The position numbers and the translations under genes are program-made. From Holdemanella porci (GTDB lineage: Bacteria > Bacillota_I > Bacilli_A > Erysipelotrichales > Erysipelotrichaceae), in contig NZ_JAHQVB010000009.1 in NCBI RefSeq assembly GCF_019052655.1, positions 1 to 46,945 of the forward strand: a DNA stretch of 46,945 bases. The letters run 5' to 3'. Of the stretch, positions 1 to 46,945 are shown in pieces. A model generated the notes under the pieces. The model ran no database searches. It worked only from the letters and a program-made list of their open reading frames with translations, and had not been told where the DNA came from. How positions within the stretch are numbered: position 1 is the first letter of the stretch; every line of letters begins with the position of its first letter.

Positions 1-792
1 GATGAAGTATGTGCTGGTGACCAAGGTATTATGTTTGGTTATGCATGTGATGAAAATGATGAATACATGCCATTAACTATCTATTATGCACACCTTTTAG
101 CTCGTCAATTGTCAAAAGTTAGAAGACAACACCCAGATTTATTAAAACCAGATGGAAAAACACAGGTGTCTGTTGAATATGAAAATGATGAAATCAAACG
201 TATTGATACAATCGTTGTTTCAACTCAACATTCAAAAGATATTACGCAAAAAGAAATTAAAGAATTAATCATGAATGAAGTGATTAAACCTTGCATTGAT
301 GAAAAATATTTAGATGAAAACACAAAATATTTCATTAACCCATCTGGAAGCTTCGTTGTTGGTGGATCATGGGGAGATTCAGGAACGACAGGACGTAAAA
401 TCGTATGTGATACATATGGTGGACGTGGACGTATTGGAGGAGGATGCTTCTCTAGTAAAGACCCTACGAAAGTAGACCGTAGTGCTGCTTACTACTCTCG
501 TTATGTAGCTAAAAACATTGTTGCCAATGGCTTAGCTCGTCGTTGTGAAGTTGAAGTTGCGTACGCAATTGGTAAAGCACAACCTGTATCTTTATGTGTA
601 GACACTTTTGGAACTGGTAAATTTGATGATGAAAAACTATTAGAAATCGTTAAGAAAAACTTCAATTTTGAAGTAGGAAACATCATTTCCGAATTGGATT
701 TAAGAAAGCCAGTTTACCACAAAACATCATGCTATGGACACTTTGGTGATCCTCAATTTACTTGGGAAAAGGTTAAAAAATTGGAATATTAA
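1..792 (+). CDS. metK: S-adenosylmethionine synthetase, 3' part
   Basis: This is the C-terminal two thirds (263 codons; the frame is open from base 1) of methionine adenosyltransferase, which makes SAM from methionine and ATP in the cytosol. The family hallmark [11 protein letters not shown] lies at the window edge, and GDSGTTGRK plus [12 protein letters not shown] follow. The Arg-Lys pair of TGRK, the Lys of SSKD and the Lys and Asp of TKVD match residues known to bind phosphates and metal. The glycine-rich stretch reads [15 protein letters not shown], where most bacterial enzymes have GGYARHGGGAFSGKD, so this is a divergent branch. The normal family length is about 390-400 residues. A strong terminator follows, so it ends its transcription unit. 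Confidence 0.96.
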
Positions 793-799
793 TCGTTTA

Positions 800-828
800 G
801 AACTACAAATCTTGTAGTTCTTTTTTTT
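800..828 (+). terminator. Intrinsic terminator of metK
   Basis: A perfect 9-bp stem GAACTACAA/TTGTAGTTC with a 3-nt loop is followed by eight T residues. Confidence 0.92.
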
Positions 829-920
829 ACTAAAAAGTGCAAATTAATGGGACGAGCTCGTTAATAATGGCAAATTTAAACAAATTAATATGTTAAATTG
901 TGGGAAATACGGGTATTCTT

Positions 921-949
921 TTGACACTTACAAGAAATTAGTGTAGCTT
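921..949 (+). promoter_or_regulatory. Probable promoter of the secreted NlpC/P60-like gene
   Basis: A perfect TTGACA (921-926) is followed after 17 nt by TAGCTT (944-949), a weak -10 box. ACACT and AGTGT (924-928 and 940-944) form an imperfect dyad across the spacer. A separate palindrome ACGAGCTCGT lies upstream at 852-861. Nothing else is visible between the metK terminator and this point. Confidence 0.55.
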
Positions 950-984
950 CTTTAATTGTGTGAGCAATGAGGAGGCCCATAACA

Positions 985-1854
985 ATGAAAAAATTAATGC
1001 AAGTATTTGCGAGTGTGATGATTGCTACATCTACATTTGGAGGCGTTACAAGTGTTGCGGCAAAAGAAAACACAGCAGCTTATAAAATTGAATATCAAGA
1101 TGCAGATTCAATGCAGTCTGTATTTACAAAAGAATTACATAAAAAATATGCGAATGTAAAATTTAAAAAGAAATCAAAAAATGTATCTGTATATGAATCA
1201 AAAAACTACAAGGTAAAAGTAAAAGATTTAGATATAGAAACAGTTGGTAAACAAACTGTTTCTATTGAAGGAAAAAACAAAAATACAAATGAAAAGCACA
1301 GTGCTGAAGTAAGTATCAAGGTAGAAGATACAACAGCTCCTGTAATTACTTGTGAGGATACAATCACAGTGGAACAAAATGAAGCATTTGATATCAATCG
1401 CTATGTTTCATTAAATGAAGAAGGAACTATGACTGTGACTAAAAATGTAGATACAGCAAATACAGGAACTTTTACAACATCCATTAAAGCGAAAGATAAA
1501 GCGGGAAATGTAAGTGAAAAAAATATAACAGTTAATGTAGAAAAAGATTTCTATCAAAGAATTGCCGATGCTGCATTAGCTCAGATTGGTGTTTATCAAG
1601 ATTGTACAATGTTAGTGACAAATTCACTTGCTGCTGTAGGAATCAATTTCCATGGTGCACCAGCAGCTTATTTAAGTTTAGGAACTTTGACAAACAATCC
1701 AGTTCCAGGAGATATTTGTGTCTATCAAGGACATGTAGCATTATATATTGGTAATGGGCAGGCTGTTCATGGTGGATGGTTTGGATGTCAGACAACAATT
1801 TATAGTGTTGAATGTAACCAACCATTTATTGGATATGTTCATGTAAATCGTTAA
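985..1854 (+). CDS. Secreted Ig-like / NlpC-P60-like cysteine peptidase
   Basis: This 289-residue exported protein probably cleaves or remodels cell-wall peptides. It has a signal peptide (residues 1-26, cleavage near SVAA-KE). Lysine-rich beta-type repeats span about 45-115, and one DUF5011/HYR-like Ig domain runs from about 112 to 187, starting EDTTAPV. The C-terminal domain (190-289) has the NlpC/P60 order: Cys207 in YQDCTML, then PGDICVYQGHVALYIGNG with His250. The NlpC domain is short and divergent, so activity is likely but unproven. The ATG at 985 is chosen over one at 967 because AGGAGG (969-974) is well spaced for it and the 967 ATG overlaps that site. The Ig module resembles the one in the lipoprotein at 37539. 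Confidence 0.8.
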   Translation: MKKLMQVFASVMIATSTFGGVTSVAAKENTAAYKIEYQDADSMQSVFTKELHKKYANVKFKKKSKNVSVYESKNYKVKVKDLDIETVGKQTVSIEGKNKNTNEKHSAEVSIKVEDTTAPVITCEDTITVEQNEAFDINRYVSLNEEGTMTVTKNVDTANTGTFTTSIKAKDKAGNVSEKNITVNVEKDFYQRIADAALAQIGVYQDCTMLVTNSLAAVGINFHGAPAAYLSLGTLTNNPVPGDICVYQGHVALYIGNGQAVHGGWFGCQTTIYSVECNQPFIGYVHVNR

Positions 1855-1856
1855 TG

Positions 1857-1882
1857 AGATGAGAGTGATCTCATCTTTTTTT
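1857..1882 (+). terminator. Intrinsic terminator
   Basis: The 8-bp stem AGATGAGA/TCTCATCT is closed by a GTGA (GNRA-type) tetraloop and followed by a run of T. It ends the secreted protein gene. Confidence 0.9.
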
Positions 1883-1888
1883 GCACAG

Positions 1889-1916
1889 AAAAAAGAAGGC
1901 AACTAGATTGCCTTCT
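1889..1916 (-). terminator. Intrinsic terminator of fucO
   Basis: Read on the minus strand, AGAAGGCAA and TTGCCTTCT form a 9-bp stem with a 5-nt loop, followed by a T tract. It lies just past the fucO stop codon. Confidence 0.9.
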
Positions 1917-1927
1917 AAATGGATGTA

Positions 1928-3091
1928 TTAGTCTCTTCCGTTAAATGCGTATTTATATAAGTCGAAGATCAATTCTTTAGTACATGGACGTGGGTTACCA
2001 CCTGTACATACGTCAGCCATAGCTGAATCTGTTAATGTAGGTAAGTCTTCTTCTTTAACACCGATTTCTTTTAAGCTTTGAGCAATTCCACAATCTTTAC
2101 TTAATTGAATAACGGCATCAATAGCTGCTTGACGATATTCTTCTTGAGACATTTCATCAACACCTTCAACTCCCATTACACGAGCGATTTCTCTAAATTT
2201 TTCACCAGTGTAATCTTTGTTGAATTCCATAACGTATGGAAGTAATGTAGCACAAGCAACACCGTGAGGGATTCCGTAGAATGCGCTTAATGGGTGAGCC
2301 ATACCGTGGTCAACACCTAAACCAACGTTAGAGAATGCCATACCTGTCATATATTGTCCTAAAGCCATGTCTTCACGTCCTTTTGGATCGTTAGCACATG
2401 CAGCACGTAAGCTTCTTGAAATGATTTCGATAGCTTTTAAGTTTAATGTATCAGCAAGTTCCCAAGCAGCTAAAGTTGTATATCCTTCAATAGCGTGAGT
2501 TAATGCGTCAAGACCAGTACTTGCTGTTAAGCCCTTTGGCATACTTGACATCATTTCTGGATCGATAATCGCAACAACTGGAATATCGTGAGCATCTACA
2601 CAAACGAATTTTCTTTTCTTTTCAGTATCTGTAATTACATAATTGATTGTAGTTTCTGCTGCAGTACCTGCTGTAGTCGCAATAGCGATAACTGGGACAG
2701 ATTTGTTTTTAGTTGGAGCAACACCTTCCAAGCTAACAACATCTTCAAATTCTGGGTTTGCCAAGATGATTCCAATACCTTTACAAGTATCTTGTGGGCT
2801 TCCACCACCAATAGCGATTAAATAGTCTGCACCAGCATCTTTAGCTGCTTGTACACCATTTTTAACTTGTTCAACAGTTGGGTTTGCCTTAACCTCATCA
2901 TAGATTTCGTAAGGAAGACCAGCTTCATCTAATAAGTCTGTGACTTTAGTAGCTACACCAAATTTGATCAAGTCTTTGTCTGTAACAACTAAACCTTTCT
3001 TTAATCTACGTGCTTTAACTTCTGTAACCACTTCTTTGATGGCTCCAGCACCATGATAACTTGTTTCATTTAAAATAAAACGATTTGCCAT
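1928..3091 (-). CDS. fucO: Lactaldehyde reductase / iron-type alcohol dehydrogenase
   Basis: This 387-residue group III (iron-containing) NAD-dependent alcohol dehydrogenase closely matches E. coli FucO (383 aa) from memory over its whole length, including the start MANR.ILNET and the end DVCTGGNPR. FucO reduces L-lactaldehyde to 1,2-propanediol during fucose or rhamnose fermentation and reoxidises NADH. The nucleotide-binding GGGS is at 95-98. The metal ligands are Asp195, His199, His262 and His276. AAGGAGG lies at good spacing before the ATG. It is a single-gene unit with its own promoter and terminator. Other short-chain aldehydes or diols (1,3-propanediol dehydrogenase type) are possible substrates, since no fucose genes lie nearby. 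Confidence 0.93.
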   Translation of the reverse strand: MANRFILNETSYHGAGAIKEVVTEVKARRLKKGLVVTDKDLIKFGVATKVTDLLDEAGLPYEIYDEVKANPTVEQVKNGVQAAKDAGADYLIAIGGGSPQDTCKGIGIILANPEFEDVVSLEGVAPTKNKSVPVIAIATTAGTAAETTINYVITDTEKKRKFVCVDAHDIPVVAIIDPEMMSSMPKGLTASTGLDALTHAIEGYTTLAAWELADTLNLKAIEIISRSLRAACANDPKGREDMALGQYMTGMAFSNVGLGVDHGMAHPLSAFYGIPHGVACATLLPYVMEFNKDYTGEKFREIARVMGVEGVDEMSQEEYRQAAIDAVIQLSKDCGIAQSLKEIGVKEEDLPTLTDSAMADVCTGGNPRPCTKELIFDLYKYAFNGRD

Positions 3092-3126
3092 AAGTATTAT
3101 TTCCTCCTTATATACTTGTTAATTTT

Positions 3127-3155
3127 ATTTTACGAACTAAACCGCTTACATACAA
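3127..3155 (-). promoter_or_regulatory. fucO promoter
   Basis: On the minus strand TTGTAT (3150-3155) and TAAAAT (3127-3132) are separated by 17 nt. Confidence 0.7.
3137..3150 (-). promoter_or_regulatory. Candidate cre (CcpA) site in the fucO promoter
   Basis: The minus-strand sequence TGTAAGCGGTTTAG fits the catabolite-responsive element TGWAANCGNTNWCA except at the last two positions. It fills the spacer between the -35 and -10 boxes, a position where CcpA binding would repress. Confidence 0.5.
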
Positions 3156-3249
3156 GTTACAGATTGATAATAATGTCACATATAAGTGTTTTAGTGCATA
3201 TTGTCCAATATTTGTGCTAAAATTTTAAGAAAGTTTTGGAGGGATTTTT

Positions 3250-4185
3250 GTGGAAAATTTATTATTTAGCCTAAATGCAACGATTCCCATCTTTCTATTG
3301 ATGGTTGTCGGTTATTTCTTAAATAAAATCAATGTGTTGGATGACATACTGGCATCGAAATTAAATTCATTTGTCTTTAAAGTATCATTGCCACTATTGT
3401 TGTTTGTCGATGTGTCTAAATCTAATTTTAAAGATCTTTGGGATACAAAGTTTGTCGTATTTTGTGTTGTATCTACTCTAATTAGTATTCTATTATCTAT
3501 ATTATTTTCATTGCGATTAAAAGATAAAGCGATTCAAGGTGAATTTATTCAAGCTTGTTACAGAAGCAGTGCTGCCTTATTAGGACTTGCATTAACATCA
3601 AATATTTATCCAGATGTAGGTGTTGCCCCATTGATGTTGATGAGTGTTGTATTTGTTTATAACGCAGTATCTGTTGTGATTCTATCTTTCTTTAAGGCTG
3701 AACAATCGAAGGTTGATTATAAGAAAACATTCATTGGAATTTTAAAGAATCCACTAATTCTAGGTATTGTGATAGGTGTACTTGTTAGTATATTACCGTT
3801 TAAACTGCCACAAGTCATCAATAAAACAATTTCTATGATTGCAAGTACGGCAACACCACTAGGTTTAATGGCGATGGGAGCTATTTTTGATTTTGATCAG
3901 GCGAAAGGAGAATTGAAACCATCTTTATTTTGTACATTTATGAAATTAATTGGTTTTTGTACGATCTTCTTACCAATTGCAGCTTTATTAGGATTCAGAA
4001 ATCAAGCCTTAGTTGCGATTTTGATTATGTGTGGTTCAAGTACAACCGTATCTGGTTTTGTGATGGCTAAAAGTATGGGACATAAAGGTGTTTTAACATC
4101 AAGTGTTGTGATGCTGACAACATTGCTTAGTGCTTTCAGTATTACATTCTGGTTAACGATATTAAAATCGTTTGGATTGATTTAG
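3250..4185 (+). CDS. AEC-family (auxin efflux carrier type) permease
   Basis: This 311-residue membrane transporter has about ten hydrophobic segments in two halves, as in the AEC/MdcF/YfdV family. Those proteins move small organic anions such as malate or malonate, or other metabolites. The opening IPIFLLMVVGYFLNKINVLDD and the second-half ATPLGLMAMGAIFDF are typical. The start is a GTG preceded by TGGAGGG; no upstream ATG fits. An extended -10 (TGC then TAAAAT, 3218-3223) lies about 27 nt upstream. The gene is divergent from fucO. The substrate cannot be read from the sequence. It precedes an amino-acid ABC operon that has its own promoter. Confidence 0.85.
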   Translation: MENLLFSLNATIPIFLLMVVGYFLNKINVLDDILASKLNSFVFKVSLPLLLFVDVSKSNFKDLWDTKFVVFCVVSTLISILLSILFSLRLKDKAIQGEFIQACYRSSAALLGLALTSNIYPDVGVAPLMLMSVVFVYNAVSVVILSFFKAEQSKVDYKKTFIGILKNPLILGIVIGVLVSILPFKLPQVINKTISMIASTATPLGLMAMGAIFDFDQAKGELKPSLFCTFMKLIGFCTIFLPIAALLGFRNQALVAILIMCGSSTTVSGFVMAKSMGHKGVLTSSVVMLTTLLSAFSITFWLTILKSFGLI

Positions 4186-4216
4186 TTGACCTAAAGTTCA
4201 CTTTAGGGTGTAGAAT
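4186..4216 (+). promoter_or_regulatory. MerR-family-type promoter with operator in a 19-bp spacer
   Basis: TTGACC (4186-4191) and TAGAAT (4211-4216) are 19 bp apart. The dyad CCTAAAG-TTCA-CTTTAGG (4190-4207) runs from the -35 box into the spacer. Over-long spacers with an internal dyad are the signature of MerR-family activated promoters, and the CTTAAAG-N4-CTTTAAG operator of B. subtilis AdhR is very similar. No T run follows, so it is not a terminator. No merR gene lies in this window. Confidence 0.7.
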
Positions 4217-4243
4217 AGTATAAAGATTTTAGGGAGGGAAAGA

Positions 4244-4900
4244 ATGGAATTGTTTTTAGAATCATTCCCAAAGATATTTATTTCGGGAATTGTAATGACA
4301 TTACCTTTGGCAGTCATTTCTTTTGTTCTAGCTATGATATTGGCCATTTTTTGTGCCTTGATACAATATGCGAAAGTTCCGGTTATGAAGTATGTTGTTC
4401 AATTCTATATTTGGATATTTAGAGGAACACCTATGCTTGTACAATTATTTATTATGTATTTTGGAATGCAATCGATTGGCGTGAGAATATCGGCTATTAC
4501 GGCAGCGATTATTGTATTTTCATTAAATACAGGCGCTTATTGTGCAGAAACCATTCGCGGATCGATTGAAAGTGTACCACAAGGACAAATGGAAGCCGGA
4601 CTATGTGTAGGAATGAGCTATATGCAGATTATGATGCATATTATTTTACCGCAAGCTTTTCGAAGTGCATTTCCATCATTGTTTAATAACTTGATTTCAC
4701 TTGTAAAAGATACGTCTTTAGCTGCGAATATTACAGTTACAGAAATGTTTATGCAGACCGAAAGGATTGCAGGAAGAACTTATCAGTTTATGCAGTTATA
4801 CATAGAAGTGGCTTTAGTTTATTTGATTTTCTGTACAGTTTTAACTTGGCTGCAAGCTTGGGGTGAAAAGAAGCTGAATTATTATCAGGCAGGGAGATAG
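4244..4900 (+). CDS. Polar amino-acid ABC transporter permease
   Basis: This 218-residue inner permease belongs to the HisM/GlnP/TcyB family, with four to five membrane spans. The family start is seen at FRGTPMLVQLFIMYFG. The cytoplasmic EAA loop that contacts the ATPase reads EAGLCVGMSYMQIMMHIILPQ, including the conserved Gly. It is the first gene of a permease-ATPase-binding-protein operon (4244-6428) with gaps of only a few bases. The promoter upstream has a MerR-type layout. The substrate is unknown; a cystine or modified-cysteine role is possible given the neighbouring M20 hydrolase, LysR and met genes. Confidence 0.92.
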   Translation: MELFLESFPKIFISGIVMTLPLAVISFVLAMILAIFCALIQYAKVPVMKYVVQFYIWIFRGTPMLVQLFIMYFGMQSIGVRISAITAAIIVFSLNTGAYCAETIRGSIESVPQGQMEAGLCVGMSYMQIMMHIILPQAFRSAFPSLFNNLISLVKDTSLAANITVTEMFMQTERIAGRTYQFMQLYIEVALVYLIFCTVLTWLQAWGEKKLNYYQAGR

Positions 4901-4903
4901 AGT

Positions 4904-5644
4904 ATGGCTTTATTAGAAATTAAAGATATTCATAAATCATTTGGGAATTTAAATGTTTTGAATGGAATAGATCTTACGGTCAATAAAGGAGATGTCATTG
5001 CGATATTAGGTCCTTCAGGATCGGGTAAGACAACTTTGCTTCGCTGCATTAATTATTTAGAGACAGCTGATGCAGGGACTATGATTTTTAATGGAAAATC
5101 TTATGATTTATCGAATACATCAAAGAAGGATGTTGCCCAGCTTAGAAAGTATACGGGATTTGTATTTCAAAATTACAATTTATTTGCGAATAAGACAGCC
5201 CTACAAAATGTAACATTAGGTCTTACTGTAGCGCGAAATGTTTCTAAAGAAGAGGCCAATGTGATTGGTATGCAGATGCTTGAAAAAGTAGGAATGAAAG
5301 ATCTTGCGACTCATTATCCTTCACAATTATCGGGTGGACAACAACAGCGTGTCGCAATCGCAAGAGCTTTGGCAACAAATCCAGACATTATTTATTTTGA
5401 TGAACCGACTTCAGCTCTTGATCCAGAGTTGATTCAAGAAGTTTTAAGTGTTATGAAAACACTGGCTAATGAAGGAATGACTATGGTTGTGGTCACGCAT
5501 GAGATGGCTTTCGCGAAGAATGTTTCTAGTCATGTGATTTTAATGGAAAAAGGAAAAATTGTTGAAGAGGGCAGTTCAAAGAATTTCTTTGAAAATCCGA
5601 AACAAGAACGAACAAAAGATTTTTTAAGGAAAGAGGAAATGTAA
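4904..5644 (+). CDS. Polar amino-acid ABC transporter ATPase
   Basis: This 246-residue GlnQ/HisP-type ATPase energises the permease encoded just upstream. Walker A GPSGSGKT is at 36-43. The Q loop sits in VFQNYNLF, the signature is LSGGQQQR, Walker B is [12 protein letters not shown], and the switch His is in VVTHEM. The length is normal for the family. It begins 3 nt after the permease stop and ends 1 nt before the binding protein start, so the three are co-translated. Confidence 0.95.
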
Positions 5645-5645
5645 G

Positions 5646-6428
5646 ATGAAAAAATTATTAGCAAGTTTATTAAGTACGGCTATGGTTTTTACTTTAGCAG
5701 GATGTGGATCAAGTAAGGATCATTTAGCTACGATTCAAGATAAAGGTGAAATCACAATTGGTTTAGAAGGAGATTGGCAACCATTCTCTTATCATAATAA
5801 GGATGATAAATTGATGGGTGTTGATGTGGAAGTCGCTAAGAATATTGCCAAGAAATTAGGTGTAAAAGCCAATATTGTGGAAGGCAAATGGGATGGATTA
5901 TTAACTGGATTATCAACGGGTACGTATGATTTAGTTATTAATGGTGTCGATATCACAAAGGAAAGAGAAAATAAATTTGATTTTTCTACACCTTATGCGT
6001 ATGATCATACAGTCTTAGTTGTTCGTAATGATAATACGACAATTACTTCGTTTGATGATTTAAAAGGAAAGACAACTGCCAATTCGATTGGATCTACCTA
6101 TATGGAATTGGGTGAAGACTATGGGGCAACTGTAAAAGGTGTTGATGATTTAACGAAATGTATGGATCTTGTAAAGAGTGGTGGTGTGGATGCGACAATC
6201 AATGCAGCTACTTCAATCAATGATTATCTTCAGACGACAAAGGATAGTTCATTTAAAATTGTTGATCAATCTAAAGAATCTACCCCCTATGCCATCCCAA
6301 TGGTAAAAGGGGATGATAATGCCTCTTTAAAGAAAGCTGTAAATAAGGCTTTAAAAGAACTAAAAGAAGATGGAACTTTATCTAAGATTTCTATCAAGTA
6401 TTTTGGTGAGGATCTAACGAAAGAATAA
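5646..6428 (+). CDS. Amino-acid-binding lipoprotein of ABC transporter
   Basis: This 260-residue family 3 extracellular solute-binding protein has a lipoprotein signal peptide (residues 1-19) with lipobox LAGC and Cys20 as the lipid anchor. The ligand-binding fold starts at GEITIGLEGDWQPFSYH and includes the family motif GFDVEVAK-like VDVEVAKNIAKKLG. It should capture a polar amino acid outside the cell for the permease and ATPase encoded before it. The hairpin and T run directly after the stop close the operon. Specificity is not readable. Cystine-type binding proteins share this overall pattern. Confidence 0.93.
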   Translation: MKKLLASLLSTAMVFTLAGCGSSKDHLATIQDKGEITIGLEGDWQPFSYHNKDDKLMGVDVEVAKNIAKKLGVKANIVEGKWDGLLTGLSTGTYDLVINGVDITKERENKFDFSTPYAYDHTVLVVRNDNTTITSFDDLKGKTTANSIGSTYMELGEDYGATVKGVDDLTKCMDLVKSGGVDATINAATSINDYLQTTKDSSFKIVDQSKESTPYAIPMVKGDDNASLKKAVNKALKELKEDGTLSKISIKYFGEDLTKE

Positions 6429-6451
6429 GCGGCTATGCCGTTTTTCTTTTT
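6428..6451 (+). terminator. Intrinsic terminator of amino-acid ABC operon
   Basis: A short GC stem CGGC/GCCG with loop TAT (6431-6441) is extended by A-T pairs and followed by a T-rich tract. Confidence 0.75.
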
Positions 6452-6498
6452 GCTTGAAATATAAAAATAATTTATAACTAGATATAAATAAATAGAAT

Positions 6499-6527
6499 TT
6501 GAATATAGCAATTGTTCTTTGTACAAT
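6499..6527 (+). promoter_or_regulatory. Promoter of the M20 amidohydrolase gene
   Basis: TTGAAT (6499-6504) and TACAAT (6522-6527) are 17 nt apart, placing a start site near 6534. Confidence 0.65.
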
Positions 6528-6555
6528 AGACTCAACTTTTAGGAGGAACTATTTT

Positions 6556-7761
6556 ATGTCAGAATTAAAGAATCAAATTTCTCAATTTATAGATACAAAC
6601 GCAAAAGTATATCAAGATATTTCTTTGGCTATTCATGCCAAGCCAGAAGTTAGTGACTTTGAATATTTTGCTTCTCAAACCTTGAGTGAACAATTAAAAA
6701 AAGAAGGCTTTGAGATTGAATTACCAGCGGCAGGACATCGTACAGGCTTTGCGGCAACCTACAAAAGTAATAAACCAGGTCCTACGGTTGTTTTTCTAGC
6801 AGAATATGATGCTCTTGCAGGTTTAGGCCATGGATGTGGACATAATGTGTTTGGTGCTACTTCTTCTCTTGCTGGTGCTGCTTTAAAAAGTGTCGTGGAT
6901 CAAATTGGTGGAGAAGTACGTGTATATGGTACGCCTGGAGAAGAGGGTGGACAAAATGGAAGTGCCAAAGGTTCTTTTGTGAAGAAGGGATATTTAAAAG
7001 ATGTGGATTTTGCCTTATGCGTGCATCCAGGCTCAGGTCCAGAAGATGGATTAAGTACGCGTAATTATGCATGTGCACCTGTAGATATTGAATTTTGGGG
7101 AAAACCGGCGCATGCAGCAGGATGTCCTCAAGATGGAATCAATGCGTTGGATGCGCAGATCTTAACTTATGCAGCCATTGGTGTTTTACGACAACAACTA
7201 ACAGATCGCATTCGTATTCATGGTGTGATTGTTGATGGGGGAACAGCTCCCAATGTCATTCCAGAATACACAAAGGCCAAATATTATATTCGAGCTGCCG
7301 ATATTGATACGTTGCATGAGTTATATGAAAAAGTAGAGAATATTGTGAAGGGTTCCGCTTTACAGACGGGTTGTACATCGAGTATGAAGTTGTATCAAAA
7401 TCTTGTAGAAAATATGGTTTTAACACCTTCTTTAGATGCAATCTATGAAAAATATATTACAGAACTTGGCAATACTGTAAAACATGTAGAAGATGTGGTC
7501 ATGCCTGGAAGTAGTGATGTGGGTAACATTAGTCAGGTTGTACCTACGATTCAGCCACATATTAGTATTACAGATGTACAGATTGCAGGGCATAGTCAAG
7601 ATATGGTCAATGCTTCATGTAGTCAAAAGGCAATGGATGCGATTGTCAAAGGTGCAAAAGCATTGGCTTTTACGGCACTCGAATTATTTGAAAATCCAGA
7701 AGAACTTGCGAAAGTGAAAGAGGATCATACTTGGCATGTAGAACATCAAAAAGAGAATTAA
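6556..7761 (+). CDS. M20-family metal-dependent amidohydrolase
   Basis: This 401-residue cytosolic hydrolase is of the M20 (PM20D2/AbgB-like) type. Such enzymes cleave amide bonds of N-acyl amino acids or unusual dipeptides. Zinc-site motifs are visible: EYDALAGLGHGCGHN near residue 80-95, GTPGEEGGQNGSAKG near 130, and CVHPGSG near 155. A dimerisation domain begins at APVDIEFWGKPAHAAGCPQDG. The ATG at 6556 follows AGGAGG at 6541-6546. A more upstream frame-open start lies inside the promoter and is rejected. Its position between an amino-acid ABC operon and a LysR gene suggests it processes the imported substrate. A B. subtilis parallel exists in cysteine-derivative salvage operons, but this is inference. 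Confidence 0.88.
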   Translation: MSELKNQISQFIDTNAKVYQDISLAIHAKPEVSDFEYFASQTLSEQLKKEGFEIELPAAGHRTGFAATYKSNKPGPTVVFLAEYDALAGLGHGCGHNVFGATSSLAGAALKSVVDQIGGEVRVYGTPGEEGGQNGSAKGSFVKKGYLKDVDFALCVHPGSGPEDGLSTRNYACAPVDIEFWGKPAHAAGCPQDGINALDAQILTYAAIGVLRQQLTDRIRIHGVIVDGGTAPNVIPEYTKAKYYIRAADIDTLHELYEKVENIVKGSALQTGCTSSMKLYQNLVENMVLTPSLDAIYEKYITELGNTVKHVEDVVMPGSSDVGNISQVVPTIQPHISITDVQIAGHSQDMVNASCSQKAMDAIVKGAKALAFTALELFENPEELAKVKEDHTWHVEHQKEN

Positions 7762-7774
7762 TTATTTTACGCTT

Positions 7775-7804
7775 AAAGGGCTTTTCAAGCTCTTTTATTT
7801 TATG
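7775..7804 (+). terminator. Intrinsic terminator of the M20 gene
   Basis: AAAGGGCTT and AAGCTCTTT form a 9-bp stem with one G-T pair and loop TTC, followed by a T-rich tail. Confidence 0.8.
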
Positions 7805-7809
7805 GAATC

Positions 7810-7837
7810 TTGAAAATCAACAAATATTCATTAAAAT
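7810..7837 (+). promoter_or_regulatory. Probable promoter of the LysR gene
   Basis: TTGAAA (7810-7815) and TAAAAT (7832-7837) are 16 nt apart, upstream of the AAAGGAG ribosome site. Confidence 0.55.
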
Positions 7838-7860
7838 TATATAAATAAAGGAGACTGAAA

Positions 7861-8781
7861 ATGACGCTTCAACAATTACTTTATGTATTAACGGTGTCAG
7901 ATGAGAAATCTATGAATAAGGCGGCTGAAAAGCTTTTTGTGTCTCAGCCTACTTTAACGTCTGCCATTCAATCACTTGAAAAAGAACTGGATATTCAAAT
8001 CTTTAATCGTACAAGTCATGGAGTCACTGTGACGCAACAAGGACAAGAGTTTTTAACATACGCAAGACAGTTGTACCAACAATATGAATTGTTAAAAAAT
8101 CGCTATGAAGATGTAAGCTTACGAAGAAATAAGTTTCGTGTTTCGTGCCAGCACTATTCATTTGCGACCAAAGCATTTGTGGATACAGTGAAGAAGTATG
8201 GGACTTCCAAATATGATTTTGCGATCAGTGAAACTAAGACGATGCATGTTATTGAGGATGTAGGTAATTCTTTAAGTGAGATAGGAATCTTATATTTATC
8301 CAACTATAATCGTCGTTTTATGATGAAACAATTTGATGAGTGGAATTTAGAATTTCATAAATTAGCGGATTGCGATGCCTTTGTGTATTTGTATAAGGGG
8401 CATCCTCTTGCTAATAAAAAATCAATTACGTATGAAGAATTATTGCCATATCCAAATATGACTTTTGATCAAGGGGATAATCCTTCGATGTATACGGCAG
8501 AGGAGATATTGGTTGAAAATGAATTTCCAAGAAAGATTCAAGTGAATGATCGTGCTACGATGCTGAATTTAATGAGAGGACTGAATGGATATACTTTATG
8601 TTCTGGAATTATTAGTCGTGATTTGAATGGGGATGACTATGTAGTTGTGCCTTATGAAGCGAATGTAGAGAATCCCAATTCTATGATGGAAATTGGGTAT
8701 ATCACAAGGAAAAATACAGTGTTGAGTGAGATTGGTAGTACGTATATTCAAACGATGAAGGATTATTTTAGTAATAAATAA
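7861..8781 (+). CDS. LysR-family transcriptional regulator
   Basis: This 306-residue regulator has an N-terminal winged helix-turn-helix (about 3-60), with SMNKAAEKLFVSQPTLTSAIQSLE as the recognition region. The C-terminal effector domain (about 90-300) has the periplasmic-binding fold. The general type resembles the streptococcal CysR/MetR group and B. subtilis YtlI, which govern sulfur amino-acid genes; that similarity is judged by eye. It sits between the amino-acid ABC/M20 block and metNIQ and could control either or both. AAAGGAG precedes the ATG. An A/T hairpin spans its stop (8770-8792) without a T run. Confidence 0.9.
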   Translation: MTLQQLLYVLTVSDEKSMNKAAEKLFVSQPTLTSAIQSLEKELDIQIFNRTSHGVTVTQQGQEFLTYARQLYQQYELLKNRYEDVSLRRNKFRVSCQHYSFATKAFVDTVKKYGTSKYDFAISETKTMHVIEDVGNSLSEIGILYLSNYNRRFMMKQFDEWNLEFHKLADCDAFVYLYKGHPLANKKSITYEELLPYPNMTFDQGDNPSMYTAEEILVENEFPRKIQVNDRATMLNLMRGLNGYTLCSGIISRDLNGDDYVVVPYEANVENPNSMMEIGYITRKNTVLSEIGSTYIQTMKDYFSNK

Positions 8782-8811
8782 AATTTATTACTGCTTCAAA
8801 AATTTAACAAT

Positions 8812-8840
8812 TAGACAATAGCTAAACCTTCTTGTAGAAT
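8812..8840 (+). promoter_or_regulatory. Promoter of the met operon
   Basis: TAGACA (8812-8817) and TAGAAT (8835-8840) are 17 nt apart. The start site would be near 8847, only a few bases before the leader peptide's ribosome site. That leaves no room for a SAM riboswitch or T-box ahead of the leader ORF. Confidence 0.75.
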
Positions 8841-8865
8841 ACAAACATGCAAGGAGGAAACGAAA

Positions 8866-8949
8866 ATGAAAACAATGATGATGTCAATGATGCAAATGTA
8901 TATGTTAAAAAATGTGACCCGGTTTTCAATTCGTTTGTCGCTTATTTAA
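8866..8949 (+). CDS. Methionine-rich leader peptide of metNIQ
   Basis: This 27-codon ORF is preceded by an optimal AAGGAGG (8851-8857). Eight of its first 13 residues are Met: codons 1, 4, 5, 6, 8, 9, 11 and 13. The remainder reads LKNVTRFSIRLSLI and then TAA. It ends 10 nt before an intrinsic terminator that precedes the methionine transporter genes. By analogy with the His, Trp and Leu leader peptides of attenuated operons, ribosome stalling at the Met codons under Met-tRNA shortage would favour antitermination. The ORF, ribosome site and terminator are seen directly; the control mechanism is inferred. I do not recall a described Met-specific leader peptide of this kind in Bacillota. Confidence 0.85.
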   Translation: MKTMMMSMMQMYMLKNVTRFSIRLSLI

Positions 8950-8965
8950 GTGTGTGATTGCCGGG
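8918..8965 (+). promoter_or_regulatory. Candidate antiterminator of the met leader
   Basis: CCCGG (8918-8922) can pair with CCGGG (8961-8965), and CAAT (8927-8930) with ATTG (8957-8960). This uses the 5' arm of the terminator, so the two structures exclude each other. The first arm begins 13 nt after the last Met codon, just outside a ribosome stalled there. TGAAAAC (8867-8873) can alternatively pair with GTTTTCA (8922-8928), a possible pre-emptor when no ribosome is bound. Confidence 0.55.
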
Positions 8966-8985
8966 GAAATACCTCGGCTTTTTTT
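8960..8985 (+). terminator. Attenuator terminator before metN
   Basis: GCCGGGG and CCTCGGC form a 7-bp stem (one G-T pair) with loop AAATA, followed by seven T. It lies between the leader peptide and metN, where a terminator makes sense only as a conditional one. Confidence 0.9.
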
Positions 8986-9005
8986 GTTAGATTGGAGTGT
9001 TATAA

Positions 9006-10052
9006 ATGATTAATATAGAGCATTTAGATAAAACCTATCATTTAAAGAATGCAGACGTACATGCCGTAGATGATGTTTCACTACATATTGAAAGTGGGCA
9101 AATCTATGGGGTGATTGGATATTCTGGTGCTGGTAAAAGTACTTTGGTTCGATGCTTGAACTTTTTAGAGATTCCAGATTCTGGAAGTATTGAAATTGAA
9201 GGATTTGGAAAAGTAAGTGCAAATCAAGGAAGTTTAGATATAAGTCAAAAGAAATTAAGAGAGTTAAGACGATCCATAGGAATGATCTTTCAACATTTTA
9301 ACTTATTAGATCGAAGCACTGTATTTGATAATGTGGCGTACCCATTAAAATATACGGGGTTATCAAAGAAAGAAATTGAGACTCGTGTGGATGAATTATT
9401 AGATCTTGTGGATTTGGCAGATAAAAAATACGTGTATCCATCACAATTATCTGGTGGACAAAAACAGCGTGTAGCCATCGCAAGAGCCTTATCAAACAAT
9501 CCTAAGGTGTTACTTTCTGATGAAGCAACTTCTGCTTTAGATCCAGATGCGACAGAATCCATTCTAAAGTTATTGAGGGATTTAAATAAAAGATTAGGAA
9601 TAACAATTATCTTGATCACACATGAAATGAGTGTGATTAAATCTATCGCAAATCGTGTGGCAGTTATGGAGAATGGTAAGGTTGTTGAAGAAGGAGATGT
9701 ATATGATATCTTCGCCAATCCTAAAGAAGAGATTACCAAAAAATTTATCAACTCGTCTTCTGCATTATCGAATATTACGAAGTTGATTGAGAATAAGACA
9801 ATTATTCCTGCAGATAGTAAATTAGTTAAACTTACATTCACTAGAGATAGTGTTGGTAATGCAACCATTTCAAAAATATCTCGTGAATATAATGTGGATG
9901 TAAATATCATGTTGGCTAACGTGGATGTCGTTAATGCGGATGCTTTGGGTGGCATTATTGCTTCAATTGAAGGGACTAAAGAAAATGTACAGCGTGCCAT
10001 AGATTTTCTACATGAATCTAATGTAAAAGTGGAGGTGATTCATCATGCCTAA
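9006..10052 (+). CDS. metN: Methionine ABC transporter ATPase with NIL domain
   Basis: This 348-residue ATPase powers methionine import together with MetI. Walker A GYSGAGKS is at 38-45, the signature LSGGQKQR starts at 148, and Walker B VLLSDEATSALD starts at 168. A C-terminal ACT-like NIL domain covers about 270-345; in this family it binds methionine and inhibits transport. That domain and the length separate MetN from other amino-acid ATPases. The ribosome site (TTGGAGTG) lies 20 nt downstream of the attenuator terminator. Its end overlaps metI by 8 nt. Confidence 0.95.
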   Translation: MINIEHLDKTYHLKNADVHAVDDVSLHIESGQIYGVIGYSGAGKSTLVRCLNFLEIPDSGSIEIEGFGKVSANQGSLDISQKKLRELRRSIGMIFQHFNLLDRSTVFDNVAYPLKYTGLSKKEIETRVDELLDLVDLADKKYVYPSQLSGGQKQRVAIARALSNNPKVLLSDEATSALDPDATESILKLLRDLNKRLGITIILITHEMSVIKSIANRVAVMENGKVVEEGDVYDIFANPKEEITKKFINSSSALSNITKLIENKTIIPADSKLVKLTFTRDSVGNATISKISREYNVDVNIMLANVDVVNADALGGIIASIEGTKENVQRAIDFLHESNVKVEVIHHA

Positions 10053-10743
10053 ATTTATAGCAGATTTTTTTCCAAATGTTGCCAATTACTGGGATATATT
10101 TTTAACAGCATTGACTGCAACGTATCAAATGTTTTTCATCGCAGGCTTGATTACATTACTAATTGGAGGTGCTTTTGGAATTTCATTGATTGTAACAAAG
10201 ACAGATGGTATTAAGCCAAATCGGATTATTCATTTTATTCTAGAAGTTATCACGAATGTGTTTAGAGCCGTACCATTTATCATCTTGTTGATTTTCTTGA
10301 TTCCGTTAACACGAAGTATTGCGGGTACTTCGATTGGAGTCAAAGGGGCTGTTGTTCCATTAGTCTTTGGAGCGGTTCCATTCTACACAAGACAAGTCGA
10401 AACGGCATTAGCGGATGTAAATCCAGGAAAAATAGAGGCCGCTAGAAGCATGGGAAGCTCAACACTAGGAATTATCTTTCGTGTTTATCTGCATGAGGCG
10501 TTACCGGATTTGATTCGTGTAACAACCATTACGGCTATTTCATTGATTGGATTAACAACTTCTGCAGGTGCAGTTGGTGCTGGTGGAATTGGTTCGTTCG
10601 CAATTAATTATGGACAAAACTTACATTATCAAGATGTTGTGAATTTATGTGTAATCTTATTATTGATCATTGTTTCGTTGATTCAATTATTGGGAAATAC
10701 ATTGTCAAAAGCAACAACGAATAAAGAATTGTTTCATAAATAA
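10045..10743 (+). CDS. metI: Methionine ABC transporter permease
   Basis: This 232-residue permease of the MetI/YaeE family has about five membrane spans. Family motifs visible are NVFRAVPFIILLIFLIPLTR, then EAARSMGSS-type EAARSMGSSTLGIIF (the ATPase-contact loop), and GAVGAGGIGSFAINYG near the C-terminus. The length is close to the E. coli protein (217 aa). Its 8-nt overlap with metN and the short gap to metQ fit one operon. AGGTG precedes the ATG. Confidence 0.94.
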   Translation: MPKFIADFFPNVANYWDIFLTALTATYQMFFIAGLITLLIGGAFGISLIVTKTDGIKPNRIIHFILEVITNVFRAVPFIILLIFLIPLTRSIAGTSIGVKGAVVPLVFGAVPFYTRQVETALADVNPGKIEAARSMGSSTLGIIFRVYLHEALPDLIRVTTITAISLIGLTTSAGAVGAGGIGSFAINYGQNLHYQDVVNLCVILLLIIVSLIQLLGNTLSKATTNKELFHK

Positions 10744-10761
10744 AAGAGGGAGAAAAGGATT

Positions 10762-11681
10762 ATGAAGACAAATAAATTATTTAAAACATTTTTAACAGTA
10801 GGCTTAGTAGCTACAACATTACTTACAGGATGTTCATCAAAGTCATCAAGTGAACCTGTAAAAATTGGTATTCCAAGCGATGCCACAAATGGTGGAAGAG
10901 GGTTATTGCTTCTAGAAAAAGCTGGCTTGATTGAAGTGATGACAAGGCTGGTTGGACTCCAGAATTGAAGGATGTTACGAAGTATAAATACAATATTGAA
11001 ATTGTTCCTACACAAGCCAATACATTAGTTTCGACTTTGGATGATTTTGGAGCAGCCACAATCAATGGAACATATGCGGTTCCAGCTGGATTAAAACCTA
11101 AAAAGGATGGTTTAATTACGGAAGTACAAGAAGTAGGAAGTGATAATCCATTTATTAATGTGATTGTTGCGCGTACAGCTGATAAAGATAATGAAGATTA
11201 TCAAAAGGTAGTAAAGACATACCAAAGTCAATTGGTGGCTGAATATATTTTAGAAAAGAATAGTGGCGCTACGGTTCCTGCATTTGAATATGATGAAGAT
11301 TATACAGTCGATAAAAATTTTGTGGGCGATATTGAAGGATATCAATCAAGTTCAGATGGAAAGAAAGTTATTAAGATTGGTACTTGTGGTTCTGCCGACA
11401 CATTTAGAGCGGTACAAAAAGTATTAGATGATGAAAATTCTGGAATCTATTTAGATGTAGTTGTATTTGATGCATATAACTTACCAAATGAAGCTTTAAA
11501 TAATGGCGAAATTGATTTGAACTCATTTCAACACAAAGCGTATTTAGAAAATGAATGTGAAGCACAAGGATATGATTTAACAGCGATTGGTGATACTAGT
11601 TCTGCTCCATTAACTTTATATTCAAAGAAAGTTGATTCTTTGAAAGCATTAAAAGAATTAGCTGGTAAAAAAGAAGACTAA
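10762..11681 (+). pseudogene. metQ: Methionine-binding lipoprotein, frameshifted
   Basis: This NlpA/MetQ-family methionine-binding lipoprotein has a signal peptide and lipobox LTGC with Cys24. It begins PVKIGIPSDATNGGR and runs for about 58 codons. A frame change near 10936-10938 follows: the first frame ends at a TGA at 10966-10968, while the neighbouring frame continues D-D-K-A-G-W-T-P-E-L to the normal end (EALNNGEIDLNSFQHKAYLE). Loss of one base, for example one T from GTTGAT, explains it. All the rest of the protein is intact and normal in length. It is either a very young pseudogene or a sequencing/assembly error. If real, MetNI has lost its dedicated binding protein here. Confidence 0.9.
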
Positions 11682-11685
11682 ATGA

Positions 11686-11711
11686 AAAAAGCCGATTTAT
11701 TTCGGCTTTTT
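11686..11711. terminator. Bidirectional terminator between metQ and the reverse operon
   Basis: AAAAAGCCGA and TCGGCTTTTT form a 10-bp stem with a 5-nt loop, with a T run in both orientations. It serves metQ and the converging unknown gene. Confidence 0.88.
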
Positions 11712-12015
11712 ACTTCATATATTGTTTAATATCTTCCTTTAGCTCATCACTAAACTCATCTAGATCATCCATGGTGATTGCTTCATCGCGCAATAATCCT
11801 AACAAAATGATAAACATATTTGAACGAGAAACATCTCTTGCCAAAACACCAGGACTTTTATAATCCTCATAAATTTTCTTTCGTAGAGCCCAGTATTTAT
11901 CAGAAGATAATGCATCTGAATTTAAAATGGATTTGTATTCCTCAACGAGCTTATCCATATAGGCTTCTTGCCATCTACCTAGTTTCTTTCTAAATAATTT
12001 CCAATCTTTTTCCAT
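11710..12015 (-). CDS. Unknown small soluble protein (101 aa)
   Basis: I do not recognise this protein. It has 101 residues, no signal peptide or membrane span, and is rich in charged helices, with an acidic C-terminal tail (DDLDEFSDELKEDIKQ). The start MEKDW is chosen because GGGAGG sits 5 nt ahead of it; a longer reading would run into the upstream gene. It is last in a four-gene reverse operon of envelope-type genes and starts 11 nt after the NlpC/P60 gene stops, so it is very likely co-transcribed. Confidence 0.7.
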   Translation of the reverse strand: MEKDWKLFRKKLGRWQEAYMDKLVEEYKSILNSDALSSDKYWALRKKIYEDYKSPGVLARDVSRSNMFIILLGLLRDEAITMDDLDEFSDELKEDIKQYMK

Positions 12016-12025
12016 GTTGACCTCC

Positions 12026-12853
12026 CTATTGAAATAAAGTTTGAATGATTTGATCAATACTCATAGAGTGCAATTGATCTGTATCTTTTAATGTTTTTGA
12101 ATTCCAGTGAAATAAAGATACATTACTTGGTTCAGTAAAACTAGAATCGACAGTGCAATTTGGATAACGACTGTACCAGTCTGGATAATACGTTTCCATG
12201 ATTTTTTGTGCATATCCGACAGCTTGTGAATTTGAATTTCCATTTTGGTCATATGTACCTGAAATTTTAACACCTGGAGGACTAGAGTGAGCAATCAATA
12301 AACTGCCATCCTCACATACACAAAGTACAATATAAACATGAGCATTCGCCATAGAGACAATATCACCTGGTTTTGCGTTTTGAATTGAATCTTTGTAGCT
12401 TCCTAACTTCATGTTCGCATATGTTTTTGTCATTTCTTCAGCCTTTAATACATAGCCATTGCCATGATTGGATTTGGTTTCTAGAGTATTGTAGATAGTC
12501 CAACCGATATAGCCTGAACAATCAAGACCTTTATGGATTTCATACATATAGTTTTCATAATTATATGTACTATCTTGTGTATCATAGAAGGATTTCCATT
12601 CCTTAGATAAGCCCAAAGTTAACGCTTCAGTTCCGGAACCTGTTTGCGCTTCGTTCCAGCCTCCACCATAAATATAGAGTGTTTGACCAACGGGTTTTAA
12701 CGCGTTCTTTAAAAAATCAGTTGTAGTATGAATGGGTTTTGATTGAACTTTTGTTTCTTCTGTTTTATGACATGAAGATATCCCAAAGATGATTACACAC
12801 AGTATTAAGATAGGCAATAAAATACGGTCATAGCGAATTTTTCTTTTTTTCAT
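12026..12853 (-). CDS. NlpC/P60-like lipoprotein
   Basis: This 275-residue, probably surface-anchored cysteine peptidase acts on cell-wall peptides. The N-terminus has a basic stretch, a hydrophobic segment (11-27) and GISSC, consistent with a lipid-modified Cys28. The catalytic domain shows GLDCSGYIGW (nucleophile Cys around residue 111), KPGDIVSMANAHVYIVL (His) and a downstream polar residue in LLIAHSS. A divergent C-terminal extension of about 60 residues follows. Its first codon shares one base with the stop of the Cys-rich gene (ATG and TAA overlap at 12853), so translation is coupled. Confidence 0.85.
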   Translation of the reverse strand: MKKRKIRYDRILLPILILCVIIFGISSCHKTEETKVQSKPIHTTTDFLKNALKPVGQTLYIYGGGWNEAQTGSGTEALTLGLSKEWKSFYDTQDSTYNYENYMYEIHKGLDCSGYIGWTIYNTLETKSNHGNGYVLKAEEMTKTYANMKLGSYKDSIQNAKPGDIVSMANAHVYIVLCVCEDGSLLIAHSSPPGVKISGTYDQNGNSNSQAVGYAQKIMETYYPDWYSRYPNCTVDSSFTEPSNVSLFHWNSKTLKDTDQLHSMSIDQIIQTLFQ

Positions 12854-13224
12854 TATTTCTTGACCTCTTCTATCAATTCATCAATATAAGAATCATCAAT
12901 GTCAAAGCCTAAATAACATAGACCGCGATAGATGAAGTTCATATCATTTAAATGAAGGATTTGATTCATCAATTCCTTTTTCTTGTCATTAATCAAAGAC
13001 ATGTCATAATCACTTGTATTGCCACAAGGATGCGTACACGTTTTACATCCTGGTGATATCTTGTCTTTTTCTTTGTGTACTAAATCAATTAGATCTTGTG
13101 TTACCGTATGATTTTTTAAATGTTGAAGACAATCTAAAATAATTGTGTCTGTGTTTTCTGTTTTTGGATTTGAATCCACGGTTTTAGAAAGACCAATTAA
13201 AGCAGACCATAATTTAGTTTCCAT
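12853..13224 (-). CDS. Small Cys-rich protein with CX2CX3C motif
   Basis: This 123-residue protein with no signal peptide is not firmly recognised. Its middle carries SPGCKTCTHPCGNTSDYD, a compact CX2CX3C cluster. The spacing recalls iron-sulfur ligands at the start of hybrid-cluster proteins and CO dehydrogenases, but the rest of those enzymes is absent. Metal or cluster binding is plausible; no reaction is suggested. It overlaps the VanX-like gene by 11 nt upstream and the NlpC/P60 gene by 1 nt downstream, so it is firmly inside a cell-wall peptidase operon. Confidence 0.72.
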   Translation of the reverse strand: METKLWSALIGLSKTVDSNPKTENTDTIILDCLQHLKNHTVTQDLIDLVHKEKDKISPGCKTCTHPCGNTSDYDMSLINDKKKELMNQILHLNDMNFIYRGLCYLGFDIDDSYIDELIEEVKK

Positions 13225-13828
13225 CAGATTTTACCTCCACATTAAAATAAGTATCTGGATAGGGTTCATCCTTTAAAGTATAGTGCCACCACTCGGATTC
13301 TAAAGGGATAAATCCATTGTCTAACATTAAATTTCTAAGTGTCTTGCGATTGTTTATTTGATGATTCGTTAATCCTTTTGTGTATAATGGACTAGAAATA
13401 TCGCCAAAGTAATCAAAGTAAGATCCCATATCTAATTCTTTTCCTGTTTTTTCATCAACTAAAGTTAAATCGACAGTGCTACCTCTGGTGTGCGCTGATT
13501 TTTCAATAATAAAGTCATTCTCAAAAAGATAGCTTTTGGAATATTTTGGATAGAAAATGGATTTCATTTTATCATCCTCTGTATCTTTCCAAGTCATGAA
13601 ATGATCAAGGGCACTTTGAGGTCGATAGGCATCCCATATCTTTAATCGATATCCCATTTGTCTTGCCTTTGAATTGATTACTTTTAATTGCTTCACCAAT
13701 TCTTTTGTTCCTAACGCTACCGGATCTATATAGCCATCAATGATTTCACCAATGAAATTGTAAGTTGTGCAATAGCGAATATCTAAAAGAATATCGGGTA
13801 TTTCTTTTTGTATATTTAATAATTTCAT
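13214..13828 (-). CDS. VanX-type D-alanyl-D-alanine dipeptidase
   Basis: This 204-residue zinc dipeptidase (peptidase family M15D) hydrolyses D-Ala-D-Ala. The active site is complete: Arg69 in WDAYRP, His113 and Asp120 in SAHTRGSTVDLTL, and Glu179 and His182 in SEWWHY. The length matches VanX (about 202 aa). No vanA/B/H ligase genes lie nearby, so a role in peptidoglycan recycling or D-Ala scavenging is more likely than glycopeptide resistance. No Shine-Dalgarno sequence is visible. A TAGAAT box lies 8 nt before the ATG, suggesting a leaderless transcript. Confidence 0.9.
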   Translation of the reverse strand: MKLLNIQKEIPDILLDIRYCTTYNFIGEIIDGYIDPVALGTKELVKQLKVINSKARQMGYRLKIWDAYRPQSALDHFMTWKDTEDDKMKSIFYPKYSKSYLFENDFIIEKSAHTRGSTVDLTLVDEKTGKELDMGSYFDYFGDISSPLYTKGLTNHQINNRKTLRNLMLDNGFIPLESEWWHYTLKDEPYPDTYFNVEVKSDGN

Positions 13829-13876
13829 GTATATATTCTAATATATTTGTTTATGTTAATCCACTTATGTTTTGTG

Positions 13877-13882
13877 TATAAT
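13877..13882 (+). promoter_or_regulatory. -10 box of the 13908 gene
   Basis: A perfect TATAAT lies 25 nt before the ATG. The -35 region is weak (GTTAAT at 13855-13860, 16-nt spacing). Confidence 0.55.
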
Positions 13883-13907
13883 ACATGTTAGAAATGAGGT
13901 AATAAAC

Positions 13908-14510
13908 ATGAAATTTAGTGATATTGATTTTTCTGCCATTTCAAGAATGATGGACAATATGAGCGATGAAGAAAAGAATAAGTTAAATGACATGGCTCAA
14001 AATATGATGAATAATATGAAACAAAACGAAGAGCCTGAAGAAGAAACTGACTTTTATGAAGCTTTAAATATAAATGAAGAAGATTATGCAGATTTTCCGG
14101 GAAGTGTCTTAGATCAAATCGAAGCAGGAAGTGATTTGGAAGTCTATTATGAAGATGTAAAGGATGCAGATTTTAGTGCGAGTGCCTTATTTTATGCGAA
14201 AGCTACTTTGAACATGTTACGAAAATATATCTATCCTATCTTTAAGAATTTCTTTGATGGATTTAATAATCCTTCAACGACAACCATCTATTCTTATTTA
14301 TATCCTTTAATGAACCAGGATAACATTCATAAGTTGTTTGATGAAGAGTTTGGTACGCCAGAAGGATGGATGGAACTTAAAAATGCTCTTCAACAAATCT
14401 ATATTATTTTAAATCGTGCAGAGTATGATTTTGTGAGCCATGAAGATTTACAATTATTAAAAGATATCTTGTTTAATCAAGAAGTATTATTGAAAATTAA
14501 GAATCTATGA
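13908..14510 (+). CDS. Unknown acidic cytosolic protein (200 aa)
   Basis: I do not recognise this protein. It has 200 residues and no signal or membrane span. The N-terminal 45 residues are rich in Met and Asn with predicted helix (SAISRMMDNMSDEEKNKLND), followed by an acidic linker EEPEEETD. The remaining 150 residues look like a compact helical domain. The ATG at 13908 follows TGAGGT and is preferred to an upstream in-frame ATG overlapping the -10 region. It overlaps the pentapeptide-like gene by 4 nt (ATGA), so the two are translationally coupled. Confidence 0.75.
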   Translation: MKFSDIDFSAISRMMDNMSDEEKNKLNDMAQNMMNNMKQNEEPEEETDFYEALNINEEDYADFPGSVLDQIEAGSDLEVYYEDVKDADFSASALFYAKATLNMLRKYIYPIFKNFFDGFNNPSTTTIYSYLYPLMNQDNIHKLFDEEFGTPEGWMELKNALQQIYIILNRAEYDFVSHEDLQLLKDILFNQEVLLKIKNL

Positions 14511-15121
14511 AAAAGCTAAAAATCAATACGAGTCTTGAACAAATGGATGAATGGACATATGAATCGTATGTGAGTGATTATATATTTGAGAATGTTTGTA
14601 TTGAAGAAAACTTAGATAATATCACGATGGATGGGTGTAAATTTAGCAAGTGTCAATTTAAAGATTGTAGCTTTAGCTTTATTGAATATATGGACATTAT
14701 TTTTGATCATTGTGAATTTGAAAATGTACACTTGAATCAATGTAGTTTAAGTCGTGTTCATTTCATTTCTTGTCGAATCAGTGGAATGGAACTTTCACAA
14801 AGCTTAGTGCAAGATACATTATTTCAATTATGCAAAGGACATTATTGTGACTTTGGTGGCAGTACATTTAAAGATTGTATGTTTGACATCAATGATTTAA
14901 CGGGTTCTGGATTTGTTCAATGTGATTTTAAAAAGACTTCATTTGATAAATGTATATTAAATTCAACGGAATGGTTTAACACAAAATTAAAAGAGCTTGA
15001 TTTCTCAAGCTGTGAAATTGAAAATATTGCGTTGTCGAGTGATAAATTAACAGGTGTTGTCGTGAATTCATCCCAGGCACTTGAATTTGTGAGACTTTTA
15101 GGTATTGTAGTTAAAGATTGA
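14507..15121 (+). CDS. Pentapeptide-repeat-like protein
   Basis: This 204-residue protein is built of degenerate five-residue repeats of the A(D/N)LXX kind, with F or L at the centre. CKFSKCQFKDCSF, CEFENVHLNQCSL and FDKCILNSTEW are examples. This predicts a right-handed beta-helix rod from about residue 25 to 180. Cys often fills the first position of the repeat. Some family members (Qnr, MfpA) mimic DNA and protect gyrase, but most have no known role, so none is assigned. Its last 11 bases overlap the converging TetR gene. Confidence 0.82.
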   Translation: MKKLKINTSLEQMDEWTYESYVSDYIFENVCIEENLDNITMDGCKFSKCQFKDCSFSFIEYMDIIFDHCEFENVHLNQCSLSRVHFISCRISGMELSQSLVQDTLFQLCKGHYCDFGGSTFKDCMFDINDLTGSGFVQCDFKKTSFDKCILNSTEWFNTKLKELDFSSCEIENIALSSDKLTGVVVNSSQALEFVRLLGIVVKD

Positions 15122-15641
15122 TATATTGTTTTAATCTTTCGGGCATGGATTCAATCAACATATTGACTAGCGTTTCTATATCTAGATACATATTTTTTTC
15201 GACCCAGGACTTAGTCATTTCAATAGATCCATGACAATACATTTGAAGTAGAAAGTCTAGTTGTGGATCAATTGTTGTTTTTGTTTCGATTTTCTTTTTG
15301 TAGAAATCATAGATACAGCGATAATCATAGTTTGTCAAAGAATTGTAGTCATCTTCTTTAAAGGCTTCTTTAAAAAATGTGTTTTGGCTTTGAATAAAAG
15401 TGAATTTCTTAATTAAAGCTTCTTTTAAAGTGGTTTGATCAGCCATTTCTTTAAAAGAGTCTAGGCATAGCTTTTCAAAATACCAGTTTACTAGATCTTC
15501 TTTATCTTCAAAATTACGATAAAAAGTCTGTCGTGTTAAATTGGATTCCTTTGTGATTTGAGTGACTGTAATCTTGTTTAAGGGTTGTGTTTTTAATAAG
15601 TTTAATAGCGCATTTGCGATTGTTAGTTTTGTATCGTTCAT
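15111..15641 (-). CDS. TetR-family transcriptional regulator
   Basis: This 176-residue repressor-type protein has an N-terminal helix-turn-helix (about residues 22-45: ITVTQITKESNLTRQTFYRNF) and a helical ligand domain resembling the TetR_C_7/DhaS-like group. An ATG six codons upstream (15659) is rejected because it lies within the promoter: TATAAT occupies that stretch and ends 6 nt before the chosen ATG. The transcript may therefore be leaderless, and no Shine-Dalgarno sequence is visible. It is divergent from the DtxR/MntR-like gene; the shared 80-nt region contains a TGTCATGACA palindrome. The target genes are unknown. Confidence 0.87.
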   Translation of the reverse strand: MNDTKLTIANALLNLLKTQPLNKITVTQITKESNLTRQTFYRNFEDKEDLVNWYFEKLCLDSFKEMADQTTLKEALIKKFTFIQSQNTFFKEAFKEDDYNSLTNYDYRCIYDFYKKKIETKTTIDPQLDFLLQMYCHGSIEMTKSWVEKNMYLDIETLVNMLIESMPERLKQYINL

Positions 15642-15653
15642 ATAACTATTATA

Positions 15654-15663
15654 TGTCATGACA
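15654..15663. promoter_or_regulatory. Candidate TetR operator
   Basis: The perfect 10-bp palindrome TGTCATGACA overlaps the spacer of the TetR promoter (TTTAAA, 16 nt, TATAAT on the minus strand) and borders the -35 box of the divergent gene. This placement suits autorepression. Confidence 0.45.
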
Positions 15664-15664
15664 A

Positions 15665-15693
15665 TTGACTTTAAAAGAGGACTAGCTTAAAAT
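15665..15693 (+). promoter_or_regulatory. Promoter of the DtxR/MntR-type gene
   Basis: TTGACT (15665-15670) and TAAAAT (15688-15693) are 17 nt apart. Confidence 0.7.
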
Positions 15694-15722
15694 TAAATAA
15701 GAGAATTAGAGGAGTAAAGAAT

Positions 15723-16094
15723 ATGCAGTTAGGCGAATCGATGGAAGATTATTTAGAAGCCATATTAGTTTTATCAAAATGTTTAGATCATGTTCGTAGT
15801 GTTGATGTCGCAAGTTATTTGGGTTTTTCTAAGCCTAGCGTCTCACATGCCGTAAAATTATTGTCTGAGCAAGGATTAATTGTTTTAGATGTTAGTAAAT
15901 TTTTAACTTTAAGTGAAGAAGGAAAGAAAATCGCAGAAGAAACATATGCGCGTCATACTTTCTTTTCAGATATGCTACAAAATATAGGTGTACCTAAAAA
16001 TATTGCGATAGAAGATGCTTGTCGTATTGAACATGTGATTTCGCAAGAAACTTTTGAGGCAATTAAAAAGTATTATCAAAATAATAAAAACTAG
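15723..16094 (+). CDS. DtxR/MntR-family metal-dependent regulator
   Basis: This 123-residue regulator has an N-terminal winged helix (VRSVDVASYLGFSKPSVSHAVKLLSEQG) and a dimerisation/metal domain, with no SH3 domain, as in MntR. The predicted ligands are Asp9 and Glu12 in MEDYLE, His78, and Cys100, Glu103 and His104 in CRIEH. Asp9 is MntR-like (manganese), while Cys100 matches DtxR (iron), so the metal cannot be called. It would bind DNA when metal is plentiful and repress uptake genes. None of those lies in this window. GAGGAG precedes the ATG. Confidence 0.88.
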   Translation: MQLGESMEDYLEAILVLSKCLDHVRSVDVASYLGFSKPSVSHAVKLLSEQGLIVLDVSKFLTLSEEGKKIAEETYARHTFFSDMLQNIGVPKNIAIEDACRIEHVISQETFEAIKKYYQNNKN

Positions 16095-16122
16095 CTATAG
16101 ATTGTATCTGTAGCTTTTATTT
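16093..16122 (+). terminator. Terminator after the DtxR/MntR-type gene
   Basis: AGCTATAGAT and ATCTGTAGCT pair over 10 bp (one G-T) with loop TGT, followed by TTTATTTT. It overlaps the stop codon and lies just ahead of the U32 gene's ribosome site, so termination is probably partial. Confidence 0.65.
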
Positions 16123-16139
16123 TGAAAGGAGTAAGGAAA

Positions 16140-18305
16140 ATGAGACCAGAAATATTAGCACCCGTAGGAAGTGTGGAAGCATTAAATGCAGCATTAGCAG
16201 CAGGATGTGATGCTGTTTATTTTGGTTTGCCTAGTTTTGGGGCTAGGGCATTCGCAAATAATTTTGACTTAGAAACTACAAAAGAAGTTATTGAAAGATG
16301 TCATTTGTGTGGTGTAAAAGTATATATTACGATGAATACAATATTATATGAGGATGAAATAGAGGATGCCTACAATATGGCAAAGATGGTTCATTCTTTT
16401 GGCGTAGATGCTTTGATCATTCAAGATTTAGGTTTTATTCATCTTTTGCATCATAGACTACCCAATTTGGTGCTACATGCTTCTACACAGCTTTCAGTTT
16501 CTAATCCTTATCAAATTGAACAACTAAAAAAATTAGGTGTTCAACGTGTTGTTTTAGCTAGAGAATGTACAAAAGAAGAAATTCAAGCATGTGTAGATAC
16601 AGGTATTGAAGTGGAGGTTTTTGTGCATGGAGCTTTATGCATTTGTTATTCGGGACAATGTTATTTTTCAAGTATACATTATGGACGAAGTGGAAATCGT
16701 GGAATGTGTGCACAGCCATGTCGAATGAAATACACCCTTTATGAAGATGGAAATAAAGTGGATACGCATGGAGAATATGTATTAAGTCCAAAAGATCTAT
16801 CTTTGATTGATGAAGTGAATACATTAGCGGATATGGGGGTTTGTTCATTAAAAATTGAAGGGCGAATGAAGAGTGCTCCATATGTTTATGAGAGTGTTTT
16901 ACAAGTCAAAAAGGTATTAGAGAATATGGAACGAAATGTTGAGGACAAACAAAACTTACGTGTTACATTCAATCGAAAATATACTGTAGGGCATATGTAT
17001 AGAGCCAGTGGCAAAGAATTAATGAATAGTAAAACTTGTAATCATCAGGGAATTGAAATTGGCAAGGTTGTAAAGGTAAATAAAAATAAGATTTGTATTC
17101 AATTAAGTCAAGATCTGCATCAAAATGATGGAATTCGTTTTGAAAAAGAGAACTTGGGTTGTCATGTGAATTTTATGTATGATAAGAAACAAAAGTTGAT
17201 TTCTTTCATGCCTAAAAATAATACAGTTCTAATCGAAGGACCGTCAGGTCTGCATGTAGGTAGTATTGTTCGTAAAACAATGGATTCTGAATTGAATAAA
17301 ACAATTGCTGAAGAAATTCGTACATCCAATCGTCAAAGCAAGGTTAATGCGATAGTGACTTGTGGTGCAGTTGGAAAGCCAATGGTGATGGAAGTATACA
17401 ATGATTTGACAAAAATTAGTGTTTCTACTGAAATTGATAGTGTACAAGCTTTAAAGCGTGCAACGGATGAAGAAACGTTAAACAAACAGTTTTCTAAGAC
17501 AAAAGATAGTTGGGCAAGTTTTGATCATATTGAATATCATTTGGGTAAAGATATTTATTTTCCAATTTCTGTCATGAACCAACTTCGTAGGGATGCTCTT
17601 GAGAAAATGAAAGAGGCTTGTTTAAAACAGGAGGCACTTGTTGAAAAAGAATATAGTTATATTCCGCAAGAGAGTAAAACCTCATTTGATTTGTTTGAAA
17701 TTAATTCAATGAATCAAAAGGTTGATGATTCTTCTTGTTATGTGAGTGAAATGTTTAACAGTGATCAAGTCTTAGAAAAATCAAATATAACGAGAGTTGA
17801 TGGATTTGTGAATGCGCATCTAGGTAAAGGAAAAATTGTAGATTCATTAAATGTTTCTAATTCGTATAGTGTGGCTGCTATCTTAGAAATGGGATATGAA
17901 AGTTGTGTAATCAGTGATGAGTGTGACAAGTATCAGGTTGAAGAAATAATGAAGGCTTTTTCAAGTCGTTATCATTTTGATGCTCCAGTCTATAAGACTT
18001 TATATCAAAAACAACGCTTGATGACGATGAAACATTGTCCTGTAAATACGACTTTAAAAGATGGTAAGCGAATGAATTGCAGTTTGTGTCATCATCATCG
18101 TTATGAGCTTGAAGGCTTAGATGGAAAGCGTGTCTTTTTACTTGGAGATAAAGATTGTCACATGCGATTGTATGATGTGAATATTATGGATGAAATTGAA
18201 AATCGAAAAGATTATGAATCGTATGGTATAAAACATTTTAGATTTGTGTTTACTGATGAAAGTCAAGAGGAAGTTAAAAGCGCTTTCAGAGCCTATAATC
18301 GTTGA
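16140..18305 (+). CDS. Peptidase U32 family protein (RlhA/YhbU-like)
   Basis: This 721-residue cytosolic protein has a U32 catalytic-type TIM-barrel domain at about 1-300: MRPEILAPVGSVEALNAALAAG at the start and the Cys signature near 185, GNRGMCAQPCR. A long C-terminal region (DUF3656-like and beyond) follows. Members such as E. coli RlhA hydroxylate 23S rRNA C2501, and others were described as collagenases, so the exact job is uncertain. A late Cys cluster (MNCSLCHHHR) could join a metal or Fe-S site. The ATG at 16140 is chosen because AAAGGAG at 16125-16131 precedes it. Confidence 0.87.
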   Translation: MRPEILAPVGSVEALNAALAAGCDAVYFGLPSFGARAFANNFDLETTKEVIERCHLCGVKVYITMNTILYEDEIEDAYNMAKMVHSFGVDALIIQDLGFIHLLHHRLPNLVLHASTQLSVSNPYQIEQLKKLGVQRVVLARECTKEEIQACVDTGIEVEVFVHGALCICYSGQCYFSSIHYGRSGNRGMCAQPCRMKYTLYEDGNKVDTHGEYVLSPKDLSLIDEVNTLADMGVCSLKIEGRMKSAPYVYESVLQVKKVLENMERNVEDKQNLRVTFNRKYTVGHMYRASGKELMNSKTCNHQGIEIGKVVKVNKNKICIQLSQDLHQNDGIRFEKENLGCHVNFMYDKKQKLISFMPKNNTVLIEGPSGLHVGSIVRKTMDSELNKTIAEEIRTSNRQSKVNAIVTCGAVGKPMVMEVYNDLTKISVSTEIDSVQALKRATDEETLNKQFSKTKDSWASFDHIEYHLGKDIYFPISVMNQLRRDALEKMKEACLKQEALVEKEYSYIPQESKTSFDLFEINSMNQKVDDSSCYVSEMFNSDQVLEKSNITRVDGFVNAHLGKGKIVDSLNVSNSYSVAAILEMGYESCVISDECDKYQVEEIMKAFSSRYHFDAPVYKTLYQKQRLMTMKHCPVNTTLKDGKRMNCSLCHHHRYELEGLDGKRVFLLGDKDCHMRLYDVNIMDEIENRKDYESYGIKHFRFVFTDESQEEVKSAFRAYNR

Positions 18306-18330
18306 TTTTAGATGGCTTGCGTGCTATTAT
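18302..18330 (+). promoter_or_regulatory. eno promoter
   Basis: TTGATT (18302-18307), a 17-nt spacer and TATTAT (18325-18330), with an extended TGC just before the -10. It overlaps the stop codon of the U32 gene. Confidence 0.75.
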
Positions 18331-18343
18331 TTTATTAGCTTAA

Positions 18344-19696
<1,353 letters not shown>

Positions 19697-19722
19697 TATT
19701 TCGCTAAGAACTTTAGCTAATT

Positions 19723-19747
19723 AAGGCCCTTCGGGGTCTTTTTTTTT
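19723..19747 (+). terminator. eno terminator
   Basis: AAGGCCC/GGGTCTT stem (one G-T pair) is capped by a TTCG tetraloop and followed by nine T. Confidence 0.92.
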
Positions 19748-19791
19748 GACGCGTTTCGTATTACTATTAAACAAGTAAAAGGAAGTGCTAT

Positions 19792-20598
19792 ATGGTTAGG
19801 ACAATTGTATGTGATTTAGATGGATCTTTGATGAATCCGAGTAGTGGAATCTATGTAAATGAAGCTGTTAAAGAAGCATTGATTGAGGTTGAAAAGAAAA
19901 ATGTCTTAGTTATATTAAATTCAGCTCGATGCTTTCAAGGTGTGTATCCATTGTCTAAACAGATTTTGATGCAAGATTTTGGTGGATATGTCATTAGTTG
20001 TAATGGAGCCCATTGTTTTGATGTGAAAATGAAAAAGACGATGTTTGAGTATGTTATCTCAAATAACGATGTTTCATTTATTTGGCAATATGCTCAAAAG
20101 CATAATTTAGGCGTTGGATATAGTCAATCCGATTATTTTGTGGCAAATAAAATGACACATGGATTTGAACTGGATATGCATAATTGTGATGTGGATTACA
20201 TTTTAACGAATCACATGGAAAAATATTTAAAGGGTTCTGTGTGGAAAATGTCTATATCGGATTCAAAATCACGAATTGATTCAATTTATGATGAAATGAA
20301 ATCGATTATTGAATTAAATTGTAATGTAAAAGTTGTGCATAGTACAGATACGATGATTGACATTATTCATAAGGATTGTGAAAAGTTAAATAGTGTGAAC
20401 CGCTTGTTGAAGAATCTTGAAATCTCTTGGAAAGATGTCAGTTCCATCGGAGATGGTTCAAGTGATGCGCCTGTATTAGAAGCATCTGGTCTTGGTGTTA
20501 CTCTTGAAAATGGCTGTGAAGCATGTAAAAAAGTCGCAAAAAAAATTGTTCCTTCATGTTATGAAGATGGCTGTATAGAGTGGTTAAAGGAGTTGTAG
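19792..20598 (+). CDS. Cof-type HAD-superfamily phosphatase
   Basis: This 268-residue cytosolic hydrolase of the Cof/YbjI subfamily dephosphorylates sugar phosphates, flavin or pyridoxal phosphates; the real substrate is not readable. Motif I is CDLDGSLM (nucleophile Asp8 and Asp10). Motif II is the Ser/Asn of LNSARC. Motif IV is IGDGSSDAPVLEASG, near 225-240. The C2B-type cap lies between. AAAGGAAG precedes the ATG. The M19 dipeptidase starts 3 nt after its stop, so the two form an operon. Confidence 0.9.
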   Translation: MVRTIVCDLDGSLMNPSSGIYVNEAVKEALIEVEKKNVLVILNSARCFQGVYPLSKQILMQDFGGYVISCNGAHCFDVKMKKTMFEYVISNNDVSFIWQYAQKHNLGVGYSQSDYFVANKMTHGFELDMHNCDVDYILTNHMEKYLKGSVWKMSISDSKSRIDSIYDEMKSIIELNCNVKVVHSTDTMIDIIHKDCEKLNSVNRLLKNLEISWKDVSSIGDGSSDAPVLEASGLGVTLENGCEACKKVAKKIVPSCYEDGCIEWLKEL

Positions 20599-20601
20599 AA
20601 T

Positions 20602-21594
20602 ATGAGAGTAGTCGATATGCATTGTGATACGATTCTGGAATTATTGAGTCGTGATTTAAAAGGGAAAGAGGCAAGTTTGTTTTCAAATGATTTGTCGATT
20701 GATTTAAAAAAAATGAAAAAGGGTAATTATTTATTACAGAATTTTGCGTTGTTTACAGATCAAAAAGAACTAGCTATTCCTGAGCAACAGACAATGCGTT
20801 TGTATGATGAATATTGTACACAAATGGATAAGTATGCTGATTATATTGCACCTGTATATACGTTTAGTGATATTGAAAAAAATGATAAAGAAGGAAAAAT
20901 ATCAAGTTTATTAACTTTAGAAGATGGTGGTGTTTGCTTCAATGATTTAGCGATGTTAAGAAACTATTATCGCATGGGTGTGAGAATGATTGCACTAACA
21001 TGGAATTATGAGAACGGAATTGGTTATCCAAACCTTTCTATGAAAGATATGAATGGGAATCAACCTAACTATAAGCGTAGTGTAGATACAGAAAGAGGAT
21101 TGACAGAGTTTGGTATTTCATATGTAAATGAAATGGAAAGATTAGGCATGATCATTGATGTTTCTCACTTAAATGATGCAGGTTTCTATGATGTATTGAA
21201 ATATACGACAAAACCATTTGTGGCATCACATTCTAACGCAAGAAGTGTATGTAATGTAGCCCGTAATATGAGTGATGATATGATTCTTCAATTGGCAAAA
21301 CGTGGTGGTGTCATGGGACTTAATTTCTGTGGCAGTTTCTTGGCGGATCGCACTGATCACAAGAGTTGTGTAGAAGATATGGTGAAACATATTCTATACA
21401 TCAAAGACTTAGCTGGAATTGATGTCATTGGATTAGGTACAGATTTTGATGGGATTTCATGTCCTTTAGAAATTGAAGATGCTTCTATGATGAATTTATT
21501 AGAAGAAGCTTTATATAAGGCGGGTCTTACACAAGAAGAAGTGGAAAAAATCTTCTATAAGAATGTATTAAGAGTCTATAAATCAGTATTGTAA
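20602..21594 (+). CDS. Membrane-dipeptidase family (M19) zinc dipeptidase
   Basis: This 330-residue homologue of renal dipeptidase probably cleaves dipeptides, including those with a D-residue at the second position. Zinc-site features are DMHCDT (His and Asp, residues 5-9), Glu in TLEDGG near 110, ASHSNARS (His near 214) and LGTDFDG near 280. No signal peptide is present, so unlike the animal enzyme it should be cytosolic. It lies just upstream of DUF969/DUF979/pcp, together suggesting peptide scavenging, although a terminator separates them. Confidence 0.92.
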   Translation: MRVVDMHCDTILELLSRDLKGKEASLFSNDLSIDLKKMKKGNYLLQNFALFTDQKELAIPEQQTMRLYDEYCTQMDKYADYIAPVYTFSDIEKNDKEGKISSLLTLEDGGVCFNDLAMLRNYYRMGVRMIALTWNYENGIGYPNLSMKDMNGNQPNYKRSVDTERGLTEFGISYVNEMERLGMIIDVSHLNDAGFYDVLKYTTKPFVASHSNARSVCNVARNMSDDMILQLAKRGGVMGLNFCGSFLADRTDHKSCVEDMVKHILYIKDLAGIDVIGLGTDFDGISCPLEIEDASMMNLLEEALYKAGLTQEEVEKIFYKNVLRVYKSVL

Positions 21595-21620
21595 ATGGAT
21601 CGTTGGATCCATTTTTTTTT
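21593..21620 (+). terminator. Terminator after the dipeptidase gene
   Basis: A perfect 9-bp stem AAATGGATC/GATCCATTT with a GTTG loop, followed by a T run. Confidence 0.92.
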
Positions 21621-21630
21621 GTGAGGGACA

Positions 21631-21639
21631 TGATATAAT
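21631..21639 (+). promoter_or_regulatory. Extended -10 promoter of DUF969 operon
   Basis: TGA followed by TATAAT (21634-21639); the -35 region is only T-rich. The gene starts 49 nt downstream. Confidence 0.55.
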
Positions 21640-21687
21640 TTCTGATGTAAAAATCTGTAAGAAACATGAAAGATAGAATGAAAGGCT

Positions 21688-22359
21688 ATGGAATCATTAA
21701 AACTGTTAGGTATTCTAATTGTCGTAATCGGATTTGTATTAAAATTGGATTCGATTTTGATTATTATGATTGCCGCTATTGTGACTGCACTTGTTGCAGG
21801 TATAGATCCAGTTACTTCCTTGGAAACACTTGGATCTAGTTTTTTAGCTAACCGCAGTATGTGTGTGTTTGTGATGGTTATGGTAGTTACGGGTACTTTG
21901 GAAAGAAATGGTTTAAAACAATCAGCAGCTAATTTAATGAAGAAATTTAAAAATGCATCAGCCGATGTTGTTCTTGCGATTTATGGTGTATTCCGTCTAG
22001 TCTTTGCGGCATTTAATGTAAGCTTTGGTGGCGTTGCCGGATTTGTTCGTCCTATTGTGTTACCTATGGCTACAACTGCAGCTAAGAAAAATGATAAAAA
22101 GATCAGTGAAAAGTATGAAGAAAACTTAAAAGGAATGGCAAGTAGTATGGAAAATATCGCATGGTTCTTCGGACAAGTTTTGTTTGTAGGAACAAGTGGA
22201 ATGATTTTAGTACAATCTACATTAGCTGTTTTAGGCTACAATGTTGAATTGGTTGATTTAATGAAAGTACAAATTCAAGTGGGAATTATTGCCGTAGCTG
22301 TTGCGATTGTTTATTACTATATTAAAGATAAACAATTATCTAGGAGGGAGACTAAATAA
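21688..22359 (+). CDS. DUF969 membrane protein (putative transporter half)
   Basis: This 223-residue integral membrane protein has about six hydrophobic spans and matches the DUF969 family by its opening LLGILIVVIGFVLKLDS and the central FRLVFAAFNVSFGGVAGFVRP. DUF969 and DUF979 are nearly always adjacent and often sit beside pyroglutamyl peptidase or 5-oxoprolinase genes. They are therefore thought to form a transporter for 5-oxoproline or related peptides; that is family-level inference. GAAAGG precedes the ATG. Its stop overlaps the DUF979 start (TAATG). Confidence 0.87.
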   Translation: MESLKLLGILIVVIGFVLKLDSILIIMIAAIVTALVAGIDPVTSLETLGSSFLANRSMCVFVMVMVVTGTLERNGLKQSAANLMKKFKNASADVVLAIYGVFRLVFAAFNVSFGGVAGFVRPIVLPMATTAAKKNDKKISEKYEENLKGMASSMENIAWFFGQVLFVGTSGMILVQSTLAVLGYNVELVDLMKVQIQVGIIAVAVAIVYYYIKDKQLSRRETK

Positions 22360-23262
22360 TGAATCCAATTCAATTTTATACGCGTGTAGATGTTACACTT
22401 TCAGATAAACTTTTAGAAGTCATGTATTGTATTATTGGATTGATTTCTATGTATGTTGCTTTTAAAAATCTAAAAGATAAAGAAAACAAAAATAATGTTG
22501 GTTCATTTATTTTCTGGTTTGATTTAGGATTGATGTTTGTGCTAGGTAAATGGTTGCCAGCATTGGTAGATGGTATTTTGTTGATTATCTTGGTTTTACC
22601 TCCAATTTTTAAGAAAGTTTCACTGGTAATGAGCCTGAACATACTCTTGAAGAGATGGAACAAAACAACAAGAAGATTGGCTCAAAAGTATTTGTTCCAG
22701 CAGTATGTATTGGTTTATTTACGCTATTAGCTGCATTCTTTACTAAGATTTCACCACGGGTTGGAATGAGTGTAGGTGTTTTTGTGGCCGTGATTATTTT
22801 GCGTATCTATTCAAAATCAAATACACCAAGTGTCTTCTTAAAAGATTGTCGTAGAATGATGGATGTGGTTGGACCATTAAGTATGCTTCCAATGTTACTT
22901 GCTGCTTTAGGACCATATTTACAGCTGCAGGCAACATTACAATTGGAATTATTGTTTATGCGATTGGCATGGCGGTATTTACCATGATCATGGGAAATGC
23001 TTTTGTGGCAATTACCGTAATGACAGTTGGTATTGGGGCACCTTTTGTCCTTCAATATGGAGCAGATCCAGTAGTGATTGGATCTTTAGCATTAACTTGT
23101 GGATATTGTGGTACACTATGTACGCCAATGGCAGTAAACTTTAATATGGTTCCTGTTGCAATCTTAGAAATGAAAGACAAAAATGGTGTCATTAAAAAAC
23201 AAGTGCTTGTTGCCGTAATTATGTTAGTGGTACAAATTGTCATGATGATCATGATGTCATAG
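22359..23262 (+). pseudogene. DUF979 membrane protein, twice frameshifted
   Basis: This partner of DUF969 is split over three reading frames. Frame one covers 22359 to about 22620 (MNPIQFYTRVDVTLSDKLLE...PPIFKKVS). Frame two runs from about 22622 (TGNEPEHTLEEMEQNN) to about 22912 (MLLAALG). Frame three resumes at about 22914 (IFTAAGNITIG) and continues to the stop at 23262. Each switch fits loss of one base, the second from GGAGCC to GGACC. From memory of the family, about 15 residues are also missing between FTAAG and NITIG. Neighbours DUF969 and pcp are intact. It is either a decayed gene or carries sequencing indels; a real deletion would favour decay. Confidence 0.87.
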
Positions 23263-23275
23263 GAGATGAAATGTT

Positions 23276-23923
23276 ATGAAAAAAGTATTAATTACAGGTT
23301 TTGATCCTTTTGGAGGAGAAAAAATCAATCCAGCTTATGAAGCTGTTAAATTATTGCCGGATGAAATTGGTGGGGCAAAAATTATTAAGAAAGAAATTCC
23401 TACAGTATTTCAAAAAGGGCCAGATGCAGTTTATGAAGCGATTCAAGAGAATCAGCCAAATTTTGTATTGTGTATTGGTCAAGCAGGAGGAAGAAGTCAA
23501 GTCACACCAGAATGGGTGGGTATTAACTTTAGAAATGCGAGAATTGCCGATAATGAAGGCAATCAACCTTTACAGACAAGTGTTGTAGAAAATGGCCCAG
23601 AAGCTTATTTTACAATGCTTCCTGTGTTTAGAATGGTTGAAAAAATGAAGGAAAATGGAATTCCTGCAAGTGTTAGTTATACAGCAGGAACTTATGTTTG
23701 TAACGATGTAATGTATTCTGTATTGCATTATTGTCATACAGAATTTAAAGATGTAAAAGGTGGCTTTATGCATGTGCCTTTTGCCACTGAACAAACAGTA
23801 AATCAGCCAGCAGGAACTCCTGGAATGAATTTAAAAGATATTGCTAAAGCCATTGAATTGTCTGTAGAAGCTATGTTAGAGAGTGATACGGATATTAAAG
23901 TGATTTCTGGAGAAACGCATTAA
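23276..23923 (+). CDS. pcp: Pyrrolidone-carboxylate peptidase
   Basis: This 215-residue cytosolic cysteine peptidase (family C15) removes N-terminal pyroglutamate (5-oxoproline) from peptides. The catalytic residues are visible: Glu79 in TPEWVGIN, Cys142 in YVCNDVMY and His166 in FMHVPF. The start ITGFDPFGGEKINPA is diagnostic and the length is normal. It follows DUF979 by 13 nt (AGGAG in the gap) and ends the operon, which fits release of 5-oxoproline from peptides and its transport. Confidence 0.96.
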   Translation: MKKVLITGFDPFGGEKINPAYEAVKLLPDEIGGAKIIKKEIPTVFQKGPDAVYEAIQENQPNFVLCIGQAGGRSQVTPEWVGINFRNARIADNEGNQPLQTSVVENGPEAYFTMLPVFRMVEKMKENGIPASVSYTAGTYVCNDVMYSVLHYCHTEFKDVKGGFMHVPFATEQTVNQPAGTPGMNLKDIAKAIELSVEAMLESDTDIKVISGETH

Positions 23924-23924
23924 G

Positions 23925-23951
23925 AGAAAAGATTTATTCTTTTCTTTTTTT
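23925..23951 (+). terminator. pcp terminator
   Basis: AGAAAAGA/TCTTTTCT 8-bp stem with loop TTTAT, followed by a run of T. Confidence 0.85.
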
Positions 23952-23958
23952 CTTGTTC

Positions 23959-24085
23959 AAAAAAAAGGGTGAGTCTATTATTATGACTCACCAAGAAATA
24001 GGAATATATGAAATAAACAGAATAAGTTATTTAGGAAAGGGTTATATGTATTGGGTTGATACCTGTTTATTTCTGTCTATAGAAT
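23959..24085 (-). ncRNA. Candidate small RNA on the minus strand
   Basis: The 272 nt between the pcp stop and the lysine-riboswitch start hold no ORF. On the minus strand, GGTGAGTC/GACTCACC (23985-23992 with 23968-23975) followed by C and eight T forms a clean terminator with no gene upstream of it. Just 5' of it, GAAATAAACAG (24063-24073) pairs perfectly with CTGTTTATTTC (24010-24020). The pair encloses a 42-nt loop with two AACCC motifs and a CCCTTTCC stretch. A stem with a C-rich loop plus a terminator resembles a trans-acting small RNA. No good promoter was identified, and the 5' end is a guess. Confidence 0.5.
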
Positions 24086-24161
24086 AGTTTTTAAAACTTA
24101 AAAGAAGCTTAAAGAAATGATGAAAATATTTACAGTTTTATGAAAATTTGCAAATTCTTTC

Positions 24162-24189
24162 TTGACACTATGTATATGTCGAGTATAAT
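24162..24189 (+). promoter_or_regulatory. Promoter of the lysine-riboswitch operon
   Basis: Perfect TTGACA (24162-24167) and perfect TATAAT (24184-24189) with a 16-nt spacer; the start site is expected near 24196. Confidence 0.88.
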
Positions 24190-24204
24190 AAGCACTATAA
24201 AGTG

Positions 24205-24423
24205 AATCGAGTAAAGATAGAGGCAGCATTGCATCAGAGTAAAACATGGAGTTGGCAGACTGTGAAGTGTTTGAAAGGTAACCAATGCCGAAAGAGATAA
24301 AATGGCAATTTTATTTCTTGGGGTTATAAGGAATACTTATAACACTCCTTCGTCAGGAAGAGGCGTTATCTTATAGTTAATGAGATATTTTTTAGCTATG
24401 TGGTATGCCCGCATAGCTTTTTT
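24205..24423 (+). promoter_or_regulatory. Lysine riboswitch (L box)
   Basis: The conserved core matches the B. subtilis lysC L box: AAAGATAGAGGC (24213-24224), AGAGTA (24236-24241), GGAG, CTGTGAAG, TGAAAGG and GCCGAAAG (about 24288-24295). A terminator completes it: AGCTATGTGG/CCGCATAGCT with a 5-nt loop and six T (24394-24423). Bound lysine should promote termination, so the ABC genes downstream are expressed when lysine is scarce. Confidence 0.93.
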
Positions 24424-24458
24424 CTATTCTTTGCCGATTAGAGAAGGAGAAAAGAAAT

Positions 24459-25289
24459 ATGAACTTTAAAAAATTAATGGCATCTGCCATGGTATGTGCT
24501 TTTGCACTAACAGGATGTGGATCAAACACAGCTACAACATCAGAAGATAAGGACACATTTGTCGTAGGAATGGAATGTGCATATGCTCCATTTAACTGGC
24601 AAACTTCTACAAAAACAGATACTTCTGTAAAATTAGGAAAATCAGGATATGCGGATGGATATGATGTGCAGGTTGCAAAAAAGATTGCGAAAAAATTAGG
24701 AAAAAAATTAGTCATTAAGAAAACATCATGGGATGGATTGATTCCAGCTTTAGAGGGTGATGAAATCGATGCGATTATCGCTGGTATGACTAAAGATAAA
24801 ACACGTGAAGAAGGAGCTGACTTTACAACTCCATATTATGATTCAAAGGGAATGATCATGATTGTTCGTAAAGATGGTGAAGAAGCTGGATATACAGATA
24901 TTCAACAATTTAGTGGTAAAAATGTTGTTGGTCAAAAATCAACAAACTACGATGATGTCATTGATCAAATTAAAGGTGTAAATCACGTAACACCAAAGGC
25001 TACTTATCCAGAAATGGTATTGGCTTTACAACAACACGAAGTGGATGGGATTACTGCTGAAATGGCAGTTGCCAAAGGTGTTGTAGAAGCTAACCCAGAC
25101 TTAACTATCATTCAGTTCGAAGATGGACATGGTTTTGATTGTGATACAACTGTTTCAATCGCATTAAAGGAAGGTTCTCGTGATTCTGAATTCTTCAAAA
25201 AGGTTCAAAAAGCATTAGATAGTATTTCGGATGAAGAACGTGAAGAAATGATGAAATATGCAGTTGAACACCAACCAACAGAGGATTAA
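24459..25289 (+). CDS. Lysine-type ABC transporter binding lipoprotein
   Basis: This 276-residue family 3 solute-binding protein has a lipoprotein signal (1-19, lipobox LTGC, Cys20). The binding fold opens FVVGMECAYAPFNWQ and contains the amino-acid signature GYDVQVAKKIAKKLG. It delivers a basic amino acid, and the lysine riboswitch upstream makes lysine the likely substrate. It is the first gene of a three-gene operon with 2- and 10-nt gaps. GAGAAGGAG precedes the ATG. Confidence 0.94.
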   Translation: MNFKKLMASAMVCAFALTGCGSNTATTSEDKDTFVVGMECAYAPFNWQTSTKTDTSVKLGKSGYADGYDVQVAKKIAKKLGKKLVIKKTSWDGLIPALEGDEIDAIIAGMTKDKTREEGADFTTPYYDSKGMIMIVRKDGEEAGYTDIQQFSGKNVVGQKSTNYDDVIDQIKGVNHVTPKATYPEMVLALQQHEVDGITAEMAVAKGVVEANPDLTIIQFEDGHGFDCDTTVSIALKEGSRDSEFFKKVQKALDSISDEEREEMMKYAVEHQPTED

Positions 25290-25291
25290 TT

Positions 25292-26014
25292 ATGCGTATT
25301 GATTTTGCGAAAGCTTGGAACATATTTGTTCATAATTTGCCTCTTTTCCAATATGGAATTGAGATGACTTTGTTGTTCGCATTTGTTGGTACGTTTGCAG
25401 GATTTGTCGTCGGCTTATTAGTCGGCGGCATTCGTGCGATTGAGATCAATGAATATGATTCAACGGGTATCAAAGTTTTAAAAAGAATAGGAAGAATCAT
25501 TACGGGATTGTATATTTGGGTGTTCAGAGGTACACCAATGATGGTTCAAGCTATGTTTATTTACTATTTAGGAAAACCTGTGATTGGATGGACTCCGATT
25601 ACAGCAGGTTTGATTATTATTTCAATCAATACAGGCGCTTATATGGCTGAAATTATTCGTTCTGGAATTCAGTCTGTGGATAAAGGACAAAATGAGGCCG
25701 CAATGTCTTTAGGTATGACAACGATGCAAACTTTGATGTATGTTGTATTTCCTCAAGCTATTAAAAATTCATTTCCTTCAATTGGAAACCAATTGATTGT
25801 AAACATTAAGGATAGTTCAATGTTGAATGTTATTACGGTAACTGAACTGTACTTCCAGACAACATCTGTAGCTGGAAGTAACTATCGTTATATTGAAACG
25901 TTTATGGTTTCTGCAGTTTTATATTTAATTTTAACAACACTTGCTTCTTTCTTATTGAATTATCTTGAAAAAAGAATGGATAGCGAAAGTAGCATGAAAG
26001 ATTTCTGTAGCTAG
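25292..26014 (+). CDS. Lysine-type ABC transporter permease
   Basis: This 240-residue HisM-type permease has about five spans. [17 protein letters not shown] is the family start motif, and the ATPase-contact loop is [22 protein letters not shown] cytoplasmic insertion ([17 protein letters not shown], about 50-70) lies between the first two spans, as in the ArtQ/LysY-like subgroup. Control by the lysine riboswitch supports lysine transport. It begins 2 nt after the binding-protein stop. Confidence 0.94.
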
Positions 26015-26024
26015 GAGGATATTT

Positions 26025-26762
26025 ATGGAAACAATTATTCAAATTCAACATCTCCAGAAACATTTTGGAAATCTTAAAGTATTAAATGATGTAGATTTCG
26101 ATATTCATAAAGGAGAAGTGGTTACGATTATTGGATCGAGTGGATCTGGTAAAAGTACGATGTTGAGATGTGTAAACCTATTAGAAAGAATGGATGGAGG
26201 CCATGTTTTATATCATGGTAAGGATATTCTAAGTGGTCAAATGGATGTGAATGAATATCGTTCAAAGGTTGGAATGGTGTTCCAAAGTTTTAATTTATTT
26301 AATAATTTGACTGTTTTAGAAAACTGCATGTTAGGCCAGGTCCGTGTCTTAAAGAAATCGAAAGAAGAAGCAAAAGCCACAGCTTTAAAATTCTTAGATG
26401 AAGTAGGAATGAAAGAGTTTGCGAATAAGCCTAGTACTAAACTTTCTGGTGGACAAAAGCAACGTGTTGCGATTGCGCGTGCCTTGTGTATGGATCCAGA
26501 AGTGCTACTATTTGATGAACCAACAAGTGCATTAGACCCAGAAATGGTTGGTGATGTTTTGGATGTCATGAAAAAGTTAGCTGATGAAGGTTTGACTATG
26601 GTTATCGTTACACATGAAATGCAGTTTGCCAGAGAAGTTAGTGATCGTGTTATTTTTATGGATAAAGGTGTCATTGCAGAACAGGGTAGCCCAGAACAGT
26701 TGTTCGAGCATCCTCAACAAGAAAGAACACAACAGTTTTTATCTCGTTATCAAAGCCGTTAA
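26025..26762 (+). CDS. Lysine-type ABC transporter ATPase
   Basis: This 245-residue GlnQ/HisP-type ATPase energises the riboswitch-controlled transporter. Walker A GSSGSGKS is at 37-44, then the Q loop in VFQSFNLF, signature LSGGQKQR, Walker [13 protein letters not shown], and the switch His in VTHEMQ. AGGAGG precedes the ATG. Its stop codon lies in the loop of the operon terminator. Confidence 0.95.
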
Positions 26763-26778
26763 GCGGCTTTTTCTTTTT
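26752..26778 (+). terminator. Terminator of the lysine transporter operon
   Basis: AAAGCCG/CGGCTTT 7-bp stem with a TTAAG loop that includes the stop codon, followed by TTCTTTTT. Confidence 0.85.
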
Positions 26779-26809
26779 GTGAAAAAATTCATTTGTTGAG
26801 ACGAGTTCA

Positions 26810-26838
26810 TTGAAAAAAGGCCTAGTTAGTGTTATATT
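26810..26838 (+). promoter_or_regulatory. gpmI promoter
   Basis: TTGAAA (26810-26815) and TATATT (26833-26838) with a 17-nt spacer. Confidence 0.7.
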
Positions 26839-26865
26839 ATTATCGATTAATGGAGGAAAAATACA

Positions 26866-28404
26866 ATGGAAAAAAGACCAGTAATTTTGGTTGTTATGGA
26901 CGGTATTGGTATTCGTGAAGATAAGAAGAACAATGCTGTTGCATTAGCCAACAAACCAACACTTGATAAATTGTGGGCAGAATGTCCACATACACAACTT
27001 CGTGCTCATGGACTTGCAGTAGGACTTCCTACAGATTCAGATATGGGTAACTCAGAAGTTGGACACAACGCATTAGGTTGTGGACAAATTTATTCTCAAG
27101 GAGCTAAATTAGTTAACGAAAATATTGAGTCTAAAGAAATCTTCAATTCTAAAACTTGGAAGGATTTAGCTGAAAATGCAAAAGACAGCAAAATGCATTT
27201 CATCGGTCTTTTAAGTGATGGAAACGTACACTCTAATATTTCTCACTTAAAGGCTTTGATTAAAGAATCTAAAAATGAAGGTATTAAGGAAGTTCGTGTT
27301 CATGCATTGCTTGATGGACGTGATGTTCCTGCAACTTCAGCTTTAGAATATGTAAATGATATTGAATCATTTATGGCAGAATTAAATGATGACAATTTCC
27401 ACGCATGCATCGCTAGTGGTGGTGGACGTATGCAAATCACAATGGACCGTTATGAAGCTGACTGGTCTATGGTTGAGCGTGGATGGAAAATTCACGTAAT
27501 GGGTGAAGGAAGACAATTTGCTTCAACTACAGAAGCTATTGAAACGTATCGTAAAGAATTAAATGTTGTTGACCAAGATCTTCCAGGATTTGTTATTGCG
27601 AAAGATGGTGCACCTGTAGGAACTATCGATGATGGAGATAGCGTTGTATTGTTCAACTTCCGTGGTGACCGTGCTCAAGAAATTTCTTTAGCATTTGATG
27701 GAGATGCTTCATTTGATAAATTTGATCGTGTTAAAGTTCCAAATGTTAAATTTGCAGGTATGTTACAATATGATGCAGACTTACAAATTCCAAAGAACTA
27801 TTTGACGGAACCACCAAAAATTAAATATACATTAACTGAAGAATTGTGTAAACATGGTATTCGTGAGTATGCAATCAGTGAAACACAAAAGTATGGACAC
27901 GTTACATATTTCTGGAATGGTAACCGTTCAGAAAAATTTGATGAGTCTTTAGAAACTTATGTTGAAATCCCAAGTGATGTAGTCCCATTTGAACAAAGAC
28001 CTTGGATGAAGGCTGCTGAAATCACTGATAAATTGTGTGAAGCAATCGAAAGTGGAAACTATGATTTCATTCGTACAAACTATCCAAACGGTGACATGGT
28101 AGGACACACTGGAAGTTTACCAGCAACTATCATTGGTGTTGAATCAGTAGACTTAGAACTTGCACGTGTTATTGAATCTGTAAATAAAGTAAATGGTATT
28201 TTATTAGTTACTGCAGACCACGGTAATGCGGATGATGAAAGTAAGACTAGCCACACATTAGCACCAGTTCCATTCATCGTATACAATGCGGAATGTGAAT
28301 TAAAAGAAGGCGAAGATCTAGGATTGTCAAATGTTGCAGCTACAGTTTGTGATTTCTTAGGATTAGAACCAAATGAACACTGGAACCCATCTTTAAAAAA
28401 ATAA
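26866..28404 (+). CDS. gpmI: 2,3-bisphosphoglycerate-independent phosphoglycerate mutase
   Basis: This 512-residue cytosolic glycolytic enzyme interconverts 3- and 2-phosphoglycerate and belongs to the alkaline-phosphatase superfamily with two metal ions. Asp12 is in VVMDGIG, the phosphoserine Ser63 in MGNSEVGHNALG, and the inserted transferase domain has HALLDGRD and RYEADW. The late metal motifs are TNYPNGDMVGHTG and ADHGNADD. The length is typical. It is monocistronic, with its own promoter and terminator. TGGAGG precedes the ATG. Confidence 0.97.
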   Translation: MEKRPVILVVMDGIGIREDKKNNAVALANKPTLDKLWAECPHTQLRAHGLAVGLPTDSDMGNSEVGHNALGCGQIYSQGAKLVNENIESKEIFNSKTWKDLAENAKDSKMHFIGLLSDGNVHSNISHLKALIKESKNEGIKEVRVHALLDGRDVPATSALEYVNDIESFMAELNDDNFHACIASGGGRMQITMDRYEADWSMVERGWKIHVMGEGRQFASTTEAIETYRKELNVVDQDLPGFVIAKDGAPVGTIDDGDSVVLFNFRGDRAQEISLAFDGDASFDKFDRVKVPNVKFAGMLQYDADLQIPKNYLTEPPKIKYTLTEELCKHGIREYAISETQKYGHVTYFWNGNRSEKFDESLETYVEIPSDVVPFEQRPWMKAAEITDKLCEAIESGNYDFIRTNYPNGDMVGHTGSLPATIIGVESVDLELARVIESVNKVNGILLVTADHGNADDESKTSHTLAPVPFIVYNAECELKEGEDLGLSNVAATVCDFLGLEPNEHWNPSLKK

Positions 28405-28415
28405 TTTAGATTATT

Positions 28416-28450
28416 AAGGAGTAATGTAAAAAAAACTTTACTCCTTTTTT
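28416..28450 (+). terminator. gpmI terminator
   Basis: AAGGAGTAA/TTACTCCTT 9-bp stem with a 13-nt A-rich loop, followed by T. Confidence 0.8.
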
Positions 28451-28495
28451 ACTTGCTTTCATGATAAAATGACAAAAAAAAAGAGGTTTGATTTT

Positions 28496-29182
28496 ATGGA
28501 ACGAGTCTTAATTGTTGAAGACGATGAAAATATTCGTCAATTATTAAAATTAACATTGGCTAGTTTTAATTATGAACTAGTTGATTTTGAAAATGGAAAA
28601 GATGCATATGATTATCTACAAAACAATAAAGTAGATTTAGCCATATTAGATTTGATGTTACCAGGCATGAATGGGTATGATATATTAAAATTTATTCGTT
28701 CAAAGGCAACGCTTAAAGATTTACCTGTTATTATCTTAAGTGCAAAAGATAAAGAGCTTGATAAAATCATGGGACTTGATTTAGGAGCTGATGATTATTT
28801 GACGAAGCCATTTAGTGTGTTAGAGCTTGCTGCTCGTATTCGTTCATTACTTCGTAGAAGTAAAAAGGATGAACGATTGATTCAAATACATGGCTTATGT
28901 ATTGATTTAGATAAAAGAACGGTGACAATTCATGAAGAACCGATTGAATTGACATTTAAAGAATTTGAATTGTTGAAATATTTAGCTAAAAATGAAGGTA
29001 GAGCTGTATCACGAGAAGAGTTGATCAATCAGATTTGGGGATATGATTTTATTGGAGAAAGCAGAACACTGGATGTACATATTAACTCATTGCGTAAGAA
29101 GATGGGAAATGAATATGCACATTGGATTCAATCTGTAAGACAGGTTGGATATCGTTTTGTTGCTGAGGATCACAATGCATAA
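28496..29182 (+). CDS. OmpR/PhoB-type response regulator
   Basis: This 228-residue DNA-binding response regulator has a receiver domain (1-115) with acidic pocket Asp9-Asp10, phosphoacceptor Asp52 in ILDLMLPG and Lys104 in LTKPF. The C-terminal winged helix (about 128-226) ends with DVHINSLRKKMG and VRQVGYRF. The ATG at 28496 follows AGAGG. An earlier in-frame ATG (28469) abuts an extended -10 (TGA then TAAAAT, 28465-28470) and is rejected. The stop overlaps the kinase start by 8 nt, so the two form a two-component operon of the PhoP/PhoR kind. The signal is unknown. Confidence 0.94.
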   Translation: MERVLIVEDDENIRQLLKLTLASFNYELVDFENGKDAYDYLQNNKVDLAILDLMLPGMNGYDILKFIRSKATLKDLPVIILSAKDKELDKIMGLDLGADDYLTKPFSVLELAARIRSLLRRSKKDERLIQIHGLCIDLDKRTVTIHEEPIELTFKEFELLKYLAKNEGRAVSREELINQIWGYDFIGESRTLDVHINSLRKKMGNEYAHWIQSVRQVGYRFVAEDHNA

Positions 29183-30569
29183 GAAGATTGTTCATTCGTT
29201 TTTAACAACTTTTTTGATCACATTTATCTTGGGCTTTGGTTTACTTTACGTGAGTTTATATAAAGCATCTATTTCTCAAAATCGACAATATTTAATGAAT
29301 ACAGTTAAATTGGTAAAAAACTTAGAAATAGATGATTTAAATACGACTCGTTTGGGTGATACTGTTAAATCGGAAGATATTCGTATCACAATTATTAAGC
29401 GAAACGGAAAAGTTTTATATGATAACTATAAAAATAGAATTCGTGAAAAACATCTGCAGCGTGAAGAGGTAAAACAAGCTATTGCTCAAGGTACAGGGAC
29501 ATGTATTCGTTATTCAGATACAATGCAACGTTCTTATTTATATATAGCTGACTATGAGGAAGATAATCAAACAATTGTTCGTTTAGCTATGCCATTTGAT
29601 GGGTTGAGCCAATCTATTTCGATATTATTAGTACCATTTTTATTTAGTATTGCCGTATCTTTTATGGTGGTATTTGTTTTGTCTAAAAAAATGGCCAATG
29701 AAATTGTAGAACCTTTTAAAGATATCACAAATACAATTAATTCAACAAATATTTCAAAAGAAGTGCTATCGTTTCATAAATATAATTATCCCGAACTTTA
29801 TGGAATCACAGATGCATTGACGAATATGTCCGAAGAAAATAAAAAATATTTAGAAAGACTGGAAAAAGAAAAAAAGGTTCGCCAGGAATTTTTTAGTAAT
29901 GCGAGTCATGAATTAAAAACACCACTCACTTCTATACGTGGATATACAGAATTGATTCGTTCGCATACAATTCAGGATAGTGCTCAAATCGATACATGTT
30001 TAGATTGTGTTTTAAAAGAGAGTGACCATATGACGCAATTGATCAATGATATTTTAACGATTTCAAAATTAGAAACAGAAGAGATGCAAGTCACATATTC
30101 GCATATTCAAGTAAAGAAATTGTTGGATTCTGTTGTCGAGACTTTAAAGCCACAAATTGAAGCGATGCATTTAAATGTTTATGTGAATGCGACAGAGTTT
30201 ACAGTTTTTGCGAGTTTAGATCATATTAAAGGTATCTTCTATAATTTAATTTCGAACGCAATTAAGTACAATAAACAAAACGGACGAATAGATGTTGTTC
30301 TAAAGAAAAATCAAAAAAATATGTATTTTAGTGTGGAAGATACAGGTGTGGGAATTGCGCAAGAAGATCAGAGTCGAATATTTCAAAGATTTTATCGGGT
30401 AGATAAAGAACGCTCAAAAACAATACCAGGTACAGGTTTAGGTTTGTCGATTGTAAAACATGTTGTCTATTATTATCAAGGCAAAATCCATTTAACTTCA
30501 AAGGAAGATGTGGGAACTAAAATCACAGTTGAATTGCCTATTATTGTAAAAGAAATCCCAGAGAATTAG
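29175..30569 (+). CDS. Sensor histidine kinase (PhoR/WalK-like)
   Basis: This 464-residue membrane kinase is the partner of the preceding regulator. Transmembrane segments at about 9-28 and 150-170 enclose an extracellular sensor region of about 120 residues. A HAMP-like linker follows, then the dimerisation box SNASHELKTP with phospho-His245, N box NLISNAIKYNK, G1 EDTGVGI, F box FQRFYR and G2 GTGLGLSI. The ATG at 29175 is preceded by GAGGAT; an upstream in-frame start would lie deep in the regulator gene. The end of the gene forms part of a terminator whose loop holds the stop codon. Confidence 0.93.
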   Translation: MHKKIVHSFLTTFLITFILGFGLLYVSLYKASISQNRQYLMNTVKLVKNLEIDDLNTTRLGDTVKSEDIRITIIKRNGKVLYDNYKNRIREKHLQREEVKQAIAQGTGTCIRYSDTMQRSYLYIADYEEDNQTIVRLAMPFDGLSQSISILLVPFLFSIAVSFMVVFVLSKKMANEIVEPFKDITNTINSTNISKEVLSFHKYNYPELYGITDALTNMSEENKKYLERLEKEKKVRQEFFSNASHELKTPLTSIRGYTELIRSHTIQDSAQIDTCLDCVLKESDHMTQLINDILTISKLETEEMQVTYSHIQVKKLLDSVVETLKPQIEAMHLNVYVNATEFTVFASLDHIKGIFYNLISNAIKYNKQNGRIDVVLKKNQKNMYFSVEDTGVGIAQEDQSRIFQRFYRVDKERSKTIPGTGLGLSIVKHVVYYYQGKIHLTSKEDVGTKITVELPIIVKEIPEN

Positions 30570-30582
30570 TCTCTGGGATTTT
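30553..30582. terminator. Bidirectional terminator with shared stop codons in the loop
   Basis: AAATCCCAGAGA/TCTCTGGGATTT pairs over 12 bp. The 5-nt loop region contains the TAG of the kinase and the TAA of the converging gene, which overlap by 4 nt. T/A tracts flank it on both sides. Confidence 0.8.
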
Positions 30583-31582
30583 GTGCATATTCTTGTTTTG
30601 ATTGTAAAACACGGATTGCGAATATAGATAGAATAACCAATCGAATGAGATCTAGAATCACAAAGAAGATAAATACACGAAGCGAATATTCCTGTGATTT
30701 ATAGTAGTTCATAAAGGTTGGTAAATAAACTAAAATACGAATAAATTCGCCTATCATACAACATGCGATAATCTTCTTTGTCGCCTTTTGATTGTAGTAC
30801 ATATAGAATAATGGAATGGTCCAAATAAAAGCAGTAAAAATACACAACATAAACATGTCTTTTGTTGCAAATACTTTTTGCATATCCAAACTTGCGAATA
30901 GATTTGAAAAGATTTGGATTAGAATTGGAAATAAAATTAATTCGCCATAAATAATAATGCCTAAACGAACGGATAGTTGGGGCAAAGTCATAGGCGCTTT
31001 TTCTACTACATATTCATCTTCTTCATCTTGTTCAGTTGGTTCGAATTTTTTTTCGTATTTATCTTTGATTTTTTCATAATCTACATTCTTTGTTTGTTTA
31101 GCTACCCAATCATCGTTTTCATCGTCTAACTCGATTGTGTGATCAAAATAAATCTTACACCAACGATTGTTTCTTAAGTATCCCCCAATTTGGCAAAGTA
31201 CAATGGTTTTTAAAAGCATACAAGCAACAAGGACAAAGAATGGTAAGATGGTTGTAAGGTTTGACAACAATAATTTGATTGGAAAGTATATAATCAAAAA
31301 ACTAATCGCAATATTTATCCAATATAGAATACGAAACCATTTTTTACCTGTTGAAAGAAGAAGAAATGTGATGCCATATAAAAGAATCTGTCCGATTCCT
31401 AATTTGATCAACATAGAGCGGAATGCTGGATCATCTACTTTCAAGAATTCCATGCTTGAGAAAAGATATGCCATGGCTAAAAAATAAACGCAAAGTACAA
31501 AAAAATAAAGAATAAGATGTATAGTGATTTTATGTTTTGATTTTTGGTATAGGATTAGGTTTTCTTCTTGTTTAGAATACAT
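30566..31582 (-). CDS. Multi-span membrane protein of unknown function
   Basis: I do not recognise this 338-residue integral membrane protein. About eight hydrophobic segments are visible, in two groups of four, separated by a cytoplasmic loop of roughly 65 residues (about 145-210) that is strongly charged and acidic (EPTEQDEEDEYVVEK). No catalytic motif is evident. The start MYSKQEEN is preceded by the weak ribosome site AGTAGGT. A TAGAAT -10 lies upstream on the minus strand. It converges on the two-component operon with overlapping stop codons. Confidence 0.75.
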   Translation of the reverse strand: MYSKQEENLILYQKSKHKITIHLILYFFVLCVYFLAMAYLFSSMEFLKVDDPAFRSMLIKLGIGQILLYGITFLLLSTGKKWFRILYWINIAISFLIIYFPIKLLLSNLTTILPFFVLVACMLLKTIVLCQIGGYLRNNRWCKIYFDHTIELDDENDDWVAKQTKNVDYEKIKDKYEKKFEPTEQDEEDEYVVEKAPMTLPQLSVRLGIIIYGELILFPILIQIFSNLFASLDMQKVFATKDMFMLCIFTAFIWTIPLFYMYYNQKATKKIIACCMIGEFIRILVYLPTFMNYYKSQEYSLRVFIFFVILDLIRLVILSIFAIRVLQSKQEYAQNPRD

Positions 31583-31665
31583 ATATGACCTACTTTCTAT
31601 TAGAAATGATTGATTCTTTTCTCTTAATACATTCTATCACAGAACGAGGAAACTAATAAAATACA

Positions 31666-31694
31666 TTGTCAATATTTTAACAATGGATTAATAT
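31666..31694 (+). promoter_or_regulatory. Thioesterase promoter with candidate Rex box
   Basis: TTGTCA (31666-31671), 17 nt, TAATAT (31689-31694). The 18-mer TTGTCAATATTTTAACAA (31666-31683) fits the Rex pattern TTGTNAA-N4-TTNACAA and covers the -35 box, where binding would block polymerase. Confidence 0.6.
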
Positions 31695-31715
31695 ATCAAA
31701 GGAGGGATAACAAAC

Positions 31716-32084
31716 ATGGATTTAAAAACAATTCGAATTCAACGTGTGGTTGAAAAACAAAATTTGGCTTCCGTTATGAAGAGTGGATCATTGGATGTAT
31801 TAGCTACACCGCAAATGATCGCATGGATGGAAGAGGCTGCATGTCTATGCCTAGAATTAGAAGAAGGTAAGACAAGCGTTGGCATCAGTATGAATGTGTC
31901 TCATGATATGGCAAGTCCATTAGGGGCAACAATCACAATTGAGGCTAAGATGGTTAATGTGGATGGTCGCAAAATTGATTATGAAGTACAAGCGTTCCAA
32001 GATGGTAAATCAATTGGAAAAGGTGTACACAGTCGTTTTGTGGTTGATGCACAAAAATTTATCGATAAAACATACCAGAAATAA
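31716..32084 (+). CDS. FlK-like acyl-CoA thioesterase
   Basis: This 122-residue single hot-dog domain protein resembles the fluoroacetyl-CoA thioesterase FlK group. The substrate here would be some short acyl-CoA, not necessarily fluorinated. Candidate active-site residues by analogy are Thr31 in LATPQMIAWMEEA, Glu39 or Glu40, and His63 in NVSHDMASP. A strong AAAGGAGGG precedes the ATG. It is a single-gene unit with a Rex-box-like element in the promoter, suggesting a link to NADH balance. Confidence 0.85.
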   Translation: MDLKTIRIQRVVEKQNLASVMKSGSLDVLATPQMIAWMEEAACLCLELEEGKTSVGISMNVSHDMASPLGATITIEAKMVNVDGRKIDYEVQAFQDGKSIGKGVHSRFVVDAQKFIDKTYQK

Positions 32085-32087
32085 AAA

Positions 32088-32117
32088 AAGAAACCCATGT
32101 TAATATGCATGGGTTTT
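32088..32117. terminator. Bidirectional terminator
   Basis: AAACCCATG/CATGGGTTT 9-bp stem with an 8-nt loop. A T run on the plus side and a TTTCTTTTTTT tract on the minus side serve the thioesterase and the converging DUF4015 gene. Confidence 0.82.
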
Positions 32118-33744
32118 AAAATCCGCTTTTGATTCTATCTATATCTTTCTTATCGCCACTAGCTAACCAAACCATATAATCCGGGTAATTTGTGTCTTTA
32201 AGTGCTTTTATTTCTTGTTTTACACCATCTGCATCTATATTGTATCCCTGAATCCATGTTCGGTATTTAGCGGGATATTTGATACTTTTTAATTGCTCGT
32301 CACTGATCTTAGTGAATGCATATAAAGTGTCGTATGGCTTTTCAATAGGATTATCAATGTTAAAGCTTCCATTTGAAAAGTGATCTAAATAAGGCATAGG
32401 ACAAATGATATCAACGACATTCGCGATGGCTGGAAGAAATTGTCCAATATCTTGATCATCGCAAGCTACAATAGGCCACGCGAACATATCGGCTGCAACA
32501 TAAACGCATTTTGGGGATAATTCTTCTTTTGCGTATTGAAGAAAACTTTGGATGGCGGCTACTTTACTTTCTTTATATGTATTGTGAAAGTTTAGTTTAG
32601 AGTTTGCGCTTGCGGTTCCATCAGGAAAACGGACATAATCAAATTGAATTTCATTAAAGCCTAGATCAGCACACTCTTTGGCAAGTTCCACATTATACAT
32701 CCATGCTTTTCTAGAATACGCACTAGGCCAGTATTGATCGTTGTAGACAACTAAATTGCCATTGTGGTCCGTTAATGATTCATTTGGGTTTTCCATCGCA
32801 AAAACAGCATCTTTAAAAGTAACGATACGGCTTACACAATAGAATCCCTTTTTTTTGTATTCTTTTATGATTTTTGTTAAGTTTTTTTTTGAAATCATCG
32901 CATTATTTGTTGCTTGACTAGGATCTGATAAATAATCCTTACATACATCACTCGCATATAAAACTGAGCCTTCATCATTCTTAGTTTCGACAATAATCGT
33001 ATTGATGTTCTTTAACTTTTCGATGTATTTTTGATTGTTGATGAAATTGTCCATTGATACATGGACGGACTTAACATGTTTAGGCATCGAATTTTCTTTA
33101 TATATTTCTTTTTTGATAGGCTTGTAGTCAATTTGTGATGTGTAGGCATCTTTAGAATATCCATCTTTGTAGTAATCATCCCAATATGTCGAATAAGATA
33201 TGGCTTGATCATACTTTTTTAATGCTAATTTTCTTGATGATTCCACATATGCACCACTTAAGTAATAGGTTTTGTTTTGCTTTTTGACTTTGTACCAACG
33301 AATTTGGCCTGTGTCTTTATCCCAGTCTTTTTGATCGATGGAGACTACCTTTACTTTTTCACCTTTCTTGACAATCGCTTTACTTAGTTTTCCACCTTTT
33401 TCTTCTCTTAAGTTTACCAGTCTTCGACAATAGACATAATCTAAGTGAGTAGCTTCTTCAAAACTATTTGCGAGATTTGAATTCTTAACTTTTAGTTTAT
33501 CGTGATTGTATATGATGATGCTTGAATATTCTTGTTTTTGATGAACTTTTACTTTTGTACCTTTAGGAATTTTAATTTTTTCAATAACAGCTTCACCATC
33601 TTCTAAATGTGCTTTTTCTACCGTTAGCTTACTGGTATCGCATTTAATATATCGAGTAGGGTGGAGTGAGTTTGCGGCTAAGGTAAGTAAAAATAAAAAT
33701 GCCACGATTAGCATTGGAAGAATGAACATTTGTTTACTTTTCAT
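32116..33744 (-). CDS. Membrane-anchored DUF4015 glycosidase-like protein
   Basis: This 542-residue exported protein has an uncleaved-type N-terminal membrane segment (about 6-26). A beta-rich SH3-like region (about 45-185) follows, with WYKVKKQNKTYYLSGAYV. The DUF4015 putative glycoside-hydrolase barrel covers about 215-540. Conserved barrel features are VKSVHVSMDNF at its start, NEIQFDYVRFPDG with candidate acidic residues near 365, YVAADMFAWP, and ICPMPYLDHF. It may act on the cell wall, but family activity is unproven. Only a weak GGTGA ribosome site is seen. Confidence 0.87.
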   Translation of the reverse strand: MKSKQMFILPMLIVAFLFLLTLAANSLHPTRYIKCDTSKLTVEKAHLEDGEAVIEKIKIPKGTKVKVHQKQEYSSIIIYNHDKLKVKNSNLANSFEEATHLDYVYCRRLVNLREEKGGKLSKAIVKKGEKVKVVSIDQKDWDKDTGQIRWYKVKKQNKTYYLSGAYVESSRKLALKKYDQAISYSTYWDDYYKDGYSKDAYTSQIDYKPIKKEIYKENSMPKHVKSVHVSMDNFINNQKYIEKLKNINTIIVETKNDEGSVLYASDVCKDYLSDPSQATNNAMISKKNLTKIIKEYKKKGFYCVSRIVTFKDAVFAMENPNESLTDHNGNLVVYNDQYWPSAYSRKAWMYNVELAKECADLGFNEIQFDYVRFPDGTASANSKLNFHNTYKESKVAAIQSFLQYAKEELSPKCVYVAADMFAWPIVACDDQDIGQFLPAIANVVDIICPMPYLDHFSNGSFNIDNPIEKPYDTLYAFTKISDEQLKSIKYPAKYRTWIQGYNIDADGVKQEIKALKDTNYPDYMVWLASGDKKDIDRIKSGF

Positions 33745-33789
33745 GTAATCACCAATAGAATCGTAGCATAATTCATATAATTGTCAATT

Positions 33790-34191
33790 TTAAAGCGTTT
33801 TTTGGGATGATTTCCATCGGATCAGACCAATATTTAATAGAATTAGGGATAAAGCACCGCAAGTATCAATGCATATGTCTGTAATCTGCGGGCTTCTTCC
33901 TGAGACAAAAGATTGATGCCATTCATCACTGCAAGCATATAGAATGCATGTGACCAAAGCGTATAGTGCAGAGTGTTTCACACCATAGCTCTTATACATA
34001 TAGAATGTATTGAATCCAAGCATGGCATAAATTGTGAAATGTGCGAGTTTACGAACGATATGCATTGAGAATGGTAAAAATTGTAAAAACCAGGCACTTG
34101 TTTGTGTGGATTGTGCTGCATTTTGACTGGAAAAATAAAAGATCAGTAGCATGTTACAGATTGTAAAAATGGTAAAAATGTGTTTTTTCAA
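33790..34191 (-). CDS. VanZ-like membrane protein
   Basis: This 133-residue membrane protein has about four spans. It carries the VanZ-family hallmarks: RKLAHFTIYAMLGF with His in the second span, and SDEWHQSFVSGRSPQITDICID near the C-terminus. Members influence envelope properties such as lipoglycopeptide susceptibility, but the biochemical role is unknown. It starts 4 nt inside the end of the HAD-like gene (ATGA overlap), so the two are co-translated. Confidence 0.9.
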   Translation of the reverse strand: MKKHIFTIFTICNMLLIFYFSSQNAAQSTQTSAWFLQFLPFSMHIVRKLAHFTIYAMLGFNTFYMYKSYGVKHSALYALVTCILYACSDEWHQSFVSGRSPQITDICIDTCGALSLILLNIGLIRWKSSQKTL

Positions 34192-34709
34192 TTCGAAAAC
34201 TCCTTTTGTTGAATAAATAAAGCATAGTCCGCCTTCTTGTAGTCGGATTCTTTGAAATAGTGGCGAACATAAACAAAATGATAATCGAAAGCTTTGGACA
34301 TGTCAAAATCATCTAAAATAATATAACTTGTCACATTGTTTTCATTAATAAATTCTCGAATAGCTTTTGTGCGTGGATTAATCAAAGTGGTAACGGATTT
34401 AACATACTTTCCTAAATCAAAGATGTCAAACATGGCCTGAAGTTGTTCTAATGAATAGACTATTCTCCATGAGCTTGTGATGATGATTTGAGCATCATAT
34501 TTTTCAATGAGTTGCTTCAAAAGTAGAATACTTTCTTTTGAAAAACAATAATAAACTTGATTGACTAAATATGCGTTTAGTGTGGCAATTTTTGGGTGGT
34601 TCAATTTTTTTGCCAGGGCATCTGGTAAATTGTAATCGAGACAATAGGAATTCTTTTTACGACTCGGATTGATTACTCCATCGATATCTAAAAATATACA
34701 TGGTTTCAT
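34188..34709 (-). CDS. HAD-fold hydrolase-like protein
   Basis: This 173-residue protein begins CIFLDIDGVINPSRKK, a HAD motif I with nucleophile Asp and general-acid Asp. IIITSSWR (motif II) follows near 90, and IILDDFD near 130 serves as the late acidic motif. It resembles the HAD-like domains grouped with Swiss-Army-knife RNA-repair proteins, in stand-alone form; the substrate is unknown. The ATG at 34709 is chosen because AAGGAGGAAC lies ahead of it. It is the first gene of a two-gene reverse operon with the VanZ-like gene and is divergent from rapZ. Confidence 0.83.
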   Translation of the reverse strand: MKPCIFLDIDGVINPSRKKNSYCLDYNLPDALAKKLNHPKIATLNAYLVNQVYYCFSKESILLLKQLIEKYDAQIIITSSWRIVYSLEQLQAMFDIFDLGKYVKSVTTLINPRTKAIREFINENNVTSYIILDDFDMSKAFDYHFVYVRHYFKESDYKKADYALFIQQKEFSN

Positions 34710-34741
34710 ATGTGTTCCTCCTTTTATTATGATAGTCAAAA

Positions 34742-34770
34742 TTGTACTCAAGTTCAAATGTTGGTATAAT
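34742..34770 (+). promoter_or_regulatory. rapZ operon promoter
   Basis: TTGTAC (34742-34747), 17 nt, perfect TATAAT (34765-34770) with an extended TGG just upstream. Confidence 0.82.
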
Positions 34771-34791
34771 CTGTAAAAAGGATGTGTGATT

Positions 34792-35652
34792 ATGGAAAAT
34801 AAAATTGTTCTTGTGACAGGAATGTCAGGGGCCGGAAAATCAAGTGCAATGAATGCTCTAGAAGATTTGGGCTATTATTGTATGGATAATTTTCCTAAGG
34901 AATTGTTGGATAATTTAGAAGACTTACTAAGAAAAGATGAGTCTCATTATAAAAATGTAGCACTTAGTGTGAGTGCTATTGATTACCAGGCTTTTGTGAG
35001 CTACTTTGAAAATATTAACCGCGATCTTCAAATCTTGTTTTTAGATTGTAGCGATGAAGAATTGTTGTTACGTTATCGCTTTACAAGAAGACAACATCCA
35101 ATGATCGTGAATCATTTGGCTACAACATTAGAAGATGCGATTGAAGTAGAACGCGATTTTTTGGATCATCTACAAGAGAATTCACAGAATACGATTCATA
35201 TTGATACGACAAAATTAAGTACTTCTGCTTTGGCAAGTCGTGTTTTACACCGTTTTAAAAGTGCTCAAAGAAGCGTGTTTACAGTCACATTCCAATCTTT
35301 TGGATTTAAACATGGAGTACCATTAGATGCAGATATGGTCATTGATGTTCGTTTCTTGCCAAACCCATTTTATGATCCATTGCTTCGAGATAAAACAGGA
35401 AATCAAAAAGAAGTATATGACTATGTAATGGATAAACCAGAAACACAAGAGTTTATTGTAAAACTAAAGGATTATTGTGATTTTGTGTTCTCACAATACG
35501 AGAAACAGAACAAGTCCCATATGATTGTTGCGATTGGATGTACAGGTGGTCAACATCGCTCGGTTTCGATTTGTAACTGGTTGTATGATGAATATAAGGA
35601 TACATATCGTTGTTTTAAATCGCACCGTGATATTGGAGTTGACGAAGAATGA
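34792..35652 (+). CDS. rapZ: RapZ/YvcJ-family nucleotide-binding protein
   Basis: This 286-residue P-loop protein has Walker A GMSGAGKS at 10-17 and a Walker B-like ILFLDCSDEELLLRY. The C-terminal domain with GCTGGQHRSVSICN binds RNA or metabolites in RapZ of E. coli. In Bacillota the YvcJ homologue hydrolyses nucleotides and affects competence and cell-wall metabolism. The ATG at 34792 is preferred to a GTG at 34786 because AAGGA then has proper spacing. It overlaps yvcK by 4 nt, in the conserved rapZ-yvcK-whiA order. Confidence 0.95.
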   Translation: MENKIVLVTGMSGAGKSSAMNALEDLGYYCMDNFPKELLDNLEDLLRKDESHYKNVALSVSAIDYQAFVSYFENINRDLQILFLDCSDEELLLRYRFTRRQHPMIVNHLATTLEDAIEVERDFLDHLQENSQNTIHIDTTKLSTSALASRVLHRFKSAQRSVFTVTFQSFGFKHGVPLDADMVIDVRFLPNPFYDPLLRDKTGNQKEVYDYVMDKPETQEFIVKLKDYCDFVFSQYEKQNKSHMIVAIGCTGGQHRSVSICNWLYDEYKDTYRCFKSHRDIGVDEE

Positions 35653-36596
35653 AAAAAATAGTCGTAATTGGTGGGGGCACAGGTCTTTCAAGCATGTTAA
35701 AGGGTATGAAACGTTTGGAAGATGTTGATTTAACGGCCATTGTTACAGTAGCCGATGATGGTGGTAGTACGGGACGAATTCGTGATATATACAATATTCC
35801 TGCAGTTGGAGATATTCGACATGTTTTATGTGCTATGGCCGATGAAGAAGATGAAGGCTTTTTCTCTGATTTGCTGAATTATCGTTTTGAAGGAAGCGAA
35901 GATGTGGGTGGTCATAATTTAGGAAACTTGATTTTCTTGGCAATGATCAATACTACAGGCTCATTTATGGGAGCAATTGAATCAATTTCAAGAGTATTAA
36001 ATGTGAAGGGGAATATTCTTCCTAGTACATTGGATGTTGTTACATTATATGCAATGATGAAAGATGGCACGCTGGTTCGTGGAGAAAAAAATATCCCAAC
36101 AGTATACAACAGTATCGATCATGTTTTTTATCAGAAGTATGTGCATGCATATAAACCGGCTATTGAAGCTATTAAAAATGCCGATTTGATTATTTATGGA
36201 ATTGGATCTTTATATACTTCAATTATGCCGAATCTAATTATTTCGGATATCTCGAAAGCTATTGAAAAGAACCCTTGTAAGAAAATCTATTTTTGTAATG
36301 CTATGTCTCAGCCTGGAGAAACAGATGGATATACGGTTCAGGATCATATTAATGCAATTGAAAAACATTCATTTAAACATCCAGTAGATTTAGTGGTGGT
36401 TAACCAGTCGATGTTACCCAAGGAAGTTTTAGACATGTATGCTTCACAAAATAGTTATCCAATTTGTATTGGAAATGAAGCAACAGACTATGCTATTATA
36501 CAAAGAGATTTATTGGCGTTGGATACAAAAGGTCGTATTCGTCATAATCCAATGGCTGTCAAAGAAGTTGTAGAAGAATTGATCAAGGGGGTATAG
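35649..36596 (+). CDS. yvcK: YvcK/CofD-like gluconeogenesis factor
   Basis: This 315-residue protein binds UDP-sugars in B. subtilis and is needed for growth on gluconeogenic carbon and for normal cell shape. The start VVIGGGTGLSSMLKGMKR, the loop VADDGGSTGRIR, and GGHNLGNLIFLAM are diagnostic of the CofD-like fold. The length is normal. It lies between rapZ and whiA with overlapping or near-touching ends, so it is part of one transcription unit. Confidence 0.95.
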   Translation: MKKIVVIGGGTGLSSMLKGMKRLEDVDLTAIVTVADDGGSTGRIRDIYNIPAVGDIRHVLCAMADEEDEGFFSDLLNYRFEGSEDVGGHNLGNLIFLAMINTTGSFMGAIESISRVLNVKGNILPSTLDVVTLYAMMKDGTLVRGEKNIPTVYNSIDHVFYQKYVHAYKPAIEAIKNADLIIYGIGSLYTSIMPNLIISDISKAIEKNPCKKIYFCNAMSQPGETDGYTVQDHINAIEKHSFKHPVDLVVVNQSMLPKEVLDMYASQNSYPICIGNEATDYAIIQRDLLALDTKGRIRHNPMAVKEVVEELIKGV

Positions 36597-36598
36597 AC

Positions 36599-37546
36599 TT
36601 GTCCTTTACATCTGAAATTAAAAAAGAAATTTGTAAAGAAGAAATCGATGCTCAAATGATAAAGGCACAATTATGTGCCCTTTTTCAAATGCGAGCAAGT
36701 TTACATATGAATTGGCAAGGCATGTATTTGTCGTTTCAAACTGAAAATGCAACAATTGCCAAACATGTTTTTCAAATCATGAAAACGTTATATGATGTCG
36801 ATCCTCGTCTTTCTGTGTTGAAAAAAATGCAGTTAAAGAAAAATAACATTTATCGCATTCAAGTGTTTGATAAAGCTCAAGAAATATTGGAAGATCTTCA
36901 GATTTTAACTGATTCAGGTTTGCGTTATACACCAAGCGTAAAAATGGTTCGTTCTGAAAAGATGGCTAGAGCTTATTTGCAAGGGTGTTTTTTGGCTAGT
37001 GGCAGTATCAACTCACCAAAATCGAGTAATTATCATCTAGAAATGTCGAGTCAGGAAAAAGATTTAGCGTTAAGTGTTCAAAAATTAATGCAGCGTTTTT
37101 ATTTGCCGGCAAAAGTCATCGAAAGAAAAAGTGTTTATGTGGTATATATAAAAGCTGGAGATAAAATTGCAGACTTCTTACGTTTATGTAATGCTTCGAA
37201 TGCGTTGTTTGAATTTGAGGATTCTAGAATTCAAAGAGATTTCTATAATCAGATCACGCGCCTCGATAATTGTGAGGTTGCCAATGAGGTAAAGAGTTTA
37301 AAGGCTGCCAAATCGCAGTTAGAGGCTATTGAGTTTTTGGAGAGTCATGCCAAAAATATTGTGATTCCAGAAAAAATTATGCATGCGATGCAAATTCGCA
37401 AGATGTATCCGGAGGCCAATCTAAATGAATTGTGTTTAGAGTGTAAAAATGAATTTGGTGAAGATATTTCAAAATCTGGAATGAAGCATCGCTTAGCGAA
37501 AGTGAAGCAGATGGCTTCAGAATTAAAGGAGGAATTGGATGCTTAA
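36599..37546 (+). CDS. whiA: WhiA DNA-binding protein
   Basis: This 315-residue protein combines a LAGLIDADG-type homing-endonuclease fold (about 1-200; MARAYLQGCFLASGSINSP marks the characteristic helix) and a C-terminal helix-turn-helix (about 225-310; NLNELCLECKNEFGEDISKSGMKHRL). WhiA controls sporulation in actinomycetes and supports cell division and chromosome segregation in B. subtilis. The start is TTG (36599), preceded by AAGGGGG. It follows yvcK by 2 nt and overlaps the next gene by 8 nt. Confidence 0.95.
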   Translation: MSFTSEIKKEICKEEIDAQMIKAQLCALFQMRASLHMNWQGMYLSFQTENATIAKHVFQIMKTLYDVDPRLSVLKKMQLKKNNIYRIQVFDKAQEILEDLQILTDSGLRYTPSVKMVRSEKMARAYLQGCFLASGSINSPKSSNYHLEMSSQEKDLALSVQKLMQRFYLPAKVIERKSVYVVYIKAGDKIADFLRLCNASNALFEFEDSRIQRDFYNQITRLDNCEVANEVKSLKAAKSQLEAIEFLESHAKNIVIPEKIMHAMQIRKMYPEANLNELCLECKNEFGEDISKSGMKHRLAKVKQMASELKEELDA

Positions 37547-38060
37547 AAAAATAGGAATTATAAGCTTATCATTCTTATTGTGTGCATGTTCCTTGGGGGT
37601 TCAATTAAAAAAGTCGATGTTCACGATTGAACTTGGAAAAGATATTTATGCCAATCCAACTTTATATTTAAAGAATGCGACTTTTTCATCTCGTTTAAAA
37701 GTTGTTTCAAAAAGTGTTGGGGTAGATAAGAAAAATAATCGCTTTATGACATCTGGAATGGATTATTTGGTTGTTGGTGAATATGACTTTGCGATTGTGG
37801 ATGGGAGTAAAGAGTATCCTTTTGTGATAAAAGTTAAAGATACAACGGCTCCAGTATGTGCAAGTGAAGTGGGTCAAATCACAATTGGGGTTGGACAGAA
37901 TATTGATTGGAATTCCTATTTTCATGCAACAGATCTGTCGGGAGTTACTTTTGAAGCTAATGTTGATACGTCCACTGCATCAACACAGGATGTACAAGTA
38001 AAAATCAGTGATCGTTTTGGAAATTCAGTCACAAAAAATGTAAGTGTGGTCGTTCAATAA
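37539..38060 (+). CDS. Ig-like surface lipoprotein
   Basis: This 173-residue protein has a short signal and lipobox LCAC (Cys17), so it is probably lipid-anchored outside the membrane. The mature part has a beta-rich segment (about 25-105) and a DUF5011/HYR-like Ig domain (about 100-173) beginning VKDTTAPV. The same module, with the same order of segments, occurs in the secreted NlpC/P60-like protein at 985. No catalytic domain is present. Its start lies inside whiA, with GGAGG as ribosome site, and its end touches the next gene (TAATG). Confidence 0.8.
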   Translation: MLKKIGIISLSFLLCACSLGVQLKKSMFTIELGKDIYANPTLYLKNATFSSRLKVVSKSVGVDKKNNRFMTSGMDYLVVGEYDFAIVDGSKEYPFVIKVKDTTAPVCASEVGQITIGVGQNIDWNSYFHATDLSGVTFEANVDTSTASTQDVQVKISDRFGNSVTKNVSVVVQ

Positions 38061-38416
38061 TGAAAAAGGCAGATAAAATTCTGATAGTATGCATTATGAT
38101 CGTAGCGGTAGTACTATGTGTTCCTTTATTTTTTAGTGAAAATGAAAATGCGTATGCGAGTGTATATGTTAAGGAAAAACAAGTTTTGCGTATTGATTTA
38201 TCAAAAGATAAAACGTATGTCGTAAATGGAAAGCTTGGAAAAGTGCATATTGAGGTTAAACAGAAAAAAGTGCGTGTTACACAAGAAAAGAGTCCACATC
38301 ATTATTGTTCGAAACAAGGTTATGTTTCGGATGCCAATGTTCCCATTGTATGTTTGCCCAATGAGACAGTGGTAAAAATTGAAAAAGAAGCCAGTCAGGA
38401 TACGGTGATACAATGA
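38060..38416 (+). CDS. NusG domain II-containing protein
   Basis: This 118-residue protein has an N-terminal membrane anchor (7-25) and an extracytoplasmic domain of the NusG-II type (about 35-115), with the typical VVNGKLGKVHIEV and a late SKQGYVSDANVPIVCLPNETVV. In Bacillota this family is almost always followed by a Gx transporter gene, as here, and often by electron-transfer or FMN-linked genes. The function is unknown. It overlaps the next gene by 4 nt (ATGA). Confidence 0.88.
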   Translation: MKKADKILIVCIMIVAVVLCVPLFFSENENAYASVYVKEKQVLRIDLSKDKTYVVNGKLGKVHIEVKQKKVRVTQEKSPHHYCSKQGYVSDANVPIVCLPNETVVKIEKEASQDTVIQ

Positions 38417-38922
38417 GGGTCAAGAAAAGTGTAATTTTAGCTTTCTTGGTCGCGGTCGGTATTTTGTTGCAGCTTTTAGAAAGCTTTATAGGTATATTTA
38501 TGATTGTTCCTGGATATAAGATTGGCTTGGCAAATATTGCTGGCTTATTTGCACTTTATATGTATGATGAAAAATCATTGGCTTATGTATCGTTGCTTCG
38601 TATCATTTTGTCAAGCTTAATGCAGGGAATGTTATTTTCTGTTTCGTTTTGGCTTTCGTTAAGCGGTGGTATTTTGGCTTGTATTGCGATGATCTTAGCG
38701 TATCGAAGTAAGGTGTTTTCGATTTATGGCGTAAGTATACTTGGAGCTAGCTTTCATAATATAGGACAAGTAATCGCAATTACTTGGATTTACCAACAGT
38801 ATTTTATGCAGTTGTTTTTACCAATTCTTTTGGCATTGTCCATTGTGAGTGGTATATTAATAGCAGTAGTATGTAGAAAGGTTTTAGACCGATTAAATGG
38901 AGGAAATTATGGAAAAATATAG
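38413..38922 (+). CDS. Gx transporter family protein
   Basis: This 169-residue integral membrane protein has five or six spans and belongs to the family once named heptaprenyl diphosphate synthase component I. GYKIGLANIAGLFALY and ILSSLMQGMLFSVSFWLSLSGG are characteristic and indicate an ECF-S-like small-solute transporter fold. The enzyme name is misleading, because no prenyltransferase motifs exist. It is co-translated with the NusG-II protein and overlaps the TSCPD gene by 14 nt. Confidence 0.87.
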   Translation: MRVKKSVILAFLVAVGILLQLLESFIGIFMIVPGYKIGLANIAGLFALYMYDEKSLAYVSLLRIILSSLMQGMLFSVSFWLSLSGGILACIAMILAYRSKVFSIYGVSILGASFHNIGQVIAITWIYQQYFMQLFLPILLALSIVSGILIAVVCRKVLDRLNGGNYGKI

Positions 38923-39157
38923 TTATACACCAAAGGGTGTTTGTAGTCGTCAATTCAATTTTGAAATTGAAGATGGAATTCTTAAGAGTTTTGAGGCCAT
39001 TGGTGGATGCAATGGAAATTTAAAGGGAATTGGATGTTTATTGAAGGGAAGAAGTGTAGATGAAGTTATCGATACTTTGACTGGAGTAACATGTGGAAAT
39101 AAGCCAACATCTTGTCCAGATCAAATCGCATGTGCGCTTAAGGCATATCGTGGCTGA
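38909..39157 (+). CDS. TSCPD domain-containing small protein
   Basis: This 82-residue cytosolic protein has the TIGR03905-type fold: GVCSRQFNFEIEDG at the start, GCNGNLKGIGCLLKGRS in the middle and the naming motif TSCPDQIA near the C-terminus. TSCPD domains also occur at the end of some class II ribonucleotide reductases, but the stand-alone form has no assigned role. Four conserved Cys could bind metal. The ATG at 38909 follows TGGAGG; an earlier ATG overlaps that ribosome site and is rejected. Confidence 0.88.
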   Translation: MEKYSYTPKGVCSRQFNFEIEDGILKSFEAIGGCNGNLKGIGCLLKGRSVDEVIDTLTGVTCGNKPTSCPDQIACALKAYRG

Positions 39158-39749
39158 TCATTTTCTTGGGGCTTTAAAAGAAATTGAAAGACGTGCTCAA
39201 AATAACATTCTTGTATTTTCAGATGTATTAACAGAACGTTTAGAAGTCATTGCACAAAATATGGTTGGAAAATCAATTTCGGATAATGATTATTTAAAGT
39301 TGTTGGAATTGTATTATAAAAAGTTTTCGAAAGATGAAAATAAGCAGGCCATGTTGTTTTGTCTTTTAAGAATGCAGGAAGTTGTATTTTATAAAGAACA
39401 TAAAGAGAATCAGGATGATTTAAGTAAGATGGAATTTAATGAGGAATATGATTCTATCACGAAAGCTTTTCTATCTAGAAAAAGAGATTATTATCAGATT
39501 ACACTGAAAAATATATTTCAACGATTTATCTTATTAGACACACTTGCGTATATTGTGTTTTTACTTGTGTTTGTTCTTTTGATTCACATTTCTTTTAGGG
39601 TTTCATTTGTTTTACTAGTAATTTTGTGGGCGCTTGTATTGTATTTCGCGAAAAAGAAGGGTGTTCCTTATTTTTATAATTCAAGAATTCAAACACTTCT
39701 TCAAGATGTGGATTCAACGTTGTTGCAGGTGGATCAAGCCATTTTCTAA
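39150..39749 (+). CDS. Unknown membrane protein with two C-terminal spans
   Basis: I do not recognise this protein. A GTG at 39150 overlapping the TSCPD stop is the best start; an ATG at 39093 would lie deep in the TSCPD gene. The resulting 199-residue protein has a charged helical N-terminal part (about 1-120), two adjacent membrane spans (about 125-165) and a basic tail. The ribosome site is weak (TTAAGG). Its position as last gene of the rapZ-to-TSCPD run suggests co-transcription. Confidence 0.68.
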   Translation: MADHFLGALKEIERRAQNNILVFSDVLTERLEVIAQNMVGKSISDNDYLKLLELYYKKFSKDENKQAMLFCLLRMQEVVFYKEHKENQDDLSKMEFNEEYDSITKAFLSRKRDYYQITLKNIFQRFILLDTLAYIVFLLVFVLLIHISFRVSFVLLVILWALVLYFAKKKGVPYFYNSRIQTLLQDVDSTLLQVDQAIF

Positions 39750-39771
39750 AGTCGAGTAATCGACTTTTTTG
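39750..39771 (+). terminator. Terminator of the rapZ-to-39749 unit
   Basis: AAGTCGA/TCGACTT 7-bp stem with a GTAA (GNRA) loop, followed by T. Confidence 0.88.
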
Positions 39772-39797
39772 TTTTTTAAATTTTTTCACAAGTTAAC

Positions 39798-39827
39798 TTG
39801 TTAAATATATCACAAATATGATATTAT
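39798..39827 (+). promoter_or_regulatory. rex promoter with Rex box
   Basis: The 18-mer TTGTTAAATATATCACAA (39798-39815) matches the Rex operator TTGTNAA-N4-TTNACAA with one mismatch. It overlaps the -35 region of an extended -10 promoter (TGA then TATTAT, 39822-39827). This predicts autorepression of rex. Confidence 0.78.
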
Positions 39828-39846
39828 TAATGCGTGGGGTGATAAA

Positions 39847-40482
39847 ATGCAGAATAGAAATGTACCCAAAGCAACTTTACAGAGGTATCCGGTATATTTA
39901 AAAGCTTTACGTAAACTTCAAAAAAATGGCGTTGAACGAATTATGTCCAAAGAATTATCGAGCTTTGTAGATATTGAACCTACAACAATTCGTCGTGATT
40001 TCTCCTTTTTAGGGAATCTTGGAAAACAAGGTTACGGATACGATGTGGATAAACTGATTGAAATATTTAATAGTCAGTTAGGCGTTGATTTTGATGAAAA
40101 AATAATTTTAGTTGGTGCTGGTAACTTAGGTCGTGCGTTAATGAATTATAATAAATGGGATTATGTTGTTGGTGAAATCGCATGTGCATTTGATGTGGAT
40201 CCAGCTAAGTGTGGAACACAATTTGGTGTCGAAGTATATCCGATGTCGGAGTTAGATACGAAGATTCCTGAAGGATGTCGTATTGCGATTTTAACAATTT
40301 CACATGATGTACAAGAAACAGTAGATAAATTAGTACAGTGTGGAATTAATGGTATCGTTGATTTTACGCATCAACATTTTTTAGTCCCAAAAGGGGTTGT
40401 CATTAAAAGTATTGATGTGGTATCATCAATACAAGAATTGGTATTTATTACAAATTCATTAGAAACAAAGACGCAGAAATAG
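39847..40482 (+). CDS. rex: Redox-sensing repressor Rex
   Basis: This 211-residue repressor senses the NADH/NAD+ ratio. The N-terminal winged helix (about 8-75) has the recognition segment IEPTTIRRDFSFLG. The Rossmann domain starts at IILVGAGNLGRAL with GAGNLG at 90-95, and a C-terminal domain-swap helix follows. High NADH releases it from DNA and induces fermentative and NADH-reoxidising genes. A Rex box overlaps its own promoter, and a second candidate lies at 31666 before a thioesterase. GGGGTGAT precedes the ATG. Confidence 0.95.
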   Translation: MQNRNVPKATLQRYPVYLKALRKLQKNGVERIMSKELSSFVDIEPTTIRRDFSFLGNLGKQGYGYDVDKLIEIFNSQLGVDFDEKIILVGAGNLGRALMNYNKWDYVVGEIACAFDVDPAKCGTQFGVEVYPMSELDTKIPEGCRIAILTISHDVQETVDKLVQCGINGIVDFTHQHFLVPKGVVIKSIDVVSSIQELVFITNSLETKTQK

Positions 40483-40499
40483 AAGTCGTCCAAAACGAA

Positions 40500-40698
40500 C
40501 ATGTAAAGAGAGTCTTGTTAGGTGAAAATAGACAGTGCAAGTTTGGATTGATAACACCTGTGGAGTCGTACTGGAGAAATTAAGTAGACAGTAACGTGTG
40601 GAATGCGTTAAATTCCAATTGAGTGCATACATACGTGTGATGAAACAGGATGGTACCGCGGTAATAATCGTTCCTTTTAATTAAGGAACTTTTTTTAT
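40500..40698 (+). promoter_or_regulatory. T-box leader of asnS
   Basis: The invariant T-box bulge sequence TGGTACCGCGG (40651-40661) precedes a terminator: GTTCCTT/AAGGAAC with 6-nt loop and a T run (40670-40698). The upstream AGAGAG (about 40507-40512) fits Stem I. An AAC triplet at 40553-40555 is a candidate Asn specifier codon, but Stem I was not folded fully. Uncharged tRNA-Asn should favour antitermination. Confidence 0.92.
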
Positions 40699-40714
40699 TT
40701 TGAAGGGAGAAACT

Positions 40715-42070
40715 ATGTTAGTAAAAAAATTAAAAGAAACATTTGAACAGTACGATGGACAAAGTATTACTTTGCAGGGATGGGTTCGTACAAATCGTAA
40801 TTCAAAGGCAGTTGGATTTATTGCGTTGAATGATGGAACAACTTTTTCGAATGTGCAGGTTGTATATGCGGATAGCTTAGAAAACTTTGATGAAGTATCA
40901 AAAATTACAACAGGTTCAGCTATGGAAGTAACAGGAAAACTTGTATGTACTCCAGATGCAAAACAGCCATTTGAAATTCAAGCCGAAAGTATTAGTGTTT
41001 TAGGATTATGTGATCACGATTATCCATTGCAGAAAAAACGTCACAGTTTTGAATTTATGCGTGAAATTCCTCATGTACGTCCTCGTGCAAATACATACTA
41101 TGCTATGTTTAGATTAAGAAGTGTATTAAGTATGGCAATTCACACATTCTTCCAGGATCGCGGATTCGTATATGTACATACACCAGAAATCACTGGTAAT
41201 GATGCAGAAGGTGCTGGTGAATGTTTTACAGTTACAACTCGTGAAGATGCAAAATATGACAAGGATTTCTTTGGTAAACATGCTCAACTTACAGTATCTG
41301 GACAATTGCATGTTGAACCATTCGCATTAACATATCGCAATGTTTATACTTTTGGTCCAACTTTCCGTGCAGAAAATTCAAATACAACTCGTCACGCTTC
41401 TGAATTCTGGATGATTGAACCAGAACTTGCGTTTGCGGATTTAGCCGATAACATGGATTGTATTGAAGAAATGATCAAATATTGTATCAACTATTGTTTA
41501 GAACATGCTAAAGAAGAAATGGAATTCTTTGCATCAATGATCGATAAAGAATGTATTAAACGTGTGACTCATGTTGCAAACTCTAACTTTGAAAGAATGA
41601 CTTATACAAAGGCTATTGAATATTTGGAAAAAGCAAAAGATCAATTTGAAAACCAGGATATTTTCTGGGGTATGGATCTTCAGAGTGAACATGAGCGTTA
41701 TATTTGCGAAAAAGTCGTAAATGGTCCTGTTTTCTTAACAGATTATCCAAAGGATATTAAAGCATTCTATATGCGTGTCAATGATGACAACAAGACAGTT
41801 GCAGCATGTGACTTATTAGTTCCTTATGTTGGAGAATTAGTTGGTGGTTCTCAACGTGAAGAGCGTTATGATGTGTTAGTGAATCGCATGAAAGAAATTG
41901 GAATGGAACAAGAGACATTACAATGGTATTTAGATTTACGTCGCTTTGGAGGATGCAAGCACTCAGGATTTGGTCTTGGGTTTGACCGTATGTTGATGTA
42001 TTTAAGTGGTGTTGCGAATATTCGTGATGTTCAGCCATATCCACGTACACCTAGAAATTTAATTTTCTAA
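40715..42070 (+). CDS. asnS: Asparaginyl-tRNA synthetase
   Basis: This 451-residue class IIb synthetase charges tRNA-Asn. An OB-fold anticodon-binding domain (about 1-110, with [20 protein letters not shown]) precedes the catalytic core: motif 2 [21 protein letters not shown] and motif 3 [13 protein letters not shown]. The absence of the AspRS-type motif and the T-box with an Asn codon support AsnRS over AspRS. GAAGGGAG precedes the ATG at 40715. An in-frame start at 40700 sits too close to the T-box terminator. Confidence 0.97.
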
Positions 42071-42076
42071 TGAATT

Positions 42077-42107
42077 AAACAGGTATCTCGTTGATACCTG
42101 TTTTTTT
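42077..42107 (+). terminator. asnS terminator
   Basis: A perfect 11-bp stem AAACAGGTATC/GATACCTGTTT with a 5-nt loop, followed by T. Confidence 0.93.
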
Positions 42108-42127
42108 GTGTGATATAAATAAGGGGT

Positions 42128-43414
42128 ATGAAAAAAGTAAGAGTAGTTAATAATAAAAATTTAAGCACGATGATCGTCGGAGTTGTTACTATCGCTATTG
42201 TGGTTGTCTGTGTTTTTTTATATGTATCAAGGCCAACTGAAATAGATAAGTTGTCACAATCTTATTTGGATACAGTGGATGTTGAAAAGCTGCGAAAAAA
42301 GGTGGAGACAAGTTTTGATGGGTCTTATCGACTCAGTGATTATTTAGTTTATGGGGAGACGTTGTCTTTGTATAAAGATGAGTATGGTACAAAGAAAATG
42401 GATAAAATGCAAGGCAATAACATTGTTCTAAGAAATGTTATGAATGATGCCATTACAAGTTTTACATTTAATGGAAAAGTGGATTCAGGTATTGATTTAG
42501 GTTCTTTAAAAGAAGGAATTTATGAACTATATACATATGATCATTATGAAAAGGAGCGTATTTATTTTGACGATGCATTTAAGGCGAAGACAATCACGAC
42601 AATGCGTCGCAATAAAAAGGTGAAAGATGTTACGTTTGTGGCAGATAAAGAGGCATTAAAAGAGTATGATATTCATTTAAAGAAAAATTATACGTTTATT
42701 GTTGTCACTAAGCATATCCCAAAATCCAATGTATATGATGTAGTGATCGATCCATGTGGAAATGCGATGAATTACATCTCGAATACAGTAGATTATGGTG
42801 CAAGTACATCAATTTTAGATGAACCAACTTCTTCCATGGAATTTGCGAAAAAATTAAAAAAAGAATTAGAAGAAAAGGGATTAAAGGTAAAAATCTTGCG
42901 TAAAGAAAACGAAACGCCTGGATATTATGGTGCAGATGGTCGTCCGGCTCGTGGTTATAAGGCAAAGGCTAAATTATATATTGCCTTGGGTGCAAGCTAT
43001 GATGAAAATGTAGATGCGCCTTATATGATGGCAAGTCCATATACAAATAGTGGGTTGGCTAATACAATCTCATATTATATGGATCAAAGTGGATTGACAT
43101 TGTATGCGGCTAGAACGAACAGCACGCAGGAAAATGGAGTTTTATATGATTCATTTGCCGAAGATGAAAAGGGTGAAGTAAAAAAATATGAACTTTACCC
43201 ACAATTAAGAGAAACTGGTGGAAGAGCAACATACACTGGTGTTTATGGTGATGAAATGAGAAATGCAAAATATAAAGATGTCTTTGGGATGTATGGATTA
43301 TACTTTTCATATGCGAGCGCAATGAATTCTCAAAGTGTTGCTTATTTTAACGACAATACGGATGCGATAGCGAAAACTTTGGTGAAAGGTATTGTTAGAT
43401 ATTTTGAAATTTAG
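42128..43414 (+). CDS. Amidase_3-like cell-wall protein lacking zinc ligands
   Basis: This 428-residue protein has an N-terminal membrane anchor (14-32), an unassigned region (35-200) and a C-terminal domain (about 203-428). That domain follows the layout of N-acetylmuramoyl-L-alanine amidases. The strand that usually reads VVIDPGHGG is VVIDPCGNA (Cys210), and the usual SIHAN is ALGAS (286-290), so both zinc-binding His are gone. The domain is probably catalytically dead and could bind wall or regulate another amidase. No clear ribosome site is seen (AAGGGG). It is followed after 9 nt by the ABC-F gene. Confidence 0.72.
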   Translation: MKKVRVVNNKNLSTMIVGVVTIAIVVVCVFLYVSRPTEIDKLSQSYLDTVDVEKLRKKVETSFDGSYRLSDYLVYGETLSLYKDEYGTKKMDKMQGNNIVLRNVMNDAITSFTFNGKVDSGIDLGSLKEGIYELYTYDHYEKERIYFDDAFKAKTITTMRRNKKVKDVTFVADKEALKEYDIHLKKNYTFIVVTKHIPKSNVYDVVIDPCGNAMNYISNTVDYGASTSILDEPTSSMEFAKKLKKELEEKGLKVKILRKENETPGYYGADGRPARGYKAKAKLYIALGASYDENVDAPYMMASPYTNSGLANTISYYMDQSGLTLYAARTNSTQENGVLYDSFAEDEKGEVKKYELYPQLRETGGRATYTGVYGDEMRNAKYKDVFGMYGLYFSYASAMNSQSVAYFNDNTDAIAKTLVKGIVRYFEI

Positions 43415-43423
43415 GGTGATAGT

Positions 43424-45286
43424 ATGAAGTTACAATTAAGTAATATACAAAAGTCATTTGGAGCAAAAACAGTTTTGGCAGGTGCTAACTTTCAAGTGCG
43501 TGATAATGAAAAGATTGCGTTGGTTGGTCGTAATGGATGTGGTAAAACAACATTGATGAAAACTATATGTGGACTGGAACACTATGATTCGGGTTCTCGT
43601 ATGGTTTTAAATGGTACAAATATTGGGTATTTGGCACAGATTACTTTTGTGGACGAAGAAAAGACAGTGTATGAAGAACTTTTAACGGCTTTTGACAAGG
43701 TTCGAGAATTGGAAAAGCAGTTAAATGCTCAGGCAGAAGTACTTAAAACGGATTCAAGTGAGAAGCAACTTGAAAAGTATGATGCATTGCAGACACGTTT
43801 TGAGGCATTGAATGGATATCAATATGAGGTGGAATTAAAGAATGTGTTTTTTCATTTTCAGTTTGATGAAAGTGATTTAAATAAAAAATTGTGTGAATTT
43901 AGTTCTGGACAAAAAACGAGAATTGCGCTGGTTAAACTGTTATTGACAAAACCAGATATCTTATTATTGGATGAACCGACAAACCATTTGGATGTTGCAG
44001 CTATTGAATGGCTTGAAAATTATGTGAAGCATTATCCTTTCGCGGTTGTTTTAGTGAGTCACGACCGAATGTTCTTGGATCATGTTGTAGATGAAATCGT
44101 GGAAATTGAGTTTGGTAAAACTCAAAGATATGTGGGGGATTACTCGCATTATTTGAAGGCAAAAGATGAATATCTAAAAAAGAATCATGAAGCGTATATT
44201 CGTCAGCAACAAGAGATTCATCGTTTAGAAGATTTGATTGAAAAATTCCGCTATAAAAAGAATAAGGCCGCTTTTGCTAAGAGTAAGCAGAAATATTTAG
44301 ATCGCATGGATAGAATTGAAGATAGTACTTCAGATACAAGTCAGATGAAGGCCGTGTTTACTTGTGCAAGAAAAGGTGGTAAGCAGGTTCTTGAAGTGGA
44401 AGATTTACAGGTTGGTTATGATAAAGTGCTGTCTGATGTTTCTTTTCAGTTATTGCAAGGACAAAGAATGGCTATCGTTGGTCCTAATGGAATAGGTAAA
44501 TCAACTTTGATCAAGACTTTGGTGAAAGAACTGCCTGCGATATCAGGTAGCTTTAAATTTGGCCATCAAATTGATGTAGGGTATTTCAATCAGGAAAGTG
44601 CTCAGATGAAGTCGAATAAGAATGTATTGGATGAATTGTGGGATATGGATCCGGATGCAACACAAACACAGATTCGTAATACGTTAGCAAGTTTCCTTTT
44701 TACACAGGATGAAGTTTTTAAAGAAGTGAATGATTTGTCGGGTGGAGAAAGAGTTCGATTGGCTTTGGCAAAATTAATGTTAGAGCATGATAATGTTTTA
44801 TTATTGGATGAACCTACAAACCACTTAGATATTCCGGCGAAAGAAGCTTTGGAATCCGCTTTAGAAAAATATGATGGAACGATTCTATTTGTATCGCATG
44901 ACCGTATGTTTTTAAAAAAGATGGCTACACGTGTACTAGAAATGGGTTCAATCAGTAAAGTGTATGATTTAAATTACGAAGAGTACTTAGAAAAAAAGGC
45001 AAGTAATGAACTTGTGGAATCGGTTGCCAAGGTCGAAAAAGAAGCGAAGCCACAAACGGTATCTTTCACGGATTTAAAAGCAATTAAGAATCGTGTCGCA
45101 AAACTAGAAGTGCTTTTAGAGGAAGCAGAACAAGATTTAGAGGCAATGCGAGAATTGAGATATGAACCAGAATATTACCAAGATTATCGTAAGATGGAAG
45201 AGTTAGATGCGAAAATAGATGATAAACACAACGAAATTGCTGCATTGATGCAAGAGTGGGAAGAAAAAATGGCTATGTTGGAATAG
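43424..45286 (+). CDS. ABC-F family ribosome-associated ATPase
   Basis: This 620-residue soluble protein has two ABC domains and no membrane part. The first Walker A is GRNGCGKT at 35-42, with signature SSGQKTR and LLLDEPTNHLD; the second is GPNGIGKS near 355, with LSGGERVR and LLLDEPTNHLD. The inter-domain linker (about 235-320) is the arm that reaches the ribosomal P/E-site tRNA, and a coiled-coil tail covers about 565-620. It resembles the YdiF/Uup-like group, which resolves stalled translation; antibiotic-resistance members share this build, so resistance cannot be excluded. Confidence 0.94.
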   Translation: MKLQLSNIQKSFGAKTVLAGANFQVRDNEKIALVGRNGCGKTTLMKTICGLEHYDSGSRMVLNGTNIGYLAQITFVDEEKTVYEELLTAFDKVRELEKQLNAQAEVLKTDSSEKQLEKYDALQTRFEALNGYQYEVELKNVFFHFQFDESDLNKKLCEFSSGQKTRIALVKLLLTKPDILLLDEPTNHLDVAAIEWLENYVKHYPFAVVLVSHDRMFLDHVVDEIVEIEFGKTQRYVGDYSHYLKAKDEYLKKNHEAYIRQQQEIHRLEDLIEKFRYKKNKAAFAKSKQKYLDRMDRIEDSTSDTSQMKAVFTCARKGGKQVLEVEDLQVGYDKVLSDVSFQLLQGQRMAIVGPNGIGKSTLIKTLVKELPAISGSFKFGHQIDVGYFNQESAQMKSNKNVLDELWDMDPDATQTQIRNTLASFLFTQDEVFKEVNDLSGGERVRLALAKLMLEHDNVLLLDEPTNHLDIPAKEALESALEKYDGTILFVSHDRMFLKKMATRVLEMGSISKVYDLNYEEYLEKKASNELVESVAKVEKEAKPQTVSFTDLKAIKNRVAKLEVLLEEAEQDLEAMRELRYEPEYYQDYRKMEELDAKIDDKHNEIAALMQEWEEKMAMLE

Positions 45287-45310
45287 AGTGTCAATTCGGC
45301 ACTCTTTTTT
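45285..45310 (+). terminator. Terminator of the ABC-F gene
   Basis: AGAGTGTC/GGCACTCT stem (one G-T pair) with a 5-nt loop, followed by T. Confidence 0.85.
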
Positions 45311-45320
45311 GAAAAAATAG

Positions 45321-45349
45321 TTGCATTTAAAAATATGCTGTGGTAATAT
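45321..45349 (+). promoter_or_regulatory. tRNA-Lys promoter
   Basis: TTGCAT (45321-45326), 17 nt, TAATAT (45344-45349) with an extended TGG. Confidence 0.72.
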
Positions 45350-45367
45350 AAATGAGCACTGATAAAT

Positions 45368-45443
45368 GGACTCTTAGCTCAGCTGGCAGAGCAACTGACT
45401 CTTAATCAGTGGGTCTGGGGTTCGAATCCCCAAGAGTCCACCA
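45368..45443 (+). tRNA. tRNA-Lys (anticodon CTT)
   Basis: A full cloverleaf is present. The acceptor is GGACTCT/AGAGTCC, the D arm starts AGCTCAGCTGG, and the anticodon stem is ACTGA/TCAGT with loop CTCTTAA, so CTT (45401-45403) is the anticodon. The T arm is TGGGG-TTCGAAT-CCCCA, and CCA is encoded. It stands alone between its own promoter and terminator. Confidence 0.96.
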
Positions 45444-45454
45444 TTTATGTGTTT

Positions 45455-45482
45455 AAGCCGATTTACTCGGCTTTATTTTTTT
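45455..45482 (+). terminator. tRNA-Lys terminator
   Basis: AAGCCGA/TCGGCTT 7-bp stem with loop TTTAC, followed by a T-rich tail. Confidence 0.88.
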
Positions 45483-45493
45483 GAAAAAAGATA

Positions 45494-45522
45494 TTGAATA
45501 AACCATATGTGTGTGGTATTAT
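45494..45522 (+). promoter_or_regulatory. infC operon promoter
   Basis: TTGAAT (45494-45499), 17 nt, TATTAT (45517-45522) with an extended TGG. Confidence 0.78.
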
Positions 45523-45528
45523 CAATGA

Positions 45529-45656
45529 GTAAAAGAAATGGAAAGATAGAAGCACCCCTTCTCACCTGATGTCTAAGAGACATAGGTTCACGGCCAATTC
45601 AGTTTGAATTCGTTTAAAAAGAGTGATGGGTGTGGAATGCACCCATTTTCTTTTTG
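45529..45656 (+). promoter_or_regulatory. L20 autoregulatory leader of infC-rpmI-rplT
   Basis: The segment with AGCACCCCTTCTCACCTGA (about 45551-45569) and AGGTTCACGGCC (about 45584-45595) has the conserved bases of the Bacillota L20 leader. There ribosomal protein L20 binds the mRNA and causes early termination. The terminator follows: ATGGGTG/CACCCAT with a 7-nt loop and a T-rich tail (45626-45656). Confidence 0.85.
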
Positions 45657-45671
45657 GAAAAATGAAGAAGG

Positions 45672-46223
45672 ATGGTGTCGAATATCAATAATAGAAAAGT
45701 TGCCCCAAATAATGTAAACGATGATTTGTTTAACGAAAAGATTCCGTTTAGAGAAGTTCTTGTCATCAATGCGGATGGAGAACAATTGGGAGTTATGTCA
45801 AAAAAAGAAGCATTGGACATTGCATACAAACAAAATTTAGATTTGTTGTGTGTAGCACCCAAGGCGCGTCCGGCCGTGTGTAAAGTTTTAGACTATGGTC
45901 GTTATCATTTCGAACAACAGAAAAAAGCAAAAGAAGCTAAGCGTAAGCAACATGTTGTTGAAGTTAAATCTTTGCGTTTATCGCCGATTATCGATACACA
46001 CGATTTTGAAACAAAAGTTCGTCAGACGTCAAAATGGATCGAAGCGGGTATGAAAGTAAAGATTGATATGCGATTCCGTGGTCGTTTGATCACTCGCTTG
46101 GAAGTTGGTCGTAAGATCATGAATGACTTCATCGAAGCTATGGATGAAGTAGCTATCGTTGAGAAAAAACCTTCAATGGAAGGTAATACGATGTCAACAG
46201 TGTTGGCACCTAAAAAGAAGTAA
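45672..46223 (+). CDS. infC: Translation initiation factor IF-3
   Basis: IF-3 binds the 30S subunit, checks start codons and keeps subunits apart. The frame gives up to 183 residues. The N-domain includes FREVLVINADGEQLGVMSKKEAL, and the C-domain includes the MRFRGRLITRLEVGR segment that contacts 16S rRNA. The start is uncertain. The ATG at 45672 directly abuts the AGAAGG ribosome site (no spacing). GTG 45675 is also close, and in-frame ATC 45684 has good spacing. Rare AUU/AUC starts are known in infC and let IF-3 limit its own synthesis. The L20 leader lies just upstream. Confidence 0.95.
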   Translation: MVSNINNRKVAPNNVNDDLFNEKIPFREVLVINADGEQLGVMSKKEALDIAYKQNLDLLCVAPKARPAVCKVLDYGRYHFEQQKKAKEAKRKQHVVEVKSLRLSPIIDTHDFETKVRQTSKWIEAGMKVKIDMRFRGRLITRLEVGRKIMNDFIEAMDEVAIVEKKPSMEGNTMSTVLAPKKK

Positions 46224-46236
46224 GGAGGACTAGACT

Positions 46237-46431
46237 ATGCCTAAAATGAAGAGTCACAGAGGATTAGCAAAACGTGTAAAAAAGACAGGTTCTGGAAAAT
46301 TAAAGAGATCTCACGCTTATACATCTCACCGTTTCCATGGAAAGACTAAGAAACAACGTCGTCACTTAGCTAAACCAGGTACTGTACATGCTACAGATTA
46401 CAAACGTATTAAGGAAATGTTAGTTAAGTAA
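46237..46431 (+). CDS. rpmI: 50S ribosomal protein L35
   Basis: This 64-residue, very basic ribosomal protein has the diagnostic start [20 protein letters not shown] and [11 protein letters not shown]. It is the middle gene of the universal infC-rpmI-rplT operon, 13 nt after infC, with TAAGGAGG as ribosome site. Confidence 0.97.
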
Positions 46432-46449
46432 TTAAGGAGGATATAAAGA

Positions 46450-46809
46450 ATGGCAAGAGTTAAAGGTGGAACAGTTTCACGCGCTCGTAGAAAAAAAGTG
46501 TTGAAACTTGCCAAAGGATACTTTGGATCAAAACATACATTATACAAAACTGCAAATGAGCAGGTAATGCATTCATTCAGATATGCATACAACGACCGTC
46601 GTAAGTTAAAAGGAAACATGCGTAAAATCTGGATTACACGTATTAATGCAGCTGCACGTATGAATGACTTATCATACTCTCGTTTAATGCACGGATTAAA
46701 ATTAGCTAATATTGCGATCAACCGTAAAATGTTAAGTGAAATGGCTATTCACGATGCTGAAGGCTTCACTAAACTTTGCGAAGAAGCAAAAGCAGCTTTA
46801 AATGCATAA
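46450..46809 (+). CDS. rplT: 50S ribosomal protein L20
   Basis: This 119-residue primary 23S rRNA-binding protein is needed early in 50S assembly and is the repressor of its own operon through the leader at 45529. The start [26 protein letters not shown] and the central [24 protein letters not shown] are diagnostic. AAGGAGG precedes the ATG. A terminator follows its stop. Confidence 0.97.
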
Positions 46810-46811
46810 TT

Positions 46812-46836
46812 AAACTGTCGTATGACAGTTTTTTTT
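46812..46836 (+). terminator. rplT operon terminator
   Basis: AAACTGTC/GACAGTTT perfect 8-bp stem with a 4-nt loop, followed by T. The last 108 nt of the window (46838-46945) show no ORF or clear RNA; they may begin a leader of a gene beyond the edge. Confidence 0.9.
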
Positions 46837-46945
46837 GTATATTAAGATTTTGGCTTCGGAACAGGGGAATGCGGCATGTGAAAAACTGTCGAATTGTCAC
46901 AATTTGTTGATTATGAGGAACGACAAAAAGGACTATCGTAATAGC

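Follow-up and report, generated by a model that had tools for sequence, protein, structure and literature searches.

Histidine leader attenuators have been described in Firmicutes (PMC9413887, PMC2965389), and one of these accounts (PMC9413887) covers the Erysipelotrichales; a Met leader is absent from the available portions of both. In Staphylococcus aureus, leucine/isoleucine leader attenuation of ilv has been supported by mutants (PMC5794164), and the way in which the number of control codons sets the sensitivity of an attenuator is treated in PMC1183508. For Actinobacteria, the accessible text of PMC1262725 describes leader peptides with Cys only and no obvious terminator, and no conserved RNA structure ahead of the methionine operons. 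The closest described system is 'metL' of Streptomyces lividans, a Met- and Cys-containing leader peptide predicted in 2021 ahead of metNIQ, for which a leaderless transcript is given and a typical Rho-independent terminator is reported missing (PMC8079986, available portion). The initial annotation of the DNA analyzed here knew of no described Met leader peptide of this kind, a statement that has to be corrected in view of metL. Searches of one open literature library found no Met leader in Bacillota, and none is mentioned in the available portions of PMC5171806, on the start sites of C. phytofermentans, or of PMC3766115.

The window, which is the whole stretch of 46,945 nucleotides analyzed here, carries a Met-rich leader ORF with a terminator and an alternative antiterminator ahead of metNIQ, and this observation of the initial annotation was confirmed. 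A predicted promoter, a ribosome site, a 27-codon ORF with eight Met in 13 codons, a terminator and then metN are all present in the sequence (Table 1). The Met codons are codons 1, 4, 5, 6, 8, 9, 11 and 13, between positions 8866 and 8904. Transcription would start at about 8847, downstream of a predicted promoter in a region where promoter-like sites occur at chance level (5 found compared with 5.1 in shuffles).

Table 1. Predicted and observed features of the leader region and of the metNIQ genes in the window
Feature	Position	Strand	Description	Basis
Predicted sigma-70-type promoter	8812..8840	+	TAGACA (8812-8817), 17 nt, TAGAAT (8835-8840)	10/12 consensus letters
Ribosome-binding site	8852..8857	+	AGGAGG, 8 nt 5' of the leader ATG	Sequence
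Leader ORF	8866..8949	+	MKTMMMSMMQMYMLKNVTRFSIRLSLI, 27 codons	Sequence, shuffles
Segment 2	8918..8930	+	Predicted antiterminator 5' strand, inside the leader ORF	Pairs with 8955-8965
Segment 3	8955..8966	+	Predicted antiterminator 3' strand and terminator 5' arm (8960-8966)	Folding
Intrinsic terminator	8960..8985	+	GCCGGGG AAATA CCTCGGC T7; 7 bp stem, 5 nt loop	Terminator scan
metN	9006..10052	+	Methionine ABC transporter ATPase (ABC_tran and C-terminal NIL domain)	Pfam
metI	10045..10743	+	Permease (BPD_transp_1)	Pfam
metQ	10762..11681	+	NlpA-type binding lipoprotein	Pfam for 10965-11678; G001 alignment

The leader region lies between metN and a LysR-type gene at 7861-8781, its 5' neighbor. 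On the strand of metNIQ, positions 3250-8781 encode a Mem_trans-type permease, an SBP_bac_3 ABC binding protein, an M20 amidohydrolase and the LysR regulator, as assigned by Pfam, and this neighborhood may serve the uptake and use of sulphur compounds. The metQ gene of the window is broken, with its N-terminal and C-terminal parts in different frames, and the copy in the nearest relative (G001) is one open frame; the break may be either real decay or a sequencing error. Elsewhere in the window, a lysine riboswitch was found at 24210-24376 (82 bits).

The Met-rich unit is beyond chance in the window. Seven Met codons beyond the start within 13 codons were obtained in 0 of 4000 dinucleotide shuffles of 8782-9005, among which the best Met count was 5, or 3 when a ribosome site was required. 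Both strands of the whole window were also filtered for all 20 residues, requiring that the ribosome site match 5 letters or more, that a terminator be present and that a single residue fill 5 or more of 13 codons; 8866-8949 was the sole uORF that passed. The terminator scan of 8400-9400 returned one site, at 8960-8985, compared with 0.4 (sd 0.5) in shuffles. The overall folding of the leader region is unremarkable (z -1.5; 12 of 200 shuffles were equally low).

An alternative pairing of 8918-8930 with 8957-8965 had also been annotated. We found it close to that place: the terminator 5' arm is engaged at 8960-8965 by CCCGGU (8918-8923), UCA (8926-8928) joins 8955-8957, and the distance of 13 nt from the last Met codon to the pairing was borne out by the pairing test. 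This 2:3 pairing, between segments 2 and 3, has a dG of -14.7 and a p value of 0.010-0.015 against shuffles, and the window's own arm ranks 1 of 33 among the arms of all leaders. In RNA of 8847-8968, either naked or with its 5' part held open as if by a ribosome at codon 4, 9 or 13, the antiterminator is the best structure; it is lost when all of the RNA up to 8962 is kept unpaired, as a strict model of a ribosome that has reached the stop codon. When the RNA is extended to 8986, with the terminator 3' arm included, the terminator and not the antiterminator is the best structure in all states tried, and in the stop-codon state it shrinks to four pairs. Since the terminator wins in these models once its 3' arm is included, the proposed switch would depend on which structure folds first while transcription proceeds, as known attenuators likewise do. 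In the ensemble, the pairing has a share of 0.85 with a ribosome on the first Met codons and of 0.17 in naked RNA starting 25 nt 5' of the ATG. Sequestration of the window's terminator arm by anything upstream gives p 0.18, and the protector pairing 1:2 gives p 0.21 against shuffles. The support from the window taken alone is modest.

The nearest relative, G001, has a MetN 99% identical to that of the window and the same leader peptide (locus L081). The two genomes differ in 13 of 921 letters of the LysR gene, 16 of 1047 of metN and 10 of 699 of metI (1.4-1.5%), and the leader ORF is identical; the pair is uninformative for covariation. Outside the ORF, the promoter hexamers are identical with a different spacer between them, the terminator stem is kept with an altered loop, and a change at 8955 removes the loop-closing pair of the antiterminator. 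The G001 genome gives 19 matches to the T-box model at E values of 0.001 or below. It also has, on the reverse strand at about 3245-3335 (L273), a SAM-riboswitch match below threshold (36.4 bits compared with 44.4), just ahead of a metK-like gene that we take to be metK; this match lies about 9.4 kb upstream of metN, beyond the window.

Similar units occur in other Clostridia and Erysipelotrichales. We catalogued 34 distinct units of a Met-rich uORF, a ribosome site and a terminator ahead of metN operons, the window and L081 included, by searching up to 1.6 kb upstream of metN with Cys counted at half weight. AGGAG or AGGAGG lies 5' of 27 of these leaders. The upstream regions came from 80 loci of named records (the best 80 of 582), 30 loci from 117 relatives (96 with a match), Lachnospiraceae (150 and 397 overlapping genomes) and the order of Agathobaculum (147). 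They were joined by a sample from the class to which L008 (Lachnoclostridium phytofermentans) belongs; the NIL family was found in 182 of its 391 genomes, and the 30 best loci and 80 further high-ranking rows of MetN size were taken. Of this sample, 108 upstream regions were looked at, and 9 are in the final catalogue. Of the weaker uORFs that earlier scans gave in further loci, L013, L030 and L079 were inspected and are absent from the catalogue, as are L168 and L194 of the class sample. One of these, L013 of Parasutterella secunda, ends in EMRMCMMTMVL and spans -306 to -198 ahead of metN; a terminator after it was not found. L040 of Flavobacterium hercynium, which has a Met/Cys uORF and a terminator about 130-230 nt ahead of metN and no Shine-Dalgarno site, is likewise absent from the catalogue; it hints that the leader plan may extend to Bacteroidota.

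The enrichment of Met was evaluated with a detector run for 20 residues on 256 rows. A unit counted when its ribosome site had 4 letters or more, one residue occupied 4 or more of 13 codons (start excluded), a terminator lay within 160 nt and the unit was within 450 nt of metN; these thresholds were chosen after the first examples were known. At the level of at least 4, Met gave 21 rows (19 distinct), followed by Arg (16), Leu (13), Cys and Ser (8 each) and the others (at most 5), which is a small excess. At the level of at least 5, Met was found in 16 of the 256 rows, Leu in 4, Ser in 3 and the others in at most 1, and at the level of at least 6, Met was found in 9 (8 distinct), Leu and Glu in 1 each and the others in 0. 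The 4-Met detector was also run over all loci (2.68 Mb, both strands summed, with doubly fetched places counted twice), where it gave 30 matches within 450 nt of metN compared with 12 elsewhere; at 6 or more Met, the numbers were 13 and 0. Seven of the 12 distant matches sit further upstream of metN (L104-L106, L144, L161, L162 and L340), one is a leader whose contig is split (L310), and the rest are L010, L027, L111 and L120. Judged by eye, the leaders of L104-L106 (L104 and L106 viewed individually), which come from three genomes in another family of the order, and of L162 precede M20 amidohydrolase-metN operons, and those of L161 and L340 precede metQ-metN. A further 40 upstream regions (L346-L385; 39 of the order and L374 of the class, some ending at contig ends) gave 0 matches. 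A generic Met-leader pattern in eight genomes gave 2 to 33 matches per strand and genome compared with 0 to 4 for the reversed pattern; as far as they were looked at, these matches mostly lie within ordinary gene starts.

Cys codons, one or more, occur in all 32 catalogued leaders other than those of the window and L081, in a catalogue whose selection gave Cys half weight. The wider class therefore probably responds to both sulphur amino acids, and its Cys-containing leaders are probable dual Met/Cys sensors. Among the 19 distinct Met-only detector matches in the 256 rows, L081 is the only one without Cys. Judged by its codons, the window's leader is the Met-only form and the exception in the class. 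In two genomes, G655 (L204/L244) and G119 (L007/L162), two metN operons each have their own Met/Cys leader, and the sequences of the two leaders are unlike.

The 2:3 pairing, taken as pairing of the region past the last Met/Cys codon with the terminator arm, was examined in 33 leaders, with L081 dropped as a near-copy. It reached p<0.05 against shuffles in 16 of the 33 (Fisher 7e-14), and in 14 of 26 when homologous leaders were removed (Fisher 6e-11), compared with 3 of 33 when a control region on the 5' side of the ORF was used (Fisher p 0.26). This result replaces an earlier test on 22 hand-listed leaders (11/22; Fisher 4e-14). Leaders paired better with their own terminator arm than with the arms of other leaders (Mann-Whitney 5e-13), and 10 of the own arms, the window's included, ranked first. 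Segment 2 begins a median of 19 nt past the last Met/Cys codon. The other 17 leaders miss p<0.05, with L007 (0.97), L244 (0.47) and L325 (0.30) missing it widely. The same check on E. coli attenuators was passed by thrL, pheL, ilvL and hisL and failed by trpL (0.14) and leuL (0.67), so that known attenuators, with four of six passing, also give a mixed pass rate.

With a ribosome placed on the first regulatory codons, the pairing share exceeded 0.5 in 30 of the 33 leaders, although the 0.5 mark is not discriminating because the shuffled averages pass it in 32 of 33. When all upstream partners of the arm were counted, its pairing averaged 0.79 compared with a shuffled value of 0.62 (Wilcoxon 5e-8). 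Across the class, the 1:2 protector pairing is weak, with p<0.05 in 6 of 33 leaders (Fisher 8e-6). In naked RNA, the share exceeded 0.5 in 18 of the 33 leaders, an outcome that varies with the assumed 5' end; a reading of the switch as 'default-on', tried by folding naked RNA, hinges on that choice.

The initial annotation predicted that in related genomes the Met run, the ribosome site and both pairings would covary while the rest drifts. With a single near-copy of the window's leader available, the comparison drew on other lineages and used five pairs of homologous leaders (L008/L124, L134/L148, L220/L228, L104/L106 and L216/L233). The identity of the Met/Cys codon letters is 107/118 compared with 225/299 for the other codons (Fisher p 2e-4); part of this excess is due to Met having one codon and Cys two. 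Segment 2 is identical in 73/81 letters (p 3e-6) and the terminator arms in 46/55 and 44/51 (p 0.003 and 0.001), compared with 127/199 in the spacer; the terminator loop gives 17/25. The pair L220/L228 is an exception in the terminator 5' arm, of which only 10/16 letters are identical. In these five pairs, Met/Cys codons, antiterminator segment and terminator arms are thus kept, and the spacers and other codons drift.

With these conserved parts, and with the pairing of 33 leaders above shuffled, mismatched-arm and wrong-region controls, the classical ribosome-mediated attenuation proposed in the initial annotation gained support. The leader region is very likely a classical ribosome-mediated transcription attenuator that uses Met as its sensing codons ahead of metNIQ. 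This reading is robust because the units recur ahead of metN operons in other lineages. In the proposed mechanism, the leader would be translated in step with RNA polymerase. Under Met shortage, the ribosome would stall between 8875 and 8904 for lack of charged tRNA-Met and leave 8918-8930 free to pair with 8955-8965, and transcription would continue into the genes of the importer. When Met is ample, the ribosome would reach the stop codon (8947-8949) and disturb the antiterminator, and the terminator would end transcription near 8985. The switch is thus predicted to regulate methionine uptake. We infer that it senses Met-tRNA and that elongator and initiator supply could be linked, as the initial annotation had suggested.

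The same genomic anatomy would be expected if, instead of a shortage of charged tRNA-Met, the leader responded by nascent-peptide arrest or by sensing a small molecule such as SAM via the nascent chain, and antitermination of this type can also be driven by arrest peptides. However, arrest peptides keep residues and spacing, and across the catalogued leaders it is mainly the density of Met/Cys codons that recurs, as judged by eye; we consider this explanation improbable. The Met-rich ORF could also encode a functional small protein, for example a metal-binding or membrane peptide, followed by a plain terminator and adjacent to metN only incidentally. The ORF has a strong ribosome site, and Met/Cys-rich peptides can bind metals, but leaders of different lineages share little besides their Met/Cys runs (by eye), the units cluster ahead of metN operons, and the stretch of RNA complementary to the terminator arm has been kept, in L220/L228 even past the stop codon. 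This makes a small protein very improbable as the reason for the unit.

The preferred reading, tRNA-Met-dependent attenuation, was also considered against the RNA sensors found ahead of metN. No Rfam family is over threshold at the window's leader locus, and no T-box or SAM riboswitch is over the Rfam gathering score at any of the 34 leader loci, the window included; to our knowledge, Rfam holds no Met leader family. Among 29 loci from the window's family or order (L082-L110), 25 have a T-box over threshold; a leader takes its place in L104-L106, and L089 lacks both. An undescribed metabolite- or tRNA-binding RNA, with the Met run being incidental, is very unlikely: the T-boxes of related metN operons and the sub-threshold SAM-riboswitch match ahead of the metK-like gene of G001 speak for it, but besides the missing Rfam match, the leader RNA, with a predicted length of only some 139 nt, consists largely of the ORF, and Met runs recur on different RNA sequence in other lineages. 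Most metN loci of other Clostridia are also without an Rfam match (one T-box in one 20-locus set and none in another set), so a missing riboswitch alone does not mark a leader. L125-L127, L135-L140 and others, all from Clostridia, are metN loci without a leader and without a T-box or SAM riboswitch over threshold. A regular expression for T-boxes was dropped after it missed Rfam-found T-boxes in 8 of 8 scanned loci of L346-L385.

In a quick tree of 118 MetN rows, made without bootstrap, the window groups with L003 and L002 (SH-aLRT 98). These are Clostridia MAGs, both with Met/Cys leaders, and the group lies apart from the T-box rows of the window's family. It is a reasonable inference that metN, leader included, may have been transferred from Clostridia. 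On this tree, the leader label requires 17 changes, at least 12 of them forced by starred branches; the count is slightly inflated, as two rows, the duplicate of G001 (L273) and the G566 row split between contigs (L202), were labeled 'other'. The other non-leader rows were a random pick.

If the attenuator reading is correct, methionine, which is also consumed by protein starts, joins the amino acids likely sensed by leader-peptide attenuation in Bacillota, and such leaders would repeatedly stand in for Met T-boxes and SAM riboswitches upstream of methionine importer genes. A broader picture is possible, although we hold it to be doubtful when all its parts are taken jointly: a widespread class of sulphur-amino-acid attenuators, repeatedly gained and lost, would control methionine import in Bacillota and would have been overlooked because its leaders are short and mutually unlike; most would read tRNA-Met and tRNA-Cys jointly, and the window's Met-only form would couple elongator and initiator supply. 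In that case, starvation would both stall the leader ribosome and block its start, and the importer would be released either way. The system is suited to asking whether initiator and elongator Met-tRNA shortage act jointly on one switch, and how often sensors swap ahead of the same operon.

Compared with the known systems, the type of mechanism is classical; within the reach of our literature searches, both sensor and target are new to Bacillota. The thr, his, ilv, phe, trp and leu attenuators of E. coli have the same parts as the locus described here, namely a leader ORF with codon runs, an intrinsic terminator and a competing antiterminator; here, however, the sensor codons are Met, an importer takes the place of a biosynthetic operon, and the 1:2 protector pairing is weak or dependent on the 5' end. 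The available description of S. lividans metL sets it apart from the window's leader, since metL has fewer Met, is leaderless and is actinobacterial, whereas the window has AGGAGG and a terminator (PMC8079986). The Cys leaders of Actinobacteria, as far as described in the accessible text, resemble the leaders here in having codons of a sulphur amino acid in the leader peptide (PMC1262725). In S. aureus, ilv is likewise controlled by leader attenuation in a member of the Bacillota, but with branched-chain codons and with an antiterminator that pairs with the U tail of the terminator, according to the portion available (PMC5794164). The His leaders of Firmicutes, in the available portions of their accounts, have the same anatomy and use leader peptides where others have T-boxes, but with His codons and ahead of his genes (PMC9413887, PMC2965389).
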